The notes below the pieces were generated by a model. That model had not been told where the DNA came from. It ran no database searches and was given only the letters and a program-made list of their open reading frames with translations. Position numbers and translations under genes: made by a program. From Planctomycetota bacterium (GTDB lineage Bacteria > Planctomycetota > Planctomycetia > Gemmatales > Gemmataceae), in contig JAIOPV010000001.1 in assembly GCA_021413735.1 (NCBI GenBank), positions 1 through 49,588 of the forward strand: a stretch of 49,588 bases of DNA, given 5' to 3'. This document shows positions 1 through 49,588 of the stretch, piece by piece (positions within the stretch are counted from its first letter, which is position 1; every line of letters starts with the position of its first letter).

Positions 1-147
1 GTGACGACTTCTCTCGTCTACCAACAACGGCCAAAGCAAGCGTGCCCAGGCGACAGCGAGCAACCGGCCTTTTCGGGCTTTCTTACCGCGTACCTCGTCC
101 AGCAATAGCACCGGCTCTTCGCACTTGAACCATTCCGCTTCCGTCAT
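1..147 (-). CDS. N-terminal fragment of MTE-EW family paralogue (Gemmata-type, unknown function)
   Basis: Partial gene running off the left edge; the 49 codons starting at ATG 147 are open. The N-terminus MTEAEWFKCEEP followed by LLAVAWARLLWPLLVDERSR matches the layout of the complete paralogue at 22038-22838 (MTEVEW, then a basic stretch, then LFSCACCRRIWHLL). I recognise this as a family repeated many times in Gemmata-type genomes, with no known function. Here the usual Cys-Cys pair is replaced (AVAWARLLW), so it is a divergent copy. It is divergent from the immunity-like gene at 321. Family membership is by eye, from the N-terminus only. Confidence 0.5.
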   Translation of the reverse strand, partial: MTEAEWFKCEEPVLLLDEVRGKKARKGRLLAVAWARLLWPLLVDERSRH

Positions 148-320
148 CGCTTGCCCTCTGGAATCGCTCCCATAATTGACTGATCTGGGGCAGCGTGCAA
201 GTCGGAGGGCAACCGACATTGAACGACTGCGGGGACACGTCCATCATCTCTGACCTGGACAAGGTAAGAGCGACCGCGCGGGCCGGCGCTCTGCAGAACA
301 CGCCCGCACAGGGGGCAGTC

Positions 321-752
321 ATGCGGGCATTGTTGTTGATGGGGCTGATGGTGGGGGCATTCGTTTTCGGAAGTACCTTGTGCTTCGCTCAACCTGCCAA
401 GAAGCCGCCAGACGCGGCCGCCAAGGACACCGACAAGAAAACGCCGAAGACCATAGCGGAAGTTGGTGAAGCAGAAAAGGTGACCGCAGGAGCAGCAGCC
501 ACTGGGATCTTTGGCTTGAGTTGCTTGGCGTTTGGCGCGTTGGCCCTTGTCCCCTACTTCTTCCCAAGCATCATTGCGATGTTTCGCAAGCACCCAAACA
601 TCGCCCCCATCTTGGTCGTCAACATTTTCTTGGGATGGTCGATCGTTGGGTGGGTTGTCGCCTTGGCGTGGGCGTTCACAGCTCAAGAAGGACAATCGAA
701 ACGCAAAAGCGGTTATCGCGAAAGCACTGGCGATGGAGACTTGCGTTTCTGA
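321..752 (+). CDS. Superinfection-immunity-like small membrane protein
   Basis: The 143-aa reading starts at ATG 321 with a signal-like hydrophobic N-terminus (RALLLMGLMVGAFVFG). A charged Lys/Asp linker and two further hydrophobic segments follow. The segment YFFPSIIAMFRKHPN and then LVVNIFLGWSIVGWVVALAW has the hallmark pattern of the Imm_superinfect family (phage T4 Imm type): a helix, RKHPN, then a GW-containing helix. Members sit in the inner membrane and are associated with blocking DNA entry of related phages; that role here is inference. The frame is open upstream to 195, but the ATG at 321 gives a sensible membrane start. It converges with the tape-measure-like gene, leaving 13 bp between the stops. 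The 173 bp between 148 and 320 hold no other supported gene. Confidence 0.75.
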   Translation: MRALLLMGLMVGAFVFGSTLCFAQPAKKPPDAAAKDTDKKTPKTIAEVGEAEKVTAGAAATGIFGLSCLAFGALALVPYFFPSIIAMFRKHPNIAPILVVNIFLGWSIVGWVVALAWAFTAQEGQSKRKSGYRESTGDGDLRF

Positions 753-765
753 TTGGTCTGATTGG

Positions 766-1722
766 TCAGGTAATTAACCTCTTAATCTTGTCAATGGCTA
801 ACTTGATATCGGTTTGAGCGAGGTCCAGGAACTTCATCACCTTTGCGAATGTCGTGTTGCCAGCCAAGACAGCATCCCACCATGCCGAAAGAGCTTCCTG
901 GAATGTTTTCTGCGTCGCCGCTTTATCTGCGAGCGCCTTCGCGATATCGGAAAGATATTCGGTATCCGTTCTCTCCCGCGCCGCCCCTCCCCCTGCCGCC
1001 GTGAACGATGCCAGTTGCTGTTGCTTGTTGATGCTCTGGATATCGGTGATGGCAGGATTCGTGGCAGCGGCTTTCAGCCCGCTGACCCGCTCATCTCGTG
1101 CCTTTGCTTCGTCCTGAAGGCTCTTGGCGAACTGGATCACCACTTCCCGCTGACCGATGCCGACGAGCAGGGTGGCGATGAACGTGGCGAGTGCTTTCAC
1201 AACCTGCCGCACGATGTCAGCCAGTCCCTTGAATGCTTCCTTGGATGCTTTTACGGCATCCCCCATACTATCGCTGAAGATCGCGGTCAGCGTCTTGACG
1301 ATGGCGACGATTAACCCCGTCATGTCAACGAAAAGATCGGCGAGAACACTCACAATATCGGCGAGGATTTGGAACATGGGTATCATCGCCTGGAGAACCG
1401 AGACGACGACACGGACGACGCTGACGAGAACGCCGCCGAATGCCTCCGCGAATTGGTGGAAAATTGGTTCCAGCGATTGCATGAGCGGCAGAAGGACGCC
1501 ACCGATTTCACGCAGTACCGACGCGAACACCTGGAGCGAACTGACGAGGGCCGAACCGATGGTCGCCTGAACGTCCTGCATCGCCTGATTGAACGCCTGG
1601 ACGGTGGATGGCGAGATTGCCTGGACGAACGGCGTTATCGTGCTGATGAGTTGGTCGAACACGCCCTTGAGGGCTTGGAGTCCTTCGACCATCGCCCCAA
1701 CTGCTTCAATTGGATTCGGCAC
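766..1722 (-). CDS. Hydrophobic helical protein, tape-measure-like
   Basis: 318 aa from a GTG start at 1722 with a good ribosome site (GAGGTGA four bases upstream). The protein is almost wholly helical. Residues about 1-200 alternate long amphipathic and hydrophobic stretches (for example VRVVVSVLQAMIPMFQILAD), and the C-terminal third is charged and coiled-coil-like. There is no enzyme motif. The pattern resembles the hydrophobic middle of phage tail tape-measure proteins, and its place after terminase and a sigma-like gene on the same strand fits a late gene. At 318 aa it is short for a tape measure, and no portal or capsid gene is seen between it and the terminase. A pore-forming or other membrane-active helical protein is an alternative. 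Confidence 0.45.
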   Translation of the reverse strand: MPNPIEAVGAMVEGLQALKGVFDQLISTITPFVQAISPSTVQAFNQAMQDVQATIGSALVSSLQVFASVLREIGGVLLPLMQSLEPIFHQFAEAFGGVLVSVVRVVVSVLQAMIPMFQILADIVSVLADLFVDMTGLIVAIVKTLTAIFSDSMGDAVKASKEAFKGLADIVRQVVKALATFIATLLVGIGQREVVIQFAKSLQDEAKARDERVSGLKAAATNPAITDIQSINKQQQLASFTAAGGGAARERTDTEYLSDIAKALADKAATQKTFQEALSAWWDAVLAGNTTFAKVMKFLDLAQTDIKLAIDKIKRLIT

Positions 1723-1784
1723 GGTTCACCTCGTCTCGAAGTGCAAGTGACGAGTGAACGATAACCCACTCCCTGACAACCTGC

Positions 1785-2333
1785 TCAAACCCCCGCCAAA
1801 CGTTCGGCCAGCGTCGTCAGTGCCCCCTCGAAGCGAGCGGATTCGCCCTTCGCCCAACGCGTGACTTTCCCATCGCGGGCGTAAGCCAGCACGACTGACC
1901 GCTGGTCTCGAGGTAGTGTCGCGATTGTCTTGCGAACCAAATCGCGACGCTCGTTCGCCTCTGCCGCGTCGGAGGGGTCTGGCGTGCGGTGATCGGCCGC
2001 GAGTTGCGACATGCAGATCACACGGTCTCCGTGACGGCATCCTTCGGCGGAATTATCTTCGACCTGCACCGTTCTGATTTCGCGTCTCCGCTGATCGCGG
2101 TAACGCCCCGAAACACTGCGGGCGATCAGGCCGATCCACGTCCCATACGACCACTGCGGGTCATAAGTTTCGTGCTTGCGGATGAGGGTCAAGTGGATGT
2201 CGCTTAGAACATCGTCGACGTCAAGCCCGTGCTTGCGTGCGATCCTCAGAGCGAAGGCGTAGATCAGCCGATCCCATTTAGCGAGTTGGTCGCCAACCGG
2301 CAGCGGTTTCGGTTTCTTCACGCGATCAACCAT
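1785..2333 (-). CDS. Sigma-70-like (ECF-type) RNA polymerase sigma factor
   Basis: 182 aa starting at ATG 2333 with GGAGG about 8 bases upstream; its first codons overlap the stop of the upstream gene by 8 bp, suggesting coupling. Residues about 20-75 (DRLIYAFALRIARKHG, then DVDDVLSDIHLTLIRKH, then WIGLIARSVSGRYRD) follow sigma region 2. Residues about 135-175 (TIATLPRDQRSVVLAYA, then a basic helix) resemble a short region 4 in which the helix-turn-helix is weak. In a phage-like operon such a factor could direct late transcription. A degenerate or promoter-specialised sigma is possible, because the usual acidic linker and region-4 recognition helix are not clear. Confidence 0.6.
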   Translation of the reverse strand: MVDRVKKPKPLPVGDQLAKWDRLIYAFALRIARKHGLDVDDVLSDIHLTLIRKHETYDPQWSYGTWIGLIARSVSGRYRDQRRREIRTVQVEDNSAEGCRHGDRVICMSQLAADHRTPDPSDAAEANERRDLVRKTIATLPRDQRSVVLAYARDGKVTRWAKGESARFEGALTTLAERLAGV

Positions 2334-3048
2334 TGGAGCAACCTCCGGCGGTCTGAGTGATGGGCTTGGCCGATCGCCGTGTCGGCTGCGCGGAAGGCCG
2401 TGCGGCTGCCCCGTTGGCGGGCTGTGCCTTCGTCTTGGGTTCCGCCTCGATCGCTAGCACAAGGGCCGTTGCCGGCCCGGCTTGGATCGCCAACGGATCA
2501 CCGGGACGAAACTCAATCCTCACTTCGCCAGACGGCCCCGCGAACTTCTTCATCTGCTCAACTGCGAAGATGAGCGAGTCGACATCGACGAGCAATGCGA
2601 CACCGGCGGATCCTGTCGTCGCCCTACGGAACAACTCGGGCAGATGCAGAACCCGTCTGACAGATCCCGCTGGGTGATGGAACTGGACGTTGTCGAGCGT
2701 CACGTTGAACGTGGGCCGACCGCTCACGCCGGCGACCATCTGCCTGAGCTCATCAGCCGTGAACACGGCTCTGCCGTCGGGTGCGTGTGGGGCTGGCCCC
2801 TCGATTGCGAGAAGACAGCCGTGGGAAGCGCCATAGGCACGGAACCGCCCGCGAAAGGTCGTAACAAGAACTTCTGCGGCGGGTTCGTCGCACACGGGCT
2901 GTGCAGCCTCAGCCACAGTGCCTACGGTCAACGGCAACGCGACATCGAATCCCATATTCGCGGTGGCTCCGAAGGGTGGAGAGTCGGGAGCAATCACAGC
3001 AGGCGTGTCGGTGATGGTGGGCGGACTGGCGAACTCGATACCGCCCAC
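2326..3048 (-). CDS. Unknown protein with possible sliding-clamp-like C-terminal domain
   Basis: 240 aa from GTG 3048 (overlapping the terminase nuclease frame by 55 bp), or 209 aa from ATG 2955. No motif gives a firm family. Residues about 150-210 (ALLVDVDSLIFAVEQMKK, GEVRIEFRPGDPLAIQA, ALVLAIEAEP) have the helix, strand, loop, strand order of the last domain of bacterial DNA polymerase III beta clamps. The tail is low-complexity Pro/Ala/Gln. A clamp would suit an element carrying its own polymerase, but the protein is too short for three standard domains. This is a fold guess only; it could equally be an unrelated structural or accessory phage protein. The next gene starts inside its stop codon region. 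Confidence 0.4.
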   Translation of the reverse strand: MGGIEFASPPTITDTPAVIAPDSPPFGATANMGFDVALPLTVGTVAEAAQPVCDEPAAEVLVTTFRGRFRAYGASHGCLLAIEGPAPHAPDGRAVFTADELRQMVAGVSGRPTFNVTLDNVQFHHPAGSVRRVLHLPELFRRATTGSAGVALLVDVDSLIFAVEQMKKFAGPSGEVRIEFRPGDPLAIQAGPATALVLAIEAEPKTKAQPANGAAARPSAQPTRRSAKPITQTAGGCSNG

Positions 3049-3659
3049 CCACCGGTCGAAAGACTGCCGACGTAGAGAGCCAGGGCAAGGGCAAGCACAA
3101 GGTCGTCATGGTCACGCTCACGCCAGGCGGCGAAGGTCTCGTTCCGGTCGTCAGTGACCTTCGCCCGGAAGTTTTCCAGTTCCTTCTCGATGATCGGTGC
3201 CAGCGGAAGCGCCTCGGCGAACCGGAGTCGCCTGCCCTGCAGGGCTGCCTGTACCGCACCGACCAGATCTTTTTTCGGAACGGTACCGGCTCCGGGTTGC
3301 TGACCCGCAGTGATGGTGAGTGCGCGGAAGTCTTGGGTACCGATCCCACCCTGGCGGAACATATCGACCACGGCTTTACCCACGCCGGTTGCATCAACGG
3401 CGAGCGTTGAGCCCGCAAGTGGTGGCTTCGCGAACATCTCCTTCACATCGCCCACAACGGTCGGGTACGCTGTGCCCAGTTGCCAGCGGTGGGCGTGCCG
3501 CACATCAAACCGGTGAAGCGTCTGGCCCTCCCGGTCCGGGTCGGGGATCTTGGCTACTTCCGCGATGACGAGCGCGGAGAAGTCTTGCGTCTGCCCGAGG
3601 TCTAGCCCCGTGACGAACCGCGTCAGTGACTCAGACGACTGGGAAGAGTGGTGTAACAC
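2994..3659 (-). CDS. Terminase large subunit, nuclease (RNase H-like) part, in a separate frame
   Basis: The reading contains TRFVTGLDLGQTQDFSALVI (first catalytic Asp strand), LAVDATGVGKAVVDMF (second acidic strand) and HDDLVLALALALY (C-terminal acidic helix). This is the classic order of the nuclease domain of phage terminase large subunits. It lies in the +1 frame relative to the ATPase part, so one chain cannot be made without a one-base skip. A GTG at 3659 preceded by AAGGTG at suitable spacing could start it separately, giving 222 codons. The frame is open further upstream to 3764 without homology. It is either a split terminase or a frameshifted gene. Confidence 0.65.
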   Translation of the reverse strand: MLHHSSQSSESLTRFVTGLDLGQTQDFSALVIAEVAKIPDPDREGQTLHRFDVRHAHRWQLGTAYPTVVGDVKEMFAKPPLAGSTLAVDATGVGKAVVDMFRQGGIGTQDFRALTITAGQQPGAGTVPKKDLVGAVQAALQGRRLRFAEALPLAPIIEKELENFRAKVTDDRNETFAAWRERDHDDLVLALALALYVGSLSTGGWAVSSSPVRPPSPTRLL

Positions 3660-4506
3660 TGGAGGCACCTTTTGGGGTCGCGGCAGCCGTCGAGAACAGG
3701 GGCAACACGTCGGCGGATCGGGCCGCCCTGATGTCATCAACCGAGAACACCGCTGCCACGTCATCGCCGAACAGGTTCAGATACGCCATCGCGAACCATC
3801 GTTCGCCCATCGACTTCCGTTCTTTCGCGAGAAACTCTGGCGTGTGACGAGGGCACTCCTTCGCGGTGATCGACCAGCGGCGGAAGCCTTCGCCCTCACT
3901 CCATTCCCGAAAGAACCAACCCGACTTCGAGAACGCGGTTGAGAGCGCCACCAGTTTCCCCTTGGATGCCGACAGTTGAGGGGAAGCACTGTGATAAACC
4001 TCGTCGGGGATGCGTGCAGCCTCGTCGAGAATCAGCAGCGTCGCCGTGTACGAGTGAACCGAGCGCTCCTTGCCTGGAAGCGCGAGGATTCGACTACCGT
4101 TCACGAACTCCAGGGTCGTTACCGCCTCGCGGCGAACTCCGAGCGGCCTGCCGATTGCATTGAAGGCGGAAGTGACCTTCCGCAGCATCTCGTTCGCTTG
4201 CGCCTCGATCGGGCAAACAATCACGACGGTACTGTTCGGTTTTGTCAGTGCCGTGTGGAGTGCGAGAACCGAAACGACGCTGGATTTACCGACCTGCCGA
4301 GCACAAAGAATCAGGTTCATCAGGTCGGTCGAACGCAGGAAGTCGGATTGCCACGGGTCGGGCGGAAGTCCTGCGTCGGCCATCATCCGAGCAGGGTTAG
4401 CCCGGTACTCTGCCAGTCGGTCCGTCGTCGCGGGCATCGCCTGTTCCAACGCCTGGAGGCGGCGGGCTTGGGCTTTCAGCCGGCGGCGAACTGAGTCCAG
4501 CAGCAT
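3631..4506 (-). CDS. Terminase large subunit, ATPase part
   Basis: The 291-aa frame holds the packaging ATPase domain. CARQVGKSS (about residue 68) is the Walker A motif, LLILDEAARIP (about residue 158) is Walker B, and LVALSTAFSKSGWF is the coupling or motif III strand. It stops at 3631, just after the point where the nuclease domain begins in another frame. The enzyme would cut and pump DNA into proheads at a portal. It overlaps the small subunit gene upstream by about 110 bp; an internal Met start at 4437 (MPATTDRLAEY) would reduce that to about 40 bp. Confidence 0.75.
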   Translation of the reverse strand: MLLDSVRRRLKAQARRLQALEQAMPATTDRLAEYRANPARMMADAGLPPDPWQSDFLRSTDLMNLILCARQVGKSSVVSVLALHTALTKPNSTVVIVCPIEAQANEMLRKVTSAFNAIGRPLGVRREAVTTLEFVNGSRILALPGKERSVHSYTATLLILDEAARIPDEVYHSASPQLSASKGKLVALSTAFSKSGWFFREWSEGEGFRRWSITAKECPRHTPEFLAKERKSMGERWFAMAYLNLFGDDVAAVFSVDDIRAARSADVLPLFSTAAATPKGASSVTPLFPVV

Positions 4507-4948
4507 GTAAGCGGCGCTCCAGTTCTTCGATTCGCATTCCCTGAGCCGTTGCCAGCTTCACGAGTTCCTTAACGTCGTTGCCGGTCGCGTACAGACCCTT
4601 GAGTTTTGCGAGATCGGCAAGCACGGCGAGGGCCGTTCGGAAGTCTGCTGCGTTGATGCAACGGGCGAACAATGACTGCCGTTGTGCCAGGTGGCGGGCG
4701 ATGACTCGTCTTCGTTTCGGCTCTTGGCGTTCAACGAGCAGATCATCAGCGCGACCGATGTATTCCCTCACCTGTCGTTCCTTCAGATCCCATCCCTTTT
4801 CTGCGGCATATTGCACAACGTCGTGGTATTCGGCACCGTCCAACCGAATGCGCAAAACCTCTTCAATTCGTAGGGCAACGGCGGCGGCTTCCGCCTTCCT
4901 TTTTCGCTTCGGTTTGCCCGACTCGGGTGTATCACTCGGTTCCGCCAT
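4397..4948 (-). CDS. Terminase small subunit-like DNA-binding protein
   Basis: 183 aa from ATG 4948 (GAGGACG just upstream). After a Lys/Arg-rich N-terminus (GKPKRKRKAEAAA), residues about 30-80 carry a helix-turn-helix-like segment (IEEVLRIRLDGAEYHDVVQ, then LKERQVREYIGRADDLL). Then comes a helical region (RRRVIARHLAQRQSLFARCI, then LAVLADLAKLKGLYA), which matches the oligomerisation core of many TerS proteins. The tail is Pro-rich. It lies directly upstream of, and overlaps, the large subunit gene, as terminase small subunits usually do. Its start overlaps the stop of the Cys-rich gene at 4932 by 17 bp. Confidence 0.6.
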   Translation of the reverse strand: MAEPSDTPESGKPKRKRKAEAAAVALRIEEVLRIRLDGAEYHDVVQYAAEKGWDLKERQVREYIGRADDLLVERQEPKRRRVIARHLAQRQSLFARCINAADFRTALAVLADLAKLKGLYATGNDVKELVKLATAQGMRIEELERRLHAAGLSSPPAESPSPPPPGVGTGDARDDGPTGRVPG

Positions 4949-5186
4949 CGTCCTCGTCCTCGGCAGGCGATGGGCAAGCGTGTCTGCCCTGGTCTCGGTG
5001 GGCATCGCAGAAGTACCGCCCGCAGCCGTTCTCCCCTCCGTGCATCATCCCGCAGACGTAACCGAGTCCGCGGTCGATCTCAGCCACACACCCCGGAAAG
5101 TCGCACATTGCGGCTACGGCGTAGCCGATCTCGCGGCCTGCGTTGTCGGTTCCGCAGAATGCCCATCCCATCTCAAGCCCTCTCAT
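4932..5186 (-). CDS. Small Cys/His-rich protein, probable zinc-binding
   Basis: 84 aa. ATG 5186 forms an ATGA overlap with the stop of the preceding Cys-rich gene, which decides the start. Cysteines and histidines are spaced as CDFPGC, YVCGMMHGG, GCGRYFCDAHRD and HACPSP, giving about eight ligands in 60 residues, so one or two zinc sites are likely. The tail is very acidic (AEDEDDGG). No known family is recognised. It is in the same operon as nuclease and terminase genes, so a phage accessory role is likely but unproven. Confidence 0.6.
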   Translation of the reverse strand: MRGLEMGWAFCGTDNAGREIGYAVAAMCDFPGCVAEIDRGLGYVCGMMHGGENGCGRYFCDAHRDQGRHACPSPAEDEDDGGTE

Positions 5187-5422
5187 GCCCCGTCGCGAAA
5201 CTTGTCCATTGCGTCTTTCGCCGCTGCGTCTTTCTGTGCATCGGTTGAACCGTTGAATGCGGCCGCGAGTAGTCGGTTCATCGCTTTCCGTTTGTCGTCG
5301 GGCAACTGCTTGAACCAACACGACGAGCACAGCCCACGCTCGCCTTCCGAGATGCTGTGCAGGACACGGTTGCATGTCGGGGTTGTGCAGCGGTCGTGAA
5401 CGGTAATGGTTCGGGTTGCCAT
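5183..5422 (-). CDS. Small zinc-ribbon-like protein
   Basis: 79 aa from ATG 5422 with a purine-rich ribosome site (GGGGAGAGG). Four cysteines in two pairs (RCTTPTCNRV and GLCSSCWFKQ) look like one treble-clef or ribbon zinc site, followed by a charged helix (PDDKRKAMNRLLAAA). It starts 2 bp after the stop of the PLD-like gene and is coupled by ATGA to the next Cys-rich gene. Function unknown; nucleic-acid binding is a reasonable guess. Confidence 0.6.
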   Translation of the reverse strand: MATRTITVHDRCTTPTCNRVLHSISEGERGLCSSCWFKQLPDDKRKAMNRLLAAAFNGSTDAQKDAAAKDAMDKFRDGA

Positions 5423-5424
5423 CG

Positions 5425-6213
5425 CTATGCCTCTCCCCTATCAGCGCTCATCAACTCATCGATCCAACTGCTATGCCAGTCATGTAACTGGCGGTCGCGG
5501 AACACACTCAACTGTTCCCGATTCTTGTTCGTGCGGAGATTCGCGCTGCCCTCGAACACCAAGGCGTCATCGTCGGCGATGTCGAACAGCGTGACCTTGC
5601 AGTGCGTTCGCGCGGCTGCCACTCTCACGTTCGGGAACGCGGTCAGTTCGCCGACAGCCCACTCATGCAACTCCCGATTGTGTTCGCGGTGAAACGCTGA
5701 CACGAGCAGCGTCAGTGCCATTCCCTTTCGGGTGTCGAGCATCCCACACAATTCGACGATGTTTCGTTTCGAGTAACAGAGGCTTGCGATCCTCAGATGC
5801 CGGAGGGCTGGGAGCCGTGGAACGACTGCGGTGATGACCTGGGCGAGGTCGAACGTCCCGAGCATGAGAGCGTGAACGCATTCGCCCTTCTCGGGCAGGT
5901 CGGGCAGCAACTCCGCGGCGGTCTTCGCGGCACGGCGGTACTTCGCTTCCGCTTTTGCTTTGTACGGCAAAGCATGGGCGGGAAGGTGTTGAGCAGCGCG
6001 AGCGAACGCGGGCCGTGGGATCGTGCCGAACGCCAGCGGTGGCGATGTGGTGAACATCAGGAGCCCCCCAGCCGCACTACCCCGGCGGCCAATCTGTTTG
6101 TTGTAAGCCTTCTTCCCGCTCTTGCTGAGCGCGTTGAACCCGAAGTTAAAGTCGGTGCGAGCGCCCTTGCTGGCTTGGGCTTTTCGTTTCGCGAAGTCAA
6201 CGGGTTTGGCCAT
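5425..6213 (-). CDS. Phospholipase D-like protein with one HKD half-site (putative nuclease)
   Basis: 262 aa from ATG 6213 (GGAGG nine bases upstream). The motif THCKVTLFD (H204, K206, D211) fits HxK(x4)D, and GSANLR (222-227) with Asn225 completes a PLD-superfamily half-site. Only one half-site is present, as in the Nuc-type endonucleases that dimerise to form the active site. Residues about 130-175 (LPALRHLRIASLCYSKRN) look like a Rossmann-like strand-helix core. The N-terminus is basic and Gly-rich. The family includes phospholipases and nucleases; within a terminase operon a nuclease or DNA-end processing role is the likelier reading. Confidence 0.65.
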   Translation of the reverse strand: MAKPVDFAKRKAQASKGARTDFNFGFNALSKSGKKAYNKQIGRRGSAAGGLLMFTTSPPLAFGTIPRPAFARAAQHLPAHALPYKAKAEAKYRRAAKTAAELLPDLPEKGECVHALMLGTFDLAQVITAVVPRLPALRHLRIASLCYSKRNIVELCGMLDTRKGMALTLLVSAFHREHNRELHEWAVGELTAFPNVRVAAARTHCKVTLFDIADDDALVFEGSANLRTNKNREQLSVFRDRQLHDWHSSWIDELMSADRGEA

Positions 6214-6240
6214 TGGTGGAATCCTCCTGCCGTAATGCTC

Positions 6241-6417
6241 TCATGCCCCACAGGAACCTGCCTCCCTGTCGTCCACGCTCCGCAGCCTCCATCGGGTGGC
6301 ATCGCGACACCGTGCCAGGAACCGCCGGCCGACTGCGGCGCTGACGTCTGCCACGAAGATCCATCGACCGTTGTCGCGATACTCAAGCCGCATCTTTCGC
6401 GATGTCTTGGTTGTCAT
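6241..6417 (-). CDS. Small basic protein of unknown function
   Basis: 58 aa from ATG 6417 with GAGGAG at good spacing. The sequence is rich in Arg (RKMRLEYRDNGRWIFVADVS) and ends SCGA. It overlaps the 3' end of the upstream small gene by 35 bp. The ribosome site and position in a tightly packed operon support it; no family is recognised. Confidence 0.4.
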   Translation of the reverse strand: MTTKTSRKMRLEYRDNGRWIFVADVSAAVGRRFLARCRDATRWRLRSVDDREAGSCGA

Positions 6418-6649
6418 TGGAGTTCTCCTCGGTTGCATTGTTGCGATCGCTCAACCACCATTTGCCACCACGAAGCCCTGCACGCTCACCAAGGGTGATT
6501 GCCGCACCATAGCCGTCTACGGTGCCGATCAGTCTCCAGCGCGAATGTTTCACGTTTGACCGATGCCAGAGCGTGATCTGCGGCGGTTCGGTGTTCACGT
6601 GTGACTCGCGATCTCGACTGTGACGCTGGAACTCCTTGGCTCTGGTCAT
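6383..6649 (-). CDS. Small protein of unknown function
   Basis: 88 aa from ATG 6649 (GAGAGG upstream), starting 5 bp after the stop of the preceding gene. The middle (ITLWHRSNVKHSRWRLIGTV, then ITLGERAGLRGGKWWLSD) reads like a compact beta-rich domain with several Trp residues; the C-terminus is acidic/Asn-rich. No family is recognised. Confidence 0.4.
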   Translation of the reverse strand: MTRAKEFQRHSRDRESHVNTEPPQITLWHRSNVKHSRWRLIGTVDGYGAAITLGERAGLRGGKWWLSDRNNATEENSNDNQDIAKDAA

Positions 6650-6654
6650 GCCTC

Positions 6655-6855
6655 TCAAACCCGCAACGGTTCGTTCTTCTGCACCACCCGGAGCAACTCT
6701 TGTAGTTTCTCACCCATTGCGAGTAACTCAACCAAAGCCCTCGCCTGGGTCGTGGTCTCGGTGCCGGGCGTCGTCGCCGCAGTCAGGAGTTTCGTCGTCA
6801 GGTTCGCAACATTGTTTGCGGCGAACCGCGTTGCCTGTGTCAGGGAATCGCTCAT
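6655..6855 (-). CDS. Small helical protein of unknown function
   Basis: 66 aa from ATG 6855 (GAGGAA upstream), 42 bp after the polymerase stop. Predominantly helical (FAANNVANLTTKLLTAA, then ARALVELLAMGEKLQELLRV), consistent with a small coiled-coil or helix-pair protein. No family is recognised. It follows the replication gene directly and may be co-translated with it. Confidence 0.4.
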   Translation of the reverse strand: MSDSLTQATRFAANNVANLTTKLLTAATTPGTETTTQARALVELLAMGEKLQELLRVVQKNEPLRV

Positions 6856-6896
6856 CGGTGTTCCTCTGGTGTGTTGGTTCATGTGTTCGTGTGGAA

Positions 6897-9800
6897 TCAA
6901 CCGCCCCAGGTCTTCCCGACGGTTGCCTCGACCTCAACCGGAATGGGGGCGATCAGCGGAACCATGCCGTCGATCATGGCGGCCTTCACCCATGCGACTG
7001 CGGCATCCGCCTGGCCCTCGTCGCATTCAACAACGATTTCATCGTGAACAAACAGCACGGGGAACGCTCCGGGGCACTGCTCCCGACGCTGCCACAGCAG
7101 AGCGAGGGCACGCTTGAGCCCATCTGCACCACTTCCTTGAACGGGCGTGTTCAGTTTTTCGGTGTAGCGGACGACACCAGCGCGACGGCGACCGGCGAGA
7201 GTGCGAGTATCAACTGGTCCCTCCTGGGTGGAGTTGTGCCACTTCCGTAACTCGCGGTAGGTGCGGAAGAACGTGTTGCGGTGGGCGGTCGCCTCAGCCT
7301 CGGTGAGTGCCACGCCGAAGCTACCGAGGGCGTAGGCTTGCAGACCGCGAACGCCTTGACCGTAGAGCAGGCCGAAGTTGACGGCCTTGGCGAGTTGGCG
7401 GTCGGCCTTGGTGACGTCCTGCTTGCCGAGAAGTGCTTGAGCCGTGAGCGTGTGCAGGTCTTCGTTGTCGCGGTAGGCGGCCACCATTCGCTTGTCGCCA
7501 GTGATCTTCGCAGCAATTCGCAACTCGATTTGCGAGTAGTCCGCCTTCACCAGAGTCCGCCCGGGTGGGGCGACGAAGCATCGGCGGTATCGCTGGTCAC
7601 GCGGAAGTTGTTGGAGGTTTGGTTCTTTGCAACTCATCCGTCCGGAAGCCCCAGCCCCGATCTGCTTCCACGTCGCGAACACTCGCGAGCCGGCCGCGAC
7701 GTGGCGAAGCCATTCGGTTCCGTAGGTGCCGCAACGCTTCGCGACGCCGCGGTATTCACGGACGAGTGCCGCAAGTGGGTGGGAAACGGTCGCTAGGGTG
7801 TCGTCGTCAGTGCCCTCGATGGTCACCCCCACGCTTGCGAACGCGGCCAATACGTCGTTGGGGGCATCCCAGTTGCGTGTGTTGGTCAGGGTCGTCGCGT
7901 CGGGGGCGGCGGTGTCGAGTTCTTCCCGCAACTGCTCGCGGCGGGTTCCGGCTTCGGCGGCCAGTGTCTGCCACGCCGGACGATCAAAGCCAACGCCGTG
8001 AAGGGATGCCCACGCCATCGCGGGTAACGCTGCATTCTCGGTGGCGACGGTCGCGGTGAGGCCGGCAGTCTCGATCTCGGGGGTGAGCCGTTCCCGAATC
8101 TGGAGGGGCAGTTCCGCGTCAGTGGCGGCGTAACGGAGCATGTCCGGGGTGAGCGCCTTCGACCAGTCGGCTTTCTGTTCGGTCTTGTCGAGGGCTCGCC
8201 CGAGCACGCGGTTCGCTACATCCTTAAGAGCATGTCTCACGGTGACATCGCCTGCGTGCATCACCTGAGAGGCGAGGATCGTGTCAAACACCCGGTCGGG
8301 GGTGAAGCCGAGACGCACCAAAAACGGCAGATCGAACACGAGATTGTGGCCGACGATTCCGGCCCGGGCGAGTACCTCGAATAACTCGTCGAACGCGGCG
8401 CGGGGGTTATCGAACGCGAACACGTCGATCACGAACGTACCCCTGACGGTGGCGAGTTGGATCAGGCGGATTTTGTCGGTGGCGTGGGATAATCCGGTTG
8501 TCTCGCAGTCGAGTCCGATCATGCCGCCATCGTCTTCGATTGCCGTCACAACGTCAGAGATACCGGCGATTGTGGTGACCAACATGAACGCCATTTGCTC
8601 CGATGTCAGAATTGGGGTACTGGTGACACTTGCCTCTTTGGCGGTGTGACAGTCGCTGCCTGCTTGACCCCCTGTTTGAGGTGCCTCGTTTTCGGAATTG
8701 GGGCTGTGTGTGACAGGTGACACTTCAGACACTCGGTTTTGATCCCCATTCCATTCGTTGCCACAATCGGTTCCCCTGTAAGAAGATGCGTCGGATGGTC
8801 CGAGGTCAGGTCGAGGGCTGTCCGTTGGCGGCTTGGGCCGAGTGTCACCACTGCCGGAGTCCTCGTTGCCCTCCTCATCGTCTGGGCGAGTGTCTGAAGT
8901 GTCACCTGTCACACAAGACCCCTTTCCCAGAATGAAGTAGGTCGGTCGCCACCCTCCGGACGCCCGTTCGGGAGGCAATTCCCACTCTCCAACCTTGAGG
9001 TTCACGAGTCGTTGGAGGTCGGCTTTCGCCTGGTCAGGGGTCTGGTACTTCCTCTGGTTCGCCCGCTGCAGGGTCCGCACACTGACTCGCCCGTCGTTGC
9101 GTCCCGCGAGTCGGCTGACGGTGTCGACCAGTTTCCGAACCTTCTTCTCTTCTGTCGACTCACCCAGGATCGCGTAAACCCTCTCGGTTTCATTCGCGGC
9201 CCACTCAGCGAGCCGAATGCCGGACTCGAGGCTCGCCAGGTTGATCTCGTCCGTGCTGCCTGACGTCGTGGCTGTGTGGTGGACGAGTGCGAAGCGTCCG
9301 GGTAGCGCTTCGAGCTTTGCGAGTGCCGCAGCCTTCTCGCCTTCGGCCTCAAACTGGCGGATACCCCAGGCGTTCACGAATTGCTTGAGTCGGGCTTTCG
9401 CCTCGCGATTCAGTCTCACAACAATAGGGCACAGGTCACCGTCCTCGTCCACTTCGCCCTTGAGATCGAACAATTCCCCAAGGGAGGATTCGGCGGCGGC
9501 TCTGGTGTTGGGGCTGATCTCGTCGTCGCTCCACGTCTTCGGCGTGCGGGGCGGCATGGCGAAGATAATTCGCGCGACCATCCCAGACGCGAACAGGTCA
9601 TGCGATGCGAGGTTTTGGAGAACGCCCGGCTGAATGCCGCCGGTCAGTGACGTGGCCGCATAGGGAACGAACACGCTGGTTTTGTCGCCTGTTTTCCTGT
9701 CATACACGATGGCGTCGGCGCGGTGCATACTCAACCAATTCGGCTCGTCGGTTCCGCCGCCCTTGCCCTTGTATCTCGTGAACGAGCCAAACCAACCGGC

Positions 9801-11201
9801 GAGTTCATCGCGGGCAACGAGGAGACCGCGGCGGTTATCGTCGTGCAGCGAGGTGAGTTTTTCGATTGTGACATCAGCCACCACGACCCGCTTGAGCGTG
9901 GGTTTCGGGGGTGCGTCATCGTGGCTGTCCTCCTCTTTCCGGTCCCCCATCTCTCGCTTGTACGCCTTCAGCTCCTCCTTGAACTCCTTCACCAGCCGCT
10001 TCTGCCTTGCTCGAACCAGATCGATGCTCAAGTTCGCCGCGCTAGTCTTCATTCCACCCGATTCGGCAACCGGACAGGTCCACAGAACCGTCGGTTCAAA
10101 CCACTCCGCACCAAGATGGACACGCCGGGTGTTTCCGATGGCCCCACTCAGGACCGCAAGAAGAGGCAGGGCAACGAGTGTTTCATCGCACCGAAGGGCG
10201 GACGCACCCTCGCGAACGAACTGATCCCAGGGCGGTGGGAGGCAGTCGGTCGGGAACGGCACAAAGGGCTGAATTGGGGTGTAGCGCTCGTGTGTGACAG
10301 GTGACACTTCAGACACTCGCTCCCCGGAACTCACAGCGGACTTCGGCTCCGGTCGGACTCCAAGCCATTCACGAACCTTGCCGACAATCGCCTCGCCGTG
10401 GGCACCAAGCAACTTCGCCAGATGCGGCCAACCCGTCGCCCGCTCGGCCTTGCTGAGCTTTGCTGATGAATCACGCACCCCTCGAATGCGGTCGGAGACC
10501 TCGCGATCGTCGGCCGCGAGGCACACTGCCGTGACAAACCGCTCAATCACCTCGTCCGGCAGGTTCGCGCGGAGAAGCCCACCAGCAACAGCAAGGCTCG
10601 CCTCGTGTCGCCCACCAGTGGGCCAGTGCCTACCGAGGAGCGCAGCAGCAGCAACGCCACGGACGGCCGTGCGGAGAGTCTCGAGGTTGACGTGCGCCGG
10701 CTCGCCGTGTTCGTGCCAGACGCATCGCTCCCCGGACGGATGAATACTCGGCGGCGTCATCGTCTGACCGCCACCCCCTCGCAATTCGATGATGCGCCGG
10801 CTTTCCGCTGCGGTGGCAACGGGGTCATCAAACGATTCGGCGGCCTTGGTCGGGGGCGAGTCAACCCGGTACCAGCGGTGCGAGTGTGGGGAGGACTTTC
10901 GCCCCGAGATCATGCCCGTCCTGGGCATGAGGATCGATGCGGCTCGAACGGCCTCCACGCAATCGAGATCGATGTCGACCAGCCCACCCGAGGGCTCACC
11001 CAGGATCAACCCGAGGTTGGCGTCAGCAGCAAACATCGTGTCCACATCAGACGGGGCGAGTCGCAGTCGCGGCCAGTCAGCCACGGTGGGTCGCTTGCTC
11101 CGAGGCGGCAGGGGCAACGGGGCATACCCGGCGGCCAGGAAAGCGAGGGCCGCACTACGGACGTCCATGGGCGTGCCGTTCTTTGAGAGGGCGCTAGTCA
11201 C
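6897..11201 (-). CDS. Four-module replication protein: primase-polymerase + DUF3987 ATPase + 3'-5' exonuclease + family-A DNA polymerase
   Basis: 1434 aa from GTG 11201, whose GTGA overlaps the stop of the gene before. Residues about 14-180 are an AEP primase-polymerase (GLVDIDLD with D76/D78; SPHSHRWYR with H106/H108; strand IIELRGGGGQ). Residues about 310-640 are a DUF3987 primase-helicase-type ATPase (Walker A-like ESGGMKTS at 380-387; LLVARDE, D465/E466), with a winged-helix-like end to about 757. After a low-complexity linker (760-870) come Exo I (GLDCET, D898/E900), Exo II (GHNLVFD, D957) and Exo III (YAATD, D1028). The polymerase has motif A (DYSQIELR, D1221), motif B (R1268, K1272, F1276, Y1280 on the O helix) and motif C (VHDE, D1387). 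No 5' nuclease domain is present. Each module belongs to a well-known family; that they work together as one replication enzyme is inference. Confidence 0.93.
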   Translation of the reverse strand: MTSALSKNGTPMDVRSAALAFLAAGYAPLPLPPRSKRPTVADWPRLRLAPSDVDTMFAADANLGLILGEPSGGLVDIDLDCVEAVRAASILMPRTGMISGRKSSPHSHRWYRVDSPPTKAAESFDDPVATAAESRRIIELRGGGGQTMTPPSIHPSGERCVWHEHGEPAHVNLETLRTAVRGVAAAALLGRHWPTGGRHEASLAVAGGLLRANLPDEVIERFVTAVCLAADDREVSDRIRGVRDSSAKLSKAERATGWPHLAKLLGAHGEAIVGKVREWLGVRPEPKSAVSSGERVSEVSPVTHERYTPIQPFVPFPTDCLPPPWDQFVREGASALRCDETLVALPLLAVLSGAIGNTRRVHLGAEWFEPTVLWTCPVAESGGMKTSAANLSIDLVRARQKRLVKEFKEELKAYKREMGDRKEEDSHDDAPPKPTLKRVVVADVTIEKLTSLHDDNRRGLLVARDELAGWFGSFTRYKGKGGGTDEPNWLSMHRADAIVYDRKTGDKTSVFVPYAATSLTGGIQPGVLQNLASHDLFASGMVARIIFAMPPRTPKTWSDDEISPNTRAAAESSLGELFDLKGEVDEDGDLCPIVVRLNREAKARLKQFVNAWGIRQFEAEGEKAAALAKLEALPGRFALVHHTATTSGSTDEINLASLESGIRLAEWAANETERVYAILGESTEEKKVRKLVDTVSRLAGRNDGRVSVRTLQRANQRKYQTPDQAKADLQRLVNLKVGEWELPPERASGGWRPTYFILGKGSCVTGDTSDTRPDDEEGNEDSGSGDTRPKPPTDSPRPDLGPSDASSYRGTDCGNEWNGDQNRVSEVSPVTHSPNSENEAPQTGGQAGSDCHTAKEASVTSTPILTSEQMAFMLVTTIAGISDVVTAIEDDGGMIGLDCETTGLSHATDKIRLIQLATVRGTFVIDVFAFDNPRAAFDELFEVLARAGIVGHNLVFDLPFLVRLGFTPDRVFDTILASQVMHAGDVTVRHALKDVANRVLGRALDKTEQKADWSKALTPDMLRYAATDAELPLQIRERLTPEIETAGLTATVATENAALPAMAWASLHGVGFDRPAWQTLAAEAGTRREQLREELDTAAPDATTLTNTRNWDAPNDVLAAFASVGVTIEGTDDDTLATVSHPLAALVREYRGVAKRCGTYGTEWLRHVAAGSRVFATWKQIGAGASGRMSCKEPNLQQLPRDQRYRRCFVAPPGRTLVKADYSQIELRIAAKITGDKRMVAAYRDNEDLHTLTAQALLGKQDVTKADRQLAKAVNFGLLYGQGVRGLQAYALGSFGVALTEAEATAHRNTFFRTYRELRKWHNSTQEGPVDTRTLAGRRRAGVVRYTEKLNTPVQGSGADGLKRALALLWQRREQCPGAFPVLFVHDEIVVECDEGQADAAVAWVKAAMIDGMVPLIAPIPVEVEATVGKTWGG
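8707..8735 (-). repeat. 29-bp repeat, copy 1 (direct with copy 3)
   Basis: Begins TGTGTGACAGG and ends CAGACACTCG on the plus strand; identical over 29 bp to 10291-10319 and to the reverse complement of 8887-8915. On the coding (minus) strand it encodes RVSEVSPVTH (residues 823-832) in the ATPase-exonuclease linker. It contains tandem GTGACAG and GTGACAC. Confidence 0.95.
8887..8915 (+). repeat. 29-bp repeat, copy 2 (inverted)
   Basis: Perfect reverse complement of copies 1 and 3, 151 bp from copy 1, so the two could pair as a 29-bp stem in single-stranded DNA or RNA. It encodes CVTGDTSDTR (residues 763-772) at the start of the same linker. Confidence 0.95.
10291..10319 (-). repeat. 29-bp repeat, copy 3
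   Basis: Identical to copy 1; encodes RVSEVSPVTH (residues 295-304) in the linker between the primase-polymerase and DUF3987 modules. Thus every copy lies at a module boundary of the fused protein. Confidence 0.95.
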
Positions 11202-11434
11202 GCGGCACGCTCCTTCCGCGGGGCGGTCATGGGAGCGCTGTGGGTGGCGAGAGCCGCTACGATCTGGTCGGCCCCGTAGCGCTCAATGTCCTCGGGCAGG
11301 ATGTGCACATCGCCGTCGATGGCAGTGTGGTCCGTGTGGATGAGTGGCAGCATCGACGCATCGACGACCTCTCGGAGATTCCCTGGGTCAGTCGGTGGCG
11401 GATCGGTCTGCCATGCGGTAAGATGGCTATGCAT
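11198..11434 (-). CDS. Small protein upstream of and coupled to the polymerase gene
   Basis: 78 aa from ATG 11434 with AGGA about nine bases upstream. Its TGA stop overlaps the polymerase GTG start (GTGA), implying coupled translation. The sequence has a Pro-rich N-terminus, an acidic middle (IDGDVHILPEDIERYGADQI) and a basic end. No family is recognised. Tight coupling suggests a stoichiometric partner or regulator of the polymerase; this is inference. Confidence 0.5.
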   Translation of the reverse strand: MHSHLTAWQTDPPPTDPGNLREVVDASMLPLIHTDHTAIDGDVHILPEDIERYGADQIVAALATHSAPMTAPRKERAA

Positions 11435-11512
11435 TGGTCGGTCCTATCGGTGAATCATTGGTGGTGAGCAGCGCCCGGGGTCACGTCCGGGCGTTTGCGT
11501 TCGTGGTGCGAG

Positions 11513-11782
11513 TCATTTCCGACGGGGCTTTTGGCGCTCGAGCCACTGGTCCAGATCCTTCCGGCGCCAGCGGTCGCCCGTCCCCTCGATGTGGATTGGG
11601 CGGGGCAGCAGATCGGCGGACTTGGCCCGAAACCAAGCGCTTCGGCTCAATCCCAGATACTGCCAGGCGTCGGGCTGCGCGAAGGTCTGGGGTTGCGGGC
11701 GGTCGAGTCGCTGAGCGATGGCCGCAATGACCGCATCGACGAGCATGGCGATGTCGACTCCATCGGGGGCGTCAGCCGGCAT
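11513..11782 (-). CDS. AlpA/excisionase-type helix-turn-helix protein
   Basis: 89 aa from ATG 11782. Residues about 35-85 (AWQYLGLSRSAWFRAKSA, LLPRPIHI, WRRKDLDQWLERQK) have the AlpA/MerR-like winged-helix plan: HTH, a short wing with Pro, Arg-Trp-Arg contact and terminal helix. Such proteins act as phage regulators or recombination directionality factors. It overlaps the stop of the next upstream HTH gene and shares the operon with it. Which of the two is the true excisionase cannot be told. Confidence 0.65.
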   Translation of the reverse strand: MPADAPDGVDIAMLVDAVIAAIAQRLDRPQPQTFAQPDAWQYLGLSRSAWFRAKSADLLPRPIHIEGTGDRWRRKDLDQWLERQKPRRK

Positions 11783-11993
11783 GGGCACCCCCCCGTCGCG
11801 AGCGTTTTACTTTTGGTGGCGGATAGCCCTTGGCGAGTTCCGCCAACGCCGCTGTCACTGCGGCGGGATTGAAGAGCATGCGGCTGGCAGCCGGGAGATA
11901 CGGCAGACGACCGGCCTCGGCTTCCTTGTGAAGCCAGTTCACGTCGAGATTCAGCCGCTCGCCGAGCTCGAAGAGATTGAGGACTTCGGGCAT
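11772..11993 (-). CDS. Excisionase-like small HTH protein
   Basis: 73 aa from ATG 11993 with GGAGG six bases upstream. The N-terminal LFELGERLNLDVNWLHKEAE, then LPYLPAASRMLFNPAAV and AALAELAKG, follows the layout of excisionase-type winged HTH proteins. The C-terminus is basic (KVKRSRRGG). It is the first gene of the packed minus-strand train and has four TGTCGAG boxes in its leader, so it may be part of the element's regulatory switch. Confidence 0.6.
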   Translation of the reverse strand: MPEVLNLFELGERLNLDVNWLHKEAEAGRLPYLPAASRMLFNPAAVTAALAELAKGYPPPKVKRSRRGGAHAG

Positions 11994-12005
11994 GATTCCT
12001 CCAAG

Positions 12006-12095
12006 TGTCGAGAACACTAGAAGGCTACCATCCCCTTGAATTTAAGGTGTGGTGAAGATGTCGAGCATCGCAGTTCTTGTCGAGTTCTTGTCGAG
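12006..12095. promoter_or_regulatory. Four TGTCGAG boxes in the leader of the excisionase-like gene
   Basis: TGTCGAG occurs at 12006-12012, 12059-12065, 12078-12084 and 12089-12095 (plus strand; CTCGACA on the transcribed strand). The last two are part of a tandem 11-bp repeat (AGTTCTTGTCG twice, 12072-12093). The block fills the gap between the 340-aa gene and the HTH gene, as expected for an operator. The cognate protein is unknown. Confidence 0.5.
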
Positions 12096-12097
12096 TA

Positions 12098-13120
12098 TCA
12101 CTTCTCTCGAGCCTTGCGGGGCAAGGTAATCGTGGTTATTCCTCGCTTTCCCAACGGGGCAATGAGTGTATTCCAAGCCTCATGCTCTTTGAAAATGTTC
12201 GCAACCTTCTTGCTGGGATCGTCTCCGACATTTGCGAGCAAGATGGCATTTCGGACGCCCAAGCCCCCGCTCTCCCAGTCTTTCAAAAGTGCGGCCACCA
12301 CTTTGCTCTGCTTGGGGCTGAATGTGTACTCCCCGTGTGCGCACTTCACCCATGTGAAAGCGTCGTCGTGGGTGAGTGGGATGTCGGCGGTGTCTTCCGC
12401 AACCGCATTTGGTGCGAGGGTGGGTGTCGCGAAGTCACTGGGTTCGGGCGTCGACGTGGCGACGGGCGTAGTCTCGGACTCTGGTCGCCGGCTCACTTCT
12501 GGAAACAGATGGAACGGAGTCATCATCCAATCAATCCAGTGAGCGAGAACGCCTTTCGCTCTCTCTGAGAGTGAGCAATCCGCGTTATCTAGAGCCTCTC
12601 GGAACCACGTCGTCACATCCATTCCAACCTGGCCTGCTAACTTACGCACTTTTCCGAGTGTCTTATTTCGGTCGTGTAGACAACGCCTCGCCAAGATGAT
12701 TTGAGCGTACTCACCGCGGAGTATATCTGCGGCAGCGGCGACCTTCGGAACCTTCGCGAGTCGAAGACACCACTCGTCAAAGCCTGCCCGATCCCGATTG
12801 GCTGCGCAGTGAATCAACTGCCTGTAGTAGTAGCCTGCTCGCGTCTCCGGGGAGGCCAAGTCGCTAAGCGGCTCGATGCGGAGCGCTTGGCAGACCATGT
12901 CAACGCCAGCGGGTTTATCGTTACGCATATATTGGCGAAAATACCAACCAGCATCGTAAAGCAGAGCCTGCCATTCACCCGCAGGAGCATCAATCATGGC
13001 CGCGAGTGCCAACCGCAGGCCCTCACTCCTACGTGCGTATTTTTCGGCAAGTTGTTCGAGTTTGGGTGCTAGGGCACAGAGGGCTTCAGTGCGAGAGTTG
13101 GGATCGTCCGCAACAGACAT
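12098..13120 (-). CDS. Unknown 340-aa protein with possible winged-helix C-terminus
   Basis: 340 aa from ATG 13120. The N-terminal 190 residues are all-helical and TPR-like in texture (LALAAMIDAPAGEWQALLYD, then GYYYRQLIHCAANRDRA). A Ser/Thr/Pro linker (about 215-245) follows. The C-terminal part (HGEYTFSPKQSKVVAALLKD, then ILLANVGDDPSKKVANIFK) looks like a wHTH module I associate with planctomycete proteins. It lies between the AAA+ ATPase and the HTH genes of the element, so a role in replication or regulation is plausible. No family is recognised with confidence. Confidence 0.5.
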   Translation of the reverse strand: MSVADDPNSRTEALCALAPKLEQLAEKYARRSEGLRLALAAMIDAPAGEWQALLYDAGWYFRQYMRNDKPAGVDMVCQALRIEPLSDLASPETRAGYYYRQLIHCAANRDRAGFDEWCLRLAKVPKVAAAADILRGEYAQIILARRCLHDRNKTLGKVRKLAGQVGMDVTTWFREALDNADCSLSERAKGVLAHWIDWMMTPFHLFPEVSRRPESETTPVATSTPEPSDFATPTLAPNAVAEDTADIPLTHDDAFTWVKCAHGEYTFSPKQSKVVAALLKDWESGGLGVRNAILLANVGDDPSKKVANIFKEHEAWNTLIAPLGKRGITTITLPRKAREK

Positions 13121-13148
13121 GGCTTCAATCTCACATCGAGGGCCGGGC

Positions 13149-13197
13149 GGCTCCGGGGCTCACGTCAGGATGTGAGACCGGCGCTCGCCCCGGAGCC
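13149..13197. other. Nested inverted repeat in the gap upstream of the 340-aa gene
   Basis: GGCTCCGGGGC (13149-13159) pairs perfectly with GCCCCGGAGCC (13187-13197). Inside it, CTCAC (13159-13163) can pair with GTGAG (13172-13176). The 264-bp gap 13121-13384 otherwise shows no gene. The structure could be a transcription attenuator, a structured leader RNA of the 340-aa gene, or a DNA structure used in replication; no U-tract follows on either strand. Confidence 0.55.
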
Positions 13198-13384
13198 ACA
13201 TCCGCACGGGTAATTAATCCGGCGGTCGGCTCCACAAGTGTACACCGCTACGGGCATGAGCGTCGAGTGCAAGACGAGATTCGTCCGCAGATGTGAACTT
13301 GCCTAATCGACACCGCAATTACGACTCGGACGAAGCGCATAACCTACCGTCACAACCGGCACAGTTTGACTCGCTCGGCGAGTG

Positions 13385-14332
13385 TCACTCGACTTCGGCC
13401 ATCCGACGATAGAACGCGCGTGAGGATTTTCCGGTTGTCTTTTTCCACGCTTCGACCTGAGCATTGCGTTCTGAGTGTTGCTTCATGATCTCGCGGACTA
13501 TTTCGATTTCGCCTCCCTTCCGCTCCTCGCGGGATTTCGTCTCAGTCGTGTGCTTCGCGTCGATGAGATGTTCTTCAATTGACGCGGTGACCAGATCCCG
13601 CCAATCGCTTTCGGTTTCTTCGTCTGACCACTGGATATAGTCAACGATCGCCTTGTTGTAATAGATTCGCAGATCGAACCGGAGCCCGAGTCGTGCCATT
13701 TCGGTGATGACGTGCTCGGCGATGATTTTGGTTTCTTCCGGCGGGATCGTTGGTGAGGCTGCGTCCATCGGCCAGCCTTTCTCGGCGCTGTCGAGAAGGT
13801 GCGCCCCAATGTGGGCGTCGCTTGGGTTGTAGTTCAAGACATGCACGCGGCTTTTGAATGCCCCCAAGAGATCGCAGTCGCTCAGTTCGCGGTTCGTGAT
13901 GCAAACGATGCCCCCGCGGAACGCGATCGTCTTTCTCTCACCTTGGCGCTGGTAGGTTATGAGGCGAGTGCGATCCGACCTTGTCGGACCTTCGAGGGCA
14001 GCGAGGAGCAACTGAAGCGCGGTATCGCTCTTGAAGATACTGACGAGGTCATCGAGGACGATTGTCGAGTCCGGATACTCTTCCAGTAGTTCAAAGAGGC
14101 CGCCGGGCGTGATGTGCCCGCGTCTGTAGACATACGCTTCCTGGATTGTGTCCAGCGTCGCACGCACCGTGTGAGTTTTCGCCGTGCCGGGTCGACCGTG
14201 GAGGTACAGACCCGTGCTGTAATTCAGCGCGACACTTCGGACATTGTCACGGAGGATGGCTTGCCGACGATCAAGATCGGCGAGGAGTTTGGTTTTGTTC
14301 TTTGAGATGTATTCGATCGACAGGTCATCCAT
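13385..14332 (-). CDS. AAA+ ATPase, DnaC/helicase-loader-like
   Basis: 315 aa from ATG 14332 (GGAG seven bases upstream). Walker A GRPGTAKT at 46-53, Walker B STIVLDD at 89-95, and a sensor-1-type strand GGIVCITN about 60 residues later, followed by a lid region with Arg residues. The C-terminal third is charged and helical and ends in a short basic HTH-like stretch (TTGKSSRAFYRRMAEVE). It is divergent from the integrase and shares its operator-like spacer. Possible roles are a helicase loader for the element's replication or a regulatory ATPase; the motif evidence supports only the AAA+ class. Confidence 0.7.
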   Translation of the reverse strand: MDDLSIEYISKNKTKLLADLDRRQAILRDNVRSVALNYSTGLYLHGRPGTAKTHTVRATLDTIQEAYVYRRGHITPGGLFELLEEYPDSTIVLDDLVSIFKSDTALQLLLAALEGPTRSDRTRLITYQRQGERKTIAFRGGIVCITNRELSDCDLLGAFKSRVHVLNYNPSDAHIGAHLLDSAEKGWPMDAASPTIPPEETKIIAEHVITEMARLGLRFDLRIYYNKAIVDYIQWSDEETESDWRDLVTASIEEHLIDAKHTTETKSREERKGGEIEIVREIMKQHSERNAQVEAWKKTTGKSSRAFYRRMAEVE

Positions 14333-14380
14333 GATGTCGCTCCGGGAATGGCCCAATCCTTGAGCCGACGTGCGAGTGTA

Positions 14381-14447
14381 TCGACACTTTCCGAATGTGT
14401 CAATCTGTCAAAGTGTCACAGGTGGCACGCTCAATTACTTCTCGACA
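14381..14447. promoter_or_regulatory. Operator-like repeats between divergent ATPase and integrase genes
   Basis: Three tandem 8-bp units start with TGTCA at 14398, 14406 and 14414 (TGTCAATC, TGTCAAAG, TGTCACAG). They are flanked by TCGACAC (14381-14387) and CTCGACA (14441-14447), the latter identical to the boxes at 12006-12095. The unit around 14411-14420 (AAGTGTCACA) also resembles the AAGTGTCACC inside the 29-bp repeats of the polymerase gene. Confidence 0.55.
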
Positions 14448-14502
14448 TTTGCCCGCTGCCTGCCGATGATCTCCACTGCCGTCCCCTCGGAGGATCCGCA
14501 CC

Positions 14503-15879
14503 GTGGCACATCTCGTTCGCCAGAGCTTCACCTGCTACGTCGATGCCAACGGGAAGCGAGTCCCGAAGGGCACAAAAAAAGCCAAGAAGGTGACCGAGAA
14601 GAGCGCGAAGTGGTACGGCTGCGCGTTGCCGAATCAGGGCAAGAAACGCTTCCCGCTTGCCACCGATAAGGCTGTCGCACAACGGATGCTCGCAGACCTC
14701 GTCGAGAAGTTCGAGCGCGGCACCGCGAACATGGCGGTGCGTGAAGAGACGAGTCTGGCGCTGTCATCGCTGATCTCCGAGTTCCAAGAAGCCGTTCGCC
14801 GAAAGTCGAGCGAGAAGCACACCCTCGACGTGATCGGCCACGTGAAGAAGGTAATGGCTGGCTGCAAACTCAAATCTCTCGGTGATCTGCGATCGCCCGG
14901 ACTTGTCCCGAAGGTCGAGGCGTTCGTGTGGTCGCTGATGAAGGGCGACGAGCCGATCACCTCGACGACGGCAGCCTACACCGGGAAGCATGCTCGGGGA
15001 TTCACCCGATGGCTCTGGAAGAAGCGGAAACTCCTCGACAATGACCCACTCGCCGGGATGGATCTGCCGAGCCAGCAGACCGACAACCCGCGCCGTGATC
15101 TCAGCGTTGACGAACTCGAACGCGTGCTTGCGGCAGCAGAGGCCAGCACCGAAACAATCCGCAGTCTCGCGGGCCCGGATCGGGCGCTCATCTACCTGCT
15201 CGGTGCCGCGACTGGATACAGGGCCGGGGAGTTGGCGCGACTCACACCCGCCGACTTCGATCTCGACGCCGATGTGCCGGTGGTTCGGTTGAAGGGCAAG
15301 CAGACGAAGAACAAGAAGCCAGCCGAGCAACCGCTCCCACCTGGGCTTCGCGCCCGGCTGCGATCCTACCTTGCGGGCCGTCTTGCTGGCGATCGCGTTT
15401 GGCCGGGCCTTTGGTACCGACGAGCCGCAGACATCCTCCGTGTCGATCTGGCGACCGCTGGCGTGCCCGAGATGGCCAGCACCGGCGAAGCGGTGTTCCA
15501 CTCGCTGCGACACAGTTACTCATCGTTCCTCGCTCGCTCCGCGTCGGTGAAGGTCACGCAAGAATTGCTCCGGCACGCCTCCCCGAATTTGACCATCGCG
15601 AGGTATTCACATTCCACACTCGCCGAGCGTGCGGAAGCGGTCGCGGCGCTGCCTCTTCCCGGTGAGGGAATCACGGCCGGTCCGTTCGCCGGAATGCCCC
15701 GAGCAGAACTGGAAACGACCGCGGAACAACTGCTCATCACCGTGCAGGCGATCACCGCGACGGTTGCCGCTTTGCTTACTCCCGTGCTTACACCTCTGCT
15801 TACACCCGATTCGGGGATTCTTGGGAATGATGGGGGACGGGTGGACACAACAACCCACCCCGGAAGGCGGGTGGGTTGA
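14503..15879 (+). CDS. Tyrosine recombinase (phage-type integrase)
   Basis: 458 aa from GTG 14503 (GGAGG nine bases upstream). The N-terminal about 75 residues are basic (arm-binding type), then a SAM-like core-binding domain (about 80-185). The catalytic domain carries TGYRAGELARL (R240), a beta-hairpin Lys near 264-271, HSLRHSYSSFL (H333, R336), LLRHAS (H358) and ARYSH (nucleophile Y368), so it looks active. A low-complexity C-terminal tail follows. It points at the tRNA-Arg gene 70 bp away, the usual place for an integrase next to its attachment site. Confidence 0.92.
   Translation: MAHLVRQSFTCYVDANGKRVPKGTKKAKKVTEKSAKWYGCALPNQGKKRFPLATDKAVAQRMLADLVEKFERGTANMAVREETSLALSSLISEFQEAVRRKSSEKHTLDVIGHVKKVMAGCKLKSLGDLRSPGLVPKVEAFVWSLMKGDEPITSTTAAYTGKHARGFTRWLWKKRKLLDNDPLAGMDLPSQQTDNPRRDLSVDELERVLAAAEASTETIRSLAGPDRALIYLLGAATGYRAGELARLTPADFDLDADVPVVRLKGKQTKNKKPAEQPLPPGLRARLRSYLAGRLAGDRVWPGLWYRRAADILRVDLATAGVPEMASTGEAVFHSLRHSYSSFLARSASVKVTQELLRHASPNLTIARYSHSTLAERAEAVAALPLPGEGITAGPFAGMPRAELETTAEQLLITVQAITATVAALLTPVLTPLLTPDSGILGNDGGRVDTTTHPGRRVG
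15851..15878 (+). terminator. Hairpin at the integrase stop
   Basis: CAACCCACCC (15851-15860) and GGGTGGGTTG (15869-15878) form a perfect 10-bp stem with an 8-base loop, ending on the stop codon. The run after it is only moderately T-rich, so termination could be weak or bidirectional, serving the tRNA side too. Confidence 0.55.
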
Positions 15880-15906
15880 TTGCTTCAACCATTACAATTC
15901 AAGGCA

Positions 15907-15934
15907 TTTGGGACACTTTGGGACTGGTGGGGAC
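15907..15934. promoter_or_regulatory. Phased short repeats between integrase and tRNA, possible integrase arm sites
   Basis: TTTGGGAC at 15907-15914 and 15917-15924, with GTGGGGAC ending at 15934, gives three like units at a 10-bp (one helical turn) period. They lie immediately before the tRNA 3' end. Position and phasing resemble arm-type binding sites next to a phage att core; this is inference. Confidence 0.45.
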
Positions 15935-15948
15935 TGCCTGATACTGAG

Positions 15949-16022
15949 TACGCCCGTCGGGACTCGAACCCGAAACATCCCGCTTAGAAGGCGGGTGCTC
16001 TATCCAGTTGAGCTACGGGCGC
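15949..16022 (-). tRNA. tRNA-Arg (anticodon TCT)
   Basis: Minus strand folds as a full cloverleaf: 7-bp acceptor (GCGCCCG with CGGGCGT, last pair G-U), D arm GCTC/GAGC, anticodon stem CCCGC/GCGGG around CTTCTAA (TCT), T arm TCGGG/CCCGA with TTCGAGT, discriminator A, and no encoded CCA. Total 74 nt. It decodes AGA. The 3' end faces the integrase, consistent with use as an attachment site. Confidence 0.96.
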
Positions 16023-16264
16023 AGGTGCTGATTTCCTGACGCTTTCCCACAGCACCTGAGGAAACGGCATCCCGAAACTACCCCGTCAAGTGCAGCCGGG
16101 AATCGAGAGTACGACCAGGAACGACCAAGAAGAAAAGCCATGTCCCGACATCACTCTTCATACACCAGAGCGGCCATTGAGCCAAGAAGGTTCGCGGTCG
16201 GACTCCTCCTTCGGCATCGATCCCGATGTCCGCGACCCTCCAATGACAGGGCTTATGTTGTTGT

Positions 16265-16384
16265 GTTGAAATGATTGTGAGCGTCGAAGCGTAAGCTCAA
16301 CGGGGGGCGTCAAACAACCCTCGGCCTGACGAAATCCACCGTCGGCCTGACGGCTCGACGCTCACAACCACCTATCAATTCAAC
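16265..16384. repeat. MITE-like palindromic element between tRNA and MFS gene
   Basis: Imperfect terminal inverted repeats: 16265-16287 (contains TTGTGAGCGTCGA) and 16355-16384 (contains TCGACGCTCACAA, ending TTCAAC). They enclose AAGCGTAAGCTCAACGGGG and two copies of TCGGCCTGACG (16321-16331 and 16342-16352). There is no coding capacity. GCGTAAGC-type palindromes are common as dispersed repeats in this lineage. The rest of the 371-bp gap 16023-16393 shows nothing I can name. Confidence 0.5.
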
Positions 16385-16393
16385 AAAGCAAGT

Positions 16394-17599
16394 TTACGAC
16401 CGAGGCGATTGTGTTCTGAGGTTCGGCAGGAGTGCAGTCAGCAGCCCAATCAGCGGGAGAAACGAGCAGACCTTGTACACATAACTGATGCTCGTCTGGT
16501 CCGCAAGCCATCCAAGAACAGCAGCTCCGATCCCGCCCATCCCGAACGCGAACCCGAAGAACAGCCCGGCTACCATCCCCACACGACTTGGCAGGAGTTC
16601 CTGTGCATAAACCATGATGGCCGAGAACGCGGACGCCAGGATCAAGCCGATTGGCACGGTCAACACGGTCGTCCAGAACAGGTTCGCGTATGGCAACGCG
16701 AGAGTGAATGGAAGCACGCCAAGGATTGACCCCCAGATCACCGCCTTGAACCCGACCCGGTCCCCGACAGGGCCACCGGCGAACGTCCCAACCGCTACTG
16801 CCCCGAGGAAGACGAACAGCCGGATTTGCGCCCCCTGGACCGATACATCGAATGTGTCGATGAGGTAAAGCGTGTAATAGCTCGTCAGGCTGGTCAGGTA
16901 AAAATACTTCGAGAAGATCAGGCACAGCAGAATGCCAATCGCGAACGCAGTCCGCCGAGGCGACACTGGGGACGGCGTTGTCGCGATCTTTTTCGCCATC
17001 CTTTCGGTCAGGTGTGCCTGATACCACACACCGATCTGGAACAAGATTACCATCGCCGCGACAGCCGCGATGGAAAACCACGCCAGACTTCGCTGTCCCC
17101 ACGGCACCACGATGAACGCGGCCAGTAGCGGTCCAATTGCAGAGCCTGCATTCCCACCGACTTGAAACAGTGACTGTGCCAATCCGTGCCGTCCACCCGA
17201 GGCGAGCCTCGCCATCCGCGATGCCTCTGGGTGAAAGATCGCAGACCCGACACCCACCAACGCCGCCGCTCCGAGGATTGCAGGAAAGCCGTCGGCGACT
17301 GATAAGAGGAGCAACCCGGCCAAGCTAACGCCCATCCCAATCGCAAGCGAGAACGGCAGCGGTCTCCGGTCGGTGTACAGCCCGATAAGGGGTTGGAGTA
17401 AGGAAGCTGTACATTGGAATGCAAGCGTGATGAGGCCGATCTGAGTGAAGGTGAGCGCATAGGCATCCTTCAAGACCGGATAGACTGCTGCAATCAGCGA
17501 CTGGAGTGTGTCGTTCAGAAGGTGCGACACGCTCAACGCCACCAGCACCGCGAACGCTGTCCCGTTGCCCTTTTGCTCCGGCTCATTCAACCCCACCAC
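16394..17599 (-). CDS. fsr: MFS transporter, fosmidomycin-resistance (Fsr) type
   Basis: 401 aa using the GTG pair at 17599/17596 right after AGGAGG; the frame is open further upstream to 17710 without homology. About 12 membrane segments. The N-terminal SVSHLLNDTLQSLIAAVYPV and FTQIGLITLAFQCTASLLQP, then LYTDRRPLPFSLAIGMG, are hallmarks of the Fsr family of drug:proton antiporters. FHPEASRMARLASGGRHGLA follows the family loop. Family function: export of fosmidomycin-like compounds or other substrates; the real substrate is unknown. It stands alone on the minus strand. Confidence 0.85.
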   Translation of the reverse strand: MVGLNEPEQKGNGTAFAVLVALSVSHLLNDTLQSLIAAVYPVLKDAYALTFTQIGLITLAFQCTASLLQPLIGLYTDRRPLPFSLAIGMGVSLAGLLLLSVADGFPAILGAAALVGVGSAIFHPEASRMARLASGGRHGLAQSLFQVGGNAGSAIGPLLAAFIVVPWGQRSLAWFSIAAVAAMVILFQIGVWYQAHLTERMAKKIATTPSPVSPRRTAFAIGILLCLIFSKYFYLTSLTSYYTLYLIDTFDVSVQGAQIRLFVFLGAVAVGTFAGGPVGDRVGFKAVIWGSILGVLPFTLALPYANLFWTTVLTVPIGLILASAFSAIMVYAQELLPSRVGMVAGLFFGFAFGMGGIGAAVLGWLADQTSISYVYKVCSFLPLIGLLTALLPNLRTQSPRS

Positions 17600-17728
17600 T
17601 CGCCTCCTGGAATGAAATTCTGCCGCCGATCGACACGGCCTGTCACACTTGGGATCGTCTCCACATTGCGACCACGCTCGCTTTCGATCAGCGACGATTG
17701 CAGGTTCCACGGCTCCATAGGCAGACTG

Positions 17729-18301
17729 CTATCCCATGAGTTTGCCGCGACCCAGCACCGTGTAGACCGGGCCGCCGCGTTCCAACTCGCTGCTGAACAC
17801 CAACACCTCATCAACCACCGTTCGGCCTCCAGACCAAGTCAGTCGCTTCGCCAACTCGGGAGCCAGCGTCAAACCATCTGCTTCGCTCTTCACACGGCCC
17901 AGCGTCAGATGCGGAGTGTAGCCACGCTCCTCCGTGCGGTAACAGCCAAGATCAAGCATCTTCGTTTCGAGTTTGTCGTGGAGACGTTTCAGATCGTCCG
18001 CGCCGTCTGTGATCCCCGCCCAAGCCACTTTCGGGCGTCGCGGTGTCGGAAACGCGCCAACGCCAGCCACACGAAGCGCGAATGCGGCCTCCCTCGCGGC
18101 GACATCCTGCACGGCTCGGCAAACAGAATGCAGTTCTCGATCGTCAACCTCACCCAGAAAGAGCAGCGTGATGTGCATGCTCTCCTGTTCCACCCACTTC
18201 ACTTCGGCTCCGCACTTGGCGAGAGCCGTTTGAAGATCGACGGCATTGTCCAGAATCTCGTCGCCGATCTCGACGGCGATGAATGTACGGGTCCGCGACA
18301 T
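17729..18301 (-). CDS. thpR: RNA 2',3'-cyclic phosphodiesterase (LigT/ThpR family)
   Basis: 190 aa from ATG 18301. Both 2H catalytic motifs are present: HITLLFLG (H43, T45) and HLTLGRVK (H131, T133), with VKWVEQESMHITL before the first and FSSELERGGPVYTVL at the end, all typical of ThpR. The family opens 2',3'-cyclic phosphate ends on RNA, and older work describes 2'-5' ligation. Length matches the family. It lies 22 bp from the PfkB gene on the same strand, so co-transcription is likely. Confidence 0.88.
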   Translation of the reverse strand: MSRTRTFIAVEIGDEILDNAVDLQTALAKCGAEVKWVEQESMHITLLFLGEVDDRELHSVCRAVQDVAAREAAFALRVAGVGAFPTPRRPKVAWAGITDGADDLKRLHDKLETKMLDLGCYRTEERGYTPHLTLGRVKSEADGLTLAPELAKRLTWSGGRTVVDEVLVFSSELERGGPVYTVLGRGKLMG

Positions 18302-18323
18302 ATTGCTTTCGTGTGTTGTGGAG

Positions 18324-19313
18324 TTAGCTCCAGTTGGCTTCATCCCAGAACTGTTTCGTTCCGTGATGCAGCCTCGCCCCGATCTGAGTGATCACTTTCA
18401 TCGCGAGGAAGTTCGCAGCTCGGGCTGCTTTCGCCGCAGGGACATTCCGTGTGATTCCATAAAGGAAGGAACCCGCGAACATATCACCAGCCCCCGTGAC
18501 GTCGATCGGCTTGCACGGGAACGCCGCAACATGGTGTTCTTCGCCGTCGTATCGAACGAACGCACCGTTCGGACCGTCGGTCACCACCACATTCGGCACG
18601 ATGGTCTTCATCTTGGCGAACGACTCCGCGGCAGTGGAACCGCCCGCAACTGCCATCGCTTCTGTTGCGTTACAGAACAGTAGGTCACTCTGTTTCAGTG
18701 CTTCGAGAAACGGTTCGCCGAAGACCTGCGGAATGAACGCATCGGAGCAGGTTAGCGCAATCTTCGTGCCGTGTGCCTTCGCCGTTCGCACAGCCTCGCG
18801 GATGGCATGCTGCCCCGTGTTGGCGTTTGCGAAGACGTAGCCTTCCACGAAGAGCCACGTCGAAGCGGCGATCTTTTCGGCAGGAACATGACGAGCCGCG
18901 AGATGGCTCGACACAGCGAGACTCGTTCGCATCGTCCGTTCCGCGTCCGGCGTGATTATGCTGACACAGGTTCCCGTGGTTTCACCGATGAGCGGAGCAT
19001 TCACGAAGTCGATTTGTAGTTCCGTGAATTCGCTGGTGTAATGCAAGCCGTAGCGGTCGTCGCCGACGCAGCCGATGAACGCGCCTTTGCCGCCGAGTTG
19101 GGAACACGCGATGACGGAGTTCGCGACGCTTCCGCCACTGACGAGCCTTGGTTCGTGATCGCGGAATCCTGCCAGCAGCAGAAGTTGCTCGGCAGGATCA
19201 ACCAGCCGCATCGTGCCCTTCTCGAAACCAAGTTCGGCGAACTCGTCGTCGGTCAGTTCGAGGAGGATATCGACTAGCGAATTCCCAAGGCCGATGATGT
19301 CGAATTCTTTCAT
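18324..19313 (-). CDS. PfkB-family sugar/nucleoside kinase
   Basis: 329 aa from ATG 19313. It has the ribokinase-like fold: N-terminal GLGNSLVDILLELTDDEF, glycine pair in VSGGSVANSVI (59-69), NATEAMAVAG (about 215) and the anion-hole/catalytic DVTGAGDMFAGSF with D277 as base. Best read as an adenosine-kinase-like sugar kinase; the substrate (adenosine, ribose, fructose or other) cannot be fixed by eye. Length normal. Confidence 0.82.
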   Translation of the reverse strand: MKEFDIIGLGNSLVDILLELTDDEFAELGFEKGTMRLVDPAEQLLLLAGFRDHEPRLVSGGSVANSVIACSQLGGKGAFIGCVGDDRYGLHYTSEFTELQIDFVNAPLIGETTGTCVSIITPDAERTMRTSLAVSSHLAARHVPAEKIAASTWLFVEGYVFANANTGQHAIREAVRTAKAHGTKIALTCSDAFIPQVFGEPFLEALKQSDLLFCNATEAMAVAGGSTAAESFAKMKTIVPNVVVTDGPNGAFVRYDGEEHHVAAFPCKPIDVTGAGDMFAGSFLYGITRNVPAAKAARAANFLAMKVITQIGARLHHGTKQFWDEANWS

Positions 19314-19351
19314 GATGCCAGTTTCGTCTCAGTGGGTGGTTGTCGCCGAAC

Positions 19352-19822
19352 TCACTCCGACGGGATTCTGCCGTCAGCTTCATCTTGCCAGTTTCGCGGC
19401 GGTTCGGAGCTCGTGATGGCCGCTCGAAGCAACTCGGCAGGATGTGGAATTCGCTCGAGGAGCATTAAACGAAGGTCGTCGAGCGTTCGCCATCGTGGGA
19501 AGAGTGTGTCGTAGTGTTTCTGCAACTGATCGAGGCACATCGCAATGTGACACACAACATCTCCCTGCGGCTCACCACTGAATCGGCCCATCAACGTGAG
19601 GTAGCCGCTCAGAATCTTGAGGTATCCCAACAGCACGATTTCGTAGTCGTCGCGAGTCGCGTGGAGTTCTTCGGCGGTGCCTTCGTGTGCCACTCGTCGA
19701 CTCGTTTGCTCCCAAGCTGTTGTCAGGTGTCGGGCGATTGGTTCGCGCAAGAACCAGGGTTCCTGCACGAATGGCAGAAGCGGATACGGTCCTGCAAGCT
19801 CGCGTAACACGGATGTGACCAT
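19352..19822 (-). CDS. Unknown helical protein
   Basis: 156 aa from ATG 19822 (GGGAG seven bases upstream). The chain is helical (LREPIARHLTTAWEQTSRRV, then YEIVLLGYLKILSGYLTLMG), with no Cys clusters, signal or enzyme motif. It is 38 bp upstream of the kinase on the same strand. Not recognised; probably a cytosolic lineage-specific protein. Confidence 0.55.
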   Translation of the reverse strand: MVTSVLRELAGPYPLLPFVQEPWFLREPIARHLTTAWEQTSRRVAHEGTAEELHATRDDYEIVLLGYLKILSGYLTLMGRFSGEPQGDVVCHIAMCLDQLQKHYDTLFPRWRTLDDLRLMLLERIPHPAELLRAAITSSEPPRNWQDEADGRIPSE

Positions 19823-19909
19823 CGTGGGCTCCCGAGGGTTCACATCCAAGTTACGCGATTGTCCTGGCCTTGTCGATTCGCGAGAGAACTTTACGGATAC
19901 CCGAATGGG

Positions 19910-20416
19910 CTACTTGGGAGTGATGGCTGCGGGATCGACGACAACGGAAGCTGTGGGTCGCGGCAAGGGGCGGGCTTCGATCAGCAGAACGACCTCGCCC
20001 TCCTGCACGACTTTGCCTTCTTGATTGCAGATGGCCCGATGCCAGACGACTTCGCCGCGTTTGCCGCGACCCCGCAGTGTCTTCTCGATCACACGGCTCC
20101 GAATCTTGATGGTATCGCCAGCGAACACAGGCAGACTGAAGTTCCAGCACCGCACGCGGAGCATGGCAATGGTGCGAACTTGCGGCGTCATCACGGCAAG
20201 GCCGCTGCCCATCGAGAACACGGCGAAGCCGTGCGCGATCGGCTTGCGGAATGGCGTGGTCTTGGCGAACTCGGCGTCGATGTGGATGGGGTTGAAGTCG
20301 CCGCTGAAGCCGGCGAAATGGACGATATCCGCCTCGGTGACAGTTCGCCCGCTGGAAACCCACTCTTGACCGATTTCAAGGTCGTCGAAGAACAAGTGGG
20401 CGGTCGAGAAACCCAT
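19910..20416 (-). CDS. MaoC-like hot-dog protein (enoyl-CoA hydratase-type)
   Basis: 168 aa from ATG 20416. GFSGDFNPIHIDAEF carries the (R)-hydratase motif with D40 and H45, followed by the hot-dog helix (IAHGFAVFSMGSGLAV) and strands (FAGDTIKIRSRVIEK). MaoC-type enzymes hydrate trans-2-enoyl-CoA or act as dehydratases. It is near an acyl-CoA thioesterase-like gene in the same orientation, 275 bp away, suggesting an acyl-CoA theme. Start and length fit the family. Confidence 0.82.
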   Translation of the reverse strand: MGFSTAHLFFDDLEIGQEWVSSGRTVTEADIVHFAGFSGDFNPIHIDAEFAKTTPFRKPIAHGFAVFSMGSGLAVMTPQVRTIAMLRVRCWNFSLPVFAGDTIKIRSRVIEKTLRGRGKRGEVVWHRAICNQEGKVVQEGEVVLLIEARPLPRPTASVVVDPAAITPK

Positions 20417-20587
20417 GAACCGACCTCAGGCGAACAGCAACAACGGAGAAAAACACCAGCAGATGCTATAGCCGTGGAGCGAGGGAAAACAAGGTGCCAG
20501 CGTCGAAGCAATGGCCGATCCATTGTCAAGGAGAAGCGGTCATTTCCGTGCGTTTCTTTGTTTCCGGGTGGTATGCCCACCCCACGT

Positions 20588-20676
20588 CCGGAAGAATCCA
20601 TTTCACGTCCGGAAGAATCGTTTCAGACCCGGAAGAATCTCATTCGCCTCCGGAAACGAACGATTCTGCCCCGGAA
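20588..20676. repeat. Five degenerate units of 20-21 bp centred on CCGGAA
   Basis: CCGGAA begins at 20588, 20609, 20629, 20650 and 20671, a period of 20-21 bp (two helical turns). The first three units share CCGGAAGAATC followed by a T-rich step. The block sits in the 275-bp gap between the MaoC stop side and the thioesterase stop side and is not convincingly coding. It could be a protein-binding array or a slipped tandem repeat. Confidence 0.7.
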
Positions 20677-20691
20677 GACCCCATTCTGATG

Positions 20692-21147
20692 TCAGGTTAC
20701 TTCAGGAAAGAGCGGCACGGGCTTTCGTTCGGGTGTGGACAGATCGACCCCAACGAATGTGCCTTCGGCTTCGGTGACGTGAATGTCCTCGGTCCCGCGT
20801 TCGGCGTGAACGTCGATACGGATGGTCATGGACGTGCGACCGATGCGGATGACGCTCGTCTCGAAGCGAACGACATCGCCGACGAGAACGGGCTGTCGGA
20901 ATTCGACCTTGTTGATGGCGACCGTGACGAATGACGCCTTGGGGTTGCCGCCACGGAGTTGGAGTTCGCGTTGTGCCGTGACGGCTCCCGCAAGGTCGAT
21001 GTACGAGAGCAGCACTCCGCCGAAGATGGTGCTGTACAAGGTAAATCTTTCCCCGTTCGGCAACATGCCCAAAGTGGGGTGTCCGTTGGCGTGATGCGGC
21101 ATCATCGGCACTTGAATCGCCAGATACGGTTTTGATGCGTCTGACAT
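20692..21147 (-). CDS. Acyl-CoA thioesterase (hot-dog, YciA-like)
   Basis: 151 aa from ATG 21147 with GGAGC just upstream. It has the hot-dog core: TLGMLPNGERFTLYSTIFGG, VLLSYIDLAGAVTAQRE (catalytic helix with Asp), VTVAINKVEFRQPVLVGDVV, then ETSVIRIGRTSMTIRIDVHA. Family reaction: hydrolysis of acyl-CoA to acid and CoA. This is the only complete copy; its 5' end and upstream region recur at 21847-22040 and 27001-27130 as fragments. It may serve acyl-CoA turnover with the nearby MaoC gene. Confidence 0.8.
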   Translation of the reverse strand: MSDASKPYLAIQVPMMPHHANGHPTLGMLPNGERFTLYSTIFGGVLLSYIDLAGAVTAQRELQLRGGNPKASFVTVAINKVEFRQPVLVGDVVRFETSVIRIGRTSMTIRIDVHAERGTEDIHVTEAEGTFVGVDLSTPERKPVPLFPEVT

Positions 21148-21239
21148 GCTGGCTCCAGGTTTGTGATCGATGTTGGTAAACTGCAAAACCGAACCCAACC
21201 GGACCAGATGGAACGCTCGTGACGGGGCGAGAGTGGTAA
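21148..21239. promoter_or_regulatory. Divergent upstream region of the thioesterase, with a six-codon relic
   Basis: This spacer is nearly identical to 21967-22055. The shared stretch includes GGTAAACTGCAAAACCG and AACCCAACCGGACCAGA. At 21219 a GTG opens V-T-G-R-E-W and then TAA (21237-21239). In the second copy the same position is the start of the intact MTEVEW gene, so here the divergent gene is lost after its sixth codon. Confidence 0.65.
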
Positions 21240-21260
21240 CCCTCGGATGGAGAACGCACG

Positions 21261-21815
21261 ATGGTGAAGATTCTCAAATTCAAAGCCAAGACGAGGGCGT
21301 TGAATCTTGATGTCGATGATCTTGGCGAGATCGACCACTTCTCCACCGAACCAATCTCCGATGTTTGGCCAAAGCGAATGCGGATTCAATTGCTCTCGAA
21401 GAGTAAGCCAGAAGATTACTTCCCTGTCGGACCCTTGCGTCTGGTTTCAGCAGCATTCAGGGAGGTCTGTGAGAACTTACACGTTAACGCCGAGTTCTTA
21501 CCGACGCAGTTACTTGAGAAAGATGGAACCCGGTCTCAGCACCAGTTGTTCTTCTGTCACCTTCTTGAGAATGTGAATTGCTTTGACTTCAAGAGGAGCG
21601 AAATCCTTTGGCGAAACAAGAGGAAGAAGTGGATCGATGAATTGACGAAGCTGGTGATTGATGAAGAGAAGGCAACCGGGCATCATCTGTTTCGGGTCGA
21701 TGTATCGCTCTTCATGATCGCAACAAGCGACGAGTTTTCGCAGGCAGCGAAGCGAGTTCGACTGACTGGGGCAGTTTTCATTGAGCCAAGTGAGTGGAGT
21801 GGGGTTTCGTGCTAG
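21261..21815 (+). CDS. Imm11/DUF1629-like immunity family protein
   Basis: 184 aa from ATG 21261. LLSKSKPEDYFPVGPLRLVS and the following ENLHVNAEFLPTQLL, then DVSLFMIATSDEFSQAAKR, follow the style of Imm11/Imm43 (DUF1629) proteins, which include immunity partners of polymorphic toxins. No toxin gene is seen beside it. It is less GC-rich than its neighbours and sits in a scrambled accessory island, so acquisition by transfer is likely. Family call is by eye and moderate. Confidence 0.5.
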   Translation: MVKILKFKAKTRALNLDVDDLGEIDHFSTEPISDVWPKRMRIQLLSKSKPEDYFPVGPLRLVSAAFREVCENLHVNAEFLPTQLLEKDGTRSQHQLFFCHLLENVNCFDFKRSEILWRNKRKKWIDELTKLVIDEEKATGHHLFRVDVSLFMIATSDEFSQAAKRVRLTGAVFIEPSEWSGVSC

Positions 21816-21846
21816 ACCGAATGTTGCCAACAACTACGCCTCGTTT

Positions 21847-21966
21847 GGTGCTGTAAAGGGCATATTGACCACCGTTCGGCAACATCCCGAAAGTGGGGTG
21901 TGCGTTGGCGTCCCGTGGCATCATCATCACTTGTAAGGCGATATAGGGTTTCGGTGCGTCTGACAT
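21847..21966 (-). pseudogene. Thioesterase 5' fragment, copy 2
   Basis: ATG 21966 opens MSDAPKPYIALQVMMMP and continues to ALYST, colinear with the first 40 codons of the complete thioesterase (MSDASKPYLAIQVPMMP to TLYST). Similarity then ends abruptly, and the frame runs on to a stop at 21778 without homology. Coding identity is clearly below that of the upstream spacer, so the copy is not recent or came from a relative. Confidence 0.75.
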
Positions 21967-22037
21967 GCTGACTCCCGATTAGTGTTCGATGGTGGTAAAC
22001 TGCAAAACCGAACCCAACCGGACCAGAGGGAACGCCC

Positions 22038-22838
22038 GTGACTGAAGTAGAGTGGCTGTCGAGTCCTTCCCCTGTACCGATGATGAAATATCTGAGGGGA
22101 GATGTTGTTGGAAAAGATGTGCAACATGCTGGCAGGACGCTCTTTCGAGTCCCGGACTACCCACATTCGAGAGTGAGCGACAGAAAAACCAGGCTCTTCA
22201 GTTGTGCTTGCTGTCGCCGAATTTGGCATCTACTGAACAGCGAGGCAAGCCGTCTTGCAGTCGAAGTTGCCGAGCAGTTCGCTGACGGGCAGGCAGCCGA
22301 AGAAGAGTTAAGCGAGGCGGGGGCGGCAGCGGGAGCCGTTGCGGAGGCAGCCTATGATGCTATCCACGATCCGCTCGAAACTGAGGCAGTAGCGGGTGGT
22401 ATCGAAGCAGTTGATTGGATACACGGGGCTTGGGAGCTTGCCAGTGATGGCTCTGCCGCTGAACGAGCGGCGGGTGATACGACCGCGCAACGTGCAGTGA
22501 ACTTGGTGGGATGGGAAGATGCAGCGAGGGCTGTCGGGCGGAGCCAGAAGTACGAGGGAGCTGAGGCTGCCGAGCACCGCATGCAAGCTGAACTACTCCG
22601 GTGTGTCGTTGGGAACCCATTCCGCCATGTGGGTGCTGACATCACGTGGCTCACGACAACAGTTCAGCAACTTGCCGCTGGAATTTATGCGGACCGTGCC
22701 TTCGACCGAATGCCGATCCTCGCTGACGCACTTCAGGACGCCGGTTGCGACAACGCCGACATCCTCGATCACTGCCGTTCGGAAGCTCCGCACGTTCGCG
22801 GCTGTTGGGTCGTCGATCTGCTGTTGGGGAAGTCGTGA
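22038..22838 (+). CDS. MTE-EW family paralogue (Gemmata-type, unknown function)
   Basis: 266 aa from GTG 22038. N-terminal MTEVEWLSSPSPVPMMKYL, then RKTRLFSCACCRRIWHLLN with a Cys pair, an Ala/Glu-rich helical middle, and the C-terminal ILADALQDAGCDNADILDHC with HVRGCWVVDLLLGKS. The start, Cys-Cys-Arg-Arg helix and closing GCWVVDLLLGK are features I recognise from a large paralogous family in Gemmata-type genomes. Residues about 24-46 look like an insertion relative to the usual layout. No enzyme motif. It is divergent from the thioesterase fragment and shares its duplicated promoter. Confidence 0.7.
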   Translation: MTEVEWLSSPSPVPMMKYLRGDVVGKDVQHAGRTLFRVPDYPHSRVSDRKTRLFSCACCRRIWHLLNSEASRLAVEVAEQFADGQAAEEELSEAGAAAGAVAEAAYDAIHDPLETEAVAGGIEAVDWIHGAWELASDGSAAERAAGDTTAQRAVNLVGWEDAARAVGRSQKYEGAEAAEHRMQAELLRCVVGNPFRHVGADITWLTTTVQQLAAGIYADRAFDRMPILADALQDAGCDNADILDHCRSEAPHVRGCWVVDLLLGKS

Positions 22839-22885
22839 CGGGTTGCGGCGTGGTACAATCGCGAGGAGCCGCACGAGGGTTGCCG

Positions 22886-23503
22886 ATGCCGTCGCCGTTT
22901 CCGGGAATGAACCCGTACCTCGAACAGCCGTCCGCATGGCAGGACTCCCAGACGCGATTTATCTCGCTCGCAGCCGAACTGCTCGGGGCACAGGTTCTCC
23001 CGAAGTATTACGTCAAGATCGATGAACAGCCTGATCTCTCCGTTCACCCCGTCGGAAATGGTCAGGCGTCTTCAATCGCCGCCCCTGGGTTGCTCACCGC
23101 GCCGTCCTCGGTGGGAATGCCTGTCGTCGTTGAGGAAGAGCGGTTGGCGTACCTCGAAATCATCGACCGGGTGAACCGCAAGGTGGTCACCGTTCTGGAA
23201 CTCCTCAGCCCATCGAACAAGCAAGTGAAGTCTGACCGCGATCAGTACCGGGCGAAGGTTCAACGGATACTCGCAAGTGGCACGAACTTCGTCGAGATCG
23301 ACTTGCTGCGGGGCGGATCACTCCACAGTGGCAATGAGGGCTGTTCTTGGGTCGTAATCGCCCGCTCTGTGTCTGGAAAGGCGTACCATAAAAAGGCAAA
23401 AAGCTCCACAATTTCCACGCCTTTGTTCTCCATGAATGAAAGGAGCCTCATAGCTACGTTGACCCAAGGACGCCGATGGGACCGGATTTCACCGATCGGT
23501 TGA
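22886..23503 (+). CDS. DUF4058 protein, 3'-truncated
   Basis: 205 aa from ATG 22886. MPSPFPGMNPYLEQPSAWQD is the signature start of DUF4058, and VTVLELLSPSNKQVKSDRDQ with NFVEIDLLRGG is its central core. After about residue 165 the expected C-terminal portion is missing and is replaced by a Lys/Ser-rich tail (AYHKKAKSSTIS) in AT-richer DNA. This marks a junction near 23340-23400, probably the left edge of the HUH/recombinase segment. Function of the family is unknown. Confidence 0.72.
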   Translation: MPSPFPGMNPYLEQPSAWQDSQTRFISLAAELLGAQVLPKYYVKIDEQPDLSVHPVGNGQASSIAAPGLLTAPSSVGMPVVVEEERLAYLEIIDRVNRKVVTVLELLSPSNKQVKSDRDQYRAKVQRILASGTNFVEIDLLRGGSLHSGNEGCSWVVIARSVSGKAYHKKAKSSTISTPLFSMNERSLIATLTQGRRWDRISPIG

Positions 23504-23638
23504 GCTATTTCGGAATTGTTAATTTTGCTACATCCACGCCGACTATTCGATCAAGGCTCGATAGAAACCGACCACCTGTTCGATTCCCAAAAACAGCCCA
23601 ATCTGAATGCCAGACAAGGAGTTTCGCTGTGAATGAAT

Positions 23639-24331
23639 TTATGGAACCTCCTCGCATATCTTGGCGATGAGTGCATCGTCACATCGTTCGGTGACGTATT
23701 GATTGTAATTTTGTGACATATACATGATTTTTCGATAAATTCCCTTCCTTGGAAGATAGTCTTCCGGATTCTTTTCATAATATTTTAAGACATATTCAGT
23801 GACCTTTTTCGGGTTGATAATCGCGTCGCAATATCCCTCGTGTTTCTGGAAAGTGATGTTCGCGTGTCGCAGCAAGGCGTTTCCCCATCGGAGCAACACA
23901 AACTCTTTCTCAACTTGTTTGTCAGTCAAAAGATGCCAATTGCCATGCAACAGCCCGTGTTGCATTTCTAGTGTGTGGATGTACGCTAATGGTCCGAATC
24001 TGGCACGGAGCCCTCGCCAGAAATATTCATTGATTGTTTTTTTCGTTCTCCTGGGGACTGGTTTGTAATACGGCAACACAAGAAATGTTTGATAGCAGTG
24101 AAGTACGAAACATGTATGTGGAGCTACTTCGTGAATTTTCCATTTTCGGTACCAAGAACATCGCTTGCAGTACGGTGATTTACAGCATGGAGATTGAATA
24201 ATCTGACCATTCGGAAGTAAGAACGCTTTATTCAAGTAAGGGCATTTTGGTTCCAAAATCTCTTTTGGCTTCATTTGTGCCAGTGCCTCCGGTGCCCATA
24301 GGTATATATTAAGGTGTTGCTCGTGGGTCAT
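23639..24331 (-). CDS. HUH-type Rep-like replication/transfer protein
   Basis: 230 aa in visibly AT-rich DNA. Residues 49-58 (CCKSPYCKRC) give a zinc-ribbon-like cluster with C30. EMQHGLLHGNWHLL (122-135) sits where rolling-circle Rep proteins of the ORF2/G2P-like group carry the metal-binding HUH histidines, here as H129-G-N-W-H133. TEYVLKYYEK (178-187) supplies the candidate catalytic Tyr. The upstream YFWRGLRARFGPLAYIHTLE is the usual pre-motif helix-strand. Such enzymes nick and join single-stranded DNA for plasmid replication or transposition. The spacing of the His pair is non-standard (HxxxH), so activity is uncertain. Confidence 0.6.
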   Translation of the reverse strand: MTHEQHLNIYLWAPEALAQMKPKEILEPKCPYLNKAFLLPNGQIIQSPCCKSPYCKRCSWYRKWKIHEVAPHTCFVLHCYQTFLVLPYYKPVPRRTKKTINEYFWRGLRARFGPLAYIHTLEMQHGLLHGNWHLLTDKQVEKEFVLLRWGNALLRHANITFQKHEGYCDAIINPKKVTEYVLKYYEKNPEDYLPRKGIYRKIMYMSQNYNQYVTERCDDALIAKICEEVP

Positions 24332-24459
24332 TTTCCTGTAGGTTACTTATATCATGCGTTTGCTCGGTCAAATGGGGAATTCGTGGGGATGGCTATGATT
24401 CTAAAGAACCATCAACGGTTGTCGCCATAAGTCATGGCAAATGAGTAACTTGGGGCAAA

Positions 24460-25218
24460 ATGAGCGTAAAAGCCGTTTCCTATTTGCGGGTATCGGGCAA
24501 AGGGCAAGTTGAAGGCGACGGTTTCGAGCGTCAACGGGTCGCAATTCAGTTGCATGCACAGCAGCATGGGCTCGAAATCGTTCGTGAATACCGCGAAGAA
24601 GGGATCAGTGGGACGCGGGACGCCGACGAACGCCCTGCTCTTTCGGAGCTGTTGGCTGAAATCGCAGGTTGTGGCGTGCAGATTGTTCTTGTCGAACGTG
24701 CTGACCGTTTGGCTCGTGATTTGATCCTCGGAGAGCTATTGCTGGCGGAGTTCCGGAAGTTGGAGGTTGCTGTCATCGCCGTTGATGCTGGCGTTGATCT
24801 CACCGCCGCAGATGCGGACCCAACGAAGAAGTTGATTCGGCAGATTCTGGGAGCATTGTCGGAGTGGGAAAAGACCGCGTTGGTGCTGAAATTGCGAGTG
24901 GCAAGGCAGCGAATGCGACGCTTCAGTGGACGTTGTGAGGGCGACAAGCCGTTTGGGTTCAAACCCGGTGAAGCGGCAATTCTACTTCGGATTACGGAAT
25001 TGTCTCGTAAACCACGAAACGGCAAGCAATTGAGTGCCGGACGAATTGCGAAAATCTTGAACCACGAAGAACGTCCCACACGGTCCGGGAAGCCCTGGAG
25101 CCGTGGGTCAGTGTGGGTGATCTTACAGCGGGTAAAGGGTCGGAGCCGAAGCATTCACACCGGGGTCACGCCATCTGCTTTGGACGCTGATAGTCGAAGA
25201 CGTATCGGTAAATCGTGA
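24460..25218 (+). CDS. Serine recombinase (resolvase family)
   Basis: 252 aa from ATG 24460. The catalytic domain has YLRVSGKGQVEGDGFERQ (nucleophile S12), EEGISGTRDADERPAL and VERADRLARDLI (catalytic Arg pair). LSEWEKTALVLKLRVARQRM is the long E helix, and LSAGRIAKILNHEERPTRSG a short recombinase/HTH domain. It is compact and lacks the large C-terminal domain of phage serine integrases. Its last 53 bp overlap, tail to tail, the larger recombinase on the other strand. It is divergent from the HUH gene across a 128-bp AT-rich spacer. Confidence 0.88.
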   Translation: MSVKAVSYLRVSGKGQVEGDGFERQRVAIQLHAQQHGLEIVREYREEGISGTRDADERPALSELLAEIAGCGVQIVLVERADRLARDLILGELLLAEFRKLEVAVIAVDAGVDLTAADADPTKKLIRQILGALSEWEKTALVLKLRVARQRMRRFSGRCEGDKPFGFKPGEAAILLRITELSRKPRNGKQLSAGRIAKILNHEERPTRSGKPWSRGSVWVILQRVKGRSRSIHTGVTPSALDADSRRRIGKS

Positions 25219-26890
25219 TGCGATCCAACCCGGTTGCCGCCATGATTTCCTTGTAAGACTGTCCTTCTTCCAACCGCATCCGTTTGCATGTCGTTTTGAT
25301 TTTGCCAAGCGGGTCGGTATCCACTGGAAACCCCACGTCGGGGGTCAAGCCATTACGCACCAAATCCGGTAGTTTTTCAAATTCACCTCGCTGCATCTTG
25401 TAATGGCAACCGCCGTCAACCACGCGACCCGCTTTGAGGGTGTAGTAGAACAGGTGCGTCTGCCCGTCTTTCAGTGTGATAAGTGAAAGCACATACTTGC
25501 CACTGTACTTGTCGCCCACCACTCGCACGTCAATGCCAACAACAACTTGCCGAATTGTCATCCGCAAGGCACGACGCATAGTTTCCAACTCTTCGCCCTT
25601 TGCAGTCTTCAGTGCGTCCACCAACCGCTGACCATGCAGAAAGTGACTTTGAAGCGGAACACTTGCCGCATCTGCCTTTTCACTTGCTGTCCGGTGACGT
25701 TTTTTGAGGGTGGTCAATTCATCAAGATAGCCTTCCTCGATCAAAGATGAATCTGCTTTGATCTTGGCGTCTAGGATTCGGATTTGCCGCTCTAACGCAT
25801 CGGCTTGTGCTTTAACCGTTGCGTAGCCATCATCTTGCTTGGTGCAGAGTCTGACTTCCTTCACCCACCAAAGGAAAGCTCGCTCAAACGGTTCGTATTT
25901 GAAGCCGGGTGTGGTTCTCCGAGCAGGTTGAAGGTATCCAGTAAAGTTTGTCGCTCGATAGGAACACTGTTCGCCATTTTGCCACACCAACCCAGTGAAC
26001 AGGTTGGATACCTTTTTCGTGATTTTTCCTCTTTCACACCGGCGGGCCAGCATCGCATTACGGTTCTGTTGCCAAACTTCTTCGGTCACGACGGACGGAA
26101 AGTATCCTCTCACTACGGGACCGGCATTCACACGCTTGCCGTCATTCATTTGCTGCGGTTGAAAATCACCCATCACAGCTCGTGATGACAGAATTTTGAC
26201 CACATAGCTTTCATGCCACATTTTCGCGGGGCTGATGGGTTGCACTTTCTCGCCATTTAGCCTCTTCGTGATGCTCTGCGTGCCAAATCCCTGAACAGAC
26301 AAGGCGAAGATACGACGAACGACGTCCGCTTTCGTGGTGTTTTCGACCAATTTGCCATCCACGACTTGCACCCACGCTGGAACTTTCGCAGTCAACGGTT
26401 TTTCCGCGAGCGATTGGCGACGTCGTTGCCAGTTGTCGAGTGAACGAAAGCTCTTCGTTTTCGATTCCGAGTGTGCCCTTTGGAATTCCGCGTCGATCAA
26501 CCAGTGAGTGACTTCATAGTTTTCAGCGGTGAACTCGACATTGGTGAAAAGAGTTACGATGCGAATGCCATGATCCAACAACAATTCCCGAACGAGAGCC
26601 TGCCCGTGAAAGAGATGTTCACGGCTCAAACGATCAAGGCTTTCGACCAGCAGGTACGAACCGCGTTCGATCTGCTTTTCGCGGCAGGCTTGAAGAAATA
26701 GCCCTAATTTCCCACGCTTTCGATGCGTGCCATGGAAGCCACTCAGCCCCTCATCGAAGTAGTTGGATTGTTCATCCAGAGAAACGCCCTTTTGCTTGCA
26801 CCATTGGTGGGCGAGTTCAAGCTGACGGAGAAGCGAATTGCCCTTTTCTTGACGTTTTTGCGAGAATCGACCGTAAAAGTATGCTTTCAA
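25166..26890 (-). CDS. Large serine recombinase
   Basis: 574 aa from ATG 26890. Catalytic domain: YGRFSQKRQEKGNSLLRQL (R8, S10), FDEGLSGFHG and ESLDRLSREH. Recombinase domain at about 175-290 (VRRIFALSVQGFGTQSITKR, then WHESYVVKILSSRAVMG). A degenerate zinc-ribbon (NLFTGLVWQNGEQC) is followed by a coiled coil (ALERQIRILDAKIKADSSL). The C-terminal HTH is YKEIMAATGLDRITIYRYVF. Such enzymes integrate and excise mobile elements; the att site is usually beside the gene's 5' end, here about 26891-27000. Base use is closer to moderate GC than the chromosome around it. Confidence 0.88.
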   Translation of the reverse strand: MKAYFYGRFSQKRQEKGNSLLRQLELAHQWCKQKGVSLDEQSNYFDEGLSGFHGTHRKRGKLGLFLQACREKQIERGSYLLVESLDRLSREHLFHGQALVRELLLDHGIRIVTLFTNVEFTAENYEVTHWLIDAEFQRAHSESKTKSFRSLDNWQRRRQSLAEKPLTAKVPAWVQVVDGKLVENTTKADVVRRIFALSVQGFGTQSITKRLNGEKVQPISPAKMWHESYVVKILSSRAVMGDFQPQQMNDGKRVNAGPVVRGYFPSVVTEEVWQQNRNAMLARRCERGKITKKVSNLFTGLVWQNGEQCSYRATNFTGYLQPARRTTPGFKYEPFERAFLWWVKEVRLCTKQDDGYATVKAQADALERQIRILDAKIKADSSLIEEGYLDELTTLKKRHRTASEKADAASVPLQSHFLHGQRLVDALKTAKGEELETMRRALRMTIRQVVVGIDVRVVGDKYSGKYVLSLITLKDGQTHLFYYTLKAGRVVDGGCHYKMQRGEFEKLPDLVRNGLTPDVGFPVDTDPLGKIKTTCKRMRLEEGQSYKEIMAATGLDRITIYRYVFDYQRPKQMA

Positions 26891-26971
26891 ATCAGGAACC
26901 TCAGAGAATCGGATATACCCTCATTTTACCTTGATTTCGCCGGTTCTCCGGTTTTTCAAGATTGTTCAAGG

Positions 26972-26983
26972 ATGTTGCCAACA
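26972..26983 (+). other. 12-bp ATGTTGCCAACA, possible recombination core
   Basis: This 12-mer also occurs at 21821-21832. Both lie exactly where similarity between thioesterase fragments and the complete gene breaks off, and this copy is 82 bp from the start of the large serine recombinase. It is a candidate crossover core; chance has not been excluded. Bases 26891-27000 otherwise hold no gene. Confidence 0.35.
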
Positions 26984-27000
26984 CCCTGATTTTACCCCCT

Positions 27001-27081
27001 TTAGTTCGTGCCGTGTCGGTTCGTGTCCTTCGGCATCATGGGCAGTTGAATTGCGATGTAAGGCTTGCTCGGTTCGGACAT
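27001..27081 (-). pseudogene. Thioesterase 5' fragment, copy 3
   Basis: ATG 27081 opens MSEPSKPYIAIQLPMMPKD and follows the first 22 or so codons of the thioesterase, then hits TAA at 27001. The spacer to about 27130 again has the GGTAAACTGC and CCGA-CCCA blocks of the other two copies, but is more diverged. Confidence 0.7.
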
Positions 27082-27659
27082 GCTGACTCCCGATTCGGTG
27101 GCGATGATGGTAAACTGCGGAACCGACCCCACCGAGACCAGATGTTGGTGAAGTCGCTTCGCGGAATGCCTTTGCCATTCTCGTGGAGTTCGCCGAGCGC
27201 GAATTGCGCCGGCATGTGTCCCTGTTCTGCAGCCAGACGGAACCACGTCACGGCCGATACCTCGTCTTTCGTATCGGCGAACAGACCCAAGTTGTACTGG
27301 GCAGTCATGTCGCCTTTGAGAGACGCCTTGCGATACCAGCGAACCGCTTCTGCTCGGTCTTGGGGAACACCGGTCCCATTCGCATAGATCGCGCCGAGAC
27401 TCACCTCCGCGCCGGTGTGATCCTGGGCAGCCGCTTTCCGGAACCACCTCAGCGCCGCGGCATCGTCCTTCGCGACCCCGTCCCCGGCCACGTACTTGCG
27501 GGCGAGTTCAAACTGAGCCGGAGCATCGCCCTTCTCGGCCTTCGCAATCAGGTCGGCATGGTCGGCAGCAGGCGTGATCGCCGACACGAGGAGAAACAAC
27601 GCCGCGAAAGTGACTCGGAGCGATGTCGAGAGGCTGCGGTCGTTGGTGAGAAGAAGCAT
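27036..27659 (-). CDS. Sel1-repeat secreted protein, 3'-truncated
   Basis: 207 aa from ATG 27659, with a signal peptide (LRVTFAALFLLVSAITPAAD). It has four Sel1 repeats (for example AQFELARKYVAGDGVAKDDA and AVRWYRKASLKGDMTAQYNL), ending part-way through the next one at ENGKGIPRSDF. From about 27150 downward the frame reads through the duplicated thioesterase spacer, so the last 35 residues are foreign. Sel1 proteins act as scaffolds for protein contacts, often periplasmic. The gene was probably cut when the fragment was inserted. Confidence 0.7.
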   Translation of the reverse strand: MLLLTNDRSLSTSLRVTFAALFLLVSAITPAADHADLIAKAEKGDAPAQFELARKYVAGDGVAKDDAAALRWFRKAAAQDHTGAEVSLGAIYANGTGVPQDRAEAVRWYRKASLKGDMTAQYNLGLFADTKDEVSAVTWFRLAAEQGHMPAQFALGELHENGKGIPRSDFTNIWSRWGRFRSLPSSPPNRESACPNRASLTSQFNCP

Positions 27660-27774
27660 GGTGAGAAGAAGGGGTGAGAGGAATTGGAGTACACGGCAAG
27701 ATGCCGCTTGAACGGCGGATTCCTCGTGCCGCGATTCCAAGGGAAGCCACACACCGCGAGACTCCGATCTTCCC

Positions 27775-30700
27775 TCACTTTACCGAGAATCGGCGCACAA
27801 TCTCGGTCAGATTACCCTGCCGGTCCTTCACGGAAACAGTCACCGTTCCACTGGCCAGATTCTTGATCGGGCGAGCCAACGGCAATTCCCAGATGCTCCC
27901 GGGCATCGTCTTGAATTTCGCCGCAAGGTTCTCACCAGCCGGTACGCCATCGACCGCGAAATCGGTCACGACGCGGAAACTGTCCGTGTCCAATCCCGAA
28001 TCGTAGTCGTGCATCCCGACCAGAACGCGCGTCAGTTCCGCATTGGCTCCGGCACGCGGATAGGTGAGCGTGAGCGTCGGGCGGCTGTCATCCTGCAACC
28101 ACCCGTTGCCCCGTGCGGTTGGCTGGGCAGCGTCGAAATCGAGGTCGATTGGACAACCCAGGTCGATCCAACGAACCAGGGTGCGGCGGTCCTCGTCGCT
28201 CAACGGCGGCACCTTGATTTTCTTCCCATCGGGTCGCTCGTAGCTGCCAGCGATGGCTTCCGGTGGCGGCATAATGATACCGCTGTACGCGAGGTTGACC
28301 AGTCGGCGATTCTCCGGCTTGTTGGCGAATGGCTGCCCCTTGTACCGCAGCGAATCCGGGTCACCCGGATTCGTCTCGCAGGCAAAGTCTTCGTTGTTCC
28401 AACCGTCGAGACGTTCACCGTAGAGTTTCCAGACGAGCAAGCTGCGGCGTGCCTGGAACAGACGGACATAACGCGATGCCTGCGGGTGCGCCCAGTTGCC
28501 AACCGGTGACTTGTGGCCGAACTGTCCCGCGTGGTCGAGGGCCAAACGGAAGAACGTTCCCGGCACCTTGCCCGGTGGTCCGGAGACGAGGCCACCCAAA
28601 CTTCCCGGCCCCTGCATGAGCGTGTCATCGTCGAGTACGAGATTGCCCGCCGGTTTCTCGATGGTTCGCGTGTGACACGCGACGCAGCTTCGATCGAGGA
28701 TCGGCTTCACATCGCGGTAATGCTCAACGTTCTTCACACCCTTCTCGAACCGCAGCCCGGTTTCATTCTTCGCGTCCCACTGCTTGCTCGACTCATCGGC
28801 CTTCTTGCTCGTGAGCAGCGGCGTCTGTTTGGTCAGATCGAATGGCTGATACTCCGGCTTGGCGGCAGCGGTGAGGTTGAAGTCGGTGGGCTTCTGGCTG
28901 TGGGAATGGCAACCACCGCAATCATTGCGGATCTCGCCGGGGCGAACCTGATGCCAGGTTTGCGCCATGTTCAACACCATGCCATTCTTGTCGAGTGTCT
29001 GGAACGTGAACGGCAGGTCGGCCGGAATCTTCGCGAGGAAACTCGTGTCGGGGTTGCCGTCGGGGTCGAGCGGTTGCGATTCACCCGTGAACTTGCGGAG
29101 TGGGAATTCGCCGAGGATGCGCAACCGTTCGTTGGCGGCGTTCCACCAGAGTCGCTTCCCCTTGCCGGTGTGGCGTGGGTCGGTCGTCGGCTCCGTCACC
29201 AGAATGCGCACGGCGTGGATTTCGCTGTTCTCGTAACGGCAAGCGTCTGCCCCTTGCACGAACCAGTTGCCCGAGATGCCGGTGTAGGCGAGTGTGCCCA
29301 AACCCTGGAACGGGTCGTTGCCGCCCGCGTAAGCGGCTGTCACCTTGCCGTTCGGGACGGTGCCGTGCGGATAACTTTCGCGCTTGTAGAAACTGCTGGT
29401 CCCGACGAGGCCGAACGGCGTGCCCGCCGGTAGATGGGGAGAAGCCTTGCCGTCGTTGGGCACTGCCGCGAGCGGCTTCGGTTGGTCCACCCCGTAGATG
29501 CGTTTGTAGGGCACGAGCGCACGCGGCCACTGCTCGTTGTAATTCGGGTCGTTCTTGATGAGCAGCATCTGGCCGGGTTCGTCGATCGCCTTCCCCGATT
29601 TGATGAGGTAGATGCCGCTGTCGATGGCGGGCTTCTTGATGCCGTTGTTGCTGTTCACCGGCCCCGGCGACCAGACCGCGAGCAAGTGATTGTCGGGTGC
29701 GCCGGAGGGGTGCGTCACCTTCCCGACTCGCGGCGACTTCTGATCGGCGGGATCGGCAGGACGAGCTGCGGAATCGAAAGCGGTGGCGAAGGTGGTGAGC
29801 CGTTCCAGACCCTGCGGCGTGAAGGGAATGCGGTTGTACTCGGTCCCGTTGTACGGGAGGTTTCGCGCATCCTTGGGAAACGCGGAACCAAAGAACGGCT
29901 GTCCGACGGGCGCATTCGCCGCCATTTTGTAGAAGGTGCCGAAGCCGAGGTTGTTGAGGTTGTAATACTCCTCGACCACGATCTGCTCGTCGGAGAGTTG
30001 CGTCATGAAGTGATAGGCCGTGTCGCCCGATGGCCCGAAGGCGCTGACGAGCGGTGCCCAGTTGGTGCCGTCGGGGTGGATGGTCCACACCGCCCACAGC
30101 CGGAGATCGCGAAGCCCTTGCGACTCGTAGCTGGTGAACATCACCCGACCGTCCTTGAGGATCGTGGGGTGAAGCGCGGAGTTCACGTTCATGTGGCCGA
30201 TCGACTCGACGTTGCTCCGCGAGTCGGCCGCAGCCTGCGCGGCAGGCTCGCTTGGCTGCGGAACATCGTCCATGACGAACAGTTGCAACGTGGTCGGCGT
30301 GTAGCCCTTGGTGGGCTGGTAGCCATTCCGGTTGCTCGTGAACATCACTTTGCCGCCAGGCAGCGGGCACGGGCCGAGGTTGAACACACCCGGCGGCTTC
30401 AGACCCCTGGCAGTCACGCCGGTGTTTGGGGTGAATGTCTGCTGCGTCAACTGCACAATCTTCTTCGTCTTGACGTGCAACTTGAAAATGTCGGCACTCT
30501 CAACGGTCGGTTTCTCGCTCCCGGGTTTCGTGACGTTGTGGAACCGAGCGAAGTAAACCCATTCCCCGTCGAAGGAGACGAACGGATCGGCGATCGCGTC
30601 GTCGCCAGCCGCAACGAGGACTTCCTCCGTGCCGTCGGGATGGAGCAGCATCAGGTCGGAGCCGGGTTCGGCTCGCAGCGGTGCGAAGACTTCGGCCCAG

Positions 30701-30891
30701 GCAATTTGTTTGTCGTCCCCCTTGCGCGGCGCACGCACGTAAACGATGTCGTAATCGTACTTCACCGTGGCATCCTTCGAGATGTGCTGTGGACTGACGT
30801 TCGAGGGACGTGATTTCTTCTCCTGCCCAACCAGCCCTGGCACCGCGACAGTGAGAAGACTCAGCAGGAGTATGGAAATAGCCCGCTTCAT
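27775..30891 (-). CDS. HzsA-related secreted dihaem protein
   Basis: 1038 aa from ATG 30891 (AGGAG eight bases upstream), with a signal peptide (ISILLLSLLTVAVPGLV). The body is a propeller-like fold (DPFVSFDGEWVYFARFHN, KVMFTSNRNGYQP, DGRVMFTSYESQGLRDL), as in the alpha subunit of hydrazine synthase. Two CxxCH haem sites follow, at about residues 656 (NDCGGCHSH) and 734 (RSCVACHTR). The C-terminal third is cytochrome-like and ends in a short beta domain. Family members are common in planctomycetes that do not perform anammox, so a redox role in the periplasm is known only by family resemblance. It is divergent from the kelch gene. Confidence 0.8.
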   Translation of the reverse strand: MKRAISILLLSLLTVAVPGLVGQEKKSRPSNVSPQHISKDATVKYDYDIVYVRAPRKGDDKQIAWAEVFAPLRAEPGSDLMLLHPDGTEEVLVAAGDDAIADPFVSFDGEWVYFARFHNVTKPGSEKPTVESADIFKLHVKTKKIVQLTQQTFTPNTGVTARGLKPPGVFNLGPCPLPGGKVMFTSNRNGYQPTKGYTPTTLQLFVMDDVPQPSEPAAQAAADSRSNVESIGHMNVNSALHPTILKDGRVMFTSYESQGLRDLRLWAVWTIHPDGTNWAPLVSAFGPSGDTAYHFMTQLSDEQIVVEEYYNLNNLGFGTFYKMAANAPVGQPFFGSAFPKDARNLPYNGTEYNRIPFTPQGLERLTTFATAFDSAARPADPADQKSPRVGKVTHPSGAPDNHLLAVWSPGPVNSNNGIKKPAIDSGIYLIKSGKAIDEPGQMLLIKNDPNYNEQWPRALVPYKRIYGVDQPKPLAAVPNDGKASPHLPAGTPFGLVGTSSFYKRESYPHGTVPNGKVTAAYAGGNDPFQGLGTLAYTGISGNWFVQGADACRYENSEIHAVRILVTEPTTDPRHTGKGKRLWWNAANERLRILGEFPLRKFTGESQPLDPDGNPDTSFLAKIPADLPFTFQTLDKNGMVLNMAQTWHQVRPGEIRNDCGGCHSHSQKPTDFNLTAAAKPEYQPFDLTKQTPLLTSKKADESSKQWDAKNETGLRFEKGVKNVEHYRDVKPILDRSCVACHTRTIEKPAGNLVLDDDTLMQGPGSLGGLVSGPPGKVPGTFFRLALDHAGQFGHKSPVGNWAHPQASRYVRLFQARRSLLVWKLYGERLDGWNNEDFACETNPGDPDSLRYKGQPFANKPENRRLVNLAYSGIIMPPPEAIAGSYERPDGKKIKVPPLSDEDRRTLVRWIDLGCPIDLDFDAAQPTARGNGWLQDDSRPTLTLTYPRAGANAELTRVLVGMHDYDSGLDTDSFRVVTDFAVDGVPAGENLAAKFKTMPGSIWELPLARPIKNLASGTVTVSVKDRQGNLTEIVRRFSVK

Positions 30892-31425
30892 GGGTGTGTT
30901 CTCCTGTCCGAAGATGATCGAGGTTTTCACAGCTTCCCTGATCGGGGTTCCAACTGCAACACTCGACCTTCAATCCGCGAATTGCAAGGCTGGTCTGCTC
31001 AAGAGTGGGGGGTCGCTGGCCGTCTGCTCGAACAAGCTCGAAGCCTGGATGGCCACGCCACCGGAGCCAAGACGATCGCGTTGCTCGGCGACGAACTCCG
31101 CTTCTGGAAGATGGCGAAGAGCGTGAGGATGGCAACGCCAAGCTCGCCGGAAGCGTACCGCACCCAGGTTTGTCGCAGATTGACACTCGCGTGCCTGATC
31201 GTGGCGAGGATACCCAGCTGGCCACTGGTGGTGGTCGGCGGTCGTCGCGATTCTGTTGACCGAAAAACATCCTTCCTGTCTAATCCACGTCATTTCGCCC
31301 ATATCTCTGCACCTGCGTATAACCGCAGTCATCCACGGCACTTCTGTGGGAAAGACACAGGCGAGCGTCCGAACGCAGAAAGTGAAAAGTTGCTTGGTCT
31401 CCTCTTCCTTCAACCTGGAACTGCG
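30892..31425. other. Divergent intergenic region, no supported gene
   Basis: 534 bp between the HzsA-related gene (minus) and the kelch/FnIII gene (plus). Frames across it are open but lack a recognisable family, a good start or a signal. It should hold both promoters; I cannot place them with confidence. A run of CTCCTCTTCC lies close to the plus-strand start instead of a strong ribosome site. Confidence 0.5.
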
Positions 31426-33507
31426 ATGAAACCCTTCCTGGCATCCCTCATTGCACTCGGCTTGTTCATCGCGAGTCTGTCGGCGGCCGAGCCAGCGGCA
31501 CCCGACTGGATCAAGCACCCCGAGAACACCTGGGTGAAGCAAAGCCCACGAGAAGGATCGCCCGTGCCTGGCTTCCCCTACGAAGGGAGCGGCGATTACG
31601 ACCCGTTCACTCGCCGCTGGATTCACCACGCGGGCCACGACGGCATCCCGCAGGGCTTCCACACATTCATCCTCGATCTGGACACAGGCAAGTGGGAGCA
31701 ACACTTTCCGCCCACTTCCCCACCAGGTGTGTGTTGCGTCGATGGCGCGAACTGTTTCGATCCCATCGCTCGCCGCTTCGTTCGGTTCCCGGGCGGCATG
31801 CTCGGTCACGGTTACCAGTGGAGTCGCGGTGAGAAGCTGAAGGACTCGGCCGTATGGTTGTACGATCCCGTCGCGAAGAACTGGGCAAACATGCGGCCAC
31901 TGCCATACGCGGAACCCGAGAAGGGACCGCCGCAGGGGATTGGTGGACTCAACAGCGGCGCGGTGTATGCCCCGAATCACGAACTCACGCTCTCGTTTGG
32001 TGGGCAAGGCGTTTCCGGGGGCAAGAACACATTGTTCGCCTACGACGCGCACGCCAACACACTTCACCACATCAAGGCCGAAAACGCACCGCCGGCACGC
32101 GATGGCATGGGACTCGCCTACGACACTCGCCACGATGTCCTTGTCATGTTCGGCAGTCAGTATTCGCCCGATGAACGGACTTGGCTGTATGACTTGAAGA
32201 CCAACAAGTGGGAAGGGCTGAACCTCGATCCTCACCCGCCCGCAGTGAAGGCCACCAAGGAATACTCGACCATTCCCCGGATGGCCTACGACCCCGTGAA
32301 CGGCATCGTGCTGTGTGTGGCGTGGCTTGGTGACCGCGGTCACGAGACCTGGGCGTTTGATGTCGGCAAACGAGCGTGGACGAAACTCAGCCCCGCGACC
32401 GAGCCGGACCCCAGCAAGAGCCGCTCGCGGAACCTCGGCTATGACCCGGGCCGCAACCTCTTCATCCTCGAAACCTCGGGTGCCAAATCCAACCGGCCCG
32501 AAGTGTGGACGTACCGCTACAAGGCCGCGCCTGCCGGAGACCGTCCCCTCCTGCCAACGGATGTGAACGTGGTCACTGCGGCCGGCGGCAAAGCAACCGT
32601 GAACTGGAAGCCCGTGGTCGGTGCGAAGGGATACGAGGTTCACCGCGCCATCGTCGATCTTCCCTGGAAGGCCGAGTTCCAGCGAGTCGGCACTCCGAAA
32701 GAGAATTCGTTCGAGGATACCGGGCTGGAGAGTGGGAAAGTGTATGCCTATATCGTGAAGGCAGTCGCAGCGGACGGGACCGTCGGTGCCGCGAGTGTCC
32801 GGGCGTGGACTCGGCCCACGGTGCCGACACAGCCCGTCGTGTCTGTGTTAGCGAACGACAAGATCGAGGTGCGCTGGGATCGGCACACGGCAGCGGAAGT
32901 CGTCGGATACAACGTCTACCGTGGGGTCGTTCATGTCCGCACCGTCGTCGAGGGAACGCCGGGCGCGTGGAAGGACAACGACCCGAAGTATGACCAGCCG
33001 CAGGTGGTGCAAGTGCGGAATATCACCGACCTGAAGAAGCTCAACGATGCGCCGCTGACTAAGACAACTCTCACGGACAGCCTTGACCTCACGAAGAAAA
33101 GGCCGGCCTCGGGCGAGTATCGGTTCGGGGTGTCTGCCTACATCGTCCGTGCGGTGAACCGGCTCGGCACCGAGAGCGGCCCCTCGCCATACGCTCTCAC
33201 CATCCCCTCCGAACTGCTGAATGTCCTCTGTCGAGAACACGGCGAGGTGGCCGAGTTGAAGTGGGACGCCGCCCTTGAGAAAGGGGTGGCTGGCTATCAC
33301 GTGTACATGCTGGAAGGCACCTGGAAGATCGTCCGTGTTACCGAGAAGCCTCTGAAAGAGACCACTTTCCGGCACAAGGTGGGCAAGGGGCAAACGCGCT
33401 TCTGGGTGGTGACCGTGGACGCTCTGGGCCAGGAAGGCCAGCCTTCGTCGCCCGCATGGTTCAACCAAAGCTATCGCGGTTTCTATACCGGCGACTGGCA
33501 CCAGTAG
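31426..33507 (+). CDS. Secreted kelch-propeller protein with fibronectin III domains
   Basis: 693 aa from ATG 31426 with a signal peptide (LASLIALGLFIASLSAA). The first 370 residues have kelch-like blades (WIHHAGHDGIPQGFHTFI, NTLFAYDAHANTLHHI, RTWLYDLKTNKWEGL, TWAFDVGKRAWTKLSP). The rest has about three FnIII-type modules (ATVNWKPVVGAKGYEVHRA, IEVRWDRHTAAEVVGYNVY, VAELKWDAALEKGVAGYHV). It is likely periplasmic or surface and binds a polymer or protein partner. The hydrolase gene follows after 34 bp, so the two are probably one transcript. Confidence 0.75.
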   Translation: MKPFLASLIALGLFIASLSAAEPAAPDWIKHPENTWVKQSPREGSPVPGFPYEGSGDYDPFTRRWIHHAGHDGIPQGFHTFILDLDTGKWEQHFPPTSPPGVCCVDGANCFDPIARRFVRFPGGMLGHGYQWSRGEKLKDSAVWLYDPVAKNWANMRPLPYAEPEKGPPQGIGGLNSGAVYAPNHELTLSFGGQGVSGGKNTLFAYDAHANTLHHIKAENAPPARDGMGLAYDTRHDVLVMFGSQYSPDERTWLYDLKTNKWEGLNLDPHPPAVKATKEYSTIPRMAYDPVNGIVLCVAWLGDRGHETWAFDVGKRAWTKLSPATEPDPSKSRSRNLGYDPGRNLFILETSGAKSNRPEVWTYRYKAAPAGDRPLLPTDVNVVTAAGGKATVNWKPVVGAKGYEVHRAIVDLPWKAEFQRVGTPKENSFEDTGLESGKVYAYIVKAVAADGTVGAASVRAWTRPTVPTQPVVSVLANDKIEVRWDRHTAAEVVGYNVYRGVVHVRTVVEGTPGAWKDNDPKYDQPQVVQVRNITDLKKLNDAPLTKTTLTDSLDLTKKRPASGEYRFGVSAYIVRAVNRLGTESGPSPYALTIPSELLNVLCREHGEVAELKWDAALEKGVAGYHVYMLEGTWKIVRVTEKPLKETTFRHKVGKGQTRFWVVTVDALGQEGQPSSPAWFNQSYRGFYTGDWHQ

Positions 33508-33541
33508 ACGGCGCCACACTGCCCGAACGGAGATCCAACCG

Positions 33542-35242
33542 ATGCGACACTGCTTCACTCTCGCTGTTCTGTTGTTCCTCGGAACGGCGAAGGCCGCGGA
33601 GCCGGAGGCCGCCGACATCCGGGCCACGTACCGCGATGGGCAAACCTTCGTCACCTGGACCGACGCGGCCGAGGGCGAGGCCGGGACCAAGTTCCGCTAC
33701 AGTCTCTATCGCTCCGACAAGCCGATCACCGCCGAGAACTTGAAAGACGCGGAGTTGTGCTACCACGGAGTGCTGAACAACTCGGCCCGTCTGTTCGGGA
33801 CCGCGTTCAACGCCAAGGATCGCCTCGACCCCAAGAAACCCACGTCGGTCATCGAACCGGGCGGGAAGCCGCTTCCGATGTGGAGCGGGCTTGCCGTTCA
33901 CACTGTCCGAGCAGCGGGGAAGGCTTACTACGCGGTCGTTGTGACCGACGAGAAGTATCAGCCGATTTCCCGCGTTGTTCCCGGGAAGAGCGCAACCATG
34001 GAAGCCGCGGAGGAGAAGGTCGCGCCGCCGCAACCGATCAAGCTCCACGATTCCAAATCTCGCGGACAGTATTCGCCGCAAACCTCCATCACGGGGCAGA
34101 AGGGATTGCCGCTGCGGGTGGAACTGCACGGGAGCCAGGGTCAGGGTGGCGGCGCGGGCGACTACGGCGATTACTACCTCTACTTCGCCACACCCGAGAT
34201 GGGCTATCGAGATGGACTGCCGGGGGTGTTCTCGGTGGAGGAACGACGCGAGAAAACCGGCAACTACCTCCTGCTCCGTGGGCGTGACGCCATCGAACAC
34301 CCGAGCGGCACCCGGGCGATGGAGACGTACTGGTTCGGTTATCTCTGCGTTCCGCAGCACGCCAAGCACACCGAACCGCGTGCGTATCCGTTCACAGAGC
34401 GACGCGAAGAGTGGATCGTTGACTGGGTGACGAAGACCTACGCCGCGGACCCAGAGCATGTCACGGCCTCGGGCGGCTCGATGGGTGCCTGGGGCTCGAC
34501 GACCTACGCCTTCCGGCACCCAGAACGATTCGCGGCCGTGTTCCCCAATCGGCCCCGCACCCGACAGCGCGGATTGCCAAGCCTTCTCGGTGGCGAAGTG
34601 GCCAAGGGGAAAGCCCTGTTCATGGACGACGGAAAGACGGATTACTTCACCAGCATGGACCTGGTGAAGTTCGCCACCGATCACACCGACGATCTGCCGT
34701 TTTATGGTTGGTGCTGCGGTCGTCGCGATGGCTTCGCCACATGGCAAGAACAGGTCGAGATGGTGAAATCCCTGACCGCAGCCAAGCATGGCTTTGCCTT
34801 CGCCTGGAACGACGGCGACCACAGCTCCGGGGCGCAGCCGATGGCTCAGGTGGCGAAGTACTACCCGCCGGAGTTGTTCGCCCGCAACAAGAGCTACCCC
34901 GCGTTCGGAAACAGTTCGATCGACCAGAAACTCGGCAACGGTGACCCGAAAGACGGCGACCTGGAAGGTGGCATCAATCTCGGCTTCCGCTGGTCAGAGG
35001 TTGTGGACGAGGAAATGAAGTGGTCGGTGAGGCTTGCGAACGATCTCGCCAAGGCCGACATGACAGTGGAAGTGACGCCACGCCGCTGCCAGAAGTTCAA
35101 GGTTCGCCCCAACACCGAACTTCGCTGGGCGTGCTCCACGGGCGATTCTGGCAAGGTCGTTGCCGATGCGGCCGGTCTGGTCACGGTTCCCGCTGTCCGA
35201 CTTCCACCGGGTAAGGATGTCGTGCTGAGCATCAGCCGCTGA
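33542..35242 (+). CDS. Secreted alpha/beta-hydrolase, esterase-like
   Basis: 566 aa from ATG 33542 with a short signal peptide (FTLAVLLFLGTAKA). An N-terminal beta domain (ATYRDGQTFVTWTD) is followed by the hydrolase core. TASGGSMGAWGS at about residue 310 is the nucleophile elbow (GxSxG), preceded by WIVDWVTKTYAADPEHV, and AFAWNDGDHSSG supplies an acid/His region. The C-terminus is a beta domain (ADMTVEVTPRRCQKFKVR). It resembles esterases of the Esterase_phd/prolyl-oligopeptidase type, with a substrate I cannot name. It follows the kelch/FnIII gene closely. Confidence 0.7.
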   Translation: MRHCFTLAVLLFLGTAKAAEPEAADIRATYRDGQTFVTWTDAAEGEAGTKFRYSLYRSDKPITAENLKDAELCYHGVLNNSARLFGTAFNAKDRLDPKKPTSVIEPGGKPLPMWSGLAVHTVRAAGKAYYAVVVTDEKYQPISRVVPGKSATMEAAEEKVAPPQPIKLHDSKSRGQYSPQTSITGQKGLPLRVELHGSQGQGGGAGDYGDYYLYFATPEMGYRDGLPGVFSVEERREKTGNYLLLRGRDAIEHPSGTRAMETYWFGYLCVPQHAKHTEPRAYPFTERREEWIVDWVTKTYAADPEHVTASGGSMGAWGSTTYAFRHPERFAAVFPNRPRTRQRGLPSLLGGEVAKGKALFMDDGKTDYFTSMDLVKFATDHTDDLPFYGWCCGRRDGFATWQEQVEMVKSLTAAKHGFAFAWNDGDHSSGAQPMAQVAKYYPPELFARNKSYPAFGNSSIDQKLGNGDPKDGDLEGGINLGFRWSEVVDEEMKWSVRLANDLAKADMTVEVTPRRCQKFKVRPNTELRWACSTGDSGKVVADAAGLVTVPAVRLPPGKDVVLSISR

Positions 35243-35349
35243 AGTCGCTCAGAGTCTCTGCCCGTGTTTTGCGGCTTCATTTGGCGTCCTTTGAACGCCC
35301 ACCGATTGTAAACTGATCATCCCGCCTTCCCGCCGTCGGAACTCATCGA

Positions 35350-38001
35350 ATGCGAATCCCTGTCCTTGTTCTCATTTGCCTTGCCACGCCCATTGCTGCT
35401 CGGGCTGACGAAGGGAACGATTTCTTTGAATCCCGCGTTCGCCCCGTGCTGGTCGAACATTGTCTCGGGTGCCACGGCGAGAAAAAGCAGAAGGGCGGGC
35501 TTCGACTCGACACCAAAGCCGGCTGGGAAAAGGGCGGCGACACCGGCCCCGCCATCGTCCCTGGCAAACCAGACAAGAGCCATCTCATCCTTCTCGTGCG
35601 AGGTAAGCCGGGCACTCCGCCGCAGATGCCGCCAGACAAAGTGCTGCCTGAGCGGGCTGTCGCCGATCTGGTGAAGTGGGCAGAGATGGGGGCGCCCGAT
35701 CCGCGAACCGGCACGGCAACGACTGTTCGGCAGATCGATTGGAAGGCCGCCGCCGAGTTCTGGGCCTTTCGACCAGTCGCAGCGAAGGAACCCCCAGTCT
35801 CAAAAGATCCGCGATTCACGCAACCCATTGACCGGTTCGTTGCCTCCAAACTCGAAGCCGCTGGCCTGAATCCCATGGGCCGTGCTGACAAGAGGGCGTT
35901 GGTTCGTCGGGTCACGTTTGACCTGACGGGTTTGCCGCCAACGCTGGAGGAGGTCGAGGCGTTTGTAGCGGACACCAGGCCCGACGCCTACGCGAAATTG
36001 ATCGACCGACTGCTGAAGGCTCCTCAGTATGGCGAACACCAGGCGCGTGCCTGGCTCGACCTTGCCCGGTACGCCGAGGATCAGGCACACCAATCCGGCG
36101 AAAGCGGGCTTCCGCTCGCATGGCGATATCGCGACTGGGTCGTTGAGGCGTTCAATCGCGACCTGCCTTACGATCGATTCGTCAAACTCCAACTCGCAGC
36201 TGATGCTCTCGAAACTTCGACCGACGATCCCGCTGACCGGCGTGCACTCGGCTTCCTTGGACTTGGAGCGCTTTATTACAAGAACACCGACATCCCGCGA
36301 GTGCTCGCCGAAGAATGGGACGATCGCGTCGATACACTCACTCGCACCTTTCTCGGGCTAACAGTCAGTTGCGCCCGGTGCCACGACCACAAATATGACC
36401 CAATTCCCACGCAAGACTACTACTCGCTGACTGGCATCATCGCGGGAACGAAGATGGTGCTTGTTCCGATTGCTGCGCGAGACACGATTACAGCATTCGA
36501 CACCGCGAAGGCTCGCGCTGCGGAGGCAGCGAAGAAAGCGCAGACAGTCCTTCAAGCTGAGGCCGACCGCGTGGCACTCGGCAAGGCCGACGCGTTCGCG
36601 GAGTACGCACTCGCCGTATGGACGTTCCACGCCAAGAAGTTGGACACACCCGACCTCAAACCCGACGAAACCGCAAAGGCACTCGGACTCGACGTGAAAG
36701 CGTTCGTCGCGTTCGACGCATACCTGAAGAAGGATCGTGGGCAGAACCACCACCTCGCGAAGTGGACCACGCTGCTTCCCAAGAAGGACGGCCCGCGAGA
36801 ACCGCCTGTCGAGGTACGAACGCTCGCGGAATTGATGCAGAAGAAGTCGAAGGAGGAACTGGGCAAGCCGTATGCCATGCGCAATCTTGATCAGCAGAAG
36901 GAACTGTTCGGCGAGAAGGGCGTGTTTCCGCTGATCGAAGAAACGCTCATCCCGGCGGCAAATCAGGCGTGGCGAGCCGAGTACATCCCGCTTGCGATCG
37001 CCGCGAAGAATGCAGCAAGCGAAGTGCCGCCACAGCCGGCACAGGCACACGGCGTCACGGACGCACCGAAGCCTGCGGACCTGAAGGTGTTCGTTCGCGG
37101 CAACCCGTACAACCTCGGCGAGTTGGCCCCACGGCGGTTTTTGCGAGTCGTCGCCGGCGGGGACGCACCGAAGTTCAGCACGGGGAGCGGCCGCAAGGAA
37201 CTGGCAGAAGCCATCGCCAACGCGAAGAACCCGCTGACCGCTCGCGTGATGGTGAATCGCATCTGGCAGCAGCACTTCGGCCGAGGAATCGTCGCAACGC
37301 CATCGAACTTTGGTGCCGTGGGGGGTCGTCCATCGCACCCCGAACTGCTCGACTACCTCGCGGATCGGTTCGTGCGGCAAGGGTGGTCGGTGAAGCAATT
37401 GCACCGCGACATCCTGCTCTCCGAAACGTACCAGCGTGCCTCGACGACCGACGCGAAGAACATTGTCGCCGACCCCGAGAACGCACTGCTGTGGCGAGTA
37501 TCGCGTCGGCGTCTGACGATCGAAGCGTTCCGCGATGCAGCCCTCGCCGTGACCGGCGAACTCGATCGCACGTCCGGCGGCGTGAGTCTCGATCTTGATG
37601 ACGCGAAGAACGTCCGCCGCACGGTCTATGGAAAGGTGAGTCGTCACGAATTGAATCGCTTGTTGCGCCTGTTCGACTTTCCCGATCCGAACATTTCGAG
37701 CGAACGACGAACCGAGACGACGCTGCCGCAACAAGCGTTGTTCGCACTGAACAGCCCGTTCGTCATCACGCGCGCGAAGACACTGGCAGCGCTTCTCGCA
37801 AAACAGCCGGACACCGCCGTTCAGGTTCGCACAGCGTATGGTCTGGTCTACACACGCCCGCCCGCCGAGGCCGAGTTGGCCGGAGCGGTCCGATACCTGT
37901 CAGCGAATGATTCACCAGAAGCAGGGAAAGCCGCACTCACGCGATTGGAACGGTTCGCTCAAGCCCTGTTGGCGAGTAACGAGTTCTATTTCATCGACTA
38001 A
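35350..38001 (+). CDS. PSCyt1-DUF1549-DUF1553 (PSD1) planctomycete protein
   Basis: 883 aa from ATG 35350 with a signal peptide. Cytochrome-type site EHCLGCHGEKKQKGG (C38, C41, H42) with GLRLDTKAGWEKGG is PSCyt1. RRVTFDLTGLPPTLEEVEAF and ARAWLDLARYAEDQ, then SCARCHDHKYDPIPTQDYY, are DUF1549. NPLTARVMVNRIWQQHFGRG and SERRTETTLPQQALFALN are DUF1553. This is the standard architecture. The genes occur in large numbers in planctomycetes, often beside DUF1501, and are thought to act in outer-compartment sugar or sulfated-polymer metabolism, which is unproven. Confidence 0.92.
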   Translation: MRIPVLVLICLATPIAARADEGNDFFESRVRPVLVEHCLGCHGEKKQKGGLRLDTKAGWEKGGDTGPAIVPGKPDKSHLILLVRGKPGTPPQMPPDKVLPERAVADLVKWAEMGAPDPRTGTATTVRQIDWKAAAEFWAFRPVAAKEPPVSKDPRFTQPIDRFVASKLEAAGLNPMGRADKRALVRRVTFDLTGLPPTLEEVEAFVADTRPDAYAKLIDRLLKAPQYGEHQARAWLDLARYAEDQAHQSGESGLPLAWRYRDWVVEAFNRDLPYDRFVKLQLAADALETSTDDPADRRALGFLGLGALYYKNTDIPRVLAEEWDDRVDTLTRTFLGLTVSCARCHDHKYDPIPTQDYYSLTGIIAGTKMVLVPIAARDTITAFDTAKARAAEAAKKAQTVLQAEADRVALGKADAFAEYALAVWTFHAKKLDTPDLKPDETAKALGLDVKAFVAFDAYLKKDRGQNHHLAKWTTLLPKKDGPREPPVEVRTLAELMQKKSKEELGKPYAMRNLDQQKELFGEKGVFPLIEETLIPAANQAWRAEYIPLAIAAKNAASEVPPQPAQAHGVTDAPKPADLKVFVRGNPYNLGELAPRRFLRVVAGGDAPKFSTGSGRKELAEAIANAKNPLTARVMVNRIWQQHFGRGIVATPSNFGAVGGRPSHPELLDYLADRFVRQGWSVKQLHRDILLSETYQRASTTDAKNIVADPENALLWRVSRRRLTIEAFRDAALAVTGELDRTSGGVSLDLDDAKNVRRTVYGKVSRHELNRLLRLFDFPDPNISSERRTETTLPQQALFALNSPFVITRAKTLAALLAKQPDTAVQVRTAYGLVYTRPPAEAELAGAVRYLSANDSPEAGKAALTRLERFAQALLASNEFYFID

Positions 38002-38020
38002 TCTTCCGGAGGATGAAGAC

Positions 38021-39406
38021 GTGATCGGACATACTTTTACTCGCCGCGATGTGCTGCGAAGTCTTGGCGGTGGACTCGGCAGCATTGGGCTGGCGGCAGC
38101 GATCGGTGAGCAAAACGTACAAGCTGCGACTGATCCGCTTGCGCCGAAAGCCCCGCACTTCCGCCCGCGAGCGAAGCGGCTCATCCACCTGTTCATGAAC
38201 GGTGGGCCGTCGCACGTGGACACATTCGATCCCAAACCGGCGCTGGTGAAGTACGCCGGCCAACGACCACCGGCGGCGAACCTGAAGACGGAACGCCAGA
38301 CGTTCAACCTGTTCCCTTCGCCGTTCAAGTTCACGCCCTCGGGAAAGTCCGGCCTCGAGATCAGTTCCCTGTTTCCGAAGCTGTCCGGGTGCGCCGACGA
38401 CCTGTGCGTGATTCGGTCGATGCACACCGACATCCCAAACCACGAACCCGGCTTGTTGATGATGACGTGCGGGTCGAATCAACCGATTCGTCCGTCGTTC
38501 GGTTCGTGGCTACTGTACGGCCTCGGGAGCGAGAACCGCGATCTGCCGGGGTTCGTGGTGCTGTGTCCGGGTCGTCCGGGGGTCGTCGGCCCGCAGTTGT
38601 GGAGCAACAGCTTTCTTCCGGGAATGTTCCAGGGGTGCCACGTCGTCAATCGCGGCATGAAACCGGATGGGGTGATCGCACACCTCGCGAATCCTGCACT
38701 CACGCGACCCGCTCAGCGAGAGCAACTCGACCTGCTGAACGAAATGAACGAGCGACACCTGGCGGCGCGACCAGGGGATGCGGCGCTTGAGGCACGCATC
38801 AACTCGATGGAGATGGCATTCCGGATGCAGACGGAAGCTCCCGGAGTGTTCGACCTCAGTAAAGAGTCATTGAAGACTCGCGAGATTTACGGCAAGGGTG
38901 ACTTCAACGATGGCTGCTTGTTGGCTCGTCGGCTCGTAGAACGTGGGGTGCGTGTGGTGCAACTCCACTACGACGCTCAACAGAACTGGGACTCGCACGA
39001 AAGCACCGAACACCATGCGGGGTGCGCGAAGCGAGTGGATCAACCCATCGCAGCGCTGTTGACGGATTTGAAAGCACGCGGACTGCTCGACGACACGTTG
39101 GTGCTCTGGGGCGGGGAGTTTGGCCGAACGCCGACGGCGGAGGGGAAGTCAACGGGCCGCGATCACAACCATTATGGGTTCAGCGTGTGGCTCGCTGGCG
39201 GCGGCGTAAAGGGCGGTATGAGCTATGGTGCGACCGATGAGTTCGGATTCGCAGCGGTGGAGAATCGAACTCACGTCCACGACCTCCACGCCACGATTCT
39301 TCATCTGATGGGACTCGACCACGAGAAACTCACATACCGCTACAGCGGTCGCGACTTCCGCCTCACGGACGTCCACGGCAAAGTGGCGGACTCGATTCTC
39401 GCATGA
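38021..39406 (+). CDS. DUF1501 protein, Tat-exported sulfatase-like
   Basis: 461 aa from GTG 38021, chosen because GGAGG lies eight bases upstream and FTRRDVLRSLGGGLGSIG then forms a twin-arginine signal at the N-terminus. HLFMNGGPSHVDTFDPKP, NHEPGLLMMTCGSNQPIRP, VQLHYDAQQNWDSHE and LWGGEFGRTPTAEG are DUF1501 hallmarks (alkaline-phosphatase-like fold). It follows PSD1 by 19 bp, the common planctomycete pair. Family role is unproven. Confidence 0.92.
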   Translation: MIGHTFTRRDVLRSLGGGLGSIGLAAAIGEQNVQAATDPLAPKAPHFRPRAKRLIHLFMNGGPSHVDTFDPKPALVKYAGQRPPAANLKTERQTFNLFPSPFKFTPSGKSGLEISSLFPKLSGCADDLCVIRSMHTDIPNHEPGLLMMTCGSNQPIRPSFGSWLLYGLGSENRDLPGFVVLCPGRPGVVGPQLWSNSFLPGMFQGCHVVNRGMKPDGVIAHLANPALTRPAQREQLDLLNEMNERHLAARPGDAALEARINSMEMAFRMQTEAPGVFDLSKESLKTREIYGKGDFNDGCLLARRLVERGVRVVQLHYDAQQNWDSHESTEHHAGCAKRVDQPIAALLTDLKARGLLDDTLVLWGGEFGRTPTAEGKSTGRDHNHYGFSVWLAGGGVKGGMSYGATDEFGFAAVENRTHVHDLHATILHLMGLDHEKLTYRYSGRDFRLTDVHGKVADSILA

Positions 39407-39496
39407 AGTTCACGAGTCGCCTCGCCGCAGCCGATCAGCACGAGCGTGGCCATTCCTCAATCGAACCGACCCTTGTTCGGCACTAACCCGCGTTCC

Positions 39497-41227
39497 TCAG
39501 GGTTTGCCGAGGAGAAGACTCAACTGACGCGGCGACGGAGTTTGCCACGGCGCGTGCGGCAGAGTGGGCCTGGGGCTCACTCCAACTCCGATCGGGGCTT
39601 GTGCACGGGAAGTGGTTCCGGGAACCCCCGAGGGAGCAGGCGCGAAGGGCGGGTCGTTCGGAAGCCTCGCCCCAGACCTCACGACATAGGCGCCGCTCGG
39701 CGTGGAGATGATGACCTGCGGGCTCGCCTCGCCGCGAACGCGTTTCTCCTCCAGTGCGTACTCCGAATAACGCAGCGCTCGCAATTCGTTCGGGCTCAGG
39801 GGAACGCCCGGTCGCGGCAGGATGGGGAGTTCCGGCACGACAACCGGAGCAGCTGGCCGAGTTACGATGTCTGCGTTCAAGACCTCCCGATCGCGTGCCT
39901 GCACCCACTGCCGGAGGTGACCTGTCGTGAGCCCCGGATCGACCGCACGCAACACCGCGACAACACCAGCGAAGTACGCCGCCGCGTTGGACGCCCCGGC
40001 AGTCTCTTCGCCATTGCTGAACCGTGCGACCGATTCGGACACGATGACATCGGGCTTCACCCGACCGTCGGCTGTGGGGCCGGTCGCGGACTCAAACATC
40101 GTGTCACCGATTGCGAGAACCCCAGCGTGATCGGCTGGCGGGTAAATCTCGCCCCCACGGGTCGCGTCCAGGAACTCGATCGCAGGGAGCATCTTGCCCG
40201 TGTCGGGGTCGCGAATCGGTGTCTCTCGCACGGGAGTGAGGAGCAACCGGATGCGATCGCGTGGCCCGAAGTTCGCAGCCCGTGCCCGGATGCGGATGCG
40301 GTACTCCTGTCCCGCCTCGCACGCCGGCAGATCCGTCAGCGTCAGCCGCTCTCGCGGGTTCTTGCTCTCGCCATCACCGGCCACACGCCCTGGCCCAACC
40401 TGCGTGAGTTTGCACTCCCCCACCACCCGACCTTGCGAGTCCTCGACGATCAGATCCAGATCCTTCTCGGTGCCCGCGTCCTCGGCATCCTGGTAGTCGT
40501 TCCAGGTCAGCGTCAGCGTGAGGGCGTTCTCGTCGAGTCGGTTGCGGAACCGGAGTGCGGTCTGCGTGGCACCGAAGCGGAGGAAGCCGTTTGGGCCGAC
40601 ATCCACCCGGCCGTTGTACACCGCCCCGCCACAGTTCCCGGTCGCGTTCACCCAGATGATGCCGGCCGCCAGGGCCGCATCCACCGCAACGTTGATCGGC
40701 CCCCGCCCGTCGTAGTTCCCCGCACCCTCGAACGTGCCACTGAACAGGATCACGTCCACCTTCTGTTCGATGGCGTATCGCACCGCTCGCCGGAACATCG
40801 TCGGTCCGTTCGCGTTCAAGAGGTAGAACTGCGGACCCTCCGGAGCGTTCCCGGTGGTGGCCCAAATGATTTGAGCCATGAGACGGCCGTGCGAGTTGCC
40901 TGGCAAGAGCGGCTTCTGAAACTCCGGGTCGCCCAGTGAGAATCGCTTGATGAAGCCTGGGTCGTAATCCTCGACCACGACGGCGTTCGCGGGCAGGTAA
41001 GGCCGCTTTCCATCAACACCGTCAAAGCCCGAGTCGAGGACTGCGACCTTGATATTCTTGATCCCGGGCACCACCGCGTAATTCGGGAGAAGACCCAGTT
41101 TCCGTCTGGCGTCGTCCGGCTTAACCACACGGGCGACCACAGTCGGGCGGGGTTGCTCGGCGACGATCGGCAAGCCGCACATCAAGGCGACAACAACGCA
41201 CGCGATGGGCCGAATCGGGAATTGCAT
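39497..41227 (-). CDS. Subtilisin-like (S8) serine protease
   Basis: 576 aa from ATG 41227 with a signal peptide (IACVVVALMCGLPIVAE). Catalytic Asp in VAVLDSGFDG (D65), His in NSHGRLMAQI (H113), oxyanion Asn in NATGN (N198) and Ser in TAGASNAAAYFAG (S413). The His and Ser motifs differ from the classic HGTHVAG and GTSMAAP, so specificity may be unusual. An about 120-residue insert (220-340) looks like a jelly-roll/proprotein-type beta domain. A Pro-rich C-terminal tail follows. Convergent with DUF1501. Confidence 0.8.
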   Translation of the reverse strand: MQFPIRPIACVVVALMCGLPIVAEQPRPTVVARVVKPDDARRKLGLLPNYAVVPGIKNIKVAVLDSGFDGVDGKRPYLPANAVVVEDYDPGFIKRFSLGDPEFQKPLLPGNSHGRLMAQIIWATTGNAPEGPQFYLLNANGPTMFRRAVRYAIEQKVDVILFSGTFEGAGNYDGRGPINVAVDAALAAGIIWVNATGNCGGAVYNGRVDVGPNGFLRFGATQTALRFRNRLDENALTLTLTWNDYQDAEDAGTEKDLDLIVEDSQGRVVGECKLTQVGPGRVAGDGESKNPRERLTLTDLPACEAGQEYRIRIRARAANFGPRDRIRLLLTPVRETPIRDPDTGKMLPAIEFLDATRGGEIYPPADHAGVLAIGDTMFESATGPTADGRVKPDVIVSESVARFSNGEETAGASNAAAYFAGVVAVLRAVDPGLTTGHLRQWVQARDREVLNADIVTRPAAPVVVPELPILPRPGVPLSPNELRALRYSEYALEEKRVRGEASPQVIISTPSGAYVVRSGARLPNDPPFAPAPSGVPGTTSRAQAPIGVGVSPRPTLPHAPWQTPSPRQLSLLLGKP

Positions 41228-41301
41228 GGTTACTGCCGGGTGAAGTGCGAAGGTGCGAAGTGCGGGAGTTGGTCCGGCGTTGGCCACCGGACCGGGTGCG
41301 C

Positions 41302-41694
41302 TCACCAGTACCAGCCGTAGCCGACCGGATAGCCGAAGCCGTATCCGAAGCCGCCGAAGGGGGTGGGATAACCCCACCCTCCGTAGCCGAAACTGCGGTA
41401 GGTGTAGAACCCAGGCGAGAAGCCCCAGCCACCGAAGCCGAATCGACCGTAAGCGAACGCTGGTGAGTAGCCGCCCCAGCCGAAGACTGGTCGATAGCCC
41501 CAGCCGCCGCGCCAGTAGTGGGCCTGCTGCAGCGATTCGCGGTCCATCTCGGCGCTCGCAACGTGCTTCGTAGCCCCATCGGACTTCGCCGCAACGCTTC
41601 CCTTACCCGGTGCCGCTTCGCGGTCGAGTTCACCGGCCTGTGTTGTCGCGGTCAAGCCGACAAACGCCAGACCACAGACGATGGCTCGCAACAT
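41302..41694 (-). CDS. Secreted Gly/Tyr/Phe-rich protein
   Basis: 130 aa from ATG 41694 (GAGGAA upstream), with a signal peptide (AIVCGLAFVGLTATTQAGE). A charged spacer is followed by a tail built of GGWGYRP, GWGGYSP, FGFGGWGFSP, FGYGGWGYP-type repeats ending in WYW. Such tails make flexible, sticky surface or matrix proteins; no family is assigned. The open frame extends upstream to 42162, but codons before 41694 lack these features. Confidence 0.7.
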   Translation of the reverse strand: MLRAIVCGLAFVGLTATTQAGELDREAAPGKGSVAAKSDGATKHVASAEMDRESLQQAHYWRGGWGYRPVFGWGGYSPAFAYGRFGFGGWGFSPGFYTYRSFGYGGWGYPTPFGGFGYGFGYPVGYGWYW

Positions 41695-42280
41695 AAACGG
41701 TTCCTCTTCGGTTGCGCGATAGATCAAGCCCCACTCCCGCAAGGGGATTATATGCTCATTCACGGGCATGGCGGCCGCGTCGCAGCTGATCGCCCGGCGG
41801 CACCGGTTACTTCTTCGGTGCCGCGACTTTGCAAGCGGGATCCTCGGCGTCGCTTCGCCCGTCTCAACGACGGGGTGCAGAAACAAGTACTTCCACACTT
41901 CCTCGTGGATGAACTTTCCGTCCGGACCCTTCGCAGCACCGCCACCGGGAACCACGACGGTGTGGGCGCGGTTGGCGTCGTTCTTCACCTCGCACGTTGA
42001 GGTTAACCGTCGGGTGTTCCCAAATGGTTGCTTGCTGTCTTCGACATTGACGATCGGCCCGTGTTTGTTAAGGATCGGCCGATCAGTAACTTCCCGGTTT
42101 GGACTGAGCAAGATATAGAATCCGGAGCAGGACAGGAAAGAATCCGCAGGGTCGCACGCCATGTCAGCAACATTTCCCTATCCGCGTGATGTCGAGGCAT
42201 CCATGCGTGCTTTGTGAGGTGCTGACGATTCGACGGACAGCCCAACTGCTTAAGATGGTCATCGCGAGAGGAGTTCGACG
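41695..42280. other. Gap without a supported gene
   Basis: 586 bp. The minus frame remains open from 42162 and has fragments that look once coding (KNDANRAHTVVVPGGGAAK, then FIHEEVWKYLFLHP) but no start with a ribosome site and no family, so it may be a gene relic. The right edge (about 42210-42280) is the IS3 remnant's leader. Confidence 0.4.
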
Positions 42281-42703
42281 ATGCCTCGAAAAGCGACCCC
42301 ACCAGCACCGACCAACGCTCGACGAAAGTTCACAGAAGAGTTCCGACGCCAAGCCATCCAGATGATCCTCGATGGGCACACGGCGACCAGTGTGGCCCAA
42401 CGGCTCGGCATCGACCCCACCCTCCTTTACAAGTGGAAGGCCCGACAACTCGAACATGCTGGACCCGTTGCTTCGACTCTTGAGGACCGCGTCCAGCAGC
42501 TCGAGGCCGAGTTGCTCCGCGTCACCCGCGAGCGAGACGTGCTAAAAAGGCACTCGCCATTTTCGGCCGCAACGAGTGAGCGACGTCTACGCCGCAGTCG
42601 AGGCCATCGCTCAGGACACGAGCCTTCCCACGGTCACGATCTGCGACGTCCTCGAAGTGAGTCGCTCGGCGTACTACGACTGGCTCACGCGTGAACCCGG
42701 CGA
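42281..42703 (+). pseudogene. IS3-family transposase remnant (orfA frameshifted, orfB truncated)
   Basis: ATG 42281 (GAGGAG upstream) opens RKFTEEFRRQAIQMILDGHT and VAQRLGIDPTLLYKWKARQ, an IS3 orfA HTH, then a leucine-zipper (EDRVQQLEAELLRVTRERD). At AAAAA (42544-42548) the frame slips: one more A would give VLKKALAIFGRNE and a TGA at 42577-42579 overlapping the orfB start GTG 42576. orfB (SDVYAAVEAIAQDT, LEVSRSAYYDWLTREPG) ends after about 42 codons near 42703, without its DDE domain. The copy is dead. Confidence 0.85.
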
Positions 42704-43047
42704 CAGGTCAATAAACTCGATGCCCCAATCGGGGCGACCACAGAAGTCCGACGTGAAGCGCAACGTCGGACCGCAACAGAACCACTCATCCAGGCGGGCC
42801 GCTCGGATTTGATTGGCGAGTGTGAGGGACTCATCCCTGCGAATCCGCCGAAGGAAGCGATCGAAGCTCGACGGCGACAGGCGAACCGGACCGTCGAAGG
42901 CGACCCTGACGACGACCACCACCACAGTGGTGAACCCCGCGAAGGGGGAACAACTCGGTGAGCGCGGCGCAGGCCCGCCGAAGTCCACGGGCTATCGGCC
43001 GGGACGCAAAACGCAGAAACGGCGTTCGTGCAAGAAGCCGCGATAAC
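42704..43047. other. Gap after the IS3 remnant, no supported gene
   Basis: 344 bp. Both strands have open but low-complexity frames (a Thr run on plus, a Val run on minus, caused by a GAC/CAC-rich tract near 42908-42933). No start, family or repeat end of the IS could be fixed here. Confidence 0.4.
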
Positions 43048-44103
<1,056 letters not shown>

Positions 44104-44155
44104 TCACCCACACATGCCTCGCGAATCCAATGTTCCACATCCCCGGAGCCCTGTC

Positions 44156-45646
44156 GTGAAACTCTTCCTCTCAGCGGCGTGCGTGTTGGTGTCTCTAATG
44201 CCGTGTTTCGCTGCCGATGGCCCCGCTTCGGCCTTGCCACGAAGCAGCCCCGAAGCGCAGGGCGTCTCGTCAGAAGCGATCATGACCTTCATCGAAGCGG
44301 CTCCCAACTCCGGGATGCACGGGTTCGTCATGGTGCGGCACGGGCACGTCGTCGCGGAGGGTTGGTGGGCACCCTACGACGCCAAGACCCGCCACGAACT
44401 TTACTCGCTCAGCAAGAGCTTCACATCGACCGCGATCGGGCTGGCGATTGCCGACGGCAAGTTGAGCATCGACGACCCCGTGATGAAGTTCTTCACCGAC
44501 GACCTGCCGGCCGAGCCGAGCAACAACCTGAAAGCGATGCGGGTTCGCGACATTCTCTGCATGTCCACCGGGCACCAGACGGAACCGGCACGCACGCCGA
44601 CGGATCAGAACTGGGTGAAGACGTTCCTCGCGCATCCCGTTCCGTTCAAGCCCGGCACGCACTTCCTCTACAACACTTCGGCGACGTACATGCAGTCGGC
44701 GATTGTTCAGAAAGTGACGGGTAAGACCACGCTTGACTACCTCCGCCCGCGATTGTTCGAGCCGCTCGGCATCGAAGACCCGACCTGGGGAACGAGTCCG
44801 CAAGGGGTCACGCTCGGCGGATACGGGTTGAGCGTCCGCACGGAAGACATCGCCAAGTTCGGGCAGCTTTACTTGCAGAAGGGCAAGTGGGGCGAGAAAC
44901 AACTCGTGCCCGCCGCGTGGATCGAGGCCGCGACTGCTCGCCAAACATCGAACGGCAGCAATCCGGCCAGCGACTGGGATCAAGGCTACGGCTACCAGTT
45001 CTGGCGTTGCCGACACAACGCCTACCGCGGCGACGGGGCATTCGGGCAATACTGCGTGGTGCTTCCTGAGCAAGATGCAGTCATCGCGATCACGAGCGGC
45101 GTCAAGGACATGCAAGCCGTGATGAACCTCATCTGGGACAAGCTCCTTCCGGGAATGAAACCTGCGGCACTTCCCGCGAACGCTGACGCCGAGAAGAAAC
45201 TGCGAACACGGCTCGCGGGGCTTGTGATTCCGACCGTGGCTGCTTCCCCAACGGCGCGCATTCCCGAGGTCGTGTCCGGGAAGACGTTCACCTTCAAGGG
45301 GAATCCGCAGAAGCTCGATAGCGTCGAACTTGTCCTTGGCAAACCGACGGAACCGACAACGCTCGTGGTGAGTTTCAACGGCGGGGCCGAGCAGCGAATC
45401 GTCTGCGGTTTAGGAGAATGGAAGAAAGGTAAGGCCGCGTTCGGCGATCGCCCCGAGCAGACGATTGCCGCGTGCGGGGCGTGGACGGCCAACGACACGT
45501 TCACGGTTCAGATTTGCTTGCCCGAGACGCCGTTCATTTCGACCGTGACGCTGTCCTTCATTAAAGACCAGTTGGTGTACGAAGCCGTGTGGAATGTCGG
45601 ATTCGCGGGCCCCACGCAACCGCAACTCATGGGCGAGCACAAGTGA
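44156..45646 (+). CDS. Beta-lactamase-fold serine hydrolase (class C/DD-peptidase type)
   Basis: 496 aa from GTG 44156, chosen for the GGAG seven bases upstream and the signal peptide that follows (KLFLSAACVLVSLMPCF); the frame opens earlier at 44114. SLSK (S84 to K87) is the SxxK nucleophile motif and FLYNTSATYMQS the second motif. GYGLSVRTEDIAKFGQLYL is typical of the family. About 130 residues after the core form a beta domain of a DUF3471-like style. Such enzymes act as esterases, DD-peptidases or amidases; resistance to beta-lactams should not be assumed. Confidence 0.85.
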   Translation: MKLFLSAACVLVSLMPCFAADGPASALPRSSPEAQGVSSEAIMTFIEAAPNSGMHGFVMVRHGHVVAEGWWAPYDAKTRHELYSLSKSFTSTAIGLAIADGKLSIDDPVMKFFTDDLPAEPSNNLKAMRVRDILCMSTGHQTEPARTPTDQNWVKTFLAHPVPFKPGTHFLYNTSATYMQSAIVQKVTGKTTLDYLRPRLFEPLGIEDPTWGTSPQGVTLGGYGLSVRTEDIAKFGQLYLQKGKWGEKQLVPAAWIEAATARQTSNGSNPASDWDQGYGYQFWRCRHNAYRGDGAFGQYCVVLPEQDAVIAITSGVKDMQAVMNLIWDKLLPGMKPAALPANADAEKKLRTRLAGLVIPTVAASPTARIPEVVSGKTFTFKGNPQKLDSVELVLGKPTEPTTLVVSFNGGAEQRIVCGLGEWKKGKAAFGDRPEQTIAACGAWTANDTFTVQICLPETPFISTVTLSFIKDQLVYEAVWNVGFAGPTQPQLMGEHK

Positions 45647-45774
45647 ACTCCGTGCCTGGATGAACCAAGTCTGCCAGCCGCGTGTCGGGAGAAGGTGAGA
45701 CGCGGCTGGCCCTGGTCAAGCAACTCGATCGTCGCTGTCACGTTCCATCCCATTTCCCACAGAGGAGAGCAGTC

Positions 45775-48312
45775 ATGCTCAACGCGAAAGCTTTCCACAA
45801 TTCCCGGTCGGACGGATTCGGCGTTCTGGAAATCGCCAGCGACAAGCCCAAGCCATCCGCGCCGCGACGATTTGTGCCGCTCAAACGTACCGACCTCGCA
45901 GGCAACGTTGCCGGACCACTCGCCACGCTCACGCTCACCCAAACCTTCGCACTCTCGGAACCGCAGGCAGTGATCGAGGCTCTCTACCGCTTCCCACTTC
46001 CAGGCGATGCGGCCGTGACCGGCGTTCGCGTGCAGTTCGGGGATGTCGAGATTCACACGACGCTGAAGGAGCGGGGCACGGCGGAGGCCGATTACAAGGA
46101 AGCGAAACGAACCGGGCGGCAGGCGGCACTCGTCACTCGCGAATCCCCCGACGTGTTCACGCTGGCCATCGCTGGTATCCGCGCTGGTGAAGACATTGTC
46201 GTTCGCACTGAGTATGTCCAGGTCGCCCGAGCTGAGGGTGCGGGTTGGTCGCTACGGGTCCCGCTGACGACAGCCCCGCGGTACATTCGCGCCGACGAAA
46301 CCACTTCGCGTCACGCGGCCGGTCAACCGCTGGCACTCCTCCGCGACCCCGGCCACCGCTTCGCCCTCGACCTCCGGTTCGCCGACGCCGACGGCATTGC
46401 CAGTAGTACGCATGCGATTGCTGTCGAAGGTGACCGTGTTCAGCTCCGCGATGGTGAGGTCATTCCCGACCGCGATTGCGTTCTCACCTGGAGGCCGAAA
46501 ACCGAGGATCGCCCGGCTCTTCGACTGTGGACGCACGCCGACCCCGTCACCGGGAAAGCGTATTTCCTCGCGCTGTGTTCGCCACCGAAGTTTACGAGTG
46601 GGAAGAAGTTGCCCCGCGAAGTGGTTCTGCTCGTCGATCACTCCGGTTCGATGGAGGGGGCGAAGTGGGAGGCAACGGACTGGGCGGTCGAGCGGTTCCT
46701 CGCGGGGCTGAACGAACACGATTCGTTCGCGCTGGGGTTATTTCACACCACAACGAAATGGTTCGCCCAGCGACCACGGAAGGCGACGCAGGACGCGGTG
46801 CGGGAAGCAGTCGCGTTCCTTCGGCAGAACCGCGACGCTGGAGGCACGGAACTCGGCGTGGCACTGGAACAAGCACTTGATCGGGCCCGTGTCGCAGAGA
46901 CGCCATCACGCCATGTGCTGATCCTCACCGATGCGGAAGTGAGCGACGCTGGGCGTGTTCTCCGGTTGGCGGACAACGAGCGAGAAAAGCCGGACCGCCG
47001 GCGTGTGAGCGTACTGTGCATCGACTCGGCACCGAACTCGGCCTTGGCAAGCGAACTGGCTGAACGCGGCGGCGGCGTTTCTCGGTTTCTCACGAGCAAC
47101 CCTGACGAAGACGACGTGACCACGGCACTCGATGAAGTGCTCGCGGACTGGTCCGCGCCCGTGCTCACCGGGCTGACATTAGAAGTGAATCGCGCCGGCG
47201 TGGAAGCTGCGGAACGAACCGTGGCGTTGCTCGTTCCTGGCCCCGCGAGTGCGATCGACATCGGTGATCTTCCAGCCGGGCGGCCCGTGTGGGTGATTGG
47301 CCGCGTGCCGCTGGGCAGCGAGCTGCTTTCGTTCCGGCTGCGCACGGGTGCGGAAACTGTGGCCGAGCATCGCGTCGAAATCGGGAACACGGCACCGGGA
47401 CTGAAGTCGCTCTTCGGTGCCGATCGCGTTCGTCGGCTGGAGTATCTCATGCACGCCAACCACCCAGCCGAGGAACTTCACGCGGCACTGGCGAGACTGG
47501 GCTACGACACCCATTCGCCAGGTGCGGCCAAGGTGTACGCGGAGAACGCCCGTGACGCGGCTTCGCCGGTCGTGCGGGACCTCCTCATCCGTGAATCGTT
47601 GGCGGCCAGCGTTCCTTGTTCGGAGACGGCGTTTGTCGCGGTGCGAAGCGAGATCGGGCAACCTGTGACCGAGACGCGGATCGTCGCGAACGCGCAGCCC
47701 CACGGCTGGTACGACAACATCTCGCGTGGTGGCGGTGTGGGTCGTGCGGGCGCGGGCGCGATCTTCAGCGCGTGCCTCTCGGCACCTGCGCCAGATGCGG
47801 CAGACGTTGAATCGGTCGATTCGATGCTCGTCAACTTCGAGTCCGACACGCTCGACGACGAACACGACGACGCGGATGACGGGAACACGACGACGGACTT
47901 CGACCCGCAGGAACGCTTCTACAGGTCGGTCCCCGATCCGCCACCGCAGCGTCGCTCGCCGCCGAGCGGCCTCCGCGTTTCCGTTAAGGGCGGCCAGCAC
48001 GCAACTGCGGCCCGGGCCGTGATCTTCGACGGGGCAATCGCTCACGCTGGGCGATTTGCGTTCCTCTCGGTCACGTTCGCGGACAAGACCATCACCGGGG
48101 ACACGCTCGACCAAGAGTTGACGCTGCTCCTGTTTGTCGGCGATTTCGCGGCGCCTCGGGCGCGGGTGAAGCTGGCCGATGTGCTTCGCCAGGGCGGCCG
48201 TCGCCCGCTGAACCTGCGACACGACGTGGGGCAACCGGTACGGCTCACGCTCGAAGACCCGTCCGGGGCGTGGTCTGCTGGCGTGCCCGCACTAGAGATC
48301 GTGCTCGGGTAA
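45775..48312 (+). CDS. VIT-domain and von Willebrand A domain protein
   Basis: 845 aa from ATG 45775 (AGAGGAGAG upstream). The VIT domain is at about 30-160 (LTLTQTFALSEPQAVIEALY, RFPLPGDAAVTGVRVQFGD, DYKEAKRTGRQAALV). The vWA domain starts at about 280 with VVLLVDHSGSMEGAKWEA (MIDAS DxSxS), continues with DAGGTELGVALEQAL and ends with VLILTDAEVSD. An Asp-rich acidic linker (about 690-710) precedes a beta C-terminus. There is no signal peptide, so it may be cytosolic, unlike many vWA surface proteins. Resembles inter-alpha-trypsin-inhibitor-like bacterial proteins; partners unknown. Confidence 0.85.
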   Translation: MLNAKAFHNSRSDGFGVLEIASDKPKPSAPRRFVPLKRTDLAGNVAGPLATLTLTQTFALSEPQAVIEALYRFPLPGDAAVTGVRVQFGDVEIHTTLKERGTAEADYKEAKRTGRQAALVTRESPDVFTLAIAGIRAGEDIVVRTEYVQVARAEGAGWSLRVPLTTAPRYIRADETTSRHAAGQPLALLRDPGHRFALDLRFADADGIASSTHAIAVEGDRVQLRDGEVIPDRDCVLTWRPKTEDRPALRLWTHADPVTGKAYFLALCSPPKFTSGKKLPREVVLLVDHSGSMEGAKWEATDWAVERFLAGLNEHDSFALGLFHTTTKWFAQRPRKATQDAVREAVAFLRQNRDAGGTELGVALEQALDRARVAETPSRHVLILTDAEVSDAGRVLRLADNEREKPDRRRVSVLCIDSAPNSALASELAERGGGVSRFLTSNPDEDDVTTALDEVLADWSAPVLTGLTLEVNRAGVEAAERTVALLVPGPASAIDIGDLPAGRPVWVIGRVPLGSELLSFRLRTGAETVAEHRVEIGNTAPGLKSLFGADRVRRLEYLMHANHPAEELHAALARLGYDTHSPGAAKVYAENARDAASPVVRDLLIRESLAASVPCSETAFVAVRSEIGQPVTETRIVANAQPHGWYDNISRGGGVGRAGAGAIFSACLSAPAPDAADVESVDSMLVNFESDTLDDEHDDADDGNTTTDFDPQERFYRSVPDPPPQRRSPPSGLRVSVKGGQHATAARAVIFDGAIAHAGRFAFLSVTFADKTITGDTLDQELTLLLFVGDFAAPRARVKLADVLRQGGRRPLNLRHDVGQPVRLTLEDPSGAWSAGVPALEIVLG

Positions 48313-48395
48313 ATTCACCCCGACAGCCGGGGTTCGCAGGCCAAGGTACTCTCCTCTTCGGGTGGCGAGCATCCTTGCTCTGGTCGAGCTTCTAC

Positions 48396-49256
48396 CTACA
48401 CCGCGACCGGTATCGGTCTCGCCATGTACAGACATACAGCCACGATGTCGTCGATAGCGAACGGGCATCCGGCGGTATCGCGAGCTGCCTGCTCCTCTTC
48501 ACGCTGCCGTTGACGTTCGATGGCCCGCTCGTCTTCCTTTTCCCTGCTCAGGACACTCCGCCGAACCCGTTCACCAAATCCGCTCGGGGGCTTCTGCACC
48601 GGTGCCGGAGGTGAGGCTGGCACTTGGAGCGTGCCCAGCACGATGACGCCAAGCCGAAGGACGATGTTGTCGCCGACCGTCTCCAACCTTCCGATCTCCA
48701 CTGGGTTCAGCGGATTGCGTCGGAGGCGAACACCGCAAAGTTTACCGAGGATGAGATCCAACCGATGGGTCCACTCCAGTGACGTCTCCGTCAACAAGAG
48801 GTCTCCCGCTGCGAGCTTCCATTCAGCGATACCAATCAGAGGTGACGACACTGGAAGTTCCAGCCAATAGCGCGTGACCTGATAAAGCGAGTCCGGGAGC
48901 AGGTGACGGGCTCCGGTGAGGAGGTGTGGACATGTCGTCGGCGGTCCAGGCAGCACGACGGACGATACCGGGAGCGTCCCCGTCGTGTCCGGCTTGAATT
49001 GGTCGCCTTCGCCGTCTGCTGCCCAACGGGGATTGATCCCTGGAATCGAGCCGATGCGGGCCATCAAGTTCTTCGTGGGCGGCTGAACTTCTCGGAGGAC
49101 GATGCTGATGAGTGCCCGCGTCACCCCCAGGGCGGCAGCGAGTTGTGATTGGTTCCCCTCGTATTTCTCGTCCAACACGCGAACGATTCTCGCGCGTGCC
49201 GCGGTTTGCCAACGGTCTTTCTGCGGGTTTGATTTTTTCGGCACGGGAGCTTTCAC
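48396..49256 (-). CDS. XRE-type helix-turn-helix transcriptional regulator
   Basis: 286 aa from GTG 49256, which sits just downstream of the promoter at 49285-49313; the frame opens further upstream without homology. Residues about 32-60 (YEGNQSQLAAALGVTRALIS, then VLREVQPPTKNLMARIGSI) form the XRE HTH. After it come SPLIGIAEWKLAAGDLLLTE and a LexA/C1-like beta segment, then a charged C-terminal helix (REKEDERAIERQRQREEEQ). A repressor-type regulator is likely. It is divergent from the frameshifted HTH gene. Confidence 0.65.
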   Translation of the reverse strand: MKAPVPKKSNPQKDRWQTAARARIVRVLDEKYEGNQSQLAAALGVTRALISIVLREVQPPTKNLMARIGSIPGINPRWAADGEGDQFKPDTTGTLPVSSVVLPGPPTTCPHLLTGARHLLPDSLYQVTRYWLELPVSSPLIGIAEWKLAAGDLLLTETSLEWTHRLDLILGKLCGVRLRRNPLNPVEIGRLETVGDNIVLRLGVIVLGTLQVPASPPAPVQKPPSGFGERVRRSVLSREKEDERAIERQRQREEEQAARDTAGCPFAIDDIVAVCLYMARPIPVAV

Positions 49257-49284
49257 GGTCGGATGCTCTGGACTCGGCAAAGGC

Positions 49285-49313
49285 AATGTAATAATATGTA
49301 AATAAGTTGTCAA
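49285..49313 (-). promoter_or_regulatory. Sigma-70-like promoter of the XRE regulator
   Basis: On the minus strand, TTGACA (49313-49308), a 17-base AT-rich spacer and TACATT (49290-49285) make a near-consensus promoter 29 bases upstream of the GTG start. The AT-rich stretch stands out from its GC-rich setting. Confidence 0.6.
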
Positions 49314-49347
49314 TATGCAAATTGGCGAGCCCCTGTGGAGGCGAACG

Positions 49348-49453
49348 ATGGCGAAGCTCGCAGTGCGGCAGGTTGCCGAAAGGCTCGGGGTGTCGGAGAG
49401 AGAGCCTGGTTTATCAGTGGTGTAGCGAACGGCGGCTCGCCCACCTTCGGCTA
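49348..49453 (+). pseudogene. Frameshifted excisionase-type HTH gene
   Basis: ATG 49348 opens MAKLAVRQVAERLGVSE and meets a stop (VV then TAG) soon after. The rest of the HTH (SLVYQWCSERRLAHLRL) lies in the next frame. The break falls in the AGAGAGAG run at about 49396-49403, a slippage-prone site. The type is the excisionase/helix-turn-helix family common at the left end of planctomycete elements. 49454-49588 shows no further gene within the window. Confidence 0.65.
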
Positions 49454-49588
49454 GTGTCGTCGGCAGCAAAAGCTGCACTGAATTCGGGATGCCTGCTATG
49501 CTGAAACGATCCTCGGTTTTGGCGTATGAGGTGCCTGTGTATGCGTGGACGCAGACCCGAGGGGTTGACTCTCTCCACCACCGCCACC

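Follow-up and report, generated by a model that had tools for sequence, protein, structure and literature searches.

Prex, the plastid replication-repair enzyme found in the apicoplast of Plasmodium and Toxoplasma, is described as combining primase and helicase with 3'-5' exonuclease/PolA in a single polypeptide (PMC8113025). A gene of comparable make-up resides in the 49,588-nucleotide stretch of planctomycete DNA analysed here (the window), where a predicted primase, helicase, 3'-5' exonuclease and family-A polymerase likewise share one polypeptide. The Prex primase is of the Toprim kind and its helicase is Twinkle/DnaB-like, whereas the front half of the window protein comprises an AEP Prim-Pol and DUF3987, with no Pfam match to Toprim or DnaB at E-values up to 1. 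Furthermore, Prex is the product of a nuclear gene serving an organelle, whereas the window gene is a phage gene. The window protein may work like Prex, though it is not classed as Prex.

GP55 of lactococcal phage 1706 carries helicase, AEP primase, exonuclease and PolB in one protein with four reported activities, a combination called unprecedented for one protein in a paper whose main text, as available, does not use the word Plasmodium (PMC12205980). Its family-B polymerase and N-terminal helicase set it apart from the window protein, whose polymerase belongs to family A, and no in-gene array was found in the accessible description of GP55. The Pyrovirus, or 3173, PolA (Thermocrinis Octopus Spring virus) is given in the text consulted as a 1606-amino-acid chain that combines a DUF927 region with exonuclease and PolA; some viruses have the fusion, and others a separate ORF (PMC7689252). 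Its front end is of the DUF927/COG5519 type, and neither Prim-Pol nor DUF3987 was found in the available part of its description. PrimPol-helicases of mobile elements (pRN1 ORF904, NrS-1 and the all3500 type with DUF3987) join an AEP to an ATPase, with DUF3987 among the putative helicase partners in the excerpted source (PMC5862659), but no exo-PolA half was found in the descriptions at hand.

The first-pass annotation of this DNA knew of no protein holding all four domains. This holds for the exact Prim-Pol/DUF3987/exonuclease/PolA combination, of which no described example was found in the accessible literature and which is new as far as that literature was searched. It does not hold in general, because four replication functions in one chain are already known (Prex; GP55, with PolB). 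Also new are the fusion of the same exo-PolA to five other front ends and the inverted arrays in the coding sequence just ahead of the exonuclease; no account of in-gene arrays in such genes was found in the literature as far as it was available. We consider module exchange and in-gene arrays to be stronger news than the four-domain chain, with the array as an origin being unproven and offered tentatively.

The four-domain gene and its prophage

The gene and its parts are as follows (window positions).

6897–11201, minus strand: four-domain replicase gene, 1434 codons plus one stop, GTG start at 11201
10692–11150, minus strand: Prim-Pol (AEP) domain, residues 18–170 (Pfam and invariant residues)
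10362–10685, minus strand: helical region after Prim-Pol, residues 173–280 (secondary structure of AF2 model)
10260–10349, minus strand: linker 1, residues 285–314, with low-confidence stretch 286–307 (AF2 model)
9159–10247, minus strand: DUF3987, predicted MCM-like AAA+ core, residues 319–681 (Pfam, AF2 model and fold match)
8598–8927, minus strand: linker 2, residues 759–868, helicase/exonuclease junction (Pfam and AF2 model)
8070–8579, minus strand: 3'-5' exonuclease (DNA_pol_A_exo1), residues 875–1044 (Pfam)
6903–7814, minus strand: family-A polymerase (DNA_pol_A), residues 1130–1433 (Pfam)

All four Pfam matches exceed their curated cut-offs and occur in the N- to C-terminal order Prim-Pol (PF09250; residues 18–170, E 4.6e-14, 53.6 bits versus a cut-off of 22.8), DUF3987 (339–677, E 8.8e-62, 209.8 bits versus 27), exonuclease (DNA_pol_A_exo1; 875–1044, E 3e-26) and family-A polymerase (DNA_pol_A; 1130–1433, E 1.6e-63). 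These matches confirm the four-domain chain originally proposed from the sequence. The uninterrupted 1434-codon frame, for which no strand had been given, lies on the minus strand, and neither a stop nor a frameshift is present within the gene in this assembly. PHROGs matches are phrog_1156 'DNA primase' for the front, phrog_2373 'DNA helicase' for the middle and phrog_17 'DNA polymerase' for the back half. NCBIfam NF011539 (bifunctional 3'-5' exonuclease/DNA polymerase) scores 591 bits, below its cut-off of 640, and a sequence search for solved structures places 8jrb nearest to the exo-PolA back half, with Prex next. GC3 exceeds GC2 in all segments of the gene but linker 2 (GC3 0.53, GC2 0.60), which is where the repeat arrays described below are located.

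The key residues of every module are invariant in nine of nine intact homologues. These comprise D76, D78, H108, E139 and R141 in the AEP part; K385, D465 and E466 in the DUF3987 part; the Exo I–III acidic residues D898, E900, D957 and D1028; and D1221, R1268, K1272, F1276, Y1280 and D1387 in polymerase motifs A, B and C. AEP motifs are named DxD, sxH and third motif, and we take E139 and R141 to be the last of these. The first-pass annotation had placed the Walker, Exo and Pol motifs and D76/D78/H108 at these same residues, and the AEP and DUF3987 modules both retain their key residues. It had also included H106, which varies among the nine aligned intact copies, and therefore the AEP histidine is H108. 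The Walker A motif of the DUF3987 part is a variant without the usual G ahead of K, reading SG[GTA]xK[ST] in eight of the nine intact copies and PGATKS in L104.

An AF2 model of residues 1–770, with an 18-row alignment as input, has a mean pLDDT of 85.5, with values below 50 at residues 1–9, 286–307, 479–482 and 761–770. The helical region at residues 173–280 is possibly a primase helix bundle, judging from this model. Foldseek alone ranks MCM helicases first, with weak scores (E 3.9e-4 and TM-score 0.23 at best); RuvB, papillomavirus E1 and ASFV PrimPol rank lower. VIA-align, used as a second look at the Foldseek rows, gives 6mii_B as the best match to the DUF3987 region (Z 18.0, rmsd 3.7 Å, 267 residues), and the best 50 of 942 chains with Z ≥ 2 are MCM proteins or MCM-holding complexes (Z 15.8–18.0), aligned mainly over residues 319–681 at about 10% identity. 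As modelled, the DUF3987 part is an AAA+ core of the MCM kind by fold similarity only, and it would be expected to unwind DNA and form a ring; no assay of such an MCM-like motor was found in the literature as far as it was available. Conservation, domain search and AAA+ fold match support the earlier reading of the chain as a compact replication machine with these predicted activities.

The gene stands between phage genes and an integrase beside a tRNA gene, as listed here.

766–1722, minus strand: tape-measure-like protein (matched by PHROGs and not by Pfam)
1785–2333, minus strand: sigma-70-like protein (PHROGs/profile matches)
2994–3764, minus strand: terminase large subunit, nuclease part, other frame (PHROGs/profile matches)
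3631–4506, minus strand: terminase large subunit, ATPase part (PHROGs/profile matches)
14503–15879, plus strand: tyrosine integrase of the prophage (profile matches)
15948–16022, minus strand: tRNA-Arg (tct), integration site (tRNA search)
15949–15992, no strand: 44-nt attachment core, repeated at G000:C221:3257-3300

The replicase gene thus has the terminase halves and the sigma-like and tape-measure-like genes on one side and the tyrosine integrase and tRNA-Arg on the other. A 28-nt segment from the 3' part of the tRNA gene has a single further copy in the genome, at G000:C221, and this identity was extended to the 44-nt core by eye with the window and C221 side by side. ARAGORN found no tRNA in the 9 kb around the C221 copy. 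Because the core is duplicated without a whole tRNA at C221, the element is called a prophage; with integrase, attachment-site duplication and packaging genes all found, it is a prophage in tRNA-Arg. The prophage middle is absent from the parts examined of the two contigs, and the element may be partly decayed, as the terminase halves stand in different frames. The first-pass finding on the replicase mentions neither the linker repeat arrays nor the prophage.

Relatives and interchangeable front ends

A family search of 95 genomes produced 15 with a match at E ≤ 1e-110, and intact status was judged by six-frame reading of the loci. Nine intact single-frame four-part copies reside in eight genomes (the window, L002, L003, L005, L107, L101, L102, L103 and L104), and L116 and L121 run off their contigs. 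The eight intact fused copies besides the window gene show 38–61% identity, and four of these eight are in genomes G002, G012 and G013, which have one, three and four contigs. Pfam, run on five of the nine (the window, L101, L102, L103 and L104), finds all four families in every one except L104, which has no Pfam Prim-Pol call and whose Prim-Pol is recognised only by a profile from five other members. The four-part status of L002, L003, L005 and L107 rests on the member-built profile and alignment, and these copies themselves contributed to the Prim-Pol profile (L107 as L021). Loci L128 and L127 seem to be duplicates, in another collection, of L101 and L104, and each was counted once.

A two-gene form with the same order is clear in G063 (L105/L112) and G112 (L118/L111). 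It is less clean at G116 (L106), with one stop within the match, and at G007 (L113), with DUF3987 and exo-PolA genes and Prim-Pol absent from that frame. Other copies are broken over frames (L004, L006, L007, L023, L025 and L032), and therefore these elements decay often. Homologues that are always two genes had been named as an outcome that would count against the single chain; this is not what is seen, and fused and two-gene forms coexist in one bacterial family.

In a phylum sample of 392 genomes searched at 1e-90, a full-length match occurs only in the window's own genome and a partial match in one other. Of 50,697 phage-collection records, 4,648 match the window protein somewhere and none covers 80% of it at one place; the L034 chain as query likewise found no place with 80% coverage. 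Among 72,556 plasmids, 167 match the window protein, none at 80%. A single-protein query of viral contigs gave only two weak PolA matches, and an alignment query did better. Neighbours scanned at G012, G002 and G013:C1 include a serine integrase and a ParB-methylase fusion, with a sigma-like gene also present at G013:C1, while the three neighbouring proteins scanned at G013:C3 had no match. A BLAST comparison (1e-5) of the window element with ten contexts found that, beyond the replicase, the sigma-like protein is common to G013:C3 and the integrase to G016.

A nine-row alignment scan of one genome per species yielded at least 594 stretches, of which 586 were confirmed and the best 80 kept. 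IMG/VR was scanned as well, and exo-PolA relatives are present on its contigs. The exo-PolA part is fused to the following other front ends: Prim-Pol with an unnamed middle (L139, L142 and L148), a BT4734-like part with an unnamed middle (L143 and L147), partial Prim-Pol with PriCT-1 (L141), a DnaG-type zinc ribbon (L126), and DUF3854 with a sub-threshold DUF927 match (L034). As adjoining genes, the front ends are Prim-Pol (L136) or Toprim plus DUF3987 (L146). Although their primases differ, L143 and L147 have unnamed middles that share 54% and 60% identity, respectively, with the L148 middle. Of two PDB profile searches, one (A3) returned three chains of ORF904, with E 0.017 at best, together with an unrelated protein, and the other (A4) returned nothing. 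The model of the L148 middle, with a mean pLDDT of 42.6, was set aside.

In a quick tree of 51 exo-PolA parts, L147 (BT4734-like) groups with L145 and L148 (Prim-Pol; SH-aLRT 100), L143 with L139 (SH-aLRT 93), and L034 stands beside L102/L103 (SH-aLRT 89). The fused label needs at least 12 changes on this quick tree, compared with a shuffled mean of 15.0 (31 of 500 shuffles as low). Because some short forms are decayed copies, no direction of fusion or fission is drawn. The primase-helicase front and exo-PolA back are separable modules joined by a linker, and among relatives they are fused, adjoining or combined with another front. Displacement of replication modules by one another was proposed in the TV-Pol paper, as far as its text was available (PMC2579912).

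Inverted arrays in the coding sequence

Linker 1 and linker 2 carry copies of one repeat at the following positions.

8706–8735, no strand: array arm in linker 2, with units of about 9 bp (by eye)
8887–8915, no strand: opposite arm, 151 nt away from the 8706–8735 arm and its exact reverse complement over 29 nt
10290–10319, no strand: third 30-nt repeat copy, in linker 1, direct relative to 8706–8735

These are three exact copies of 29–30 nt, one in linker 1 and two in linker 2, and a 24-nt core allowing up to three mismatches occurs only at these three places in the 9.8-Mb genome. The array segments have pLDDT values below 50 in the AF2 model or lie outside it. The inverse copy encodes a different peptide, and therefore protein selection alone fails to explain the identity of the copies. 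Homologues have other sequences in a similar arrangement, for example TGTGTGACG-TGTGACACG-TGTGACACT in L107, and the two-gene L105 array reads TGCCCGACG-CCCGACTTG-CCCGACTTG.

Eight of the nine intact genes have their top-scoring inverted 20-mer pair between DUF3987 and the exonuclease (score 18–20, gap 147–191 nt), and two of the arms start no more than two residues from where the DUF3987 match ends. L104, with a score of 18 and a gap of 45, is below its shuffle maximum of 19 in this intact-gene test (12 shuffles per gene) and beats its shuffles in the 650-nt test below. Among 82 usable control ORFs (86, less four that scored only on N runs), one scores 18 and the others 17 or less. This set replaced a first one of 60 ORFs, several of which scored 19–20, because that set could still hold N runs and ORFs overlapping the tested genes.

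Within the 650 nt ahead of the exonuclease, 32 of 54 family rows beat all 20 codon shuffles and 31 of 54 score at least 18. None of 44 cellular Pol I rows beat their shuffles, with a best score of 15; these controls were grouped by locus number (L158 and up), and their identity as Pol I with a 5'-nuclease region was judged from the majority consensus. Family rows that score at least 18 and beat their shuffles include Chloroflexi (L126 and L129), Meiothermus (L130) and Verrucomicrobia (L139, L140, L143, L144, L147 and L148), and the 22 rows that do not beat all shuffles include L116, L121, L132, L145, L146 and L153. The 54 rows leave out duplicate, truncated or distant loci, loci whose exonuclease match starts after model position 25 and those with less than 300 nt upstream. 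They hold at least three same-region pairs (L105/L112, L111/L118 and L032/L114), and L006 and L007 are near L003.

Co-variation was evaluated in 12 of 17 genes, chosen and put in register by eye, leaving out L006 and L007 (near copies of L003) and L102, L113 and L118 (not in register). Arm agreement in the 12 genes is 88% within a gene versus 57% between genes, and in 2000 trials with arms swapped between genes the agreement never rose above 0.73. Of the 29 arm columns, 24 show at least two complementary pair types. That the arms are kept complementary within each gene suggests continuing selection. A 9-bp lag test gave a best of 12 of 18 in the window gene against a shuffle maximum of 15; across the 12 genes only L105 is above its shuffles, and L107 and L106 tie. 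Given this weak lag test, the inverted pairing is taken as the firm signal and the unit length as read by eye.

Among IMG/VR Prim-Pol/DUF3987 genes that lack exo-PolA, five (L052, L057, L062, L063 and L075) have top pairs of 15–16, and L086 has one of 19 with a gap near 400. In the 1.5 kb upstream of two cyanobacterial plasmid loci, L205 has an inverted pair of 19 versus a shuffle maximum of 17, and L204 has none (16 versus 18).

In fused genes as in two-gene relatives (L105/L112, for example), the array comes where the primase-helicase part ends, a position that fits an origin made captive in frame on fusion. Two known systems are informative here. For pRN1, the available text reports a stem-loop just 3' of the primase-helicase gene that is needed for replication and whose structure is kept, not its sequence (PMC4234260). 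That stem-loop is non-coding, whereas the window array is inside coding sequence. In lambda, the O gene itself contains the origin, with inverted repeats to which O binds, according to the part of the source at hand (PMC5043065). The window array, as proposed, would similarly place inverted repeats inside the gene of a putative own initiator. Lambda O is not known to be a replicase. The lambda iterons, moreover, are 19 bp long and bind O dimers beside an AT-rich stretch, and no such AT-rich opening region is present between the window arms. A candidate AT-rich bubble there was rejected (GC 0.60 versus 0.63 for the gene, the 24th percentile of the gene), and over the 12 genes the percentile of the stretch between the arms ranges from 0.02 to 0.94. 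As in these systems, the repeats are in or next to a candidate initiator gene and their structure is kept across relatives, though not in every member. By this analogy, it is quite possible, if somewhat doubtful, that the arrays are an in-gene replication origin comparable to those of lambda O and pRN1.

Proposed role and alternatives

We hypothesize that the gene encodes, with good probability, the replicase of the tRNA-Arg prophage, in which Prim-Pol would prime, DUF3987 unwind, and exo-PolA extend and proofread, and for which the linker array may serve as origin. The array lies where the coding region of the front half ends (3'), and the front half would load there, open the DNA and prime. 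The MCM-like AAA+ motor would unwind the DNA as a ring, the Prim-Pol domain would lay primers, and the tethered exo-PolA half would take over after priming, extending the primers and proofreading.

The main rival to an origin role for the array is that the stem acts in the mRNA. The chain would then be a precursor that yields a separate primase-helicase and exo-polymerase, through protease cleavage at linker 2 or RNase III-like cleavage of the mRNA stem, with the arms as an RNA processing signal. As RNA, the array forms a very stable stem (z −7.46, a stability reached by 0 of 200 shuffles), the complementarity of the arms is kept where their sequence is not, two-gene relatives with the same order exist, and Prex is reported, in the text available, to be proteolytically processed to the polymerase (PMC7689252). 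However, in the two-gene pair L105/L112, which requires no cut, an array likewise lies close to the 3' end of the front gene; the third repeat copy is 1.4 kb away in linker 1, and tandem units are superfluous for an RNA stem. We regard this explanation as unlikely, while still a serious one.

It is less probable that the arrays are recombination or module-exchange sites for swapping primase-helicase front ends, with no role in replication. They do lie at the junction where the front ends of related exo-PolA proteins differ, but arm sequences differ between most genes and thus offer little homology for exchange, and the within-gene complementarity suggests continuing selection.

The chance that the protein instead serves a decayed element in repair or defence is small. 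Such a role could account for intact relatives in bacterial genomes, for several further broken copies and for the lack of any place with 80% coverage in the phage collection; it sits poorly with the linkage to integrases, terminase, sigma-like and ParB-methylase genes, the invariance of key residues in all nine intact copies and the exo-PolA relatives on IMG/VR contigs. That the fusion is an artefact of misassembly or chance readthrough, as might be suspected from a single assembly of 293 contigs, is very unlikely and close to negligible given eight further intact fused copies at 38–61% identity, four of them in genomes of one to four contigs.

Returning to the replicase reading, the window protein provides a counterpart to Prex from a prophage and one to GP55 with a family-A polymerase, and its motor is MCM-like as predicted from the model. 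A four-domain chain of this kind is a candidate for amplifying DNA with a single enzyme. The co-varying arrays raise the questions of where primase-helicase replicons start and whether a protein linker can house an origin. These findings are consistent with a broader picture that we put forward with reserve, namely a cross-phylum family of phage and mobile-element replicases with one exo-PolA chassis and six interchangeable front ends. In most members an origin would lie within coding sequence where the modules join, in the form of a self-complementary array of roughly 9-bp (three-codon) units whose sequence differs per member. If this reading is true, the gene would be a complete replicon, with replicase and start site in 4.3 kb.

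Packaging genes and flanks of the prophage

The terminase large subunit of the prophage is shared by two overlapping frames on the minus strand (window 2994-4506), as follows.

Window 3631-4506, minus strand: ATPase part; best PHROGs family 7579
Window 2994-3764, minus strand: nuclease part; best PHROGs family 27743

Because these best matches are separate PHROGs families, the division of the terminase may represent either a natural split or a frameshift. The neighbouring 240-amino-acid protein (window 2326-3048) has no match in Pfam, PHROGs or NCBIfam; our impression is of a faint sequence resemblance to a sliding clamp.

Additional genes are present at the flanks of the prophage.

Window 24460-26890: two serine-integrase-like genes in opposite directions (phrog_95)
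Locus L123, 676-3054: serine-threonine-kinase-like frame of 792 amino acids (phrog_2361)

The serine-integrase-like pair is located across the tRNA-Arg gene from the prophage, in a region of lower G+C (about 0.50). The kinase-like frame adjoins the att core at the opposite prophage end.

Genes near other replicases and on a cyanobacterial plasmid

A protein in which ParB-N is fused to a DNA methylase is encoded close to the replicase in three elements other than that of the window.

L015, 13294-14478: ParB-N/DNA methylase fusion
L019, 11518-13605: ParB-N/DNA methylase fusion, with the methylase part seemingly split by a long insertion
L022, 470-1681: ParB-N/DNA methylase fusion

Directly upstream of the exo-PolA gene of plasmid pAL20115a (L204) is an open frame that apparently spans the start of the record (11478-12209 and 3-1949). 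This frame, which is absent from the listed annotation, is perhaps a primase-helicase of the plasmid.

Further copies in bacterial genomes

The genome that contains the window carries another exo-PolA, 49% identical and belonging to the same family (G000:C133:9177-10892; L029, L115). Its frame extends to the contig end, and therefore any front partner would be located beyond the contig. In another genome of the same bacterial family (G007), several decayed copies (L025-L028) are located on contig 1, around 2.08-2.15 Mb and 5.29 Mb. Two of these share the same breakage pattern, which suggests that an element that was already broken was subsequently duplicated.
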